From NCBI RefSeq assembly GCF_964355755.1, contig NC_092678.1:7846922-7910921 (forward strand): 64,000 nt of DNA. Reading direction: 5' to 3'. Source of the DNA: Antedon mediterranea (lineage: Eukaryota > Echinodermata > Crinoidea > Comatulida > Antedonidae). Below the pieces are notes generated by a model. The model did not search any database and was not told where the DNA came from. It saw only the letters and a program-made list of their open reading frames with translations. The position numbers and the translations under genes are program-made. Below, in pieces: positions 1 through 64,000 of this stretch; positions within the stretch are counted from its first letter, which is position 1; the number at the start of each line of letters is the position of its first letter.

Positions 1-3000
1 TATGATTGGTCAGATCCCTTATGTTGCGTTACGTTGTTTTGTGGCATCTGTAGTGGGAACCACGCATTAGTCTTGTTCACATTGTGCTATCGTGAGTTGG
101 TAATCATGATGGTCTGTCATGATAATTGAACATGTGAAGTTGTTTAGGAATATCAAACCAAGTTCATTTCGTACTATGTGGTATTGGCTAAAAAGGTTGT
201 ACTGTATTATGCAATGACTTGTCTTTCTAAAGCAAACTGCTGATTGATTGAGTTCCAGGATTTTCAAATAGAAAGAGGGTGGGGGTGGCAGGGGGCGGCG
301 GATTGGTGGTTGACTTCAGACACTAACTATTTGTTTTGAGCCACAGGTGCCCATGTATGAAGTGAATGTTGGTATTAATGACACACCTAAATGTCTCCTG
401 CACTATTTTGCAGTAAAAACTAGAAACTAGCCCAAATTAAAATTAAGCCATAATTACCCTTTGCCTCACACTAAAAAACATCCTTTAAAACTGTATTACT
501 AAAAGCCAGGTGAGTGTTAGATTCAGTGACCTTTGACCTACAGACAACAGGAATGGTTTTAAGTCAACCTATACCTCTGGGACCCTGGGAATCTAAAGGA
601 AAATTATTTAATTTGCACAATTTCATTACTGTAGGTTAGGTCACTGTAACATATCATTTGTGTATTTACATTTGCCCACTTTTATTGCTAGGGAAAGGGT
701 TTTTTAAAACTTGTTTTGTTTCTATTTGCAAGTACTGCAGAAATAGGTCTCACAAAGATACACAAAATTAATTAATTATATGGTTTTAAATACCTTAATC
801 AATTCTGTCGAAACGTTATTTGTTTTTATAGAGACATTTTAAACATCATGTATTACTTTGAATAAGGGAATATATTTGTTTCCATGTTTTTATTCAATAA
901 AAAAAGATTACAGTACATGACTATTTAGTATTAATTATTCATTCATTTATTTCCTTCATACACATACATACATTAAAAATAAACCCAATTTCTTAGATAA
1001 ATAATAAAATGAAGGAGGCACGGAAAGCAAACAAAAACAATACAATAGTATCGCAATTGAATGACTGTGGTTGATCAAGCGTTCAATAGTGCTTTACAAA
1101 ACTTACTTTCTGAGAACATCTCCGATATAAATATCCCAACCACTGTAAATCCATATATGATTGGTTCAAATTCTGATAGTGTTAGTTCATGTATGTCAAA
1201 ACATCGTCTGTCTGACATCAATAAAGGCCAAAACAATTCTTTTTAATAGCTCAGTCATACTATCGCTTATGATATTTATATCTCTTACCAACTCTATGTC
1301 TAAAGCTTAACATTTCTAATGCACAGATGATAGTAAATTAAGTGGGTGTCTACTGATACACACTTTTTAAGATATTTTGAAAAAACCACCGCGAATACTG
1401 AGGATTGCGCAAGTGTATTTTCTTTCTTTCATCAATCATCAACTATCTTACTTTAAACGTTTTGGATATTTTAATCATTCCACAACAAGTTTTGAATGGC
1501 TATCCATCTGGATTTAGTGAGGCTTCGTAGGCCGGAGTTGATGCGGGACCTTTCAGAAACAAAACAAATTTTTATATGCAAATCATACTATTGTCGCGCA
1601 AAAACGACTAGATTCAACAAAGGTGTTGTGGTTTTCTGGTTAAATTTGGATGCTTAAAAAACTATGTTAACACAAGCATTTATCCCAATTATCCAATAGA
1701 AAATGTGTTTGACCTAAGGTTAATAATAATTAACTACAGTACTATGCAGACTTTAATCATTATTTTTATAAAAACGTATTATTACCGTACATAGCTTATC
1801 ATTAATTTCCATGCATAATGCTCAATTTAATGCAATTAGTAGAGTGTAATCACATTAATACGATGTGCAGCCTTTATGTTTAACATTGTAATGTATGCAT
1901 TTTTCAATTAAATTATACAATAAATTTGAAATTAAGCTTATTCAATTTAAAATAGTAATTATGAAATGACATGCAATAAAAAAAAAAACAGTTTTGTTGA
2001 TAGATTATGTTAACTGTATCAAAAAAACAAAAACAAAGATTGAATTCACTATAACAGCACATATTCTTGCGATTCTCCCAACAATATTATTGTGCATTGA
2101 CGAGGTCTGTACTTTGACACTGAATTAAATTGCAAAGTGCATTGCATTTAAGCTTTGGGCTGACCTTGGAAAAATATCTAGATCTAGTTTTACCAGGTCA
2201 GTTCAAACCAGGTTCAATCTGTCTATATTATTAGATCTCTGTGCTATTTTGATACAGATCAGATTCCTACTTGTTATTTCTACTACTATTTTTTTTACAC
2301 TGTATATTTTAATTGCAAATTCAATTTTTGCACTCGCGTTTTTCTTTCTCTCCTATTCTCGCTATTTCTTCTTTCCTTGTCATTCTGCCAGCTGCCTTGC
2401 TAGCATCCGACCTTGAAATTAGAGCTTAATCAACCAATAGAATTACCTAAACAATAGCTGATCTGTTTCTGGCTGACTGACTGCTATTGTAAAATGTCTT
2501 TAGAATGTTAACTATTATTATAGTACTGTTCCTTTTTGTTCCTTTTCTTCATACAACCTTTATAAACATTAGCAATGTTGAAAGGAGAGAGTATAGAGTT
2601 AATTTTCTTAATCTGCCTTAACACCTGTACAATATAAGATCATAACTTGTCAATGTTGTAGAAACCAGGCAAGCCTGGTCAAAACTTAGTTTTGTCCGAA
2701 AAAATGAGTGAAACTGTATAGTATGCAGTTACATAATTTGCAATAAAATAATAATAATGACATTGCTCAATATATTTGACAAAAAGACCAAATAAAAAGC
2801 TTTCGCTTATCTAAATTTGGCCTTGTAATAATACAAATTAATTATGTAACAACAGACAGTAGATACTAAATGAATACAATACAATTAAAACAAAAATAAA
2901 AAAATAAATAAAAATATAAGATGTCACTGAATAGCAATATAACTAGCTACAGTAGGCATAGTGTAATATAGAAAGTCCAGAGTTTACACACCGGGGAACA

Positions 3001-3287
3001 TATGTACAGTGTTCTTGGTTTATCTTCAGACTCGCATCTTTAAGCTAACCACTTGGACGCAATGCAAGAAAGTACTGCACAAGTCCACTGTAAGTTAGTA
3101 ATTTGACCAATCACAAATAAACATACAGCGGAGGCCAGGTTAATAATAACTATAATGTATTCGTTTATATAGGGTTTATATAAGATATTCAAATGACGCT
3201 TTCCCCATATTACTCTGGTTATTTTTATCAAACACGTATAGAAAAATAACTAATGTTGTAGCCAGTAATAATAAAATAAGCACATTT

Positions 3288-3375
3288 GGTGCTGTGACCT
3301 AATCAGATACCCATTTGTACACCTGGGTGTAGAGAGCCAAATTGTCATTCCTAAGGACACAGGCATTGTGATGAA
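3288..3375. repeat. SINE-body fragment
   Basis: Contains ATACCCATTTGTACACCTGG followed by a TAAGGACACAGGC segment. This matches the body of the tRNA-derived SINE at 16.0-16.3 kb (TACCCATTTATACACTTGGG and CCTAAGGATACAAGC). The tRNA-like head is missing, so it is a truncated copy. Confidence 0.4.
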
Positions 3376-3613
3376 CATGTATTGGATCTGCCAGCACACT
3401 ATATGCCAAACGGTCTCAGTCTCACTCAGTCATATGGTTTAAAAATGCTATCCCTTGATGCATCAGTTTTTGTCAGCCAATGAATAGGCATGACCACGAT
3501 CAGTGATTTTTACCCCAGCCAATGAAATTCAACATACATTATTATTATTTAATGGTATTATAATATAAGGACCATGATCAGTTATATTGACTTCTTTGAA
3601 TTTCATAATCTGT

Positions 3614-3732
3614 CTAAACAGACTAGCCTTTCTTTTTGAATGCCTTATGTGTAAACAGAGCCTTTCTTTTTGAATGCCTTATGTCTAAACAGAGCCTTTC
3701 TTTTTGAATGCCTTATGTCTAAACAGAGCCTT
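3614..3732. repeat. 34-bp tandem repeat, about 3.5 copies
   Basis: The unit CAGAGCCTTTCTTTTTGAAT plus GCCTTATGTCTAAA repeats about three and a half times with almost no change. It lies inside the RAF intron. Near-identity between copies suggests recent expansion. Confidence 0.8.
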
Positions 3733-4563
3733 ACATTCCTTTTTAGCCTGTCTGCTGAGTTTATTCAACTTCAATTTGTTTTGCCTACTTTTAGATGACA
3801 TTTGAATTTGCAGCATTGATGAATCACTACGGAAACATCGCGAGTATTTCACTTTCACTAGTGTTAACAATTTAATTAGGAGAAATTAAACAAATTATGG
3901 AATTAATAATTATGATTGTATCGCCAAAATACTGTATCATGATAACTGTATTTTACCATACAAAATGATAGTCTGTAAAGACAATAGCTATATTAAACAA
4001 CATCATCATGATAGATTTTATATCCCCTGCTCTAACATCCAGGCACTTTTTGTTGCGTTGATTCCTGCTAACTCAGCAGTTGTATTTATCTAGCTGATTG
4101 CACACCTTGGAACTATTACACCAAAGGGTGTAGCCTAACAAAAGAACTTGGTGTGCGTAAATGTGTAGAGAGGTAACAATGGGACACGAAAGACCAGAGC
4201 CTCGCATTCCCTCCTCTAACCACATTTTGCAATGGGAAATTATATAATAATTCACTAAAATTTATTGATATTTTTTTCAATCTAGTCTTTTTTTAAAGAT
4301 TTAATTGGTGGCTATTTTTTAAAACTGAAAATAATTGTTAATGTTAAATTGTTCATTTTAAACTCTTGATTCAATATTATTATTATATTGTTTTTGCGCA
4401 TTGCACAATGTTTTTTAAGGGTGCAATGTTTTTTTCTTCCCATACATAAAATGTTTATAATATTACTTTGTTGTTGTACAATGACATAGAACTTGCTTTT
4501 TGAAAAAAAAGAGAAAAAAACCAAATTCAATTTAATTACCATGAAGAATTTGTTTTCTTGTAG

Positions 4564-4620
4564 CTTTTTGTCGAGAAACTTGAGCAGTTTCCAGCAACTA
4601 GAAGCATATCACATAATTAC
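4564..4620 (+). CDS. RAF exon: linker before C1 domain
   Basis: 19 codons, [19 protein letters not shown], between TTGTAG and GTAAGT. It aligns with the segment joining the Ras-binding and C1 domains in BRAF. Phase 0 at both ends. Confidence 0.85.
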
Positions 4621-6211
4621 GTAAGTAATTGAACAATGATAACATTTATGGTGTTAAATAATATTTGAAATACATAGAATTTTGTCCATAAACTATAAAA
4701 ATATTAAAGGCAACGAAGGAACCAAGTGTAACAATGTGGATTTTGTGTGGTATGCTGTACAGTACCTCAAAGGTCAAAGGGCACGAATTTTTTTCTCGTT
4801 GGATTAAAAATAATGAAGATTTGACATTTCGCTCTTTTTTGGCAATGTCCGCGTTTTATAAATGATGGCAAACAGTAGATAGATTTATTCTTGATGACCT
4901 ATTCAGTATAAGACAGAGCACAGTATACAGGACTAATATATGATCAGTATTAAAAGACGTTTCCTCTACTCTTTTTATGAAAAGTGCATCAAGTTGTTTA
5001 TTGTTCACATAGGCAATGTCTATTTACACAGAACCAACAGCTTTATGTTTCATCCAAAGGACAAGGCAATGAGAGTATCGTGCCTAAGCATACTAGCATC
5101 ATCATCATCATCAATTTAGATGTTTAAACACAGAGTACTACTATGACATCAATATGCGCTGTTATATTCACTTAATAAACATCTGTTTTAATTTTTAACC
5201 AACAGGTTAGGAAGACTTTTTACACACTTGCATTTTGTGATGCATGTCAAAAGTTACTATTCCATGGATTCAAGTGTTTGACCTGTAGCTACAAGTTCCA
5301 TCAAAGATGTGCAAGCAAAGTACCAACTGTGTGTGTCTCACCTGGTGCGGAAAACTTCTACAAAATGTAAGGCAAAATTAATTAACTCATTTTCTAGTGA
5401 TTCGGTATTTTCCCGTCTACAGAAACAGGTCCTTTCAAAAAAATAACCGATCTTTAATACTGTTTTAAAGGCCACAATTGATTCCAGTCTCGATTGTCAA
5501 AACCAAATTTAATAACCTTTTTATGTGAAGTGGTTTTTAGCTGTAATTCTGCCGCACGTAAACAATCCGCGGGAAACAAAAAATGTACATTAACGTAACT
5601 GCTAAACGCTGCTGTTATGCAATTGAGTAGAATATTGACGTCATTCGTTAAAGTTAAGGTTTACATGCTCATGCAAAAACAATCAACCATGAATGATTTC
5701 CAAATAAGAAACTAGTTTTGTTTTCAGTAAAAATTAGGCTGCCGCAAGAAGTTTATCAGGGTTCCCACCAACATGTCATTAGTGGTGGTTGCCAAAACTA
5801 GACTTGACTCTGATGTCAATGCGGCCCACGTCTCGTCTGCGTACATCCGGATAAATTTGGCTAACCAGTGCAGAGGACGGCTACAAAATTTGTCATCTCC
5901 TAGCCTAGATAGGATTTTAAGGCGGCGGCAATTTTAATATAGTGATGTGATGACAATGGTGTTTATTAACCCTACGAACCACCCTACGATCGATGAGTAG
6001 ATAATTATAATAACAATACTGTACATCGTAGTAGGTACTAACAATAGGCTACTATCTACCTACACGTAAATATAGTGGTGGTCTTAATGCTGTTTCTGAT
6101 TTAGGCTAATTTAAATACAAGCATGGGTATGCGAGTTTGGTGTAAGGCCAAAAAAAAATAAAAAATGTGTTGTCCACGTTTTGGGTAAATCCCAAAAATG
6201 GGTAGGTCGGT

Positions 6212-6245
<34 letters not shown>

Positions 6246-9200
6246 CCAAAAAATGTGTTGTCGGCAAAAAAATAAATAATTTACACAAATGATAAAAAAA
6301 AAAGACTTTACTTTTAAAAACACTTTTCATAGCACCCTATGCTCACGCTAGCTATAAATAATGTTTCAACAAAAGTTTAAAAAAGGTTTATTAAATAAAC
6401 GTATGCTTTTCTAGGCATGGACTACAGTAGGCCTCTAGGCCTAGCCCTAGCCATTTTTAAAGCCAAAAACAATCAAGATCGAAATAAACTATTTCAGTGT
6501 TATATGCTACATTACGCGAGTTAACATTATTCCAGATGAAAAATATTGAGTTTCATATTGTTTTATCCATACGTAATTACACTTGCATTAAAGATATAAC
6601 ATTAAAATGTAGGCCTTTATGAGCCATATTTCGCCGATTTATTATCGCGGGGAAATTCCCCACCAGGAGAGACATCAATCGATCGCGAGGATTAGGCCTC
6701 TAGGAGGCCTAGGCTAGAGGCCTAACGTGCATGCTGGAACGGGTGGACTATCGCTATATAAATAACAAGTTTGAACAAAAGAGCTTACGACAATCTTTAG
6801 GTAAATTTTTATTAAATGCAAAGGCCTACTTGCTTGGCGACTCATTTAACAAGTTCGTAATCATCGTAGTACTCTGTACAGTAAAACCAAAAAACACCGC
6901 ATCAACAACCTCGTGCGATTTACGATCTGTTGTTCTTTGCAGATCAACATTGGTAGAGTCCATTAATTATGAGGGTGTTAAAAAATGTGATAACTATTAA
7001 AAACGTGTCTCAACCACTGTGTAATCAAAGCGTTTATTTAGTTACAACTTCGTTCCCCCCAAAATTGATAATCGCGTATTCCGGTTATCACATGTTTGAG
7101 TCACTGTTGGTTGCAAACTTCTTTTTTACACGGCGGAGGTGAAATTTGGCGAATAAGACAATATATTTTCACTATTTGGTTTCACGATTGCCGACCTTCA
7201 TTTTTGTCACTTTAGGGTCGGTCGGGCGTGGCCAACACAATACATTTTTTTTTTGGCCTAATGGTTATGTAACAAGCCTTTCAACAATTAACAATAGCTT
7301 CAGTTGACTAACAATAGAACAGCAACGCGAAAATCCAACGAGTGAATTTGAAAAGAAATAGTTTTTTTTTTAAACTACTCGCATCAAAAAACGTGCACAT
7401 TAAATAAAATTATGTTTTAAAATTACAAATCAGAAATTATAACTCTTGCCTCTTGTACAAAAATGAAGTTTTTTGGACAAGTAGTTTTCGAGAAAATGCA
7501 ATTAGAGTTTACTTGTTACTTTAAGACTGCTCGCCGGCTTTTGAAAAATTTTGTCCTATCTTTTAACACTAGCAGGTCTGAAAAGTATACTAAAAAGTGG
7601 TCCAGAATTGGGACTGTGGTCCGAAATGGTCCCAAAATTTAATGGAACATGGTCCTTGACCACATATCTTTCTGTACATTCATTTTTGTAAAGACCTTAA
7701 GACTTTTTGAGTAATCCTGCTAACAAACAAACAAACAGAAAGACAAACAAACACACGAGATCGATTACATATACCTCCTTGGCGGAGGTAAATTACTAAA
7801 CCTAAATTAAGGTTTTTGGAATTCTTTGTGGGATTTGATTCATTTATTTTTATCTAATTTTTGTTATGGAAAAATATCTATTTACGAATTTTTGTTTTAC
7901 TTTACTAAATTTTACACTTGATTAAATGTACCTGGCTATTGAAAAACACCATGCCTGGATTATTCAGTTTATTTTTAGGCACTTATTACGTCAATGTTTT
8001 TATCACACTGTGAAATTCACAACAGCTTTTTGAAGGTTTAAAACACTTTACTCAAATGCAAATCACAAACATTAATCCTGGTTACTGTAGCGCAGTAATA
8101 TCCAGTCTACATCTATATTTACTATAGCATAGTGATACAGTACCTAATAAATATTCAAGTTAGAGCATAGTGGTACCCAATCTCTAGGTTACTATAGCAT
8201 AGTGGTACCCAATTTCTAGGTTACTATAGCATAGTGGTTCCCAAAAAATATCTAGTTTTACTATAGCACAGTAATACCAAATATCCAGGTTACTATAGCA
8301 TATTGGTACCCACTAAATACCCAGGTTACTAGCATAGTGGTTCCCAAAAAATATCTACGTTTACTATAGCACAGTAATACCAAATATCCAGGTTACTATA
8401 GCATAGTAGTACCCAATAAATACCCAGGTTACTAGCATAGTGATACACAATAAATACATAGGGGTGGGTCTATAGCATAGTGGTGCCAAATAAATACCCA
8501 GGTTACTATAGCATAGTGGTGCCAAATAATACCTAGGTTAACATAGCATAGGTTACCCTATAAATACCCAGGTTACCCTATAAATACCCAGGTTACTATA
8601 GCATAGTGGTACCCAATAGATACACAGGGTACTATACTGTAGCATAGTGGTGCCAAATAAATGCCCAGGTTAATATAGCATAGAGGCACCCGATAAAAAC
8701 CCAGGGTACTATTGCATAATGCCGCTACCCAATCTCAAAGTTACTATAGCATAGTGGTAACCAATTTAACATAGTGATACTCAATCTCCAAGTTGCTATA
8801 GCACAGTGGTATCCACCTATATCCAACTATAGTGTAGTGTTGTTTTAATATCCAGGCTACTATACCATGTTATTTGTTACCCAATTGATATCAATTTTCT
8901 ACTATAGCACACATGCACCAAATACAGTGGCCTCTCCTGGTTACTAGAAAATTGATTACCAAATTAATAAGGTAATATAAGATAGGACAGTGGTACCTAA
9001 TCCATGTTTTTAGTCGCGTGGACGCAACTCTATAGTTCACTATGTCGGTCGGTCTGTCTGTCGGTCCGGTATCACTATGCGTTTTAGCACGCGACTTATG
9101 GCTGTTGGCCTGTTCTACAGCACAGTAGTGTCCAACCTACAGTATACATCTAGACTAAATTGATTAACAGTGCCTACTCTACTATGCTATTATAGCACAG

Positions 9201-12200
9201 TTGTACACAAACATACCTTTTTTTCTTTTCATAGTTATGGTTATGATTATTTATTCTATTTTGACAAGATTTGGTTGATTTTCAGGATTCTAGCATTACC
9301 ACCTGATGAAGCGTATGTGAAATGGGACTATCCTATAAGTCATGGTGGCGCTGTTGAAAAGACGCTTGCTAAAAGCTCAAGTCTTACAGTACGTATATTA
9401 ACACCTACTACCTGCACTCGGTTTTAACAGTTAACAGTTATTTTCCACACAGGTCAGCCTGGATACCGAGGGAGAAATTAATTAAGCCACTGGGATTTGA
9501 TTACGAGCAAGAGTTGGATCTAGCCAGCTCGGTAGACCAGCAGGGTATACCCGAAAATGCAATGCATAGAGAGAGGTCCACATCTGCACCTAACGTTAGC
9601 ATAAACGCAGTAAATAACCCACTAACTGCATCACTGCTATCGGTAAGTTCTCGGTAGCGCCCTCACTGTCTCACTCTTATCGTACTATTGTTATGCTCTT
9701 ATTTTTCTAAAACTGTTTTTGTTTTGCTTTGCAAATATTCTAACTGGTGGTGGATCCAAAGATTAATGTTGGAATGATTTCAATAAACAAGTCATTGATA
9801 TTTGGAATGATATCAATAAACAATTTAAACAATGACAAAGTCATTTATAATTATTTAGTGCATGATCATCATATGATATTTATTGCCCTGATTGTTTTAC
9901 AAAGTAAAACTCTTAAAAAAATTGAATAATATAAAATAAATGGTACATAATAAATAAAAAAAATAGCAAATTAAATCACTAATTTACTAATATGCGTCAA
10001 CATGCAGTGAGCCGATTTGGAAGGGGACAAGCTTCCTCTCACTTCCTATAATTTGAAATTTAAAAAACAGTTTTCCTGGGAAATTTTCTTGGGAAAGGGC
10101 AGCTCCTATACTTCCTTAGGCTCCTTCCCCAATATCCAATCGCACTAATAAAAGTTCTGAAATGCTCAAGTGTTTGACTTAAAATTAATAAATATTTAAA
10201 GATTTCTCTTATTAGTTGTATTCACTTTTTCATTAATAATTATTAATACTGTATTGAATATGGCTACTCAATCACTAGGACTTTTTACAGGAAAAGATAA
10301 CAGATAATAAAAGAAAGTATATTTTGTCATTTATGTCATAATCTTGGATCCATCACTACTCTATTTAAAATAACAGCCATCTTTATTTATATCTAATTAT
10401 AAATGGCTGTGATTAGTTTTGTTTGATATTGTGATGATTGTTGTGGTTGTGAGTTGACATATTTATTTTGTATTAATTATCGTAGATTTCTACCTGTTTT
10501 TTTTTTACTTGTATTGTGAACAAGTTATCAATGTCATGTTGTGACTTTGGTGTTGGTTTAGCATTATACAATGGTCCGGTTTGCTATGGAGCGCTACCCC
10601 CTTGGATTCTCCGCTGTTTATTATGGCCTTATTAGGTATGTTAGGTTTTCCATACTTAGTTGTTAGTATCTTTTACCACATGTCCCTTCCCAGCCTGAAC
10701 TAGCATTTACTCATTTGAATCATCATTGTATCTTATCTTAATGAAATGAAGTTGAGGAACTTTTACTGTTCTGTACTGTACAGCTTACAGGCTAAAGTAC
10801 TGTTGTAGCCTATTTTTTATTGGACATTATATGCCAGACTAAAACCAGTTCTGAGTATTTTTAATAAATATATTATTGAATTTCCTCTATATTTGCTAAA
10901 ATTGATATTCTTTTTTTTTGGAAAAAAAGACAACCCAAAACTACCTGAATAAAAACAATAGAGAGTTAGATAAATAAGTTTTTGCACACTCTAACCAATA
11001 ATCGCTCTGATGGGAGAAGTCTTGTTAGGTGCTTTAGGCTTTAGCATTCGTAATTGATGTTTTGTTAGGCTGACCAAACTATATTATTACCTAGTTTTAT
11101 GTATTTTGAGCCCTTAAGAAGGTAGACCTGTACATGTCTTGAGGATCTTTTGCAATTGTTCCAGCAAGGTTCCAGTCGGTGCTGGCAAATCAAATCAAAA
11201 GTCAATGTTTCGTTTTTACGTCGCGCCATGCGTCTATACGCCAATTAATATGCGTGAAATGGAAACATTAATGTTCAATTTGATTTGCCGGCTCTGGACC
11301 GGAACCGTGCCAGAACAGGTGTGAAAGACGCTTATACCAAGAAAATCCAACAATATATTGAAACTATGAGCAGAAGATAGTCATCTTGATTGTTTACTTG
11401 TGCCCATGGAGAGATTCAATCAGCTGCCAGTCCTCTTGGGAATAGGATACACTAATCTTATAGGCACCCAGTTTGACATTAGGGCTCAATCAAATGGTAC
11501 AACAGGCTATTTTCAGGTCAAAGTTTAATTCCATGACAGATTATTCTAAAAACTAATGCTTCGTTTGAATGGTGTATTTCATATTTTGAATTATGGAAGT
11601 GGTATTATAATTTAGGCATACATCCACTAACTTTTTATTGATAAAACTCCGCACACATTTCATTTGGTGCATTCTATCGGTTTTGATAGTACTTTTATTT
11701 TCTAATACAAAAAATTAAAATATATTTTTTTGTCATTTTACACAAACAAACTGCATATTTCAATTATAAATTTATAAATCTAATATTCATAGCACATTTT
11801 TTATTTGTTAATACTGTACTACAAATTTGCATATCACGTTGCACCTGTACAGTTATATTATGTTAATTGATAACTGCACCTTGTTTTGATTTGGTTTACT
11901 GTTAATCGCTTGTTTTTTTTTTATTTGATTGAATCTTTTCGTTTTGTAGTGCACTTTGTTTGATGGACCCATAGACTGTGCCAAAGTTATTTTATGGTTT
12001 TTTTTCATGTCAATATTATTATTATTATACTGCAGTTACTGCAGTAATTACATTTTGTTACTGCATTTACATATGATTGTATTTTGTTTAAATGTAGAAC
12101 TTGTAGAAAGTTTTAAAGTTTGTATGATTAGCCAAACAAATGATGCAAAATAATTTCATACAGTTAAAGAGTAAAAAAATGTAGCTACTGCAGTAACTGC

Positions 12201-15200
12201 AGTAGAGTAATGTTTGACATGGTCCCTTACTGTACTGATGGACATTGCACCAGGATGTGCTTTCCTATCTGATATTGTAAGATTATACAGTCAACTCTTC
12301 TAATACCAGGGTCCCCTAAAGTGCCAGATCCAGGGGTGAAATATAAATCATAACATTCAACTAATTTAAACAATACAATAAAGAACAGCTGACATTCAGA
12401 ATTGTCTTGATGATCTAATTTCAGTATAACCCCTCCTTTCATCTTTATTTGAATTAATCAGTATATAAAAAATTCTGGAAAATCTTTATCAATACACTGC
12501 ATAAAACATAACACACTCCTATAGGGGACATTGTCTCTTGAATCATATAGGCTCCCCCTGTTTAGGGCACACCCCAATATAATCCGAACAAGAGAGAGAG
12601 AGAGAGAGTCTCTAGACCTACAAATGCCTAAAAACAGGCATTCAAAATATTAAACCAGTCACAATTTAAAAGGTTCTAAATACCTGTTTACCATTGACAT
12701 ACATTTCAAAACAACTATCTAGAAATCCCAGACATTTTAGGCCTGTCCAAAAAGGTTTCCCATATTAGGAGAGTTGACTGTTTAAAAACTGCAGTAAAGT
12801 TGGAAAGTAATGCAGTAAACTACTGTAGATTAATTTTGGCATGGTTTCGTTTGTTGCATGTATTTTCACCCCTCTCTCGTACCCTCTCCTCCAATCCCTT
12901 ATCATCGCAGTCTCTCGTAATCCTGTATGTGGACGCAGTTGAATGACAGTTACATGGACATTATTTTTTTTTTTTTTTGCATAGCAGTATAAAAGTGTAT
13001 TTTGTTTCTTTGATAGATATTGGTGTAACATGTGATAGTGAATAGTCTATATTTATATGATAAACACTGTATTTATTAGAATGGCATTGTCCATTACAAT
13101 AACTGGCAGGCATAACAATACTATTTAAATTTTCTATTTAAATTTTAAGTATTTTTCTATTATAAAATATATATTTTTTATGTGCATGATATATTTTGAA
13201 CAGACATAAATAATGTATCTGGATTCACCAGTATCCAATGCGGATTGTCTAAGGCCCTGTTCACACCAATGGAGTATGTGTATTTAGGGTATGATGCCTA
13301 ACCGTAGTATTAGTGGGAAAACAGTGTATGTTTAGCAAAATGTTTTATTTTAAGTTAGTCGCTGATATAATTCAGCAGTCATAACATCATAAACAATATT
13401 TATTTTTTTAAATGATGGCATTACCTAGAAAACAGAATGCTTCTGTTAAGGATGCCAACAACAAAGTAAAAATATATCACAGATATATATATATATAAAA
13501 GTGTTTCCTATGATAGCAAAAAGCATACAGAGAGACGAAACATTTTTACGATAAGCATTGCTTTACGTTTTAGTTTAGAGTTTTTCTATATAGTTTTTAA
13601 TTTGACCTCGCTATCAGCGTTGTACTCTCCTATGCCAAACTCCATCATGTGTGAACATAAGGCCAGGGAGATGCTTGCATTTACAAAATTAAATAAATTG
13701 TTATTTGATATTGTTAATTTGTAGCCCACTTGTGCACTATTCTAGCTGGTGGAGGTATGCAAGCCTAAAAATAATGAACACAAGTGAACATAGTACATAA
13801 TAGTTACAGTATATATTGAATATAACTGGACAGTATAATAACATACAATATATGTATATATATATTTCATTGTTGATAATTCTTAATGCATACTTATCCT
13901 TTATGCTAAACTTATTCTCCTGCAGGAATTAGAAAATGTTGGGAAACCAGTGGCAGGTTAGTAGTGATTATAATAGTCAATTCTACTAAATCACAATAAA
14001 ATAATAGTTTTTTCCTTTGAAGTTAACAAATAAATGTGTACACTCAAAAGCTAGTAATAATTATATTAACAGTTTGACGCAATTTTTTGGATCTTTTTTA
14101 TTCTTCATGAACGTTTTAATTTTCGTTGTGGCTAAAGATACGGTACCATGATATCCATACTTCTAAAAACTAAAGGTACAGTAATTATAGAGGGCGCTAT
14201 GTAAGATAGATGTTAATCAAATAGGTTTACAGCAAGCCAGCTAGTGGGCTTGTGATGAGGCTATGGCTTAATTAAGGGGTTGCAGGTTCGATTCTCTACT
14301 CGACGGCTTTTTTATTTTTCATAGTTTTTAATTTAAGGTTTTTAATATTTAGGAACAAGTTTTATATTTAGGTACAAGTTTTAGGAATGCAATTTACCGT
14401 ACTTTTAGCAAACGGAAGCGCCCTCTATAATTACCGTACCTTTAGTTTTTAGAAGTATGGATATGGTACCGTATCTTTAGCCACGGAGTTTAATTTTTGC
14501 CTTTTTTATGTATTATTTTATAATTTTATTATTAATTTTTTTTTTCTTTACGTTAGTTTGCATTTCTTTTTTTTTATGTTATACGTAGACTTCCACCATC
14601 ATCATCATCACCACCATCACGTGGAACCATTACAGTTGCCAGGTTCTTATTCCAACACATCTTCTACATCATTAGTCTCAACATCTCCCTCAAGCAATTC
14701 CAGCTTAGGCAATTATCAATATTCTTTTTACCAGCCATTAGTTTCTCCGCTGGGTAAGTTTCGTTTACCAGTTTGTAATACATTTCTGATATATTCATGA
14801 TTTATAAACTTTTGTTTTGAATTACGTTTTTTCAAACCCAAGCCCTAACACATTTGTTTTTCAGGTGGATTTGGCAACATTCAGTAGCAATGTTATTAGA
14901 TTGTCATTGGGAATGATAAACTTTTGCATAGTGATAAATTTAGCATTAATAAAAAAAAAGTGTGTTTGGGTTTGTCTATGAATTTTCAATCTTTTCAAAA
15001 CACACAATGCACAATGGCTCTTACAGACCAGGTTACTGATCTTATAAGATCTTGACCATTTATGGTAGAAAGTTACCTGTGAATGTTTCGGAAATTTTCT
15101 TCACAGAAACATGAATCAAATTTGTGCATACATATATTTGAAAAGATTGTGTATTGACTATAACAATAACGATGGTTTATTTGTTTACTTTTAGGAGCGA

Positions 15201-18200
15201 GTGCTCAAAGTAGGATAAGTTCAGCATCAGGCGTACAAACACCTCCACCTCATGTGAAGTGTCGGGAAAGGCGTACGAACTCGACGTCTGGGGATAGGTA
15301 CAGTGGAAAAAAGGTTAGTTGCTTCTCATTGGCTAACAAATATTAATTATGCTAGTGTATGGCAAGGATTCTTTACAGACGACACGGTCAAATGCAGCAT
15401 GCGAGTGTATTTCATATGACCTGCAAATAGTTACTGCTGAAATAAAATACCTAAAATAACATAAAATAAATAAAATGTATTGTTAAAAAGGTGATGCGAT
15501 TTTAGGACTTTGCCAACCTGTGACTAATGATAATATCCTGGATTTCTAAAGCGCCTAATGTTGTGAAACCTCTAAGCGCTGTACATATTAACCTAGCCAT
15601 TTTTTGATCAAACACAGAGTGAGCGAGAAGGCAAACATAAGTAAATTGTCTTGTCTAAAGGATACAAGCAATCCAAAGAGCCTTGGATTCAAACCCACGA
15701 TCTCACAATAAGTAGTCCAGTATGCAACACACTGCGCCACACACCATTACAAATGGCCTGTGGCACTTATATATGGCCTGTTATATCAATCTGCCCACCA
15801 TCTAAATGCTAACTGGCATTTATTTTTCATTTTATCCAAATAGCCAAGGGAAAGAAGAGATTCAAATGATGACTGGGAAATTCCAAGTCCGGAGTTAACG
15901 TTAGGTCCTAGGATAGGTTCAGGTTCTTTTGGAACAGTGTACCGTGGTCAGTGGCATGGTAAGGAAAAATATAATAATAATAATATTCGTTTTTATATAA
16001 TGCTTATTGCACAATGCTTCTAAACGCTTCACATTATTACCCCAGTCATTTTTTTTTGGTTTAAACATGTATGGAAACACACTCCCATAATGCAGCTAGT
16101 AATCAGCACAAAGTTGTGTCTTGATCTAACTGGGTACCCATTTATACACTTGGGTAGAAAGAGGCAAACGTAAGTAAAGTATCTTGCCTAAGGATACAAG
16201 CAATGCGACAAGAGCTGGATTCGAACCTCGATCTCACGATCAGTAGTCCAACGTCCAACACACTGCGCCAGACGCCCTTATATTATTATGATATATATGA
16301 TATATTTTTTCTAATCTTAATATTCTATACTTTTTCAAAATAAATCTGATACAAAGTGCATTGGAAATTATGATTCTTGTCTTGACATATAAAGATGAAA
16401 ACTGAAACAAAAAGATAATAAAAACATAATTTATATAAACATAAATAAACTTTATGATGATTTACAATGTTTCTTTTGACATGCAGGTGCTGTGGCGGTT
16501 AAGAAATTAAATGTAACGCATCCTACCCCATCTCAACTACAAGCATTCAAAAATGAAGTGGCGGTTTTAAGGTAATTTGAACAAAAGAACAAATTACACA
16601 GATTCATTACAGTTAAAATGTCATAAATGATGTTGCTTGCTCCTGATAAGATTGCTAAAATGTTTAAATAAATATTATTATTACAGGAAAACACGTCACG
16701 CCAATATTTTATTATTTATGGGATGTCTGTCTGAACCGGACCTAGCTATTGTGACACAATGGTGTGAGGGCTCTAGTCTGTATAAGCATCTTCATGTACA
16801 TGAACGCAAGTTTGAAATGTACGAGCTGATTGATATTGCACGACAGATAGCACAAGGCATGGAGTAAGTATTTGAGTATTATTAAGGCCCATTTACACTT
16901 GGACGATAACGATGGACGATAAATATATAAACATGCATTTTTTTTAAAAAGTATAACATCCACAGTGCCATGAGCAATGACCATTTGAATGAGGCTGTGT
17001 AAATAGAAATTATAATTATCATAAATGCGGCCAGTCTGCAATGAATTAAGCCAAAGAACTTATAACACAAGAATCTCCTGTTCTTCAATTTGCATTCAAA
17101 ACACAGTATCGGAAGTACAGGGTTAAAAGGTCAAACTGGGCGACGCCATTTCACTGCATGGAGCAGCACCCCCTCCAAACTAGGAAGTCAATTACTCTAC
17201 CCCCCCCTAGAGTATTAGCAGATCCCCTCTATGATTTTGACTTTCTAATTTGATGCGAGCGCGCTTCTCCATGGCTCACAATGGCGCCACCCATTAGCTC
17301 TATTCTATCGCTCAATGCCTTTCGAAATTGTTACGCGCTTCGGACGAACAGGAGATTCTTGTGTTATAAGTTCTTTGATTAAGCCTGTTAGAAATCTCTT
17401 ATGCTCATTTACAAGTATCCTGAATTCGGCATTGCCTTTCTTTTCAAGACAATTCTGTTTTCAAAAGTTAATTAACAGAGCAGCGTGACGCCAATGCCAA
17501 ATTGCATTTCGCGTACTCTAACATAGACGTTTCACTTTTCAGATGTGGATGGAGTATACCCACATTTAGGGCCTGCAATTATTCAATATGGAAGCAACAG
17601 ATTACTAGAATAAAAACAACAATGTCTTATTAGTTGTATGGACAGAATATGTCATGAGTTGAAAGATTGACTGTCCTATTTAACTAGGCTATGCCTCATT
17701 AACAAAAGTTTCAACTCTAGAAATAATCTCTCCATACCATCAACTTGTAAACATTCATTTTTTAATGATACCACAACAACAAGCAATAATGTTTTATATT
17801 CTTTTTTTCAGCTACCTTCATGCAAAGAACATTATTCATAGGGATCTCAAGTCTAATAGTATCCTTTCACTGTTGTTTAGAGTGTTTTATTTAAATTTAT
17901 AGTAAAATTTAAATTTAGAACCCCAGGCAAAAAGATGTTTTCCTGTTTCATACACTGGCACAGATAACTTCATTATTTGTTATTTTATTTGATGTCTTTA
18001 AGCAATGTGACTAAGGATTACCAATAGTAAATTAATCACTGTTCTATCAGATAAGTGGTAATTCCCCTGATACAGGGGCTATTTTGTGAACCAGTTCATC
18101 GTAAAACCCCCTACTCTTCTCGAATAATGAACTGAGCATGTGCAAAAAAACTTTTTATTTATAAACAAAATAAAACTGCTGTCAAGCTCTTTGTGTTCAG

Positions 18201-20510
18201 CTTGAGTTACTTTCTTTTCCAGCCAAGCTATAGTATCATAATGCCAAGGCATGAGGCTCTAAACTTTTTACTTTATATGTACCTTAACCCATGTAATCAG
18301 ACATTTTTCTACACGACGATTTGACTGTAAAGATAGGTGACTTTGGTCTAGCAACTGTAAAATCCAGGTGGAGTGGATCTCACCAGTTTGAACAACCATC
18401 AGGATCAATATTGTGGATGGTAGGTTGACCTCTGTTAGCAATCGAGGTATGAGAGTAGTAGTCTAGTGATACTATTATTGTGGATCCGATATAATTGCGC
18501 AAATAATTATAATTATACCTAATTCTCAGTGCTGTATCTCATCTCCACATACGACAATCTGCCAAGTATCATAGGTTATGTAATACAGCATCTCATGTGT
18601 ATCACATGTGTCATGTTGGGAAGGGTTACGTTATAGCCTATCATACAAAGCGATACATCTAAAACAATGTGTTGCTGTATTACAGAATTTTTTTATGAAA
18701 CTGGAGAAATTCTATGGTGAATTTTAATTTTAACTTTTAGTATTACTTTTATAATCTTTTTCATATAATTATTAAGGTATTACTTAGTTATCGTCTTCTA
18801 TAGGCTCCTATGCATACCTATGTAAAATGTAGGTATTACGTTTTTTTCTTCTTTTCAATTTTAGGCCCCTGAGGTTATCCGTATGCAAGACCCTAACCCA
18901 TACACATTCCAATCTGATGTATATGCTAATGGAGTAGTGTTGTATGAGTTGGTAACAGGTCAATTACCGTATAGTCATATTAACAATAAAGATCAGGTAA
19001 AGTTTTGTTTTTTATGCTAATATTATTGCTGACTTTTAACTTGTAGTAAATGCTGTTCTATTTTTATCAACCAACCAATCTATTTCTATTAAAAAACAAG
19101 TATAACACATTAAGATGGAGGATGAACAACAAAGTCAACATTTAGCCTAAAGACACCTTTACATATACAAATGCAATAGTACAAATAATTTCATAAGGTG
19201 AAACATTTCATGAAATTATTTGTTTTATATAACACACCTACATTTAATCAGAGACTAAGCATTTGAGAAGGCAGCAGAGTAGAACAATCATAGAGGGCTA
19301 AAGGTTGATTTTTCTTATAATTTATATTAATCTATTTTGATTGACTTGTTTTCAGATAATTTGGATGGTAGGTCGTGGTTATCTACACCCAGAACCTAAC
19401 AAAGCTAAAGGGAATACACCTAAAGCATTAAAAAGGTTAATATCGGATAGCTGTAAATACAATAGAGATGAAAGACCTTTATTTCCACAGGTAAGTCCAC
19501 ATGTTATGTTTAAAGACATTTCTTGTTGTTATCATAATTCTTATCTTCATTGTCTTATCATTATGATTATCATGGTCATCAACATTCTCATCATGATTAT
19601 CAAACTTCTCATAATGGTAACCAACATTCTCATCTTAGTTATCAACATCCTCATCTTGGTTATCAACATTTTCATCATGGTTATCAACATTCTCATCATG
19701 GTTATCAACATTCTCATCATGGTTATCAACATTCTCATCATGGTTATCAACATTCTCATTATGGTTATCAACATTATAATCATGGTTATCAACATTCTAA
19801 TCATGGTTATCAACATTCTAATCATGGTTATCAACATTCTCATTATGGTTATCAACATTGTAATCATGGTTATCAACATTGTAATCATGATTATCAACAT
19901 TGTAATCATGTTTATCAACATTCTCATTATGGTTATCAACATTCTCATCATGGTTATCAACATCCTCATTATGGTTATCAACATTCTCATTATGGTTATC
20001 AACATTCTCATTATGGTTATCAACATCCTCATCATGGTTATCAACATTCTCATTATGGTTATCAACATTCTCATCATGGTTATCAACATTCTCATCATGG
20101 TTATCAATATTCGCGTCATGGTTATGAACATTCTCGTCACGGTTATCAACATTCTCGTTATGGTTATCATTCTTCACTAATATGATAAATATCATCCTTC
20201 TATTCATCATGTAATAGTTTTCATCATGCTCTTCACTATCTCTTTTATCAATTTAAAAAATGTACTGTAAATATTGTATTTTCTTCAATGCTTTTGTAAA
20301 CATTGGAAATATTATTGCCCACAGATTTTAGCTTCATTGGAAAGCTTGGCACGATCGTTGCCCAAGATACATCGCAGCGCATCGGAACCTACAATTAACC
20401 GCGCAAGGTTAGCGTCGGATGACTTTGCTTACTGCCCGTCACCTAAGACTCCGATTCAAAGCCAATTTGGTGCTTTTCCATTATTTACGATTACAACTAA
20501 CCATTTATAG
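4564..20510 (+). CDS. RAF (BRAF-type) serine/threonine kinase, partial, 15 exons
   Basis: RAF kinases sit between Ras-GTP at the membrane and MEK/ERK. Exons seen: 4564-4620, 5206-5366, 9286-9392, 9458-9642, 13926-13956, 14589-14753, 15195-15313, 15844-15958, 16487-16571, 16687-16863, 17812-17858, 18301-18419, 18865-18996, 19356-19490, 20325-20510. They total 1,821 nt, exactly 606 codons plus stop, and all phases match. Domains in order: C1 zinc-binding domain, Ser-rich hinge with RSTSAPN 14-3-3 motif, His9 tract, then a kinase domain with GSGSFGTVY loop, AVKKLN lysine, HRDLKSN, DFG, ATVKS activation segment and APE, and finally RSASEP and SPKTP. The N-region [10 protein letters not shown] has the acidic pair typical of BRAF rather than RAF1. 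The N-terminus with the Ras-binding domain lies outside the window. Invertebrates usually have one RAF gene, so I give no vertebrate paralogue name. Confidence 0.95.
5093..5114. repeat. CAT/ATC microsatellite
   Basis: Short run of ATC triplets in the RAF intron just before the C1 exon. Confidence 0.85.
5206..5366 (+). CDS. RAF exon: C1 zinc-binding domain
   Basis: Codes for [28 protein letters not shown] and a final VPTVC. This is the atypical C1 Cys/His pattern of RAF, which binds two zinc ions and phosphatidylserine rather than phorbol ester. It ends in phase 2 at AT|GTAAGG. Confidence 0.95.
6142..7262. mobile_element. Inverted-repeat element, about 1.1 kb
   Basis: The left end AAGGCCAAAAAAAAATAAAA with GTGTTGTCCACG is matched in inverted orientation by CGTGGCCAACACAATACATT and TTTTTTTTGGCC at the right end. 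A GTCGGT-rich stretch lies just inside each arm, and a T-run lies at 6217-6242. No transposase is visible. The open frame 6731-7000 has no recognisable similarity. It looks like a non-autonomous DNA transposon in the RAF intron. Confidence 0.5.
7690..7795. repeat. Dispersed repeat with (CAAA)n and GGCGGAGG end
   Basis: Has the order AATCCTGCTAACAAACAAAC, then ACAGAAAGACAAACAAACAC, then CCTCCTTGGCGGAGGTAA. From memory, this order recurs in many marine invertebrate genomes as a LINE/SINE 3' tail. Only the tail is recognisable here. Confidence 0.4.
8070..8895. repeat. 36-bp minisatellite, about 20 diverged copies
   Basis: Repeats of GGTTACTATAGCATAGTGGT plus ACCCAATAAATACCCA fill most of this intron stretch. 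The copies differ by substitutions and small deletions. No open frame is kept, so it is a non-coding tandem array. Confidence 0.85.
9010..9098. repeat. Dispersed foldback repeat with GTCGGTCGGTC core
   Basis: AGTCGCGTGGACGCAACTCT at the left is mirrored by AGCACGCGACT at the right, with TCACTATGTCGGTCGGTCTG between. A second copy lies at 25213-25305. Short, non-coding, probably MITE-like. Confidence 0.6.
9286..9392 (+). CDS. RAF exon: hinge segment
   Basis: Codes for [20 protein letters not shown] and continues to SSSLTV. The in-frame end needs the donor GTATAT at 9393. A donor four bases earlier (GTACGT at 9389) looks stronger but puts the next exon out of frame with its nearest acceptor. 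The domain is unconserved, as RAF hinges usually are. Confidence 0.75.
9458..9642 (+). CDS. RAF exon: conserved region 2, 14-3-3 site
   Basis: Contains [15 protein letters not shown], the counterpart of the BRAF S365 / RAF1 S259 region. When phosphorylated this site binds 14-3-3 and holds RAF in the inactive state. Acceptor GGTCAG|CC, donor TCG|GTAAGT. The intron in front is only 65 bp. Confidence 0.85.
11168..11306. repeat. Foldback repeat
   Basis: GGTTCCAGTCGGTGCTGGCA with AATCAAAT pairs with ATTTGATTTGCCGGCTCTGG and ACCGGAACC at the other end. Inner AATGTTTC also pairs with GAAACATT. It would form a stem of about 28 bp with mismatches. Confidence 0.6.
12288..12780. mobile_element. MITE with CAGTCAACTCT terminal inverted repeats
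   Basis: Left end CAGTCAACTCTTCTAATACC, right end the reverse complement of CAGTCAACTCTCCTAATATG. The CAG start and adenine-rich ends resemble pogo/Tigger-type elements with TA targets. The left flank is TA, the right flank TT, so target duplication is imperfect. Confidence 0.65.
13253..13664. mobile_element. MITE with GGCC..TTCACAC terminal inverted repeats
   Basis: Left GGCCCTGTTCACACCAATGG matches the inverted right end GGCCTTATGTTCACACATGA. AT-rich interior, no coding capacity. Consistent with an hAT-like MITE, but I could not fix the target duplication. Confidence 0.5.
13926..13956 (+). CDS. RAF micro-exon, hinge
   Basis: 31 nt coding [10 protein letters not shown] plus one base, between TGCAG and GTTAGT. 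It is supported by splice sites and by fitting the phase of both neighbours (0 in, 1 out). No family similarity. Confidence 0.65.
14124..14488. mobile_element. 365-bp MITE with about 70-bp inverted repeats and 9-bp target duplication
   Basis: The left arm GTGGCTAAAGATACGGTACC, with ATCCATACTTCTAAAAACTA and AGAGGGCGCT further in, is repeated inverted at the right end. TTTAATTTT occurs at 14115-14123 and 14489-14497 as the likely target duplication. The unpaired middle has a tRNA-like B-box (GGTTCGATTCT). It lies 100 bp before the His9 exon. Confidence 0.75.
14589..14753 (+). CDS. RAF exon with His9 tract
   Basis: Codes for DF, nine consecutive His, [12 protein letters not shown] and a Ser/Thr-rich stretch ending [10 protein letters not shown]. 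Acceptor ACGTAG, donor CTGG|GTAAGT, phase 1 to phase 1. The His run uses mixed CAT and CAC codons. The rest is low-complexity hinge sequence. Confidence 0.8.
15195..15313 (+). CDS. RAF exon: Ser-rich hinge
   Basis: Codes for [20 protein letters not shown], then [19 protein letters not shown]. It lies immediately before the N-region, as in BRAF. Phase 1 in, phase 0 out. Confidence 0.85.
15540..15750 (-). mobile_element. tRNA-derived SINE, copy 1
   Basis: On the minus strand the head reads GTGGCGCAGTGTGTTGCATA (A-box-like) and then GTGGGTTTGAATCCAAGG (B-box-like). The body then runs into AAGCGCTTAGAG-type sequence, read as CTCTAAGCGCTGTACAT on the plus strand. The head matches copy 2 at 16 kb but the tail differs. 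Confidence 0.65.
15844..15958 (+). CDS. RAF exon: N-region and Gly-rich loop
   Basis: Codes for [18 protein letters not shown] and [17 protein letters not shown]. The DD pair ahead of WEI is the constitutively acidic N-region of BRAF-type kinases. GSGSFG is the ATP-binding P-loop. Confidence 0.95.
16000..16287 (-). mobile_element. tRNA-derived SINE, copy 2
   Basis: The minus-strand head GGCGTCTGGCGCAGTGTGTT is followed by GAGGTTCGAATCCAGCTC (B box) and a body with CTTAGGCAAGATACTTTACT and AATGGGTACCCAGTTAGATC. This is a polymerase-III-type SINE, not a functional tRNA, because no cloverleaf can be completed. Confidence 0.7.
16487..16571 (+). CDS. RAF exon: catalytic lysine
   Basis: Codes for [20 protein letters not shown] and KNEVAVLR. 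It holds the beta-3 lysine and the alpha-C helix with its Glu. Confidence 0.95.
16687..16863 (+). CDS. RAF exon: dimer interface and hinge of kinase
   Basis: Codes for [20 protein letters not shown], then [16 protein letters not shown] and [17 protein letters not shown]. With the last Arg from the previous exon it forms the RKTRH dimer-interface segment of RAF kinases. Confidence 0.95.
17052..17377. mobile_element. 326-bp MITE with CAAAGAACTT ends and ATTAAGC(C) target duplication
   Basis: The left arm CAAAGAACTTATAACACAAG with AATCTCCTGTTC is repeated inverted at 17346-17377. ATTAAGCC occurs at 17045-17052 and 17378-17385, giving a 7-8 bp target duplication as expected for hAT-like elements. 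No coding content. Confidence 0.8.
17812..17858 (+). CDS. RAF exon: catalytic loop
   Basis: 47 nt coding [15 protein letters not shown], with the HRD aspartate and the catalytic-loop Lys and Asn. Confidence 0.95.
18301..18419 (+). CDS. RAF exon: DFG and activation segment
   Basis: Codes for [20 protein letters not shown] and [20 protein letters not shown]. The T-V-K-S positions matching BRAF T599-V600-K601-S602 are present in wild-type form. Confidence 0.95.
18865..18996 (+). CDS. RAF exon: APE and subdomain IX
   Basis: Codes for [20 protein letters not shown] and [18 protein letters not shown]. The residue before the conserved Gly in DVYA-x-G is Asn, where RAF and most kinases have Phe or Tyr. 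Confidence 0.95.
19356..19490 (+). CDS. RAF exon: kinase C-lobe
   Basis: Codes for [20 protein letters not shown] and [14 protein letters not shown], with the subdomain XI arginine (RDERPLFPQ). The frame stays open past the donor into the following intron up to 20180. Confidence 0.95.
19570..20170 (+). repeat. 21-bp minisatellite in last RAF intron, about 28 copies
   Basis: The unit CATCATGGTTATCAACATTC plus T repeats with scattered substitutions but no length change. Because 21 is divisible by 3, four frames (two per strand) stay open through the array. In the RAF frame it reads as INILIMV heptads, in another as HSHHGYQ. The array starts about 80 bp after the donor at 19491. Confidence 0.9.
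20325..20510 (+). CDS. RAF last exon: C-terminal 14-3-3 site and stop
   Basis: Codes for [20 protein letters not shown], then [23 protein letters not shown] and stop TAG. RSASEP is the C-terminal 14-3-3 site that stabilises active RAF dimers. SPKTP matches an ERK feedback phosphorylation region. Confidence 0.95.
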
Positions 20511-22289
20511 GACACAGCTTAAATATATTATATATACATATATTAGTGCAACAAAACCAGAGCAGTTGGACAAGATTTGTTGAGACACAGATAACTGCCA
20601 AAATGGAGTCTGGTTAAACTATCAATGTTGTACCTCGCTTATCTACTGTCATGCTTACATAGACAAGGATCCAATGCATTCATTATTGGTATGTTTTATC
20701 GATATTGCAACAACTTGATGCTTATAAATGCAACGAAAGAAGGATTTTTATTTTTGTAACCAATACCTATCGTAATAAATGAAGTTACCTTTAAGTTACG
20801 TTGTCCTATTGATGGACATTGTAACGTTATGGATTTTTGTCATGTGATCAAATGTGACTTGGGCTTGTGCGTACGTACATTCATGGCACCACCATGTGAC
20901 CACTTCAAAGCCTTTACACTATCCAGTTTAAACGTATTCAACATTGTATATTTCAACTTACAGTATAACCTTTCCTCTGTGATGCCCATATTAAGGGGAC
21001 GTTTTCCCAAGAGCAATGTGTTAACACTACAGTCACCTGCTATTCAGAGGTGTAATAGGAGTTCTACTGTGCCTATCCAGTTTAAACAACCAATGCAACA
21101 AGACATCTTCACAGAAAACATCAAGACATTTTAGATGAACTGGTTTTCTGATCTTTTTAAAGGACAGCTATTGTTGGAATTTTGTTAGTGGCAGTACAAG
21201 GATTTAACTTTTTTAATTTGCTTCTCATATTTCAACTACAGCATATTCAAAATTGAAACTTTTGTTAATTGTAAAGGCATACAATGGAAATAATTATTCT
21301 ATTCTATAGCTATATAACCAGATTTATTTATTTAAGTTTTTAATAAATTCACCTCATTATGTAAACATTTAACATCCGAGAAAGAACATTAAATCTTTAA
21401 GCAAGTTGCTTGAATTCCTACAGGGTGTTTCATTTTTCCACAAAAAGGGACAAAATCATCATAAGCTAGGCTTATTTACTATCCTTTCACTGCTGATGTG
21501 TAGTTTGAAGGGGCACGTTGAACCCTGGATACAGGCTTGATCTTTCTTTAACTTTCTTCAAATTCTGAACCAATTTTTTTTTTTAAATTACCGATTCTAA
21601 TTAATTTGGTTTGTACTTAAGTAGATTACATTTTATAAACCCATATATTGGTTACTATAAGATAATATAAACATATAGTACACAATGTGTATGATCCCCT
21701 CTTTTTCTAATATACTATTTTAAAACAGCAGTAGACTTTCTCTTGACGATTGTTGCCCCTTTTGTGGAGAAACGACACCTCCCCACCTTCTTTTTGTAAT
21801 GATGCAACACATAATGTAATGACATGAACACATTATGTGAAGAGTAACAGTAACTTACTATTGATAGCATTGCAAAATGATTGTTAATGTTGATTTTTGG
21901 GGAACTACTGTACTAGTTATGGAATCGTTGCTTTAAGGATTCTTCTAACTAACACATTATGTCATTATGAGGATATTGGTGTGCCATTCAATATTATTCT
22001 CCAGAGAAGTAATTGTATTAAAGTTGAAGAGATTGTCATGGCAGAAAATAGAATAGGAATTTATGCAACAAAATGCAAGAATGGTTTATTGCAATACATG
22101 GTATTATATACTGATATGCTGTGAGCTTTACTTGTGACAAGACTAGAGTAGCAGTTGTGTAAGAAGGTGTGGCATTGGAACGTGGTGATCATTGAGAGGA
22201 AGAGATCATAGTATTAAGAAAAATGCGTAAGAACATAATTTATACCAATATGAGAGATCACATTTAAAGATGAAATATAATTCATAAAG

Positions 22290-22760
22290 TCACAGTTAAA
22301 CAGTTGCCATTGGAGAATAAATTTATTGAAAGGAAGAAAGCGTTAACAGAGTTGCCATTGGAAAATATAGCTATTGAAAGGAAGAAGTCACAGTATTAAC
22401 AGAGCTGCCATTTGAGAATAAAGTTATTGAAAGACAGAAAGGTTTAACAAAGTTGCCATTGGAAAATAGAGTTATTGAAGGAAGAAAGCGTTTAACAGAG
22501 CTGACATTGGAAAATAGAGTTATTGAAAGGAAGAAAGCGTTTAACAGAGTTGCCATTGGAAAATAGAGTTATTGAAAGGAAGAAATCCCTGTAACAGAGC
22601 TGCCATTGGAAAATAAAGTTATTGGAAAAAGAAATTGCACAAACGCTATTGAAAAGTTCCAGAATTGTAATTTAAAAAGATTGTTATAACAGAGATTCCG
22701 CTGGAGGACATGGTTATTTAAAGGAAAAAATTGCAGTAACATAGATGTCATTGAAAATAT
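22290..22760. repeat. 49-bp minisatellite downstream of RAF
   Basis: Repeats of AACAGAGTTGCCATTGGAAA, ATAGAGTTATTGAAAGGAAG and AAAGCGTTT, about eight recognisable copies with more diverged ones towards 22.9 kb. The frames that appear on the minus strand come from this array and are not genes. Confidence 0.8.
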
Positions 22761-24424
22761 AGTTTTTTGAAAAAGAGATTGCAATAATACAGATGTCATT
22801 GAAAGTTTCATTATTATTATTAGAGAATGTGCCATTCTGAAGGTATTACTTATAAGCAGAGGTTGTCGTAACAGAGTTGAAAAAACAATGAATGCTCTGA
22901 AGTATGAAAACATCGTTTGATAGAGAAAATGGCAAATGTGCTGATGTCATACTCTTGTTTAGATATACATTAATAGAAAAAAGAATATTCACTACTGTTG
23001 ACTGACAGTGTGTAATAGCTGGGTTGGAAATAAGTTCCATTCAAGTAGACAATTCACCATTTGAAATGAATAGCTGGAAGTGGCTGTTGCCACAAGAGAA
23101 GGAAAAGTTTTTAAAAAATAATTTCATGTGAGAGGAAAGGTTATTGCATTATTACATTAAGTTGTATGCTTTTAAATTTCCAATGTTTGTAAAATGGGAA
23201 GCAGTTTCTTCTATGTTACACCGACTCTGGTAAAATATTTTCGTTTTATGTTCAATACTGATCTATTGTTGGTCTGCAGTTGGTTGTGCAAACTGTTAAT
23301 AAGAAAATAAGAACTTTTCGAAGACTTCTCATCTAAGTGTTACAGTCGTATGCACATGTTTTTTTAACGCATTGGTGTTGTGATAGCTTCCCATACTTTT
23401 GTGGAAACGCCAAGTTTTGAAATTACGAGTATTTGTTTGTTTAAACATACATTAAGCTCTGTTTATGTTTTGGGAGAAAAGAAAAGCCCATATAACAATC
23501 TTGACTACGAGCTTGGACGTACGCTCCTAGCAGCAAGATAGCGGAAATTAACGAAGACTGCCATATGTAAATTATTCTAATGTATTTATATGAATTCATA
23601 AACGTCACTTCCTCTGCTTTGTCCCATGACGTCACAACAAAGTGAAGGTAAGCTGTGCACATAGATTGTCAAATACAGTTAGTTGTCAGTGTTGTTGTAA
23701 TTTCCGACCCCCGGCTTGTAATCCTGTTCGGTGGATGCTATTGTAATTTTATATTTACTATAAAGAGTGTTCTCAATTTATACTTAACACATATTTGTCA
23801 TAATTTATTGCAGACCTTATTGTTTTCTTTTCTCACGAGTATGTCATATTTAGATAGAATTTGGTATTAGACGCATATAATGTGCATAGTGAACTGCTAA
23901 TATAGAATAAATGTTATGTTATTTCGGTTTTAATTCGGTATGTATAGTTGAGTACAATAATTTGCATAAATATTTTTAAATATATGTCGTTTTGATGTAT
24001 TAACGAGAAATGACGTTTAAAACTTAACATTTTTGTATTAATTCATAGATATTATCTGCAAATACGAATGTATTGACTGTAAATATATATAGATTAATCT
24101 CTACGAGAGAAAAAGCGCCGCTGGTGGCCCTTTGCAAAGACGAATAGATAGTTCGGTAGCAAGAGGTATAATAGGCCTAATGTGAACTCTTGCTTGAATG
24201 ATTATACTTAGCTCGTTATATTATGCAATGCTAGGTTAAACCTTATTAAAGAGTTGGGGATTTTGAGAGGAGTAAAAAGTTTAGATAAGTCGTATGATAG
24301 GTCAAAATAATTATGAAGTAAAAAAACCCGCAGTGCAATACACATAATAATTCATATAAAATGCCGTGTGGGGAAAATACACTTCTGTTTCGTTATCATG
24401 GGTAATACAGATTAACGTTGTTGC

Positions 24425-24675
24425 AACTTCGTTCCCACTAAACCGTGGTTTGCACTTGGACGCATATATAATTTGACCAATCACGGCGAAATAGAACATC
24501 TGAATTCTCGCTTGTGATTGGTCAACTCCTTTTCGTTTCGTTTACTTTGCGTCCAGATAGGAACCAAGCTTTAGAACGTACACGTAACGCAAGTATTTTG
24601 ACCAGTGACGCTGGATGACCATCCGAAATGTACCTTGTGATTGGTTAACTTACTTACGTTGCACGTACATACGTT
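24425..24675. repeat. Foldback region with GACCAATCAC arms
   Basis: TTGACCAATCACGGCG pairs with GTGATTGGTCAA, and CACTTGGACGCA pairs imperfectly with TTGCGTCCAGATAGGAACC. A related sequence occurs at 3048-3115. Probably a diverged MITE. Confidence 0.45.
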
Positions 24676-25079
24676 CTTTAAAGAATGACTCTTTGAGTCG
24701 TGCGTTGGGATATTATGAATTTGGGTAGAAAGGAACTATGCGACATGAATAATGTTACAGATAATTATATTTTGGTAGTGATGTAAGTTTTAAAAAGGAT
24801 TCAATCTGCATATTCAACAACATTTAATTCTGGCCTTAAGAATAATAATATATTAGTTATGTTGGTCACTGTGACTGTTTAGGCCACCATATAAGAACTG
24901 CTGATGAAGTGCTTTAGCTACCGTCTGTTGGTGAACTTATGTACTGCAACGAATGTATTTGGCCATTAAAAGTAATAAATGCGGTGTAAATTTCCATTTT
25001 CTAAAGCAGGTGTCTTTGAGTTTTTTGTGTTGCTACATACTGGAGATAAAGTTGGGATATGAAGAGTCAAAAATACAAA

Positions 25080-25600
25080 CGCTTTATAAATAGATGGACT
25101 TGAACGGTATGTGCGCCCTACATTTGCTTCCATTCACACTTTCAAACACCAGTGGTGTGAAACAAGGTTGTGTACTAGCATGAACTCATTTCGGAATTTT
25201 TCTGGCTGGTTTTAGTCTCGTGAAACGCGACTCTACAGCTCACTATGTCAGTCGGATGGTCGGTAAACACTAACTCAAATTTGAGCACGCGACTGCAACC
25301 ATGTATATGACCTTATTCTTTCTACACGTTCCTTGACCCAACTGGCATTTTGTCTCTATCTGGGAATCTTTTTAAACTTTTACGTTTGAAAGCATGTACT
25401 GACCCTAACTAACGTACGCGATAACCAGTGATGGTGATTGTACGGCACGGATACAGATACAGATTAGAAGCTTTAAGTGAATGAACTTCTCTACGCGGAT
25501 GATACTGCAATTGTTGCGCACTCAGTATGTGATTCTATCCAGTGGAAATATACCACCACCAGCCATCAATATAAAAAAAGTTAATAACAAACTAGATGCC
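25080..25600 (+). pseudogene. Degraded non-LTR reverse transcriptase fragment
   Basis: Pieces in different frames resemble RT motifs: SGVKQGCVLA near 25150, a NLFKLLRLKA segment near 25370, then NELLYADDTAIVAHSV with the catalytic YADD near 25480. Stops and frame changes separate them. A copy of the GTCGGTCGG foldback repeat interrupts it at 25213-25305. It is the remnant of an older LINE between RAF and the Gypsy element. Confidence 0.6.
25213..25305. repeat. Second copy of the GTCGGTCGG foldback repeat
   Basis: AGTCTCGTGAAACGCGACTC and CTCACTATGTCAGTCGGATG, ending in GAGCACGCGACT. It matches the copy at 9010-9098 and splits the LINE fragment. Confidence 0.55.
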
Positions 25601-25789
25601 GAGATATTTGCCGGATTGAAAAAAAGAAAAAGCTCTCCGTTCGTCAATCTTCTGTTAAAAAAAAGTTTTCCTTATTACATATTAATCATGCTTGGCCTTG
25701 TTCATATTGGGTAAACAACTCTTTAAAGAATACCCTGGTTAGAACTGATTTCATACGAGGAAAGTTCGGGTTGTCGGCCTCCCGGGCCA

Positions 25790-26068
25790 TGTGAGAGAGT
25801 CGATTCAGAGCACTGGACCTGAACGGACGCATGAGCCTCCTTCTCATATTGTTGTACTGTACCTGTAATTTTTATACTTTGTCTTGTGGATATTTCATTG
25901 ATTTACTTCGATTATGAAGGGTGAGTTTTGAATAAAGCAATTGGAACCGGATTTATTGTGTAGTCTTTTATTTGATTATTTTGACGTAGACCAACTAGAT
26001 AAGTCGGTGGGACACACCTGCTGCCGAACCCGGAGGTTCTTAACGTGACCTAATCTAAAAACGTTACA
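25790..26068 (+). repeat. 5' LTR
   Basis: Begins TGTGAGAGAGTCGATTCAG and ends AAAAACGTTACA (TG...CA). It differs from the 3' LTR by two substitutions over about 279 aligned bases. It contains AATAAAG, a likely poly(A) signal. Confidence 0.85.
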
Positions 26069-26069
26069 T

Positions 26070-26087
26070 TGGTGTCAGAAGTGGGAT
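26070..26087 (+). other. Primer binding site, tRNA-Leu type
   Basis: TGGTGTCAGAAGTGGGAT, one base after the LTR, is complementary to the 3' end of animal tRNA-Leu (ATCCCACTTCTGACA plus CCA). Confidence 0.8.
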
Positions 26088-27594
26088 TTAGTTGGTTCTA
26101 CTGTGATTTAGGAAACAGTTAGTGTTACCTTAGAAAAATTAGGCTCACTTTAAATTGTTAAAACTAGATGGTACGCTCGCTTCGCTCGCGTACCATCTAG
26201 ATCGTGCCCACAGATGGTTCTCGAATACATAATAATTTCAGCGTTAAAAAACTGACGATTTCAAATGTACAATAATGCAGGACAATAAGACACTGTGATT
26301 TATGTACTCAACTAAAATTAGCACCCTGGGAATTACTTCCGAAAGAGAAACTTGTCGCAAAATGAGACCAATTGTTTAAGTCAAATTTAAACAAACTTAA
26401 TTTGTGTTTTGTATGTAACATTATGGTTGAGGGATGGGGAAGAGGATGGGTGCAAAGAGGAACAATTTTTAAATATATTCTTTATCCATCTAGTAACGAA
26501 ATATTAATCGTGTTCATGTTTTACAAATAATATACCACTAAACACAGTAAAACTTTGCGATGTAATTGAAACTATCACCGTCCTAGTCGATTGAAATAGT
26601 ACAGTAGGCCTACATGTAACGATACACTACGACGACATATATGTTTATATAATGTTAAACAATTTGTGAAAACCACCTCTCTATTCGGGGCAAATCATAA
26701 ATTCGATTTAATCGTTAAAAAATATTAAATTATCTAACTCAACTTAATTAGTAGGCCTAATGGTTTTCAATTGTTTCTAGAGCCAATTCATACTTAAGTT
26801 GGTTCCTACCCTACCCACCCGAAGTTGTTGTTGATCCTTCGTACCACCGTAGGCCTATCCTCTACTGGCTTTACAACGCTACTCATGCCAGTGAGGGAAG
26901 GGTGATGATGTGGGTGGTTCCCGGGGTGGTTTAACTGCAATAATAAAGATGTGTACATAATATACGCCCGCGGCGACAGAACGCTAGCTCATTATTATCC
27001 GTTAAAAAAAATCTATATCCAACCTCTGCAGCACAGATTGAAAAAAAAAATGGATCGAATTTCTGTTATGAGTATACAGCACTTGCCTTTACGACGCCTG
27101 AGGGAATAGACATTGGAATGTTCCATTCATCGCAAATCAATACATTTGTATAAACGTATATTAAATCTATCAAAATAGTATTTTTTTAAAGAAAATCGGC
27201 CTGTCTTCAACATTATGATGCTGTACTCGAGCTGTTCAACCGGTTTTCAGCCATTAAAAACAATTATCGTAGGAGGAGATAGGAAAATGCGAATCATCCT
27301 CGTATTATCGTCTGCGGGTATTTTTCAAGACGGACATCCATTAGACAGTGTATACCACGATCGAAAAACACCCCTATTTGGGGCAAATCGTTGAACCTAA
27401 ATTCGTTTTAATCGTCAATAACTAATTATCTAACTCAATTTAATTAGTAAACAGGGTTACATCAGGTGGTTAAAATCAGTACCGAAAGTACGAACCAACT
27501 TTACATACCATCGAGTAAAAATTCTAGAAATAAGGCGCGATTTACCGAATTTTGCCCTTACGTAAATTTATATATAGATTGTTATACTGTAATT
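26088..27594 (+). other. Gypsy leader before gag
   Basis: About 1.5 kb without a recognisable gene, unusually long for the family. It holds a 13-bp perfect palindrome at 26164-26200 and two diverged direct copies of an about 90-bp segment (near 26670-26760 and 27358-27447, both with GGGGCAAATC and TTATCTAACTCAA). These may be traces of another small insertion. Confidence 0.55.
26164..26200. repeat. Perfect 13-bp hairpin
   Basis: CTAGATGGTACGC and its exact reverse complement GCGTACCATCTAG flank an 11-base loop, TCGCTTCGCTC, that is itself nearly symmetrical. Confidence 0.85.
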
Positions 27595-29301
27595 ATGAAT
27601 AACACACTCAAGTCAATACAGGACGAAATAGAAAGGCTAGAACAACGAGAAATAAATACAACATTTATGTCGTGGTTAAGGCTAGAACGAGAGACACCGG
27701 TGGAACCTGATACCCGGTTATCTGATCCTGAACAGCCAAAACACACTTCATTCATGTTGGACGAGAACCGAGTCAATGAACCTGAATCAGGCTACCGTTC
27801 TGTAGGTCTTCTACAACACGGGGAACGAGCGCCTGTAAAGTTACGGACTGACTTCGGTATTACAGTTAGGCCTAACCTGAATGATTATGCAGAATTTGAA
27901 CAGAATCTAGAACGGGAATACAGGAGAGTGGGTGTATCAACGCCTACCTCTAGGGTAGTAGAACCCCCGCTACCTTATTATCCTAGGGACAACCAGACAA
28001 ACCCGGACTTGGGCCAAGGCTCAAGTTATATTCCCGAACAGGAACGAGGCTACAGTCATGTAATTGACCAGGGCAGTGTATACGAGCCTAGGCCGTATGG
28101 GTCCGGTACAGAAACAGAAGATCTGCTCCAGTCTCTTAGGCTGGATGAACCTGGGAGGTATCCTGTCACTAGTACAAAGTCGAACGAGGGCTTAATGAAC
28201 GAAGTACAGGATTTCCCGCAAAGCTTTGTATCCGAACGAGCTGAAAAGAGAAAGACCTCTGGCGATGATCCGGTTGTAGAGGACGGGAGTATGTGCAAAG
28301 ATTCGAATAGGCCTACCAGGCGCTCTAGTGTAATAACGGGTGGTCGTTATAGCGACGGCTATGAAAGTAGTCCCAAGAAGGTGACGATCCAGCCAAAGGA
28401 AACAGAGAAAATCGAACCAGTATTTATCCCTCCCTGGCCTCTAAAGCGGGACAATGCAGTGTATGGGAAAGAGGCGTTTGAACGAGTATTTGGTGAAGTT
28501 ATGAAACGACCGGTAGTGAATCCAGATCGTTATGAGGGAAAGACACCGTGGTACGAGTATCAGCGACATTTTAATTCATGTAGGCTAGCAAACGGTTGGA
28601 CAGACGAACAGGCTGCGACGTTTTTAGCTGCTAGCTGTTGGGGTGCTAGGAAATTTCCCGAACCAGAAGTACACGTATGCAGAACTGTCTGCAGCCTTAG
28701 AGAGGCGATATGGGACCGCGCAACAGAAGGAAAACTTTCTTCTAGAATTGCGGGTTCGTCGACAGAAAGTTGATGAGAGTTATCAGAGGCTTGGCCAGAA
28801 TATCCGAGAGTTGGCAGCTCATGCTTATTCAGACCTTCCCGAGCCACAGAGAGAACGATTGGCCAAAGGTCATTCTTAGAGGCTGTAGAAGACTCGGAGG
28901 TACGAGAAGGAATTTTTCGAGCATGTCCAAAAACTCTAGATGAGGCAATAACCGCTGCATTGAACGTTGAAGGATTCCAGAAATTAGAGAATAGCCGCCG
29001 GCCAGCGAAGCCTAAATACGTAAGGACATTACAAGAAGACGAAAGTGGAAAGCGGATTAAGAAGCTCGAAGAGACAGTGGAGAATTTAAGGAAGCAGGTC
29101 GCCTCTCCTCAACGTTTACCTGATGACCGGCGAAGAGCAGAGAGGCCACCGATGAACGTCCATTGGAACAGGATGAACCAGGGAAGAGACCGAACTTGCT
29201 TTCGTTGTGGAGAAAGAGGGCATTTCGCAAGAAATTGCAGGAATCGTAGACCCGATCGTTATAATCCGTTTCAGGGAAACGAGCAGCAACTGACCCGGTA
29301 G
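27595..29301 (+). pseudogene. Gypsy gag, frameshifted
   Basis: The start chosen is the ATG at 27595 (MNNTLKSI). A long, poorly conserved, charged N-terminal part runs to about 28640, where the frame changes. A capsid-like helical segment (YTYAELSAALERRYG) follows in a second frame to about 28866, and a third frame runs to 29301. The third part holds a coiled-coil-like stretch and a CCHC zinc knuckle, CFRCGERGHFARNC, near 29200. Two frame breaks make it unable to give one protein. Gag would package the element RNA. Confidence 0.8.
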
Positions 29302-29416
29302 CCCGCGGGAAAGTTGATGTACAGAAAGGGCATCGAAGTACGAATAAGGGGAAAAAGCGGAACGGGAACAGGTACGCCAGAGTACGAGTTATTTCGACCC
29401 GAAGGATTGACTATAT

Positions 29417-29773
29417 GTGAAAACTACAATCAATGGCTTGGAGATTCCTTTGTTGATTGATACTGGAGCTACAGATACGCTGCTTTCTGCTTCCTTATTC
29501 CGGCAATTGCCGTTAAAACAGAAGCCAAAACTTAAGCCACACTCTGTCGGCATTCGCCAGATAGACGGAGGAGCGTTGAAAGCGATAGGCCAGGCTTGTA
29601 TGGAGCTAAAGGTTGGTAAGAGAACATGCGAATTGAACGTGTTGGTAGCGGACATCCAGATATCCGGCATATTGGGAATGGATTTTCTACTTAAAACCAA
29701 TGCAGTGATCGATACACGAGAATTAGCGTTGATAATAGGGGATGAACGAGTACGGTGTTTCTATCCAGAAGTA
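29417..29773 (+). pseudogene. Gypsy aspartic protease, cut off by nested insertion
   Basis: Contains the catalytic LLIDTGATDTLL motif near 29455 and the flap/C-terminal motif ISGILGMDFL near 29660, the two hallmarks of retropepsins. It lies in a different frame from the end of gag. The reading frame runs a further 90 nt to 29866 inside the inserted transposon, but the Gypsy sequence ends at 29771. Confidence 0.85.
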
Positions 29774-29850
29774 GTGGAGTCTGTTAGGGATATTTTGGTT
29801 CACTTTTTTCCAAAAGCATCAAATTTGGTATACAGGTTGCCCACCCTATA

Positions 29851-30868
29851 CAAATTAAATTTTTGATGGGCGCCAAGCAAAATGACCCCTTGGGTCACCT
29901 AATTTGCATAATTTTAAATGGCGGACACTTTCGCTTAAACAGTCTATATCTCTGAAACTACTGGTCATAGAGAGTTGATTTTTAGCTCAAAATGTTCAGA
30001 ACATAAACATTCCTATTTACTCTAATGAAGTATTTTTGAAAAAATTGACCGGAAGTACCAGTTTTAACCTTTGACCCATATTTTAAGGCATTGCCATATC
30101 TCAGTAAATAGTTGTCACAGACAGTTTATTTAAGTGTCAAATTGTTCAGAATATATATGTTATTATTTAGTTTAATGAAACATTTTATCCAAAAATGACC
30201 GGAAGTACTCAGTTTTGCCTTTGACCGTTACGGTGTAATTACCAACCTTGTTATGGTTAATATATTTTGATATCCATAAAACTACTTGTCATAGAGAGTT
30301 AATGTTGGTGTCAAAATGTTCAGAACATAAACATTTCTATTTACTATAATAAAGTTTTTTCTAAAATAATGACCAGAAATACCATATTTGACCTTTGACC
30401 TGTTTTTTCAGGCAAATTGCCATATCACATTATTGGGTTGGCGTGGAAAGTTCATTTTGGTGTCAGATTGTTCAGAATATTATATGTTACTATTATGTTT
30501 AATAGAAGATTTTTCCAAAAAATGTCAGGAAGTACAGTTGACCTGTTACATACATAAAATTTTAAATTGGTTCAAGTTAACTGTATATTAATATTATTTT
30601 GCAATCCACTTTTGAGCACTTGTCGAAGATGGCTACTTGCATGTGCAATTGAACGAAGTATACTGAATGAAGTTGAATATAGTCCTATTTGTAGTGAGTC
30701 TAGAGTAATGCAAATGAGAGAAAATTGTATAGACAAAAAATACCCAATCTCATTCTCATCTAATCGAGTACTTAAATGAAGTCTTCTACACATTTAGCAA
30801 TAATGTTTACTGATGAAATCTATTCAAGTTTTGTTTTGGAAAGTTAGTGTTTCCATCACTTGTGTTTG
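29851..30868 (+). repeat. Left arm of foldback element
   Basis: Inverted copy of 36769-37810. Internal units are marked by GACCGGAAGTACCAGTTTTA (about 30047), GACCGGAAGTACTCAGTTTT (about 30199) and GACCAGAAATACCATATTTG (about 30371). Confidence 0.85.
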
Positions 30869-30959
30869 TTTGGTTGTTACATTCAGGGTAATTGTCCTAT
30901 ATTGCATTTCTTCGCTGAGTATCTTTCTTTAATTAAGTATAGTTAAGTTTGTTCATGAC

Positions 30960-31437
30960 CAAATTAACGGCAAAACACCACATCAAACAATGGAATACTT
31001 TTATTTAATTACACATAATGCTAGTACCAGATTTAGTAATAGATATAATTTTGCAATTCCGAAAGCTCGCACAGATGCTGGTAAATTTAGAATTTCTTTT
31101 AATGGAGCTCAACTTTGGAATAATTTACCCTTAGTTATAAAATGTACCTCTTCTAGATTTAAATTCATAAATGAAGTTAAATGTTTACTTTTACAAAAAT
31201 ATTAATGTTAGCCCTTGTTTACGTTATTTCTTTCATATAGTTGCTGTTTCTTTCTTATTGAATTATTGTTGATAGATGAAAATGTATGCATTATGACTAA
31301 TTTATTTTTTGTGACAGAAGTCAAACCTTGATTAGCGAAAGCTATTTTTTGGCTCCTTTTCACACACACATACATTTTATTGTATTGTACTATTTATGTA
31401 TGATGATGTGAATAAAGTTGATATAAGTATAAGTTTA
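30960..31437 (+). pseudogene. 5'-truncated LINE 3' end
   Basis: The frame at 30990-31205 codes for NRYNFAIPKARTDAGKFRIS and FNGAQLWNNLPLVIK. This is the conserved C-terminal tail of CR1/L2-type LINE reverse transcriptases (IP..RT..GK..F...G..LWN.LP). It is followed by a 3' UTR ending GTGAATAAAGTTGATATAAG. Only the end of the ORF is present. Confidence 0.65.
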
Positions 31438-31766
31438 AAGGGCCTTCAAACTAGGGTATAACCTACTAATTAAAAGGATGGACATTTTCGGGATGCACAA
31501 TATAAAAACTAGACTACTGTTGCCATATCACGAACCACAACTGAAAAATATATTTTTTCCACCAGACCTAAAGTAATCCTTGGTCCGCCAAACTTGGCAG
31601 AATTCTTGAATTTTAATTTTTTTAAATTTGGCCATCATCTGGACACGATTTGGGTATTACAGTTTTGTTACTTATGACATTACGCCTTAGTATCATCTTT
31701 TTCATTATTGCCTTTTTACTTGATTTTTGGTTGATTAGTAAACAGTCAACTTTTGAGCATTGAACA

Positions 31767-34700
31767 ATGAACACCGCCGTATTTTTGCTCTGTTGTGTCT
31801 CGTTTATTTCATTTACTTACTCGTTTACCCCAACACAATATCCCTTTAATGATGATCACGAAGTGTTTTGGAGTGGATATGGATGCAATTGTGACAACAA
31901 TTTTCACCAATCTTTGTATAAATACGTGAATTTTAGCACAATAAGCTTAGGCCGGCAGAGCGAATTTCAAAGAATAGCATTACCGGTGTGTGAAGGGGTC
32001 TGTGTAGTCAGCTGTCCAGGTCAGTATGCAAATGTTAAATGGAGCCTAGTTGAAATGGAATATACAAAGCGTTCTATGAACAACTTTGTGCAATATTTTT
32101 TCTACTATTTTACCGATGCAGTCTACATTCGATTTATTCTTGACGACGATTTTCATCCGATACCATTTTCTTATTCAAAATGTGCAATAACCAGCTGTCC
32201 AGGTCAGTATGTTAAGTGGAACCAAGTCGAATTGGAACTTACACAACGTTCTATGAACAACTTTGTGCAATACTTTTTCTACTATTTTAATGATGCTGTT
32301 TACATTGACGACGATTTTCATCCGATACCTATTTATTATTCAAAATGTGCAATAACAATAACTGGCCTTACATCATTACAAGTACGAAAGAAATCGAAGT
32401 TTAAATTCCTTGGCAGGGCTGTGTCATACTATTCAAATTCGGTTAGTACTCTACGTATTTGGTCTGTTGTACTTGGAGGGGACATAGAAGTCAATCCTGG
32501 CCCGAATGCTACTAATTCGAACAACAAAAGTAGCTCTTTAAAGGTGTACTACCAAAACGTTCGTAGTGTAAAAAATAAAATGGAATCATATAAATCGGAA
32601 TTGTTTAGTCACATGTGCACAAGATACATAGACGTTGTAGCATTAACTGAAACCTGGTTAAATAACACTGTAATTGATTGTGAACTGTCTTTAGATGGCT
32701 TTAATCTATATCGCAGGGACCGGCAAGAGGACAAGAGAGGCGGTGGAGTTTTACTCTTAATTAACAACAAATACAGGTCGTGTCGTCTCATTAAGTTTGA
32801 AGATGAAAGTCAAGAACTAATGTGGGTCAAAATTCAACTGTCTAGAAAAAAATGTTTAATTATTGGTATATATTATCGCCCACCATCGGCACCTAAATCT
32901 CAAATCGATCGTCTCTGTGAATCTATAAACAATGTGCAATATGAATTTCAGGGTTTCAATCATGACGTTATGTTATTAGGAGATTTTAATCTACCTGAGA
33001 TAAAATGGCGTTTGAATAGTTATAATAAGTGCAATATTGTAGAATGTGAAGCTCCCGACAACTCCAATGGCAAATTTTTTATAGATAATATTTTACAGGG
33101 TAATAATTTTAATCAATTTGTATATTTTCCGACATGTGCCGATCACACTCTTGATCTTGTCTTGTGCAATACTATATGCCATGAAGTTTCATTCGGTGAA
33201 GATATTTTCACTTCTGATCACTGTGCAATAAATTTTAAATATCCTATAGAGTTTAACAAACACCTTATCAATAATGACGATCGATTGTTATATAATTTTA
33301 AAAAACTTAACAAATTAGATTTTATACAAACACTTTCTCATATTCCTTGGAATTTACTTGATCTTGCCGTTGACATTGATGAGGCAGTTAATTTATTTTA
33401 TGATTTTATTTTTGCTACTATCAAAGATCTTGTCCCTGTTTTCAGACCTAAGAGAAAACTCCCACCATGGTTTGATAATGAGCTCTACACTGCTTTGAAA
33501 TCTAAAGAATCATATTTTAGAGAAAAAAAACGTAATCCAAATAGGTTAAATATTGAAAATTTTCGATTTGCTAGGTCAAATTTTAAACGACTTTGTAGAT
33601 TTAAGTATCGTACCTATGTTAATTCATTATGTTGTAATTTAAGTTGTAATCCGAAACGTTTTTGGTCTTGGATAAAATCCTCAAGAAAAAATAATAATAA
33701 CATTCCTTCGGAACTACATTTTAATAATCAGTCAGCTTACACTGTAAAAGACAAAGCAAACTTACTTAACCAATTTTTTTTTTATTCTGTTTTTAGTCCT
33801 GTTAACAAAGATTTGGATGTTCCTAATCTTCCTGAATATCCCATCGATTGCTTATCTAAACTTGAGTTTAATCAGGAGGTTATAGAAAAGCACATTAATG
33901 AAATTGATTCTCATAAGGCTTCAGGTAATGATGGTCTAAGTAATATTGTTTTGTCTTTAGCTGCCAAACCTCTTTCTTTCCCTTGTAAAATTTTATTTGA
34001 AAGATGCATTTCTGAGAAACGTTTTCCGATAAAATGGAAGCAAGCTAACGTGTGCCCTATCTTTAAAGCTGGTTCTAAATCTGATGTACGCAATTATAGA
34101 CCGGTTTCATTGTTGCCAACTATTTCTAAAGTTTTTGAAAAAATTGTTCACGACCAAATTTTTAAACATATATCACCAGTTATTAGTGACCATCAACACG
34201 GATTTTACCCAGGAAGGTCTTGTGAAACAAATTTGTCTGTTCTGTTGTCACATGCGTATGACGCAATAAATGCAAAAGGGCAATGCGAAGTTGTATATAC
34301 AGACATGGCTAAAGCCTTTGACAGGGTCTCCCATAAGTTGCTCTTGTTTAAACTTCAACAATTTGGTCTAAATCACGATTTAATTTTATTTTTTACAAGT
34401 TATTTATCGGACAGGTTTCAGAGAGTCACTTTTGATGGTAACGCGTCTGAATGGCTTCCAGTTTTATCTGGAGTGCCTCAGGGGTCTATTTTGGGGCCTC
34501 TTTTTTTCATTATGTTTATTAACGATTTTTCCTTTGTTCCTCGTCATTCTAATGTTCTTATGTTTGCTGACGATATCAAATTATTTAAGTCTATACAAAC
34601 TTTAAATGATATGTTGTTGTTACAAGAAGACGTTGACAGACTCATTCACTGGTGCGACACTTGGAATATGTCAGTCAATGCCTCTAAATGCAAATCAATG

Positions 34701-35369
34701 TCTTTTACTCTTAAGAAAAAACCCATCTATTTTGACTTTTATATTAAGAATATTATACTTGAAAGAGTCTCTGTTCACAAAGACCTTGGTGTTTTTTTAG
34801 ATAGTTCATTAACCTTCTGTAAACATATTGATTTTATAGTCTCTAAATGCAATAGACTTTTGGGTTTTCTTTGGAGACATTGCAGACATATCAACGATAA
34901 AAAGGCATTAGTTATTTTATACAAATCTTTAGTTAGGTCGAATCTTGAATTCTGCAGTGTTATTTTTAACTCTATTTCTCTTGCCCAGTCTTCTAGATTA
35001 CAAAGTGTACAGAACAAGTTTTGTCGATTTTATGTGCGTAAATTTGGTTCTATTAGCAAAGACGTTCTTTTTAATTTAGCGGGTAGGCGTAAGTTATTTG
35101 ATTTAATTTTTCTTTTTAAGGCTGTGAACTCAATTTTTCATGGTAATTTTGAAGTGTACTTTCCTATTTCTGTTCCTCAATATCAATTGCGTTATCCTGC
35201 TTTATTTTCTATATCAAGAGGGAGGGTAAATATTACTAAAAATGGTTTTGTTAATCGTTTGCCTAAGTTATACCATTCACTATGTAAAATTGATGGATCT
35301 GTTGATATTTTTTTTGATTCCCTTGCTTGTTTCCGTCACAAGGTTTTGTCTAATGTCAGTAATATTTAA
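31767..35369 (+). CDS. LINE polyprotein: signal peptide, duplicated module, 2A, endonuclease, reverse transcriptase
   Basis: 1,200 residues without a stop. Residues 1-19 (MNTAVFLLCCVSFISFTYS) look like a signal peptide. Residues about 83-142 and 144-197 are a tandem duplication of a Cys/aromatic module (each with SCPGQY, QRSMNNFVQYFFYYF or similar, DDDFHPIP, SKCAIT). Residues 239-246 read DIEVNPGP, a perfect 2A ribosome-skipping motif. The break would fall between Gly245 and Pro246 and would separate the secretory-type leader from the enzymes. The AP-like endonuclease follows (YYQNVRSV, TETWL near 294, GDFNLPE near 405, SDHCAI near 483). The reverse transcriptase comes next (NYRPVSLL near 775, SGVPQGSILGPL, catalytic FADD near 933). 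2A motifs are established in LINEs of sea urchins and other invertebrates. ORF integrity suggests it could be active. Confidence 0.9.
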   Translation: MNTAVFLLCCVSFISFTYSFTPTQYPFNDDHEVFWSGYGCNCDNNFHQSLYKYVNFSTISLGRQSEFQRIALPVCEGVCVVSCPGQYANVKWSLVEMEYTKRSMNNFVQYFFYYFTDAVYIRFILDDDFHPIPFSYSKCAITSCPGQYVKWNQVELELTQRSMNNFVQYFFYYFNDAVYIDDDFHPIPIYYSKCAITITGLTSLQVRKKSKFKFLGRAVSYYSNSVSTLRIWSVVLGGDIEVNPGPNATNSNNKSSSLKVYYQNVRSVKNKMESYKSELFSHMCTRYIDVVALTETWLNNTVIDCELSLDGFNLYRRDRQEDKRGGGVLLLINNKYRSCRLIKFEDESQELMWVKIQLSRKKCLIIGIYYRPPSAPKSQIDRLCESINNVQYEFQGFNHDVMLLGDFNLPEIKWRLNSYNKCNIVECEAPDNSNGKFFIDNILQGNNFNQFVYFPTCADHTLDLVLCNTICHEVSFGEDIFTSDHCAINFKYPIEFNKHLINNDDRLLYNFKKLNKLDFIQTLSHIPWNLLDLAVDIDEAVNLFYDFIFATIKDLVPVFRPKRKLPPWFDNELYTALKSKESYFREKKRNPNRLNIENFRFARSNFKRLCRFKYRTYVNSLCCNLSCNPKRFWSWIKSSRKNNNNIPSELHFNNQSAYTVKDKANLLNQFFFYSVFSPVNKDLDVPNLPEYPIDCLSKLEFNQEVIEKHINEIDSHKASGNDGLSNIVLSLAAKPLSFPCKILFERCISEKRFPIKWKQANVCPIFKAGSKSDVRNYRPVSLLPTISKVFEKIVHDQIFKHISPVISDHQHGFYPGRSCETNLSVLLSHAYDAINAKGQCEVVYTDMAKAFDRVSHKLLLFKLQQFGLNHDLILFFTSYLSDRFQRVTFDGNASEWLPVLSGVPQGSILGPLFFIMFINDFSFVPRHSNVLMFADDIKLFKSIQTLNDMLLLQEDVDRLIHWCDTWNMSVNASKCKSMSFTLKKKPIYFDFYIKNIILERVSVHKDLGVFLDSSLTFCKHIDFIVSKCNRLLGFLWRHCRHINDKKALVILYKSLVRSNLEFCSVIFNSISLAQSSRLQSVQNKFCRFYVRKFGSISKDVLFNLAGRRKLFDLIFLFKAVNSIFHGNFEVYFPISVPQYQLRYPALFSISRGRVNITKNGFVNRLPKLYHSLCKIDGSVDIFFDSLACFRHKVLSNVSNI

Positions 35370-35920
35370 AGATGTATTGTCCCTTTGACTAATTCCAAAA
35401 AAATAAAAAATAATAGATTTCGAAAAAAGGTGGGTCATTTTGAAGTATCATAATAGTTATTAACTATCACCAAAAATTTTTCGAAAAAAAAAAAATTTAA
35501 CTGAAATACAGACGTTTTTTTGGTAAAAAAATAACTTTGACTTCCAGTCAAAGTTTTCAATCAAAACATATCCCATAATGAAACGCGCTTGTTTGGCTAC
35601 TCTGTATGCATAATCATAAAACTTCCTCATGATCTGTGTGAAAATACCTTCTTAACCGTGACGAGTTGTAAACAATCCTAATTTAGCATATGCATAATGC
35701 GTACTCATGGTTTGAAATCTTTGTTTACTTTCGCTCGTGACGATTTTCCAGATGAAATGTAATCAAACTAATTTACCTGTTAATTATGTAAACTTGTTGT
35801 TTTTGGCTCAAATTTTCGACTTAAAGTGAATAACTTTAATATTACTTTGATATGGCCACTTTAAATTTAGAATATTTTGACCTTCATTTTTTTGTGTTTC
35901 AAGGGACAATACATCTTTAA
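35366..35920. mobile_element. TTAA-type MITE on the LINE stop codon
   Basis: The left end TTAAAGATGTATTGTCCCTT and right end AAGGGACAATACATCTTTAA are inverted copies. TTAA stands at both edges (35366-35369 and 35917-35920). Its TAA is the stop codon of the LINE ORF. Shorter copies lie at 52307-52613 and 58102-58206, with a partial one at 56773. Confidence 0.85.
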
Positions 35921-36055
35921 ATGTTGTCTTGTTATCTGTTGATTTTTGCTTGTATATTATATGTTATATTTTACGACTTTCAGCCCTGTTAATGGTGACG
36001 TTTGGTCACTGTAGGGTGATGATGAAATAAAATAAAAAAAAAAAAAAAAAAATAA

Positions 36056-36768
36056 ATGTTAAATTGTTGTTATATTGGAATTGGTAACAATTCTTGGCTT
36101 GTGTAACATAATGTATTGATGAGCTGTTTTAACCTCATGAACAGATTTACTTTTATTACTTTCATTTCTTTTATGTACATTTTCAAAGTATTGAATGATG
36201 TGTCCTTTCTCATATCGAGTATTTGGAAAATAATGGCTTATTCAAACTTCTTTAGCAATCCTTGAACAGTCTGGTTGGTTCAGTCACCATAAGCACATGT
36301 ATGGTAATTGTAATATTTTCAGTGTTCTCGTAAAGACGAAATGCCCCATCATGTTCTGAGCTTGAGTATGATATTGTTTCTTAGAAATGAGGCTAAACCT
36401 TTTTGTTGATTTTTGCACAACATTTCCATTCATAAAATTTGCATTGTTCACATAGTCAAGGACATGCAATACAGAGTTCATTTTAAGTTTGAAAAAAGGG
36501 CAATATATGAAAAAGAGGATACTAGAGCGTAACATGTCATTAGTAACAAAACTGTTCCTATTCGTCCAATCTCTTCTAGATGATTACTGTATATGGTCGA
36601 TTTCTTTTTTTTTTTAATTTGAAAATCTTTGAGAACCACCAAGCTGGACGGTCCTTGGATGACTTAGGTCTGGAGGACAGAAATCTTCGTTGTCTTTTCC
36701 CCATTCAGTGGTTGCTCGTGTTATGGCAACAAAGAGAAATGTAGCAACATGAAATTGTTATGGAACAG
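36056..36768. other. Foldback loop sequence after the LINE
   Basis: About 0.7 kb of unassigned sequence. A minus-strand frame at 36284-36535 has no similarity I recognise. It may be what is left of the element's own internal region. Confidence 0.4.
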
Positions 36769-37810
36769 CAAACACAAGTGACGGAAACACTAACTTTCCA
36801 AAACAAAACTTTTACTGGATTTCATCAGTAGGCCTACACATTATTGCTAAATATGTGGAAGACTTCATTTAAGTACTCGATTAGATGAGATTGGGTATTT
36901 TTTGTATATACAATTTTCTCATTTCTCATTTACATTACTCTAGACTCACTACAAATAGGACAATCTATTCAACTTTGTTCAGTATACTTTGTTCAATTGC
37001 ACATGCAAGCAGCCATCTTCGACAAGTGCTCAAAAGTGGGTTGCAAAATAATATCATAAATATACAGTTAACTATACAATTAACTGAACAAATTTATAAA
37101 TTTTATGTATTTAACAAGTCAATAACTATACTTCCTGACATTTTTTTGAAAAGTCTTCTATTAAGCAGAATAGAAACATATATATTCTGAACAATCTGAC
37201 ACCAAAATGAACTTTCCACTCCAACCCAATAATGTGATATGGCAATTTGCCTGAAAAAACAGGTCAAAGGTCAAATATGGTATTTCTGGTCATTATTTGA
37301 GAAAAAACTTTATTATAGTAAATAGAAATGTTTATGTTCTGAACATTTTGACACCAAAATTAACTCTCTACGACAGGTAGTTTATGGATATCAAAATATA
37401 TTAACCGTAACAATGTTGGTAATTACACCGTAACGGTCAAAGGCAAAACTGAGTACTTCCGGTCATTTTTGGATAAAATGTTTCATTAAACTAAATAGTA
37501 ACATATATATTCTGAACAATTTGACACTTAAATAAACTGTCTGTGACAACTATTTACTGAGATATGGCAATGCCTTAAAATATGGGTCAAAGGTTAAAAC
37601 TGGTACTTCCGGTCATTTTTTTCAAAAATACTTTATTAGAGTAAATAGGAATGTTTATGTTCTGAACATTTTGGGCTAAAAATCAACTCTCTATGAACAG
37701 TATTTTTAGAGATATAGACTGTTTAAGCGAAAATGTCCGCCATTTTAAATTATGCAAATTAGGTGACCCAAGGGGTCATTTTGCTTGGCGCCCATCAAAA
37801 ATTGAATTTG
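36769..37810 (-). repeat. Right arm of foldback element
   Basis: Inverted copy of the left arm. It contains CAGGTCAAAGGTCAAATATG (37260), a direct repeat of AGGTCA. Most of it (from 37033) is duplicated again at 38783-39560. Confidence 0.85.
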
Positions 37811-40532
37811 TATATAGTCCAGTCAATCTAATGATATACCCACCACAAATTGCAATAGTAACAAAGCTAGTATTTTTGAATTCTATATAATGTGTAGAAC
37901 GACATACTAAAAGTCACCGAAAATCCAAGCATTGGGTCAAGGGGTCAGAGGTCAATAAAGGTCATTTTAAGTCAAAATTAATATGCCCCATTATTTACAT
38001 ATATTTAACCATTTAAAATACATTATATACAAGTGGGATTTATTTCATCCGAAAGCTTATTAAATTTCCTATTCAGTGATATCAAACTTATAGTCATAAC
38101 ACTTTATTTAGAATGTCATTTTTGCGGAAAAACACAACATAATGTGTCAATTTTGGCTAAAAATGTTGTTTTCGCTGTAAACAACAATGGTATACACACA
38201 GGTATACCCTGGGGTGAACATTTCAGTCCAACGCGATACACATGACCAGTTCAAGATGCAGATGAGTGACATCTCCGTTCCTGTTGCTTCTGGATGATCT
38301 ACATTCCATTTTTTCCAGATGGCATTTGTGTTGCCATGGTTACAGTATTTATATTGGGATGTATAAGTATTTTAACGATCTTTTAACCAGTAGAAATACA
38401 AAGATGTTCAACAGCAGTTTGACAATGACCTCCATTTTGTATGACGTTCGGACCATCTGGGCTGGATTGTCAACAGACCTGGTGATTGAAAACGTTTCTA
38501 TGAGAAGCCTCAAAGAAAACCAGAGGTTTGACAAGAGAATATAGGAATGCGTACATCCAGACCAATTCTGCGCTGAAATGTATGTAATGTCTTGTATTAT
38601 AGTATCAGGGCGTTACTCCAGCAGCGGCCAACATAAGACCTTATGGCCACACGTCAGGAACACAATGGCAATTGAAAAATCCATTTGGTTACGACTCAGA
38701 GACTTCATACCATTGACACAGGAGTTACTGCAGGTGACTCGGAATATTAGCAATGTGGTATTAAGCATTGAATATTTTTGCCAAAAGTGGGTTGCAAAAT
38801 AATATCATAAATATACAGTTAACTATACAATTAACTGAACAAATTTATAAATTTTATGTATTTAACAAGTCAATAACTATACTTCCTGACATTTTTTTGA
38901 AAAGTCTTCTATTAAGCAGAATAGAAACATATATATTCTGAACAATCTGACACCAAAATGAACTTTCCACTCCAACCCAATAATGTGATATGGCAATTTG
39001 CCTGAAAAAACAGGTCAAAGGTCAAATATGGTATTTCTGGTCATTATTTGAGAAAAAACTTTATTATAGTAAATAGAAATGTTTATGTTCTGAACATTTT
39101 GACACCAAAATTAACTCTCTACGACAAGTAGTTTATGGATATCAAAATATATTAACCGTAACAAGGTTGGTAATTACACCGTAACGGTCAAAGGCAAAAC
39201 TGAGTACTTCCGGTCATTTTTGGATAAAATGTTTCATTAAACTAAATAGTAACATATATATTCTGAACAATTTGACACTTAAATAAACTGTCTGTGACAA
39301 CTATTTACTGAGATATGGCAATGCCTTAAAATATGGGTCAAAGGTTAAAACTGGTACTTCCGGTCATTTTTTCAAAAATACTTTATTAGAGTAAATAGGA
39401 ATGTTTATGTTCTGATCATTTTGGGCTAAAAATCAACTCTCTATGACCAGTATTTTTAGAGATATAGACTGTTTAAGCGAAAATGTCCGCCATTTTAAAT
39501 TATGCAAATTAGGTGACCCAAGGGGTCATTTTGCTTGGCGCCCATCAAAAATTGAATTTGTATATAGTCCAGTCAATCTAATGATATACCCACCACAAAT
39601 TGCAATAGTAACAAAGCTAGTATTTTTGAATTCTATATAATGTGTAGAACGACATACTAAAAGTCACCGAAAATCCAAGCATTGGGTCAAGGGGTCAGAG
39701 GTCAATAAAGGTCATTTTAAGTCAAAATTAATATGCCCCATTATTTACATATATTTAACCATTTAAAATACATTATATACAAGTGGGATTTATTTCATCC
39801 GAAAGCTTATTAAATTTCCTATTCAGTGATATCAAACTTATAGTCATAACATTTTATTTAGAATGTCATTTTTGCGGAAAAACACAACATAATGTGTCAA
39901 TTTTGGCTAAAAATGTTGTTTTCGCTGTAAACAACAATGGTATACACACAGGTATACCCTGGGGTGAACATTTCAGTCCAACGCGATACACATGACCAGT
40001 TCAAGATGCAGATGAGTGACATCTCCGTTCCTGTTGCTTCTGGATGATCTACATTCCATTTTTTCCAGATGGCATTTGTGTTGCCATGGTTACAGTATTT
40101 ATATTGGGATGTATAAGTATTTTAACGATCTTTTAACCAGTAGAAATACAAAGATGTTCAACAGCAGTTTGACAATGACCTCCATTTTGTATGACGTTCG
40201 GACCATCTGGGCTGGATTGTCAACAGACCTGGTGATTGAAAACGTTTCTATGAGAAGCCTCAAAGAAAACCAGAGGTTTGACAAGAGAATATAGGAATGC
40301 GTACATCCAGACCAATTCTGCGCTGAAATGTATGTAATGTCTTGTATTATAGTATCAGGGCGTTACTCCAGCAGCGGCCAACATAAGACCTTATGGCCAC
40401 ACGTCTGGAACACAATGGCAATTGAAAAATCCATTTGGTTACGACTCAGAGACTTCATACCATTGACACGGGAGTTACTGCAGGTGACTCGGAATATTAG
40501 CAATGTGGTATTAAGCATTGAATATTTTTGCC
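37033..40532 (+). repeat. Recent 1,750-bp tandem duplication
   Basis: 37033-38782 and 38783-40532 match at a constant offset of 1,750 with about ten differences. The unit joins the end of the foldback right arm to part of the host transposon, so the duplication is younger than both insertions. CAAAAGTGGG at the start and the junction suggests short-homology recombination. Confidence 0.9.
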
Positions 40533-41765
40533 AGAAATTCTTGCAATGTATTAAAGATCCTGGCAATAAAGTCATATGTGTGCATCAATCCTACAGTTCC
40601 AGAGGAGACTCGAGGTGACTTTGTTATCCACCAGCACTTTTTGAAACTACCAACTTACAATACTTTCAGCTAATAAACTAACATGATGCCACGTGGAAAC
40701 AACTTCTTCTGAATAGTCTAATACATCCAACTCACTGAATGATGTCCAGTAGGCCTACATTTTAGATGGTAGTGCTCTACTGCACAGCATTCCATGGAAT
40801 AGTGTAGAGATCTGTAAAAAATATTGCTCTGCATAGTCTTTGATAATTATGAAAGCGGCTCATCCACCAAAGACGGCGCACATGGTAAGGCGGGTCAGGT
40901 GGTAGTGTCCCTGTACATTTTACCAGTGACATGTTCCACAAAATAGGATCACTTTCTGTAACAAATAACAATTTATAAATCTTCTTAACTAGTATTTGAA
41001 CAACATGGCAATGAGTGAATGCAGCTGCTGATGCAGATGTTATTTCCGATAGTACAAAAAACCATTGAATCAGCAAACAGGAAAACATCTGTCATTATCC
41101 GATGACATGGATCTACTAGTGCTCCTCTGAAGTCAAGCATTTAAAACATCTTGTGATATTCTTTAGACTGGAGCTGAGATGATGTACTATCAAACTGGTT
41201 CAAACAGTACATTTGAGAGACATCTGTGATAACCTTCTGTTTGCTCATGCGATACGGGTGACACAACATCCAGAGTTTTCGGAATTGGAAAACAAGTGGC
41301 TCTAAAAAAAGCTTGTCATTGCACTTATTTCTGACATTATGCTGTAGTCTTCAGATGCAATAAACAAGCTACAAAGGATGACATTGTGGTTGCTAGAGAA
41401 AATGGTTTAGTGCGTCTGTACAATGGACTACCTGGACAACGTGGAATGCCTTTGACTCCATCCCATCTACAAGTACAACCTCGCATATCGCCAACTTCAT
41501 AATCGTACCACAACCAAGGTACTTAACATCATGTTCAAGTTCAAGTTATCTTTTAGCAATGGAGTGGGGTTGATATGTGTACCGAGGATTGGGGATGGAA
41601 GATCAGATGATGGAAACATGGTTCCTCTACACACAGACTTAAGACTGAACCATGAGTATCTCCTTGAAGCATTCAGGGGTAACTAGAACTACATGTGGTG
41701 AATGCAATGGCATTGCAATGTACTAATACCCGAACAAGAAAGTGATACTGATGACATATAAGTTG
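39783..41765 (+). pseudogene. Degraded transposon ORF (GIGK / CXC-protein-like family)
   Basis: Scattered frames on the plus strand recall, from memory, a large uncharacterised protein family spread by transposons in marine invertebrates. Seen: TIWAGLSTDLVIENVSMRSL (40198-40257), a GQHK segment (about 40370), AAADAD (about 41028), a D-D-x-D-L-L-V-L-L-like segment (about 41100, PIN/XPG-like), DNLLFAHA, GIGKQVALKK in another frame (about 41281), and DGRSDDGNMVPLHTDLRL (about 41610). Stops and frame changes are everywhere, so no protein is made. The Cys-rich C-terminus expected of the family is not visible. The 5' part is present twice because of the tandem duplication (first copy 38033-38782). 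Confidence 0.45.
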
Positions 41766-41829
41766 TGAGTCCTTTTCTATTTTAAGGATTAAACAATATC
41801 ATCCCACACGGAGCAATTCAAATAAAAAG

Positions 41830-42660
41830 GTCTGGATTAAAATGATCTTACAAAATATACAAAAATATCACAATATACAGTACAATATAACAAGAGTCAA
41901 AGTTCAAGAATTTAAGAGTCGGATGGCAACTGGCAAAAACAAATTTCTTTTCCAGTTTGTTCTACATGCCGGGCATTGAAAGTGACGCCCATGAGGCATG
42001 AGCTCGAAATCACTGAACAAGGCATGGTTAACATTTTTTACTTTTTTCTAGAGTTTGCATGTCACAGAAGGAAGATAAGCTACGAGGTTGACAACCTATT
42101 GATTTAGAACTTAAGTTAACAATTCTTTGTAGTGAGTTTCTCTCTTTGACCCTAAGACCAGCATATAAAGGAAAAAGTTAAAACGTTCTCAATAAAGGAA
42201 TTATAAAAAAACATAAGAATTACTTTATCGACATTAAAATGGTTCAGCTTCCTTAACAGATAAAGTCTCTGGTGTCCTTTCTTTACTATTGCCTCTGTAT
42301 TTAATTCCCAGCTGAGATTGTCCTCAAATATAGTACCTAGGTATTTAAAGGAATGGACAATATCGCTGGTTCGTCATTTGTGGGGGATAAAAGAGGGCTG
42401 CGTCCTTTCTACTTCCTAAAATCTACAATTATCTCCTTGGTTTTGGTCACATTGAGTTCCAAGTAGGAGTTTCCACAAAATTGGATAAAACCATCTAATG
42501 CGGAACTATGACCGTCCTGTGAATTTTGAAGGAGAGACAGCAAGACAGTGTCGTCAGCAAATTTGAAATGATGACTATTGTCCTGTTTGCTCCGACAGTC
42601 ATCCGTGTAAATAATATACAGGAGAGGAGAGAAGACGCAACCCTGCGAAGATCAAATACT
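41830..42660 (-). pseudogene. Antisense LINE reverse transcriptase fragment
   Basis: On the minus strand: QGCVFSPLLYIIYTDDCRSK, FKFADDTVLLSLLQNSQDG, YLELNVTKTKEIIVDFRK, then frame-broken thumb sequence and a final LPVAIRLLNS. This is the L2/Rex-like non-LTR pattern, with catalytic ADD. Several stops and frame changes. It is inserted in the 3' part of the nested DNA transposon. Confidence 0.7.
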
Positions 42661-42699
42661 TGTCATTACGTACATTCGTTGATACTAAAATTATCAACA

Positions 42700-43744
42700 A
42701 TCTATCTATAGTAAATCATGAGTTGATTCCAAATTATCAAGACTCATTAATTAATCAACAATAGTACATACCGCTAATGAATTTCAATTTTCTTCTAGCT
42801 AGCATCATTTTTCCTATTTCATGACGATACAATAGGTACAGGAAAAACATTATTTGCACCAAATACTTCCAAAATATAAATATAATATATATAAACATAA
42901 TTTAGTTTTACGCTATTTTAAGAAAATTTGAGTTTTTGTAAAAGGTCAATGACCTTTTGACCTCTAGTTACGTATAACTGTTGTATTAATTGTTTTTTTA
43001 ATGTATATTATTAGTAGGATATATATACTCTACACATACTAAAGCTATTTAGATTATAAAACAATGGATTATAGGCATAAACGCTACCCCTACCCCAAAA
43101 TTGTTTACCTTACATTTGATCAAGAATCAATTTCAATAAGAATAGTACATCATTACTTTTAAAATTCTTCTAGTTTACATCATGTTTCCTATTTTATATA
43201 TCGATAGGTACAGATAAAACACAATTTTGATTAAACGCATATACAATTATGGCACAATATTACAGTTAATCATTTTTTAAAGGAAAAAATGAGTTTTTGT
43301 AAAAGGTTAATAACCTTTTGACCTCTAGTTATATAAATAAATGTTGTATTTTGTTTTTTTAAATTGCATATTAGAAAGAAATATATTCTACACATTAAAA
43401 TCAAGATTATTGAGATTGGATTATAAAACCACAAGTTATGGGCATAAATGTTACCCCCTACCCCAAAATATTTATGGGATAAAATCACTATATAGTGGTT
43501 GAGATTACGTAAAAAATAATGTGTTCCAATGCTTCAATTTTCGGTAACTTTTAATATGTCATTATAAACTACATTTGGAATGAAAAAATTAATGTTTCGT
43601 TACTATTGCAATTTGTGGTGGGTTTACCTCTAAATATCACTAGATTGACTGGACTAATAGGGTGGGCAACCTGTATACCAAATTTGGTGCTTTTTGAAGA
43701 AACTGAACCAAACACCCTTATTTCAGCCCTAACAGACTCCACTA
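42700..43744. repeat. Right subterminal region of nested transposon
   Basis: AT-rich and non-coding. Two diverged direct copies of an about 210-bp segment (near 42900-43110 and 43270-43480), each with GAGTTTTTGTAAAAGGT, CCTTTTGACCTCTAGTTA and TACCCCAAAAT. The last 240 bp match, inverted, the segment at 37811-37945. Confidence 0.65.
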
Positions 43745-43747
43745 AAG

Positions 43748-45192
43748 GAGACTATTTCACGCCAATCGTACGAGTGAGCCAGGCCACAACAATTGAACCA
43801 GGCCATGAACAAATTGCCAATGCCTGGTGGAGCCACTGGACACAAATGAGATGGCTGCCGGAGGTCTCGTAATGGCCAGATTATTGGTTACAGACGGAGC
43901 GAACCAGATCCCTTTGCGGGTGTACAACCCAGATAAAGTAGTTCATAATTTGTTGGCAGGTACTAAGGTGGGGGTTCTATCCCCAGTTGAGGTATTACGA
44001 GAAGAGGCACCTCGACCGACAGTCTACTTGCAGAAAACGGTACACATTCCTGACCATTTATCTGATCTGTATAAAAGTAGTGTAGAGAGTGCGGGACAAG
44101 AGCACGGTGAACAGATTGCCCAGCTACTGAATAAACATGCAGACGTTTTTAGTAAAGGGGACCAAGATATAGGGCAAACTGGGTTGACAAAACACAGAAT
44201 CGAAACTGGAAATGCTGCTCCTATTCGGGAGGTACCACGGCGGCACCCTATTCAATACCAGGCGGATATTCAACAAGAAGTTGAAAGACTGTTAGAACGG
44301 GGGGTGATTGAGCCAACCAATAGCACCTGGGCAGCGAACATAGTGCTCGTAGCTAAGAAAGATGGAACCAAACGGTTTTGCGTAGACTACAGGAAACTGA
44401 ACGAAGCCACGATTAAGGATGCTTATCCCATACCTCGCATCGACGACTCATTGGATGCATTAGACGGGGCTACTTGTTTCTCTACCCTCGATTTAGCAGC
44501 AGGCTACTGGCAGGTGGAATTAGACCCGGAAGCACAGCAGAAGTCTGCGTTCGTGGTCAAGGCAGGCCATTACTCGTGGAAAGTAATGCCGTTTGGATTG
44601 TGCAATGCACCCTCGACATTCGAGCGCCTTATGGAACGGGTGTTAGCAGGTCTCCAATGTGAGACTCTTCTGGTGTATCTAGACGACATTATCGTTTACG
44701 CCAAGAACGTGCCGGAGGCAATATACCGCCTAGATGCAGTACTGAGTCGACTGGGAAGTGCAGGACTAAAATTGAAGCCGCCAAAATGTTCTCTGTTTCG
44801 CCCAGAGGTGTTATACCTGGGTCATATCGTCTCCAGTGATGGTATTCAGACTGATCCGGCTAAAATTGAAGCAATACGAGACTGGCCACCACCTCAATGC
44901 GTGCGGGACGTAAGGAGTTTTCTGGGGTTAGCATCCTACTATAGAAGGTTTATAGAGTGGTTTTCCAGTCTGGCAAAGCCGTTGTACCAGTTGACAGAGA
45001 AAGGCAGAGTTTTCGACTGGGGAGAAAGCCAAGAAAGAGCATTTGCGTTTGCAGAGATTGCCTATTCTAGCCTATCCTACTCCAGAAGGAGCGTTTATCC
45101 TGGATACCGACGCCAGCGATGTAGGTATCGGTGGTGTGCTGTCACAGATACAACAAGGAGAAGAACGAGTTATTGCTTATGCCAGTTGAACC
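43748..45192 (+). pseudogene. Gypsy reverse transcriptase and start of RNase H, broken
   Basis: Resumes after the nested transposon. A short piece in one frame (43748-43826) is followed by a one-base-type frame break at about 43826, then a long RT frame. RT motifs: FCVDYRKLNEATIKDAYPIP, STLDLAAGYWQVELDP, VMPFGLCNAPSTFERLM and the catalytic YLDDIIVYA. At about 45055-45065 the frame changes again with apparent loss of a few codons at the RT/RNase H boundary. The RNase H Asp segment (DTDASDVGIGG) then reads in the frame that continues into the integrase part. An in-frame TGA stands at 45187-45189. Confidence 0.85.
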
Positions 45193-46458
45193 TTGGGTAA
45201 AGCGGAGAAAAATTACTGTGTGACCAGACGAGAGTTGCTAGCCGTAGTTGTTTACTTACGCCATTTTCGTCAGTACCTGTATAGCCGACCAATACTCGTA
45301 CGAACTGACCACGCTTCCCTAAAGTGGCTAATAAATTTTCGAAATCCAGAAGATCAGCTTGCCAGATGGTTTGAAGCAATAGCTGAATACAATATTACAG
45401 TGCAGCACCGCCAGGGGATTCGTCATGGAAACGCAGACGGACTTTCCCGAAAGATTTGTAAGCAGTGTGGTCGGATGGAGAACGACGGAGGGACGAATAG
45501 TCCTGGATCCCAGAAGCAAATTCGTCTGACTCGAGTTGAACCCGAGCTTTCCTTAGATGAATTGAGACCTAAGCAGCTAGCGGATCCGTCGATTAGATGG
45601 GTCTTGGAAGCGAAAGAGGCCGGAGACCCCCGTCCGACTTGGGAAGAGGTCGCTCCCGAGGAACGAGCATATTGGATTTTATGGGACATGCTGGAAGTAG
45701 TAAATGGAACACTGACCCGACGATGGGAGTCTGATGATGGGAACGAAAACACGTGGAAATTAGTCATTCCTCACGAACTTAGAGATCGAGTTCTACAGAA
45801 ATTACATGGTGGGGTGACGAGCGGTCACTTAGGTGTAAAAAGGACACTAGCCCGTGTGAAACGAAGATATTATTGGCCTCAAATGAATTCGGCTGTAAGA
45901 ACGTTTGTGCGATGCTGTGATCTCTGTGCAAGACGGAAAGCACCACCTAAACGACGCCGGGCGCCGCTTCAACATTGGCCTGTTTCCCAACCAATAGAAA
46001 GGGTCGCTATGGATATCCTTGGACCGCTGCCCGAGACTTATAAGGGTAATAAGTATATGTTAGTCGTCGGTGATTACCTAACGAAGTGGATGGAAGCATA
46101 TGCCATCCCAGACCAAACAGCCGAAACAGTCTCAAAATGCTTCGTAGAGGAGTTTGTACTGCGGTACGGGATACCCAAACAACTGCACACGGATCAGGGC
46201 CGAAATTTTGAATCAAGAGTATTAGCAGAGACTTGCCGAATGCTAGGAATAACCAAAACTAGAACAACGCCATACAATCCAAAGTCTGACGGCATGGTGG
46301 AACGATTCAACAGAACTCTAGTAAATATGTTGGCAATGATGATCGACCCAATACATAAACAGAGAGACTGGGACGAGTGGCTTCCCTATGTGACATTTGC
46401 ATACCGATCGACTCTTCAGGAGTCCACTGGCGAGTCTCCGAATATGCTCATGCTATGA
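45193..46458 (+). pseudogene. Gypsy RNase H end and integrase, ended by TGA
   Basis: Starts in RNase H (CVTRRELLAVVVYLRHFRQY, then a TDHASLKWL motif) and runs into integrase with the HHCC zinc-binding N-domain (GHLGVKRT.. and CDLCARRK). The catalytic core has D (VAMDILGPLP), D (LHTDQGRNFES) and E (SDGMVERFNRTL). A TGA at 46456-46458 interrupts the MLML segment where relatives continue with Gly-Arg-Glu. The frame itself goes on after it. Confidence 0.85.
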
Positions 46459-47517
46459 AGAGAAGTATGCACTCCTATTGACTTGGAGATTGAACCAGTT
46501 CCCTCGGGCACGGAGCCCGGTGACCTTGCCACTCGTACCCGAGATAGACTTTATCAAGCTAAGATACGAGTTAGAGAGGCCTTAAAGACTAGTGCTCAAA
46601 GACAGAAACAGGGGTACGATAAACTTTCTAAAAAACCTGGTTTGGACGTTGGACAATTTGTTTGGATGTTCGAACAGACAAAACGAAAGGGATTGGCCCC
46701 CAAGTTAGAATGCAGATGGAAGGGACCATGCTTAATTGTCAACGCTTTAACCGAAGTGACATACCGGATAAGGCTGAGTCCCGGAGGGCGTGAACGTGTG
46801 GTTTATTGCGATATGCTGAAACCATATGAGGGACATCTCATCAGGGGGTGGGGGCAAGAATTGGAACCAACAATTGAACAAGAATTGGAGCCAACAATGG
46901 AACAAGAATCGGAACCAACAATTGAGCCAGAATTTGAACCAGCAACCAGGCCAGTAATTGAACCAGAACTTGGACTTGAACCAGAAATTGAACCAGAGAC
47001 CAATCCCGCATTTGAACCCGAGACGGATGTATTCCGCCGAAACCCCAGACGGGCCAGGCGTAAGCCTAAACGATTTTGTACTACTGATAGCCATTTGTTT
47101 TTTTGTTCAACAGATCCTGACCGTAGATCTAACGGTAAACCGGCTGCAGCACCGGCAGAAAAGAAAGGACATCAGTGCGAAGTCTGTAAGGGGATATTCA
47201 AGACGGCTGAGAAGCTGCACAGTCACTTGAAAATAACCCATAGTTTTAAGAGACGGGAGCCTGAACCTCAGTCCCTGCCGGGTGATGCGGATGTATTGAC
47301 GCTCTCTTCGGGATCACAGTGTCTAATAGACTCGGTCCTGAGTGACCCCCCACAGCCTAAAGTGAAAGTGAGGAGGCTTAGTGGTGGAAAGCCGTCATAC
47401 CTTAGCTTGGAGCAGAGGAAGCAATTGACAGAGCCAATTGACACAGAGTCTTCTGATCAAGGGTCCGCCTTGCATCCAGGGCTGATGAGCAGAGTGAGAG
47501 AAGTAAAAAATAATTAA
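46459..47517 (+). pseudogene. Gypsy integrase C-terminus with Glu-Pro repeats and C2H2 finger
   Basis: In the same frame as the preceding integrase, after the TGA. It has a GPY/F-type module (CRWKGPCLIVNALTEVTYRI, near 46710), then about 55 residues of E-P-T-I-E-Q-type repeats (46855-47025), a basic stretch (RRNPRRARRKPKRF) and a C2H2 zinc finger (CEVC, 12 residues, H, 4 residues, H; 47176-47241). The frame ends at 47517, 64 bp before the 3' LTR. The acidic repeat and zinc finger are not standard for Gypsy integrases. Confidence 0.75.
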
Positions 47518-47581
47518 GGTAATGAATTATTCATGATTTCTGCCCACGTTCGTCCTGGAACAAAAAAACGCCCCCGGGCCA

Positions 47582-47666
47582 TGTGAGAGAGTCGATTCAG
47601 AGCACTGGACCTGAACGGACGCATGAGCCTCCTTCTCATATTGTTGTACTATACCTGTAATTTTTA

Positions 47667-47705
<39 letters not shown>

Positions 47706-47992
47706 TTCATTTCATCACATACATAATACAAAATTAATATATAAAGGCAACGTAACAATTAAAACGATATAATACTAGTAAGTAAATAGTAATTTTTATA
47801 CTTTGTCTTGTGGATATTTCATTGATTTACTTCGATTATGAAGGGTGAGTTTTAAATAAAGCAATTGGAACCGGATTTATTGTGTAGTCTTTTATTTGAT
47901 TATTTTGACGTAGACCAACTAGATAAGTCGGTGGGACACACCTGCTGCCGAACCCGGAGGTTCTTAACGTGACCTAATCTAAAAACGTTACA
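47582..47992 (+). repeat. 3' LTR, split by a small retroposon
   Basis: Same TGTGAGAGAG...ACGTTACA sequence as the 5' LTR, interrupted at 47673-47788. The preceding bases AACAAAAAAACGCCCCC may include the polypurine tract. Confidence 0.85.
47673..47788 (-). mobile_element. Small poly(A)-tailed retroposon in the 3' LTR
   Basis: A 116-bp insert flanked by a 15-16 bp target duplication (GTAATTTTTATACTTT at 47657-47672 and 47789-47804). On the minus strand it ends in GTGATGAAATGAAATAAAAA and a long A-tract, so it was copied in by target-primed reverse transcription. Its last bases resemble the 3' end of the LINE at 36.0 kb (GATGATGAAATAAAATAAAA). Confidence 0.8.
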
Positions 47993-49993
47993 ATACTTTT
48001 GCATCTACACACCAGTTCAACCTCCTGAGCGGCCACCTCCCACTTTCAAAAGCTTGTTTATTCTTCGTATCTAATTAATTAGTGCATTTGATACCTCCTG
48101 TAAGCGGCTATACCCCCGGTAAGCAGCCACGGCGTCAGCCACTTTTTTTTTAAATTTTAGTACAAATTAGATTTTTGTATGGTAATATTATATATTAATT
48201 ATTATATTACAGTAGCTTTATTTCGAAGCGGTTTTAAATATATTTCTGTGAAGAACATTCCTGTGTTTTTTAGATGCTATGAGAAAACTACACAGATTTT
48301 GACTGACCAATTTGTCTGAAAATCATAAATAATAATAAACCACCCGATCATAAACAATAAAATACAATTAGCTGGAGAATATAGGGAAGAAGCCTGTTGC
48401 GTTAAGAATGCCGAAAAATATTGTGCATAGCCATAATACGTGATTTTGGCCCTCTATCGTCAGAACCTCCCGTAAGCGGTCACCTCGCGTAACTTGAAAT
48501 CGCTGCTGTAAGTATTAGACTTCACAGTCACTCAGCATTACCGCCGAGCAGGTGAATGTTTTTAAATTGGATTCTGCAGCAGAAGCAAAAAAGAAAAAAA
48601 TATATCCCAAAATACAGTACCTGCAGTACTTCATGATTCATGATTTTCATGACAAACGTCATATAATATTAGATGACTACCATTTGCGGTTTTGGTAGTT
48701 ATCCTATGTTCTTCCATACCGCATTGTCAAAATGAGGAAAATAAATATTTCATCAGCGGCACACTAATGATGAATTTGTGTATGGACTGAACGTTATCAA
48801 TATGCACCATTATTTGGAAAGGACTGTTTAGTAAAAATGTTAATGTAAGTATTTCTCTATCGCCTCCTGATTTTTACCTATTTCTGGTTGGTTTAAAGCA
48901 GCTACTGTAGGCCAGATTTTTATTAGTTTTCTTTTATAAAGATAAAAGATCCATCAAAATAAACCCATTCATTCACCTATAGTTATTAATAACGCGAGTT
49001 TTATCTAAACCATCTATGGTAATTTGGTTTTTATAAATATTTTTGTCTGAAAAACTTTCAGTATCTTCTAAATACATGATAAGTCAATCTAGTCAAGTTT
49101 TAGTTTAAACAATGTTTTGAGTTAAGTACTCCATTAACATGGTTAAAGTTGTCTCACATTGTTTGAAACATGAAAAGAAATCTGATTTTATCAATAAAGT
49201 AAAATTAAATAATATTTGTTGAATCTAAGTATTTCATTTTTGTTTTGGAATTTATAAATGTGACAGCTAATTCGTAAACTCCCATTGGTGACAATAGGAC
49301 CAACTTTTACTTTCAAAACTTACAATATTAATACTGGAAATGAATGTTTCATGAGGACTGCTTCTAAAAGCAAAATCTATACGTGACTACGACCTATGAC
49401 AGACAATTTTGAAAGACTTGATTTGGTATTTTATACAGGATAAGAAAAATGGCAGCCATTTTGAAGTATATTTTAAATCTTGGATTTTTAAAAGTTGAAC
49501 AATTTATTTTTTAAACATCTCCAGTTATTTTCTTGCAAAACATATGTTTTAATGACTATAGTTGAACAAGCATTTGCCAAAATCGGATGCTTTAATACTG
49601 ATATTTGGGTAAAATTGAGAGAAAACGGGTATTTTAGTTATCTGCAAATTAGCAATTTTTCTTCCTTTTCTCCATTTTTGATATGTTGTTCAGATGGGTC
49701 TTACTGTTAGGAAGCACACCAAAAATAAATTCTTTTATAATTTTGTCTAGGTCAAACCGTAGTTTTACCGGACTAATGAAAGGTCTTTCACACCTTTTCC
49801 AGTCTGGTGTGGCAAATTAAACCATGTCTCAATGTTTCATTTTCACGACGAAAACGCGATCAGTGCGTAGTCACATGTCTCGTGTAAACGAATCATGCAT
49901 GGAAAGCAGCCAGATGATGAAAAGACATTAGGCCTACAATATTACATTATTATACTAATATTTTAAAATGAAAATTGTGTTTAAATAAAAAAA
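47993..49993. other. Intergenic region right of Gypsy element
   Basis: No gene recognised. Near 48013-48100 and 48475-48510, CCTCC(C/T)GTAAGCGG-type phrases recall the ends of pogo-like DNA transposons, but no pair of inverted ends could be set. The frame at 49495-49710 is unsupported. Confidence 0.45.
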
Positions 49994-50164
49994 TTAAGAA
50001 TTAGTCACAAAGGTTAACAATTGAGGCTTAGACATTGTGTACATATGCCAGTCCTCAGTTGCTGTTAAATCTATTGAGTTGGTTGTTTTATACATATTAA
50101 TTGCCGGTTTATTCCAACCCAGCACTGCCCACTGCATTCTCTGGCAACCTTTCTCTAAACCAAT
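49994..50164 (-). CDS. Acetyltransferase exon 4, C-terminus
   Basis: 56 codons plus TAA after a TTTTTTCAG acceptor. Strong GNAT C-terminal pattern, but the usual Gly after the Tyr-Lys segment is lost (MYKTTNSIDL). Confidence 0.8.
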   Translation of the reverse strand: MGLEKGCQRMQWAVLGWNKPAINMYKTTNSIDLTATEDWHMYTMSKPQLLTFVTNS

Positions 50165-50504
50165 CTGAAAAAATAAGAATGTTGTTATATGAGTTAGAAA
50201 TTATATTATCTATGTATATTTTGCAGTCAGGCTTGCTCTATGTGTGTGTGTGTCAGACTGAGAATGAAACACAAATATAGATGATATAATGATTTGGATA
50301 AATATTTATTCTGAAAAGACCCGTGAGCACGGATCACGGTAAAATATAAAATATACCTAATGGGATAAGTGATTAAGTAGAAAATACTGGGATGCTACAA
50401 AAGCCAATGGATGCCACTGAAATGGCATCCAGCAGCCCAGCAAGTGAGGCGTGGTATCGGGACTTTTCAGAACAAAAAATATGTTGAGCTATAATGCGCA
50501 CAAT

Positions 50505-50725
50505 AACGATTATAATGCGCCTACAAGTGTAGAGCGCGTAATGACACTGGTGGTCTATTTGGTATAAAATACTTTAGACAATAAAAGCTACAATGCGCCT
50601 ACAAGTGTAGAGCACGCAATGACACTGGTGGTGTCTGTTATAAAATAATTCAGACAATAACACTATAATTCGCCTACAAACATAGAGCGCGTAATGACAC
50701 CGGTGGGCTATTTGATATAAACTAG
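50505..50725. repeat. About 76-bp tandem repeat, three copies
   Basis: Three diverged copies of AATGCGCCTACAAGTGTAGA, GCGCGTAATGACACTGGTGG. In the last acetyltransferase intron. Confidence 0.75.
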
Positions 50726-50784
50726 GTCAAGATAAAGTCATTAACAATATGAGAAAGCTGCTGCTGTGCTGACGCATAAAGATC

Positions 50785-51018
50785 TCATGTGGCCTGACCC
50801 ATGTCATTTGATTCTACGTCTACTATAATGATGTTTGGTTTATTTATTACTCGCTCAAACAGTATGGGTAGGTCAGAAATGTGTATACCCTGTTTGCCTA
50901 CAATAACCACATCAGTGTATCTGTCAGATAAATGAAAATCCATTACGGGTCTGTGAAATCCAAGGAGGTGTCTCATGCTCGCCTCTAGCCCGTGTTTGAG
51001 GGTAAATGAGTCCGCCAA
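50785..51018 (-). pseudogene. SGNH-hydrolase-like fragment
   Basis: A 77-residue frame, including LSDRYTDVVIVGKQGIHISD and PNIIIVDVESNDMGQA. The layout (G-x-x-G-I block, then I-I-x-D-x-x-x-N-D) recalls SGNH-type hydrolase domains carried by some invertebrate mobile elements. The N-terminal GDS block is not visible and stops lie just upstream. Located inside the acetyltransferase intron. Assignment is weak. Confidence 0.35.
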
Positions 51019-51378
51019 ACCGCTGAACTATGGCCTATAATTGCCCCCACTTATGTTTGGCGGCAATGTTTCTGCCTTGGGCGTAGCCATAATGGTGGTC
51101 AATCAGTCAGAATATAATGTATAAATATATATTTCTGTAAATCAATTTCTAAGATACTTTATTAGTCTACTTATACCCTACGGCAAACAGTAAGTGTTAA
51201 AGTAAAATTTGTGACGAAAAACTATTGTCGGGTATAACTTAAAAAGTGAAAAAAAGAATTAAACTTTAAGAACCTGAGCACAAGCGTGCGTTGCGGCTAG
51301 CGATGATTTAGAAAAGGGTGAAATGTTATTTATTTAAATTAATTATTCACGTTTTCAGTTATTTTTTGACATAATTAC

Positions 51379-51419
51379 CTCAGCAACCCTTCTCATCAAA
51401 ATTCTTCCATAACCTCTTC
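51379..51419 (-). CDS. Acetyltransferase exon 3, acetyl-CoA loop
   Basis: 41 nt between TTTTATAG and GTAATT, coding GRGYGRILMRRVAE together with the last base of exon 2. Confidence 0.8.
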
Positions 51420-51719
51420 CTATAAAATTTAAGCAAAGAATAACATTGATATTTTCTTTTTTGGTGACATGCTATTGACTTTTATTGAAATTTGGTTTAT
51501 ATTACCAGAAAGCATTTTTTAAATATTAAAACCATTTTTTTGGTTTTGGTTGTATTTCAACTAAGAATGTTCAGTTTCCGCAGAGAAAAATAATAATAAC
51601 ATAGTTAGAAATACACATCACTTTAATTTTTACCGATTGCAAACCAATCAAAATCTTTGGATGCATTCAGATACATTAAAGGTCAGTTACTAGTAGGTCA
51701 TAGGTCAGTTAGTAGGTCA

Positions 51720-51902
<183 letters not shown>

Positions 51903-51989
51903 CTGAAAAAAACAAGAGTTTTAACAAGTTCAATAAACATCTCACCGGAAAGCTACATTTCAGAAGACAAGTGTGCAAGTGGGCGTTTA

Positions 51990-52018
51990 TAGATAGATAG
52001 AAAGATAGATAGATAGAT
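51990..52018. repeat. GATA microsatellite
   Basis: TAGATAGATAGAAAGATAGA and further GATA units. Confidence 0.9.
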
Positions 52019-52306
52019 CTGCGTCGTTGATACTAAATTGGATCTTCCTAATGTGTACATTACAGCAGGGTCATACTATAAGTTGGTTCCAGTCTGTGCG
52101 TAAGACCCAGTAGTCATATAATGGTAGTTCATCCAGTGATCAAATTACAAGTTATGGGCACTCAGTCTTAGTGGTCAAATTATTGTCCATGGGTTAGTTC
52201 CAGTGGTCAAATCAATGTGCAAGTAAATTGAACAAGTAAATCTCAGTAGAATATTGATTCTTATGGTAAATTCCTTCATGAAAAAAATATTTGAAAACTC
52301 TCCAGC

Positions 52307-52613
52307 TTAAAGATGTATTGTCCTTTTGACTACTAATTAAAAAAAAAATAAAAAATAACAGATTTCGAAAAAAGGTGGATCATTTTGAAGTATTATAATA
52401 GTTATTAACTATCACCAAAAATATGTTGAAAAAAAAATCATTTAACTGAAATACAGACGTTTTTTGTTAAAAAAATAACTTTGACTTGTTGCTTTTGGCT
52501 TGAATTTTCGACTTAAAAGTGAATAACTCTAATATTACTTTGATATGGCTAATTTAAATTTAGAATATTTTGACCTTCATTTTTGTGTATTTCAAGGGAC
52601 AATGCATCTTTAA
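52307..52613. mobile_element. TTAA-type MITE, short copy
   Basis: Ends TTAAAGATGTATTGTCC and GGGACAATGCATCTTTAA with TTAA at both edges. Collinear with 35366-35920 but lacking about 250 bp of the middle. In acetyltransferase intron 1. Confidence 0.85.
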
Positions 52614-53064
52614 ATAGTGTACATGTAATAATGTTTAATCTGTAAATAAGCATACATTCTTAGTTTGGGGTTTCTACTGGCTTGAAATTTCCTAAATATG
52701 ACCCCAATCTCCAACCCCCCCCCCCCTGGGTCAAAACGCCCAGAGCCAAAATGGTCCTGGGATGAAATGTTTCTAATTCATTAACATACTACTCTACTCC
52801 CCAAAAAGTTGATTTTTAAGTTGTTGTGGCCAAGGATCGGTGATTCATTCTAGGCATCAAGTAATTTGAAAAAAGATATTGAGATTATGGTTAAAAAGTG
52901 CAAGATTTTAGTTCAGTGGCATGAGAGCTTGCAGTTGGGTAAAATTGAAAGCCTCACTAATCCGTACTGGACTGCTTTATTCTAGTAATGTTACAATAGT
53001 GTACCCTATTACCTACACCTACAGTACTCCTTATTTTGTATATTTAATGTAATGTGCAGTATAC

Positions 53065-53188
53065 CTTCAGTAGTGTTTTCAACTTGATCTTCTGAATTTT
53101 CAAACACTGCCAATTCCACAATCATCTTCATCATCGGAGCGCAATCCTCCGGTCTTGCATCTCGTATACGGAAGTTGCCATCTTCCAT
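53065..53188 (-). CDS. Acetyltransferase exon 1
   Basis: 41 codons plus one base from the ATG at 53188, ending TTE|G before GTATAC. Intact. Holds the GNAT beta1-alpha1 segment (RIRDARPEDCAPMMKMIVEL). Confidence 0.8.
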
Positions 53189-53831
53189 TTTCCTGCTACT
53201 GTACTACTTCTTTTTTATATATAGGATATCAGAATGTTTGTAAATGTTAACAATGCATGACAGCATTAGACATTGAATTTCATTATGCTATTTCTATGCT
53301 CTTACAGGAAGATAAACTGAAACAATATTTATTTCGCTTACCTGATAACTAACGAACTCCTGATTTTACAGAATAATGCAAAATATTTAACAATAATTTA
53401 CAACTATTAATGAATAAATTAGTTTGAATCTATGAAACATCCACATATCAATAATGAAATTACAAATAATATATAATATAATCATGAAAAAAATAAATTG
53501 AATGAATTATATACTAAAATCTTGACAATTATAAAAAAAATTACCAAAATACATTGATGAATAATTTAAATGGACATATAAATATACTGAAATCTTATTA
53601 AAATTATCAAACTACATTGATGAATTCATTAAATATTCTACAATCTTGACATAAATAAATTCTTTTTTAGCGCAAACAAAAATAGGAATTGTACAAGAAA
53701 ATGCTTTTAAATGATATTAGTAAAAAGTTTACAGGTCTACAGTAGATACAAATGTGATTAAAACAAGATCAAAGCACAGAGTTGTTAATTGAAACTCTCT
53801 GATCAAAGATTGAATTCAATAAATAGCCAAA

Positions 53832-54858
53832 TTACAATGTATTAAGTGAAATCTGTACAGGTGCCGGTTGACGCACTTTGCACTTAAACATATAAGCAAT
53901 TGTGTAAAGATACGGATTGACTGAGGAGTTAATGGGTATGATGAATGTCGCTGCCCAAACATATATTTCATCAGGAATCGTCATCCAACCCGTCTCGGAA
54001 CCAATTGCCATTACTATAATCGGGGCCCAGCAACAGAAATCAGTGAAAACTATCAGGCCTAGTTTTCTCGCCATTTTTAACTGTTCTTTTCTCTGCTGTC
54101 TTCTGTTGACAGTGGCCTCCGATCTCTTCACTGACAAGAACATTGTCAGATAACTAAGTACAATTACAAAAAAGCCGACGCCATTAAAGGCAACAAAAAT
54201 GGCAACAGCATACTCCCAACCAGGCCACCGACTTCTGGTTAAAGGTAGTGCAAGGTACACACTTTCCTTTCCATAATAATTGTCACCAAAATACGATAAG
54301 TTTAATTCATTGGCTGTCACTGGAAGAAAACTCAGCACAATCCAGAATAGCCATCCGAAGCTGATAATGATTCGACATTTTGTACGATTGAGGCGTTTCG
54401 TATTAAATGGATTAAAAATGTTAATAGCTCGATCCACACTAAGCAGCATCAGTGTAAACACTGAACATTGCCCAGAGAGTGTAGAAATAGCCCCTGCAAA
54501 ACTGCAAAGGACACTATTTCTCCAAACTCTGGAAACCTTTCCGTATCTTCCTCTGTAATGTATATCCACACTGGCAATGATGATCAGGTAGACTACCATC
54601 AGCAGGTCAGACACGGCGAGGTTGGTGATAAGTGTGGTTTGGACTTTGTTAACATTGTTAATATCATTATCTTTTTTAAACTTTCGTGAAACGATAACAA
54701 CAACATTCCCAATAACCGAAGATAACCCGATAATCATCATCAACACACGGAGAAGTTCATTTTTTAGCAAGTCTTCACACGATGCAAATGCATTTGAAGG
54801 CTCGCAGACATCGATGGCGCCAACGAGGCAACAGAGACTAGAGTATTCCGAGTTGTAC
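53832..54858 (-). CDS. LGR hinge and seven-transmembrane exon
   Basis: Begins YNSEYSSLCCLVGAIDVCEP, then SCEDLLKNELLRVLMM, the CC...C..C hinge typical of LGRs. Seven hydrophobic segments follow: VIGNVVVIV (TM1), TNLAVSDLLMVVYLIII (TM2), TLSGQCSVFTLMLLSVDRA (TM3, with DRA instead of DRY/ERW), FGWLFWIVLSFLPV (TM4), VAFNGVGFFVIVLSYLTMF (TM5), LGLIVFTDFCCWAPIIVMA (TM6) and INSSVNPYLYTI (TM7, NPxxY). The tail is short and ends at 53832. The exon starts after a CTTTTAG acceptor. Confidence 0.95.
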
Positions 54859-57800
54859 CTAAAAGAATCAAATATAGCAACATAATAAGTGCCAAGTTAT
54901 TATTTTGTTCTTTCTTAAAAGAAAATGTTATTATATTTTGAGAAATTTTTAACAATACTCAAGAACCAACATTCTCAAGGTTTGAAATTTGTGCACATTT
55001 TTTAGTCACCCACCTGCATTCTTGAAATACCCACACGCAACTAATTCAAGTTTATGTATCTCCCTTTTCTTTTCCAGTCCTGCACTGCGACTAGATTAAC
55101 AGAATGCTCATGTGACTTAAGCACAAATTTAGTGGCGCATTTGTGAATTTAAAAAACATGCACAATTAAATTTTGAAAAACAAGACAGATCTTTATCATC
55201 GTAAGTTTCCACAATCATCATGTTGATTGTATAACTAGTCAGTGTGGTAACATGTGACTTAAGCACACATTTAGTGGTGCATTTGTGAATTTAAAAAACA
55301 TGCAAAATTAAATTTTGAAAAACAAGACAGATCTTTATCATTGTAAGTTTCCACAATCATCATGTTGATTGTATAACTAGTCAGTGTGGTAACCGTCTTT
55401 CACAGATGGTTTTGGGATTAGTAAAATATTTTTTTTTTATAAATTAATTTATTTTTTACAAGGGAGTTACTTGGGTTGCCCAAATTTTGATAAATCATTA
55501 CTTACAATTCGTTTAAGCTTATCAATTGTTGAAAGGTCCCTGTAAACCTGTAACTTGTTACCTTTTAAGTTTCTAAAAAAAACCAATAAATTCAAACTCA
55601 ATAAGTTTGTTTTCACACTTTTTAATTCCTTCATTACTTAATATATGATGTACATATTAATATTTTAATACTATTCAGAGCGAATAATAATTTAGATTTG
55701 TGTGGGTGAACAACACAAAATAGGTTAAAGCTAAACTATCAAACTTTATGTGAAAACAATTTGATGTGTCCATGTGGACACGATTATGTCATATTACTAC
55801 CATTATTTGGGCACATGACACATTTTGTTCTTGAACTAGTTTGATAGTGTAGACAGAGTTTTAGTTTTTGGTAGCTTCAGTAGTTTGAAAGGTGTTTTGT
55901 CACATGACCATGTAAAGATAACTAACACTATTGCTTAATATAAATCAAAGAGCTGTATAGGCAGGATATAGAAAAAAATCAAGATCAAGTAAGTTAAAAC
56001 TGCCTCAATATAAGTTTATTTTTACGACATGTTTCGGGCATAGCGAAGAGAATTGTAACAAATGATAACATATATAACTCACAAAATTACATAATAAAAC
56101 AAATCAGCCAATCAAAGATGTTAACAAAACAAAAGGCATAGTTATAAATGCACGCCTCCAAAAGCTTTGGGGTACAAAGCAGAAATGGTTGCTTATAAAG
56201 CAGGAAATTTAAACAAAGATAAAAACTTCAAGTGTGAATTTTGTTAATATGTGAATGTCTCTGGCAAAATTAATGTTTAAAAGATCTAAATTGTACATTT
56301 ATGCCGGTAGGGGCAAGAGTGCCAAGCTTTACAATTATCCTTTCTTCTATAATTCTACTATTGCTTAATAGTTACACATTGCTCTGATAAGCATGTAATG
56401 GACTAATGTGTTCTCAGGTGTGCATCTACTGTATGATATATGGAATGGGGAACATTATTGAATTTAGTGGTAAATCACACGCACCAATATTGTTAAAAAT
56501 AATTCAACTGAGGCAGTCAAAGGGGAATTTTCCCCTGATCCTGATACAAACCAAGTCATCGTAATTATGTGTTGTGGACATTCAGGAAGGCAACAGCATG
56601 CAAATTATATATTACATAATGTTAACTTACAAAATTAAAAGTGATGAAGCAAAAGAAGAGAATGCCTCGGGATCTATGGTAGTTATAGCGTTGTTATCTA
56701 AGTGCCTGTTAAAAAGATGAATAAATAGACAATTAATTATATAATTGTTTATAGAAAAATATGTTTTGTTTAAAGATGTAATTGTCCCCTATATCAGTCT
56801 TTGAATAGGCCATTTTGTAATTTTAATAAAGTTATTCACTTCTGTAGGAAAAAAAAGTGAAATAAAAAAAATAATGTTTTCATTTATAAAAAGACAAAGT
56901 TTTTTTTGCTTAATATATATATATATTTTTTTTTTGGTCAAAGTGAATTTAAATATTTATGTGACAATTAAAAGAATTTTTTATATAATTTGTTTGATTC
57001 AGTATTATGGTAAGATTACATTCTTTTTTTAGTGACAAAAAATATCTTGGAATCAAAATGATCACAATATAATTCATGTTGTTCATTGTAATTCCATTGA
57101 CTGACACTGGTGTTTACTCAATGTTTGTTAGGGCAGTCCATATGACATTCAATATTAATTTGGAATAATTTGACATTTAGAATGCTTCTACAACCACAAT
57201 CAATTTCTTTTGAAATTAGAATGTATTGAAAAATACTCACAGTTCCGTCAAGGATTCAAAACCGGCAAATGCATAGGCCTCCAATGTACTTATTTGGTTA
57301 CCGTCCAACCACCTTAAATGATAAATAATGCACAGTATGGTCTTGCTAGTTTGGGCTTGAGCAGTTAATTAAGTTGTAAATTATCTATTAATTTAATATA
57401 AACACTGCATTTACCCCTTTTATTTTTATTTTCAGGTTAAAGTTTTTATAAGTTCCATTTCCATTTACAGCTTTGTTGGCAACCAAAACCACTACGCTAA
57501 GTAGTCTTAAGCTTTACTTGCCCACCCTGTAAATGTTAGCCTTTATGCTAGAGAATATTAACCTTTTATAGTAAAAAAGTGTTATTTCAGGCAAGTCGAC
57601 CAGTGGCTCCAGGTTCATCATCTCTCATTAAAATTCAATTACACTTTGTTACAAGATCACATTATAAAATGATAAACCGTCATGCATGTTTATTGTACAA
57701 TGTAGTGATTTGGGATCAATTGGTGGGATATTATACTCACAGTTCTGTCAATGCTCTCAAACCATTAAATACATTTGCTGGCAATTTCCTTATTTGGTTA

Positions 57801-60800
57801 TTGTCCAACCCCCTACAATAAAGAATACACAGTGAAAAGAAATTAAAATATCCAAGAAATTGTGTCCGCTTTACTTTTCATAACATGACTTTATTCAGAT
57901 ATGGTCCATAATACAGTTCTAACTTCCTGTGGACACCACTTGTAAATGGACACCTCACAACTACAACACATTTTTATTCAATATAGTGCATTGGTACGTA
58001 CCATTTTAGGGAAGAGTGAAATTACCATTTTAGGGAAATTTAGATAAATAAATAGACAATCAAATAATTATTCGTTTATTGAAAAAAATATATTTTGTTT
58101 AAAGATGTAATGTCCCCTATTCAAATCAGACTTTGAATAGGCCATTTTGATATTTTAATAAAGTTATTCACTTCTGTAGGGAAATGCAGACAATGTATCT
58201 TTAAGATTAGATTACGATTTAAAATGTTGAGAGTAACAAGCATTCCTGCTTAAAACTATGGTAGTTATTATAGGTAGTAGTAAAAGTAGTAGTAGTAGTA
58301 GTTATTAGAGGTAATGATGAAAGAAAAGTCTATCTGGAGCTGACTACACCATAGACCAAAAATAATTTATAGTAATTAAAATCATATAATTTGTTTGATT
58401 CAGTATTATGGTAAAATTTCTTTCTTTTCTATTGACAAAAAAATATCTTGGAATCAATAATCAATTATAATTAATGTTGTTCATTCTCATTCCATCGACT
58501 GACACTGGTGTTTACACAATGTTTGTTAGGGCAGTCTATATGACATTCAGTATTAACAGGAATAATTATAATAACCACAATTAAGTAAATTGCAAATTAT
58601 CTATTGAGTTCTACATCTTATATAATTTTTGGGTTTGCCACCATTCCCAGTCCGAGTTTCCAAATACCCATTTTTTTCAGCCCTAGCAAACTTTAACCTT
58701 CCGAATGGTAACTGTTTCTAATGCTTGCTTGTTTTGTGCTGCTCCTAAAGGAACGGCACAAAAAGAAGCCCATCTCAAAATTTAGCATATCTCGAAAAGA
58801 AGCCCACCTAAAAATCCTAAAACAAGAAACCGCAATTTCCTTCTTTTCAAGGTTTTATGGTAATCTGTTAATTCTACATGCATGATTTAATTTAGTGAAA
58901 TAATATAAATTTGTAAACGTAGCAAATAGTATGAAAAAACTCACAGGTCTGTCAATGCTAACAAACCATTAAATACACTGGCTGTCAATGTACTGATTTG
59001 GTTACCATCCAACCTCCAACCTCCTACAAAGGAAAAAGAATGAACAGTATAATAAAATTACAATATTAAAAAAGGTTGATTTTTTCCTAATATGGTAATA
59101 CAGTATACAGTTGAAACTCCCAAACACATCCCATTAAGACACTAGTTTAAGACCTGAATGATTTTCCTATTTAGCAGCACATCCAAACACAAACACACCT
59201 CCCATAGGCTCAGACAATTTTTGACAATAAGGGGGTTTTCATGTATTTATAATCCTGTAACCGGTTACCTAAATACTTTTTGACAGTGAATATAATTTTG
59301 ATAGAAATACTGAAAATGATATTACTGGACCTCCTGAAATGCCTCCCTAAGTCAAGTATCATTTATTGTCATTTGTTTTAAGAAAAAAAACATAGAAAAT
59401 TCTGCTTGCTCTGTTGTCGGAGCACAATATCCAATGGACACTCAACACGAACTCAAAAACAAAAACATTATTGTTGGTAGTTTTAAATGTAATCAAATAG
59501 TAATTATTAAATGAATTTAAAACAATTCCTCTATAGGATCATTACATTAAAATTTGCATACTGTTAGAAAATTGCATCTAATACATTATTTTATTCTGGT
59601 ACAAGAATTCAATTTACATTTAACTATAATATAATAAGGAATTCATAATTACAAATTAAGAGACGTTTACTACATAACGTTAAAATAAAAATTTAATGAC
59701 AAAAAAGATCAACGTTTCGGAACCATTCTAAAGAACAAATGAGTAAAATTAACAACATCTATCTTTTTCTCATTAAATATTATTTTAAAATATATAATTT
59801 AAAAAGATAATTATAAAAGTATTATGAACTAGATAAAACACTTACAGTGTTGTCAATGCTTTCAAACCATTAAATGCATTAGCTGACAATGTACTGATTT
59901 TGTGAGCATTCAAACGTCTTCAAAATAAAATGATTCATAGTAATTAAAATCATATGTATCCAAGTTGTTTGATACTGTATGATTGTAAATTTTCATTAAA
60001 AAAATGTATTGACAAAAGAGATCTTTGAATCAAATTTTCATGTATATAAACAATAATATAATTCGTGTTGTTAGTTGTAAATTGATTGGCACCGGTGTTA
60101 CAGCAATGTTAGGGCAGTCTATGACATACAGTATCAACTGGAATAATTAGAATAGTTCTAAAACAAAAATAAATATAATTTCTTTTAAAAATAAGGAAGT
60201 TTATAAAAGTATAAATACTCACAGTTCTGTCAATGATTCCAAACCGGCAAATGCATAGGCTTCCAATGTGTGTATTTGGTTACCGTCCAACCACCTTAAA
60301 TGATAAATAATGCACAGTATGGTATTGCTAGTTTGGACTTGAGCAGTTAATTAAGTTAGTTGCAAATTATCTAATTATTTAATATAAACACTGCATTTAC
60401 CCCTTTTATTTTTGTTTCAGGTTAAAGTTTTTATAAGTTCCATTTCCATTTACAGCTTTGTTGGCAACCAAAACCACTGCGCTAATTAGTCTTAAGCTTT
60501 ACTTGCCCACCCTGTAAATGTTAGCCTTTATGCTAGAGAATATTAACCCTTTTATAGTAAAAATTGTGATTTCAGGCAAGTTGACCAGTGGCTCCAGGTT
60601 CATCATCTCTCATTAAAATTCAATTACACTTTGTTACAAGATCACATTATAAAATGATAAACCATCATGCATGTTTATTGTACAATGTAGTAATTTGGGA
60701 TAAATTTGTGAAATATTATACTCACAGTTCTGTCAATGCTGTCAAACCATTAAATGCACTTGCTGGCAATTTCTTTATTTGGTTATTGTCCAACCTCCTA

Positions 60801-63800
60801 CAATAAAGAATACACAGTCAAAAGAAATTAAAATATCCAAGAAATTGTGTACGATTTACTTTTCCTATGACTTGATTTAGATATGGTCCATAATACAGTT
60901 GAAACCTCCTGTGGACACCACTTGTAAATGGACGCCTCATAAAGGATACTCACGTAAAAGTCTGTGTGTCCTTTTTATTCATGCATTGGTACGTACCATT
61001 AGGGAAGACTGAAATTACTTCCCTGGTACCATCTTAAATCATCTCAAACATTTCCATAAGAGGACAGGAAAATTTTTAATTTGTATAGATAAATTTTAAA
61101 AACTTTTTTTTCTAAAAACAATTTTTAAATACTGAAATCTATGTTACTTTTCTTTAAAATAGCCTTTATGTCGGACAATTAGACGCTATACATTATTCGT
61201 CACAGTACCAGATTAAATTTACCTTTGACTTACTGTATAACATAATTTAAACATGAATTCATTTTTTATGAAGTAATTCAATCATAATTATAAAGTATAT
61301 AGCATGAAAAAAATACTCACAGTAATGTCAATGCAGTTAAACCAAAAAATGCATTTGCTGGCAATGTACTTATCTTGAAATCTCTCAGCCACCTTCAATG
61401 TAAAACAATTTAGTATTAAGCAAGTAGCAGACCATGTATTAAGAAATATATTCCATGTTTTGCAATATGTATTACGTAATTATTTTTTCATATACCATCT
61501 TGTATTAGTGGCCATGTTCTTCTGTTGGTTTTGGTTTGGAACAAAAATTGTTATAAAAAGTTTATAAAATTAATTTTATTTGAAAATTTTTGAAAGTTTG
61601 TAGGAATTCATAAGTATTACATAATTATTATTATATCATATACCATCTTTTAAGTTTTTCTGTTGGTTTTAGTTTAGAACAAAAATTATTACAAAAAGTT
61701 TCTAAAATTTAGTTTTATTTGAAAATTCTAGAAAGTTTTTAGGAATTCATAGTAAAAAAATACTCACAGTTCTGGCAGTGATGTCAACCCATTAAATGCA
61801 TAGGCTTCCAGTATATTTATTTCATTAGTATCTTGATATCTTAAGAATAGCACGAAATAATTGCAGTGCAGTATTCAAGTTTTTGATGTAAACTATATTT
61901 TTCAACTATAATTTAAAACCATTAGTTACCATTAAAGATTAGATCTAAGAATTCTAATTCTCCGACTGGGCAATTATCACAAAATTGAATTCAATATCAT
62001 TGTGTTTTGTCTGCTTGTGAAATGTTACTTTTCTTTGTTTTCAATGGGATTACACTGCAGTGATGTCGACAACATTATACATCGAAATTCAGTTATTTTT
62101 GTAAACACACATATCTCCCCCCTCCCCACTTTTTTTTGGTGGACTGGGGGAAGGGGGATCCTGATGTCACAGCTGCAGTTCAGCCTGCAACTCAATACAT
62201 GAAACAGGTACTGAATGATGTTTCATTTTATGAAAACCGCATAAAATAATCACGATTATTGAAACAAAATTAGACATTGGTATAAGTAATGAATTAAAAA
62301 AGTAGAAATAAAAGAAGCGCCAAATTTGAATAAATATGTAAGTCATGTTTAGGTAAGTTTTAATTTATAAAGAATAGGTTTAAGCAATTAAGAAATATAT
62401 GTTTGTCAATTAACTTTAATTTGACATTTGATGAATGTTTTGTTCACATTCATATTCAATATCTAAGGTATAAAAATAGAAATTTTGTTCTCATAGCCCA
62501 CCGTTTAAACTAAATTATGTTATAATAACCGTAGGTTGTAAATTATATTTTATTTGTATTACCAAATGAATGGATCTTTTTAAAGGATACATTATTAAAT
62601 TAGGTTTATTGTAGGCATATTTGTATAGGCATGTTGCATGTCATGGCAAAATATCTTCTATTTTTTTAAATCAAACTGTAGCGATAGTAGGCCTAGTGTC
62701 ACTTAACCCTGAATGGAATGAAAATAATTAAATGGCAAAGATTATACATATGTGTTACCAAAATTGCATGGCATTTATGCATTGATTTTTGCATTACATA
62801 TATTGAACTAATGAATTATTAATCAAAAGAAAAAAAGAAAAGTAACTATAAAAAAATACCTGTATTCAGTGAATTGCCCGACGTGCAATATCCTTCAAAG
62901 AAAGAGAAATACAAAGTAATTGTTATTATAAAAAAATTTATTTATATTTTGATAATTCAAAACAAAATAACTACATAAACAAAATGTAGTAAATGTCACT
63001 TAAATGATATTTAAATTGTAAAATATTATTTTACAACTGAACATTTATTTTGATTTATTATATTATTTTACGAAAAATAAAAACAATTCATAGTGAATTC
63101 ATTAAAAAGAAGTTGTTTATTTTTGGGGTTGGGCGTGGGGAGTGGTTTAAACTTATAATCACATAATAATATAATTATATATTAATTATTTTGTTATAGT
63201 TGTCCAACAATGTAAAATACAATTTCTAATTTAACTTTTTTATTAAAACTAAATTGTAGTACAGTAAATACATTATACTTTATGTAATCCATATATTGTA
63301 TGCTTTAGTAGGTCAAAAATAATATGTTAAATAATAAAGATTTTGTAAATATATTTTAATAACTTATTTTCTTAAAACAAAATGTTTACACCAAATTCAA
63401 ATCATTAGCAACAATAATAAATGTATTATCTAATATGTAATACAGATTCACTTTCAATTGTTAGATTTTACAAAAATAAATAGTTCAATCATGGTGGATA
63501 AATTAAAAAAATGTTGATTTTAAAATTTGTTTTACTGTAAATAATCATGAAATCATAAGGTACATATTATTAGTCCATTATTACAATTGAACCTACAACA
63601 ATACATGCACTGTATTGTCTCAACATTTTAATGTCAAAATATATATTTTTATTTTAATAATTTTTATTATCATAAAACAAAATCACTACATAAACAAATA
63701 CTAATTATTTATTAACATTTGTTATAATGATATTTATATTGTGACAGTTACAATAACAATTTATTTTGAATTATTATAATATTATTCAAAAAAATAAAAT

Positions 63801-64000
63801 TCGTTCATGTTGGATGAGCAAAAAGCTATTGATTTTTAAGATATTTTTTACAAGATCACAAATTGTGAAATTATGTAATAATATTAATCCATTATCATTG
63901 TTTAACCAACAATGTAAAATAATTTGTAATTTAATTTCTAAATTTAAACCAAATTGATAAAAGTAAGCAAACATAAGCACACTTACAGTGTTTCCAATGC
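53832..64000 (-). CDS. Leucine-rich-repeat GPCR (LGR; relaxin-receptor/GRL101-like), 3' part
   Basis: Minus-strand gene. Exons: 63987 onward (partial), possibly 62860-62892, then 61768-61839, 61321-61392, 60726-60797, 60223-60294, 59846-59917, 58945-59013, 57741-57812, 57241-57312, 56631-56705 and 53832-54858. All internal exons are phase 2 at both ends, so they can be lost or added without breaking frame, as in known LGR genes. Each codes for one LRR of about 24 residues (for example WLDGNQISTLEAYAFAGFES). The last exon codes for the Cys-rich hinge and the 7TM region. LGRs are plasma-membrane receptors whose LRR ectodomain binds peptide or glycoprotein hormones. The ligand cannot be told from sequence. 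The signal peptide and N-terminal part are outside the window. Confidence 0.9.
54859..56630 (-). other. LGR intron before the 7TM exon
   Basis: 1.8 kb, AT-rich, no exon seen. Holds the 142-bp tandem duplication. Confidence 0.7.
55111..55394. repeat. 142-bp tandem duplication
   Basis: ATGTGACTTAAGCACA to GTCAGTGTGGTAAC occurs twice in a row (second copy from 55253) with only a few differences. In the LGR intron before the 7TM exon. Confidence 0.9.
56631..56705 (-). CDS. LGR last LRR exon (75 bp)
   Basis: HLDNNAITTIDPEAFSSFAS then SLLIL. One codon longer than the others. Joins in phase to the hinge exon. Confidence 0.85.
56773..56900. repeat. Partial TTAA-type MITE
   Basis: Starts TTTAAAGATGTAATTGTCCC and matches the copy at 58102 for about 80 bp; the right end is not found. 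Confidence 0.6.
57241..57312 (-). CDS. LGR LRR exon
   Basis: 72 bp, WLDGNQISTLEAYAFAGFES then LTEL; donor GTGAGT. Near-twin of the exon at 60223. Confidence 0.9.
57741..57812 (-). CDS. LGR LRR exon
   Basis: 72 bp, GLDNNQIRKLPANVFNGLRA then LTEL; near-twin of the exon at 60726. Confidence 0.9.
58102..58206. mobile_element. TTAA-type MITE, 105-bp copy
   Basis: Ends TTTAAAGATGTAATGTCCCC and GACAATGTATCTTTAA; internal AATAGGCCATTTTGATATTT matches the copy at 56773. Confidence 0.75.
58945..59013 (-). CDS. LGR LRR exon with shifted acceptor
   Basis: LDGNQISTLTASVFNGLLAL then TDL. A 7-bp direct duplication (GGTTGGA) at the 5' edge means the usual acceptor (exon start at 59023, 79 bp) would shift the frame. 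Using the AG inside the duplicate gives a 69-bp in-frame exon lacking one residue. Confidence 0.75.
59846..59917 (-). CDS. LGR LRR exon
   Basis: 72 bp, RLNAHKISTLSANAFNGLKA then LTTL; donor GTAAGT. Confidence 0.9.
60223..60294 (-). CDS. LGR LRR exon
   Basis: 72 bp, WLDGNQIHTLEAYAFAGLES then LTEL. Confidence 0.9.
60726..60797 (-). CDS. LGR LRR exon
   Basis: 72 bp, RLDNNQIKKLPASAFNGLTA then LTEL. Confidence 0.9.
61321..61392 (-). CDS. LGR LRR exon
   Basis: 72 bp, WLRDFKISTLPANAFFGLTA then LTLL. The usual LxxN asparagine is replaced (DFK), so this repeat is somewhat diverged. Confidence 0.85.
61768..61839 (-). CDS. LGR LRR exon
   Basis: 72 bp, YQDTNEINILEAYAFNGLTS then LPEL. Confidence 0.85.
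62860..62892 (-). CDS. Possible short LGR exon (33 bp)
   Basis: ILHVGQFTEY between TTTGAAG and GTATTT, phase 2 on both sides like its neighbours. Too short for an LRR; may be a decayed or partial repeat. It can be skipped without breaking frame. Confidence 0.4.
62893..63980 (-). other. LGR intron, AT-rich
   Basis: Very AT-rich, with two diverged versions of a TAATTCAAAACAAAATAACT / CATAAAACAAAATCACTACA segment about 720 bp apart (62950 and 63670). No exon seen. Open frames near 63766-63980 are not supported. Confidence 0.6.
63987..64000 (-). CDS. LGR LRR exon, cut by window end
   Basis: ALETL end of an LRR followed by the donor GTAAGT (63981-63986). The exon continues beyond the window. Confidence 0.7.

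What the first reader, a model, noticed from the sequence alone, without database searches (positions are those of the whole stretch)
31767..35369. Intact LINE ORF with signal peptide, duplicated leader module and perfect 2A motif
Seen: a hydrophobic N-terminus, two tandem copies of a about 55-60 residue Cys/aromatic module, then DIEVNPGP (residues 239-246), directly followed by endonuclease and RT. Known: 2A motifs cause ribosome skipping and have been described in non-LTR retrotransposons of sea urchin and other invertebrates, some of them acting as signal-sequence/2A hybrids. Inference: one mRNA would give a leader of about 245 residues aimed at the secretory pathway plus a cytosolic retrotransposition enzyme. 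I do not know the duplicated leader module from any family, so the leader may be a separate, secreted product.
Basis: partly seen in the sequence, partly recalled or inferred. Interest (0 to 1): 0.85.

Follow-up and report, generated by a model that had tools for sequence, protein, structure and literature searches.

The report
Signal-peptide leaders skipped off LINE enzymes
A young jumping gene makes one long protein whose first 245 residues look like a secreted leader and are probably released by a virus-like 2A ribosome-skipping signal before the copying enzyme is made; at least 14 other jumping-gene families in the same genome share this layout, so it looks like a widespread strategy and not an oddity of one copy.

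Summary
The window holds a 1200-residue LINE ORF (31767-35369): a hydrophobic start, a leader with an 81%-identical tandem duplication (61 and 55 residues), DIEVNPGP at residues 239-246, then endonuclease and RT. Four further intact copies lie elsewhere in the genome, with leaders 95-100% identical.

Two things were added. (1) Every 5'-complete copy starts 0-24 nt before the leader ATG, so the leader belongs to the element and opens at its first AUG; a transcript start downstream of it is unlikely. (2) The layout is general here. The 2A codon pattern occurs 97 times genome-wide (reversed control 0); p14=H and p14=S variants add 37 and 31. All 15 LINE families with a readable leader begin with a signal-peptide-like segment (3 of 32 control ORFs do). 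Most share a ~30-residue pre-2A context, while the leaders between do not resemble each other.

Best explanation: SRP takes the translating LINE mRNA to the ER, 2A releases the leader, and the same ribosome makes cytosolic EN-RT. Skipping, secretion and expression are untested; the leader's own function is unknown. 2A in LINEs and 2A/signal hybrids are known; I found no paper on long signal-peptide leaders across LINE families, but Odon 2013 and Rao 2025 could not be read.

The parts
31743..31766 (+). Element 5' end / 5'UTR (CAGTCAACTTTTGAGCATTGAACA, 24 nt, no upstream ATG)
   Evidence: Shared with L021 in unrelated flanks; the other copies keep only the last 3-8 nt of it before the ATG
31767..35369 (+). 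Single LINE ORF, 1200 aa: leader, 2A, endonuclease, RT
31767..31823 (+). Signal-peptide-like N-terminus (residues 1-19, possible cleavage after TYS)
   Evidence: Max 11-residue KD 2.92 in first 32 residues, shuffle p 0.004; cleavage site by the -3/-1 rule, inference
31824..32501 (+). Leader (residues 20-245), no known family
   Evidence: No match above curated Pfam cut-off, no PDB match; AlphaFold2 pLDDT 26, uninformative
32009..32191 (+). Leader module copy 1 (61 aa)
32192..32356 (+). Leader module copy 2 (55 aa)
   Evidence: 81.4% nt identity to copy 1; pN/pS 0.41
32388..32480 (+). Extended pre-2A context KKSKFKFLGRAVSYYSNSVSTLRIWSVVLGG
   Evidence: Alignment A1, 17 rows
32481..32504 (+). 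2A/StopGo octapeptide DIEVNPGP (residues 239-246); predicted skip between Gly245 and Pro246
32595..33230 (+). AP-type endonuclease domain
   Evidence: PF03372/PF14529
34077..34715 (+). Reverse transcriptase domain (FADD present)
   Evidence: PF00078
35371..35915 (+). Unrelated insertion in the 3'UTR: TIR (GATGTATTGTCCCTT...) element, TTTAAA duplicated
   Evidence: Empty site in L020-L023
35995..36056 (+). 3' end of element: GTGACGTTTGGTCAC hairpin and A-rich tail
   Evidence: Common 3' boundary in 11 copies

Best explanation
A recently active non-LTR retrotransposon translated from its first AUG. The signal-peptide-like N-terminus brings the ribosome and the LINE mRNA to the ER; the leader is threaded into the ER; the conserved 2A context stalls the ribosome and the Gly245-Pro246 bond is skipped, freeing the leader; the same ribosome then makes the signal-less endonuclease-RT in the cytosol, close to its own RNA. 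Shown: the anatomy, the copies, the 5' ends, the recurrence of signal-like start plus 2A in at least 15 LINE families, and net constraint on the leader. Inferred: SRP use, ER entry, skipping, and the cytosolic fate of the enzyme. I think it most likely that what is selected is (a) ER-side translation and (b) a detachable leader; what the leader does in the ER or outside is open.
For: All 5'-complete copies of this family (8) and of two others (F36: 4 insertions; F40: 4) begin 0-24 nt before the leader ATG, in unrelated flanks. 15 of 15 families with a readable leader have a hydrophobic segment (max 11-residue KD at least 2.2) in the first 32 residues, against 3 of 32 control ORFs (Fisher p 1e-9, independence assumed); LINE ORFs without 2A lack it in 3 of 4 readable cases (L103, L105, L109; L104 borderline at 2.06). 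Leader pN/pS 0.48 pooled over 7 families, p 0.014; 0.47 with the module duplication, p 0.003. Shared ~30-residue pre-2A context. Published: full 2A activity needs over 30 native residues, and natural core variants such as p14=H are active (PMC12846837); a signal-bearing protein upstream of 2A enters the ER while the downstream product stays cytosolic or nuclear when skipping is efficient (PMC2978324); Ty1 retrotransposon RNA is translated with SRP at the ER and needs it (PMC3945221).
Against: No expression, translation or localisation data. Signal peptides judged by hydropathy only, no SignalP. Leader constraint is weaker than in the enzyme (window vs L023 Ka/Ks 0.46 against 0.07 for EN), and NG86 ignores transition bias. 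In fusions with a signal sequence some contexts block 2A in vivo (PMC2978324), so an ER-targeted fusion is possible. Families share an ancestor, so 15 is not 15 independent events. Some 2A families here have no distal signal peptide (L035 and L061 types have the hydrophobic run at the 2A itself).
Confidence: 0.5

Rival explanations
1. The leader is a secreted or ER-resident effector in its own right (for example acting on host defence or on neighbouring cells); ER docking of the mRNA is a side effect.
For: Signal-like start; Cys-rich leaders (10 Cys in this one, 10 and 12 in F36 and F40); leaders differ between families and evolve faster than the enzyme; module duplication kept in frame with pN/pS 0.41.
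Against: No homologue among host genes, Pfam or PDB; Cys count is low in some families (F37 has 1, F53 and F75 have 2); no data on secretion.
Confidence: 0.2
2. Dual targeting as in sea urchin NLR 2A signals: incomplete skipping yields both a released leader with cytosolic enzyme and an ER-targeted leader-enzyme fusion, which limits the amount of active enzyme.
For: Roulston 2016 shows such partition for SpNLR2A (PMC4981915); signal context can inhibit 2A in cells (PMC2978324).
Against: The 2A core is canonical and its context conserved, which suggests efficient skipping; in SpNLR the signal and the 2A are the same 26 residues, here they are about 220 residues apart.
Confidence: 0.15
3. The leader is a remnant or passenger: an ORF1 replacement without function, the hydrophobic start serving only translation or 2A context.
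For: Weak constraint; no domain found; AlphaFold2 gives no confident fold (shallow alignment).
Against: Leader kept open and full length in all young intact copies; signal-like starts recur in families whose leaders do not visibly align; pooled pN/pS below 1.
Confidence: 0.1
4. The hydrophobic N-terminus targets the nascent chain elsewhere (mitochondria) or acts as an uncleaved membrane anchor for the leader.
For: Hydropathy alone cannot separate cleavable signal, anchor and some import signals.
Against: No Arg/Lys-rich amphipathic start in this family (0 basic residues in the first 25).
Confidence: 0.05

Closest known systems
2A-bearing APE-type non-LTR retrotransposons (Odon et al. 2013; L1Tc of Trypanosoma cruzi, Heras et al. 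2006; cited in PMC4981915)
   Same: Canonical D[VI]ExNPGP in frame upstream of an AP endonuclease and RT
   Different: Here a 78-246 residue leader with a signal-peptide-like start precedes the 2A in many families; whether those papers describe such leaders could not be read (not held)
SpNLR2A signal-sequence/2A hybrids of sea urchin NLR genes (Roulston et al. 2016, PMC4981915)
   Same: Signal function and 2A skipping on one N-terminal product
   Different: There one 26-residue segment does both, in cellular genes; here the signal and the 2A are separated by a long leader, in LINEs. The short L035-type leaders in this genome (45 residues) are nearer to that design
Viral StopGo classes (PMC12846837)
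   Same: Core with p12=D and p11=G; p14=H variants also occur in LINEs here
   Different: The extended YYSNxxxTF context and the p14=S octapeptides are not among the classes or variants named in the text I read
Ty1 Gag translated through SRP/ER (PMC3945221)
   Same: Precedent for a retrotransposon mRNA translated at the ER
   Different: LTR element, no 2A, Gag itself is the translocated product
Jockey-superfamily ORF1 types I-V (PMC4120745)
   Same: Module 5' of the endonuclease; some families here have a PHD finger after the 2A (type III-like)
   Different: No RRM, CCHC, esterase or PHD in this family's leader

Membership tests
Non-LTR retrotransposon (LINE), APE type | AP endonuclease followed by RT in one ORF | tested here: met
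   PF03372, PF14529, PF00078
Non-LTR retrotransposon (LINE), APE type | Dispersed copies, variable 5' truncation, common A-rich 3' end, no LTR | tested here: met
Non-LTR retrotransposon (LINE), APE type | Target-site duplication | tested here: inconclusive
   None of 6 bp or more found for the window copy; not tested systematically in the others
CR1 / L2 / Jockey clade | Position in RT phylogeny | not tested
   No reference RT set at hand
2A/StopGo element | (D/G/C/N)(V/I)ExNPGP octapeptide | tested here: met
   DIEVNPGP; 97 genome hits of the pattern against 0 reversed
2A/StopGo element | Conserved upstream context; G at p11 when p12 is D | tested here: met
   G precedes D in all 17 rows of A1
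2A/StopGo element | Measured peptide-bond skipping | not testable with these tools
   Needs a translation assay
Signal peptide | Hydrophobic h-region near the N-terminus with small residues at -3/-1 | tested here: met
   Hydropathy test; -3 Thr, -1 Ser by eye
Signal peptide | ER translocation or cleavage; SignalP score | not testable with these tools
   No SignalP and no bench assay available
SpNLR2A-type dual-targeting signal | Signal and 2A in the same short N-terminal segment | tested here: not met
   Signal at residues 1-19, 2A at 239-246
LINE ORF1 types I-IV | RRM/CCHC, Tnp22, PHD or esterase domain | tested here: not met
   No Pfam domain in the leader above cut-off

The most novel reading that the evidence does not exclude
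LINEs of this animal have evolved a modular front end (signal peptide, fast-changing leader, extended 2A) that moves retrotransposon translation to the ER membrane and releases a secreted leader, used in place of or ahead of ORF1 across at least 15 families, and including p14=S StopGo octapeptides not previously listed.
Probability: 0.4. Interest if true: 0.8.

Novelty: new variant of a known kind. Interest (0 to 1): 0.6.

Why it matters
How LINE proteins find their own RNA and whether LINEs use membranes are open questions. A genome where many LINE families keep a detachable signal-peptide leader points to ER-side translation as a repeated part of the LINE life cycle, and to a possible class of retrotransposon-encoded secreted proteins. 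It also gives a set of cellular StopGo sequences, with a distinct upstream context and variant cores, that can be tested in standard reporter assays.

Tried and rejected
Ribozyme or other Rfam RNA at the 5' end: none. Known domain or structure for the leader: none in Pfam or PDB; AlphaFold2 on five near-identical copies gave pLDDT 26 and was not searched further. Host gene as source of the leader: only LINE copies matched in the genome. Viral contigs carrying the same 2A context: none. Mitochondrial code to place the animal: no COX1 match in the assembly. N-glycosylation sequon as the conserved pre-2A feature: NxS/T occurs there in several families but not in this one, rejected. Very short 5'UTR as a general rule: true for three families, but F42 and F38 have about 95-107 and 65 nt. 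In-frame fusion of a LINE 2A leader to a Gypsy-like pol frame (L071) was treated as an insertion, not a fusion gene. One sister copy (L031) has a broken leader frame; I joined its two frames for the hydropathy test and left it out of the final count of 15; its pre-2A row remains in alignment A1.

Full report
OBSERVATION. The ORF at 31767-35369 is real, open and 1200 residues long. The window lies at C9:7846922-7910921 of a 354-Mb, 18-contig genome.

COPIES. A genome search with the leader gives 17 matches, which on reading are copies of this LINE or a sister LINE. Besides the window, four intact ORFs of about 1200 aa lie on C3 (two), C7 and C10, with leaders 100, 99, 99 and 95% identical. The family has therefore moved recently. 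The tandem duplication is in all of them and, as far as it is preserved, in an older copy 90% identical to the window (L029), so it is a family trait. The window copy carries a later 545-bp TIR insertion just after its stop codon; other copies show the empty site.

THE LEADER IS PART OF THE ELEMENT, FROM ITS FIRST AUG. Homology between copies stops 0-24 nt before the leader ATG in all 8 copies that reach this end, in unrelated flanks, while truncated copies stop at scattered positions (31836-32393). Two other families behave alike: F36 (L036, L049, L082, L083) and F40 (L040, L054, L059, L099) begin 0-14 nt before their leader ATG. Families F42 and F38 have 5'UTRs of about 95-107 and 65 nt that share CGTnGTGAGCGGACGTGTT. 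The 24-nt 5'UTR of the window copy holds no ATG.

THE LAYOUT IS WIDESPREAD. The codon pattern for D[VI]ExNPGP occurs 97 times, the reversed pattern never. Sites read here fall in many LINE families with the 2A ahead of an endonuclease (this family, F36, F40, F42, F38, F53, F68, F75), ahead of a PHD finger plus endonuclease (F34, F37; the PHD is just under Pfam's cut-off), or ahead of a 235-residue coiled-coil-like ORF (L035/L048). While collecting LINE ORFs as controls I met variant cores: GDVHSNPGP (L111), GDISPNPGP (L106, L110), GDISSNPGP (L108). Genome-wide, the pattern with H at p14 has 37 hits and the pattern allowing S (WSN codons) at p14 has 31, reversed controls 0. p14=H was shown active at over 95% in a viral context (PMC12846837); p14=S is not among the variants listed there and is untested.

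SIGNAL-LIKE START. In 15 of 15 families with a readable leader the first 32 residues contain an 11-residue stretch with mean Kyte-Doolittle at least 2.2; 3 of 32 ATG ORFs of 70 aa or more in the window do. In the ten canonical families shuffles of the leader reach the observed value with p 0.0005-0.057. Among LINE ORFs without 2A, three of four readable starts are hydrophilic and one is borderline. Between the start and the last ~35 residues I saw no resemblance between families (by eye, not by a formal search). The families are related by their enzymes, so these are not independent events; the point is that the start and the 2A stay while the middle changes.

PRE-2A CONTEXT. The last 35-40 residues align as [basic]..xPxxYYSNxxxTFxxxLxxxGD[IV]ExNPGP (A1, 17 rows; one row, L031, has NLGP and comes from a broken copy). 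This length fits the ribosome tunnel; full FMDV activity needs over 30 native residues (PMC12846837).

SELECTION. NG86 pN/pS of leaders pooled over seven families is 0.48 (p 0.014); between the two modules 0.41 (p 0.036); together 0.47 (p 0.003). The downstream part pooled is 0.34. Between the window and L023 the leader is at Ka/Ks 0.46 and the endonuclease at 0.07. The leader thus behaves as a translated and constrained sequence, but loosely. Transition bias and post-insertion changes blur these values.

HOW IT LIKELY WORKS. Signal recognition brings the ribosome and LINE mRNA to the ER; the leader enters; 2A breaks the chain; the enzyme follows in the cytosol. Each step has precedent: signal-bearing proteins upstream of 2A enter the ER and the downstream product stays in cytosol or nucleus when skipping is efficient, while some upstream contexts inhibit skipping on ER-bound ribosomes (PMC2978324); a native, conserved context may be the remedy for this (inference). 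Ty1 RNA is translated with SRP at the ER (PMC3945221). SpNLR2A shows a combined signal and 2A (PMC4981915). None of it has been tested on this element.

KNOWN OR NEW. LINEs with 2A are known, so this is a new variant and not a new kind. In the papers I could read, long signal-peptide leaders ahead of LINE 2A are not described; the papers most likely to contain them (Odon 2013; Luke 2014; Rao 2025) are not held.

Noticed in passing
Genome-wide (G000), e.g. L106, L108, L111, L115, L118, L119: LINE ORFs with non-canonical StopGo cores: p14=H (37 hits) and p14=S-type (31 hits), reversed patterns 0; p14=S is not in the variant list of PMC12846837.
   Followed up: partly
L042/L086/L087/L088 and L038/L091 5' ends: Two LINE families with different leaders share a 5'UTR start CGTnGTGAGCGGACGTGTT with a possible GAGCGG/CCGCTC stem; no Rfam match, folding z -0.5 and -1.8.
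   Followed up: partly
window 31743-31750 and L042 5'UTR: CAGTCAAC occurs at the 5' end of this family and about 29 nt before the F42 ATG; possibly an initiator-like start.
   Followed up: no
L071 (C3:15585900-15587100): A LINE 2A leader with endonuclease lies in frame behind a Gypsy-like RNase H frame, giving a 1945-aa open frame; probably a chance in-frame insertion.
   Followed up: no
window 35371-35915 and 52307-52615: TIR element (GATGTATTGTCCCTT) of 545 bp inserted at TTTAAA in the LINE 3'UTR; a shorter relative at 52307-52615.
   Followed up: yes
L035, L048, L056, L061: Second 2A type: 45-69 residue leader with the hydrophobic run directly at the 2A, ahead of a coiled-coil-like ORF; nearer to SpNLR2A.
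   Followed up: partly
L108, L117: 2A-variant LINEs with a hydrophobic stretch upstream but no in-frame ATG before it; a non-AUG start or a missed upstream exon or frame.
   Followed up: no
window 35995-36009: Perfect GTGAC-GTTTG-GTCAC inverted repeat close to the 3' end, kept in the copies shown; possible RT recognition hairpin.
   Followed up: no
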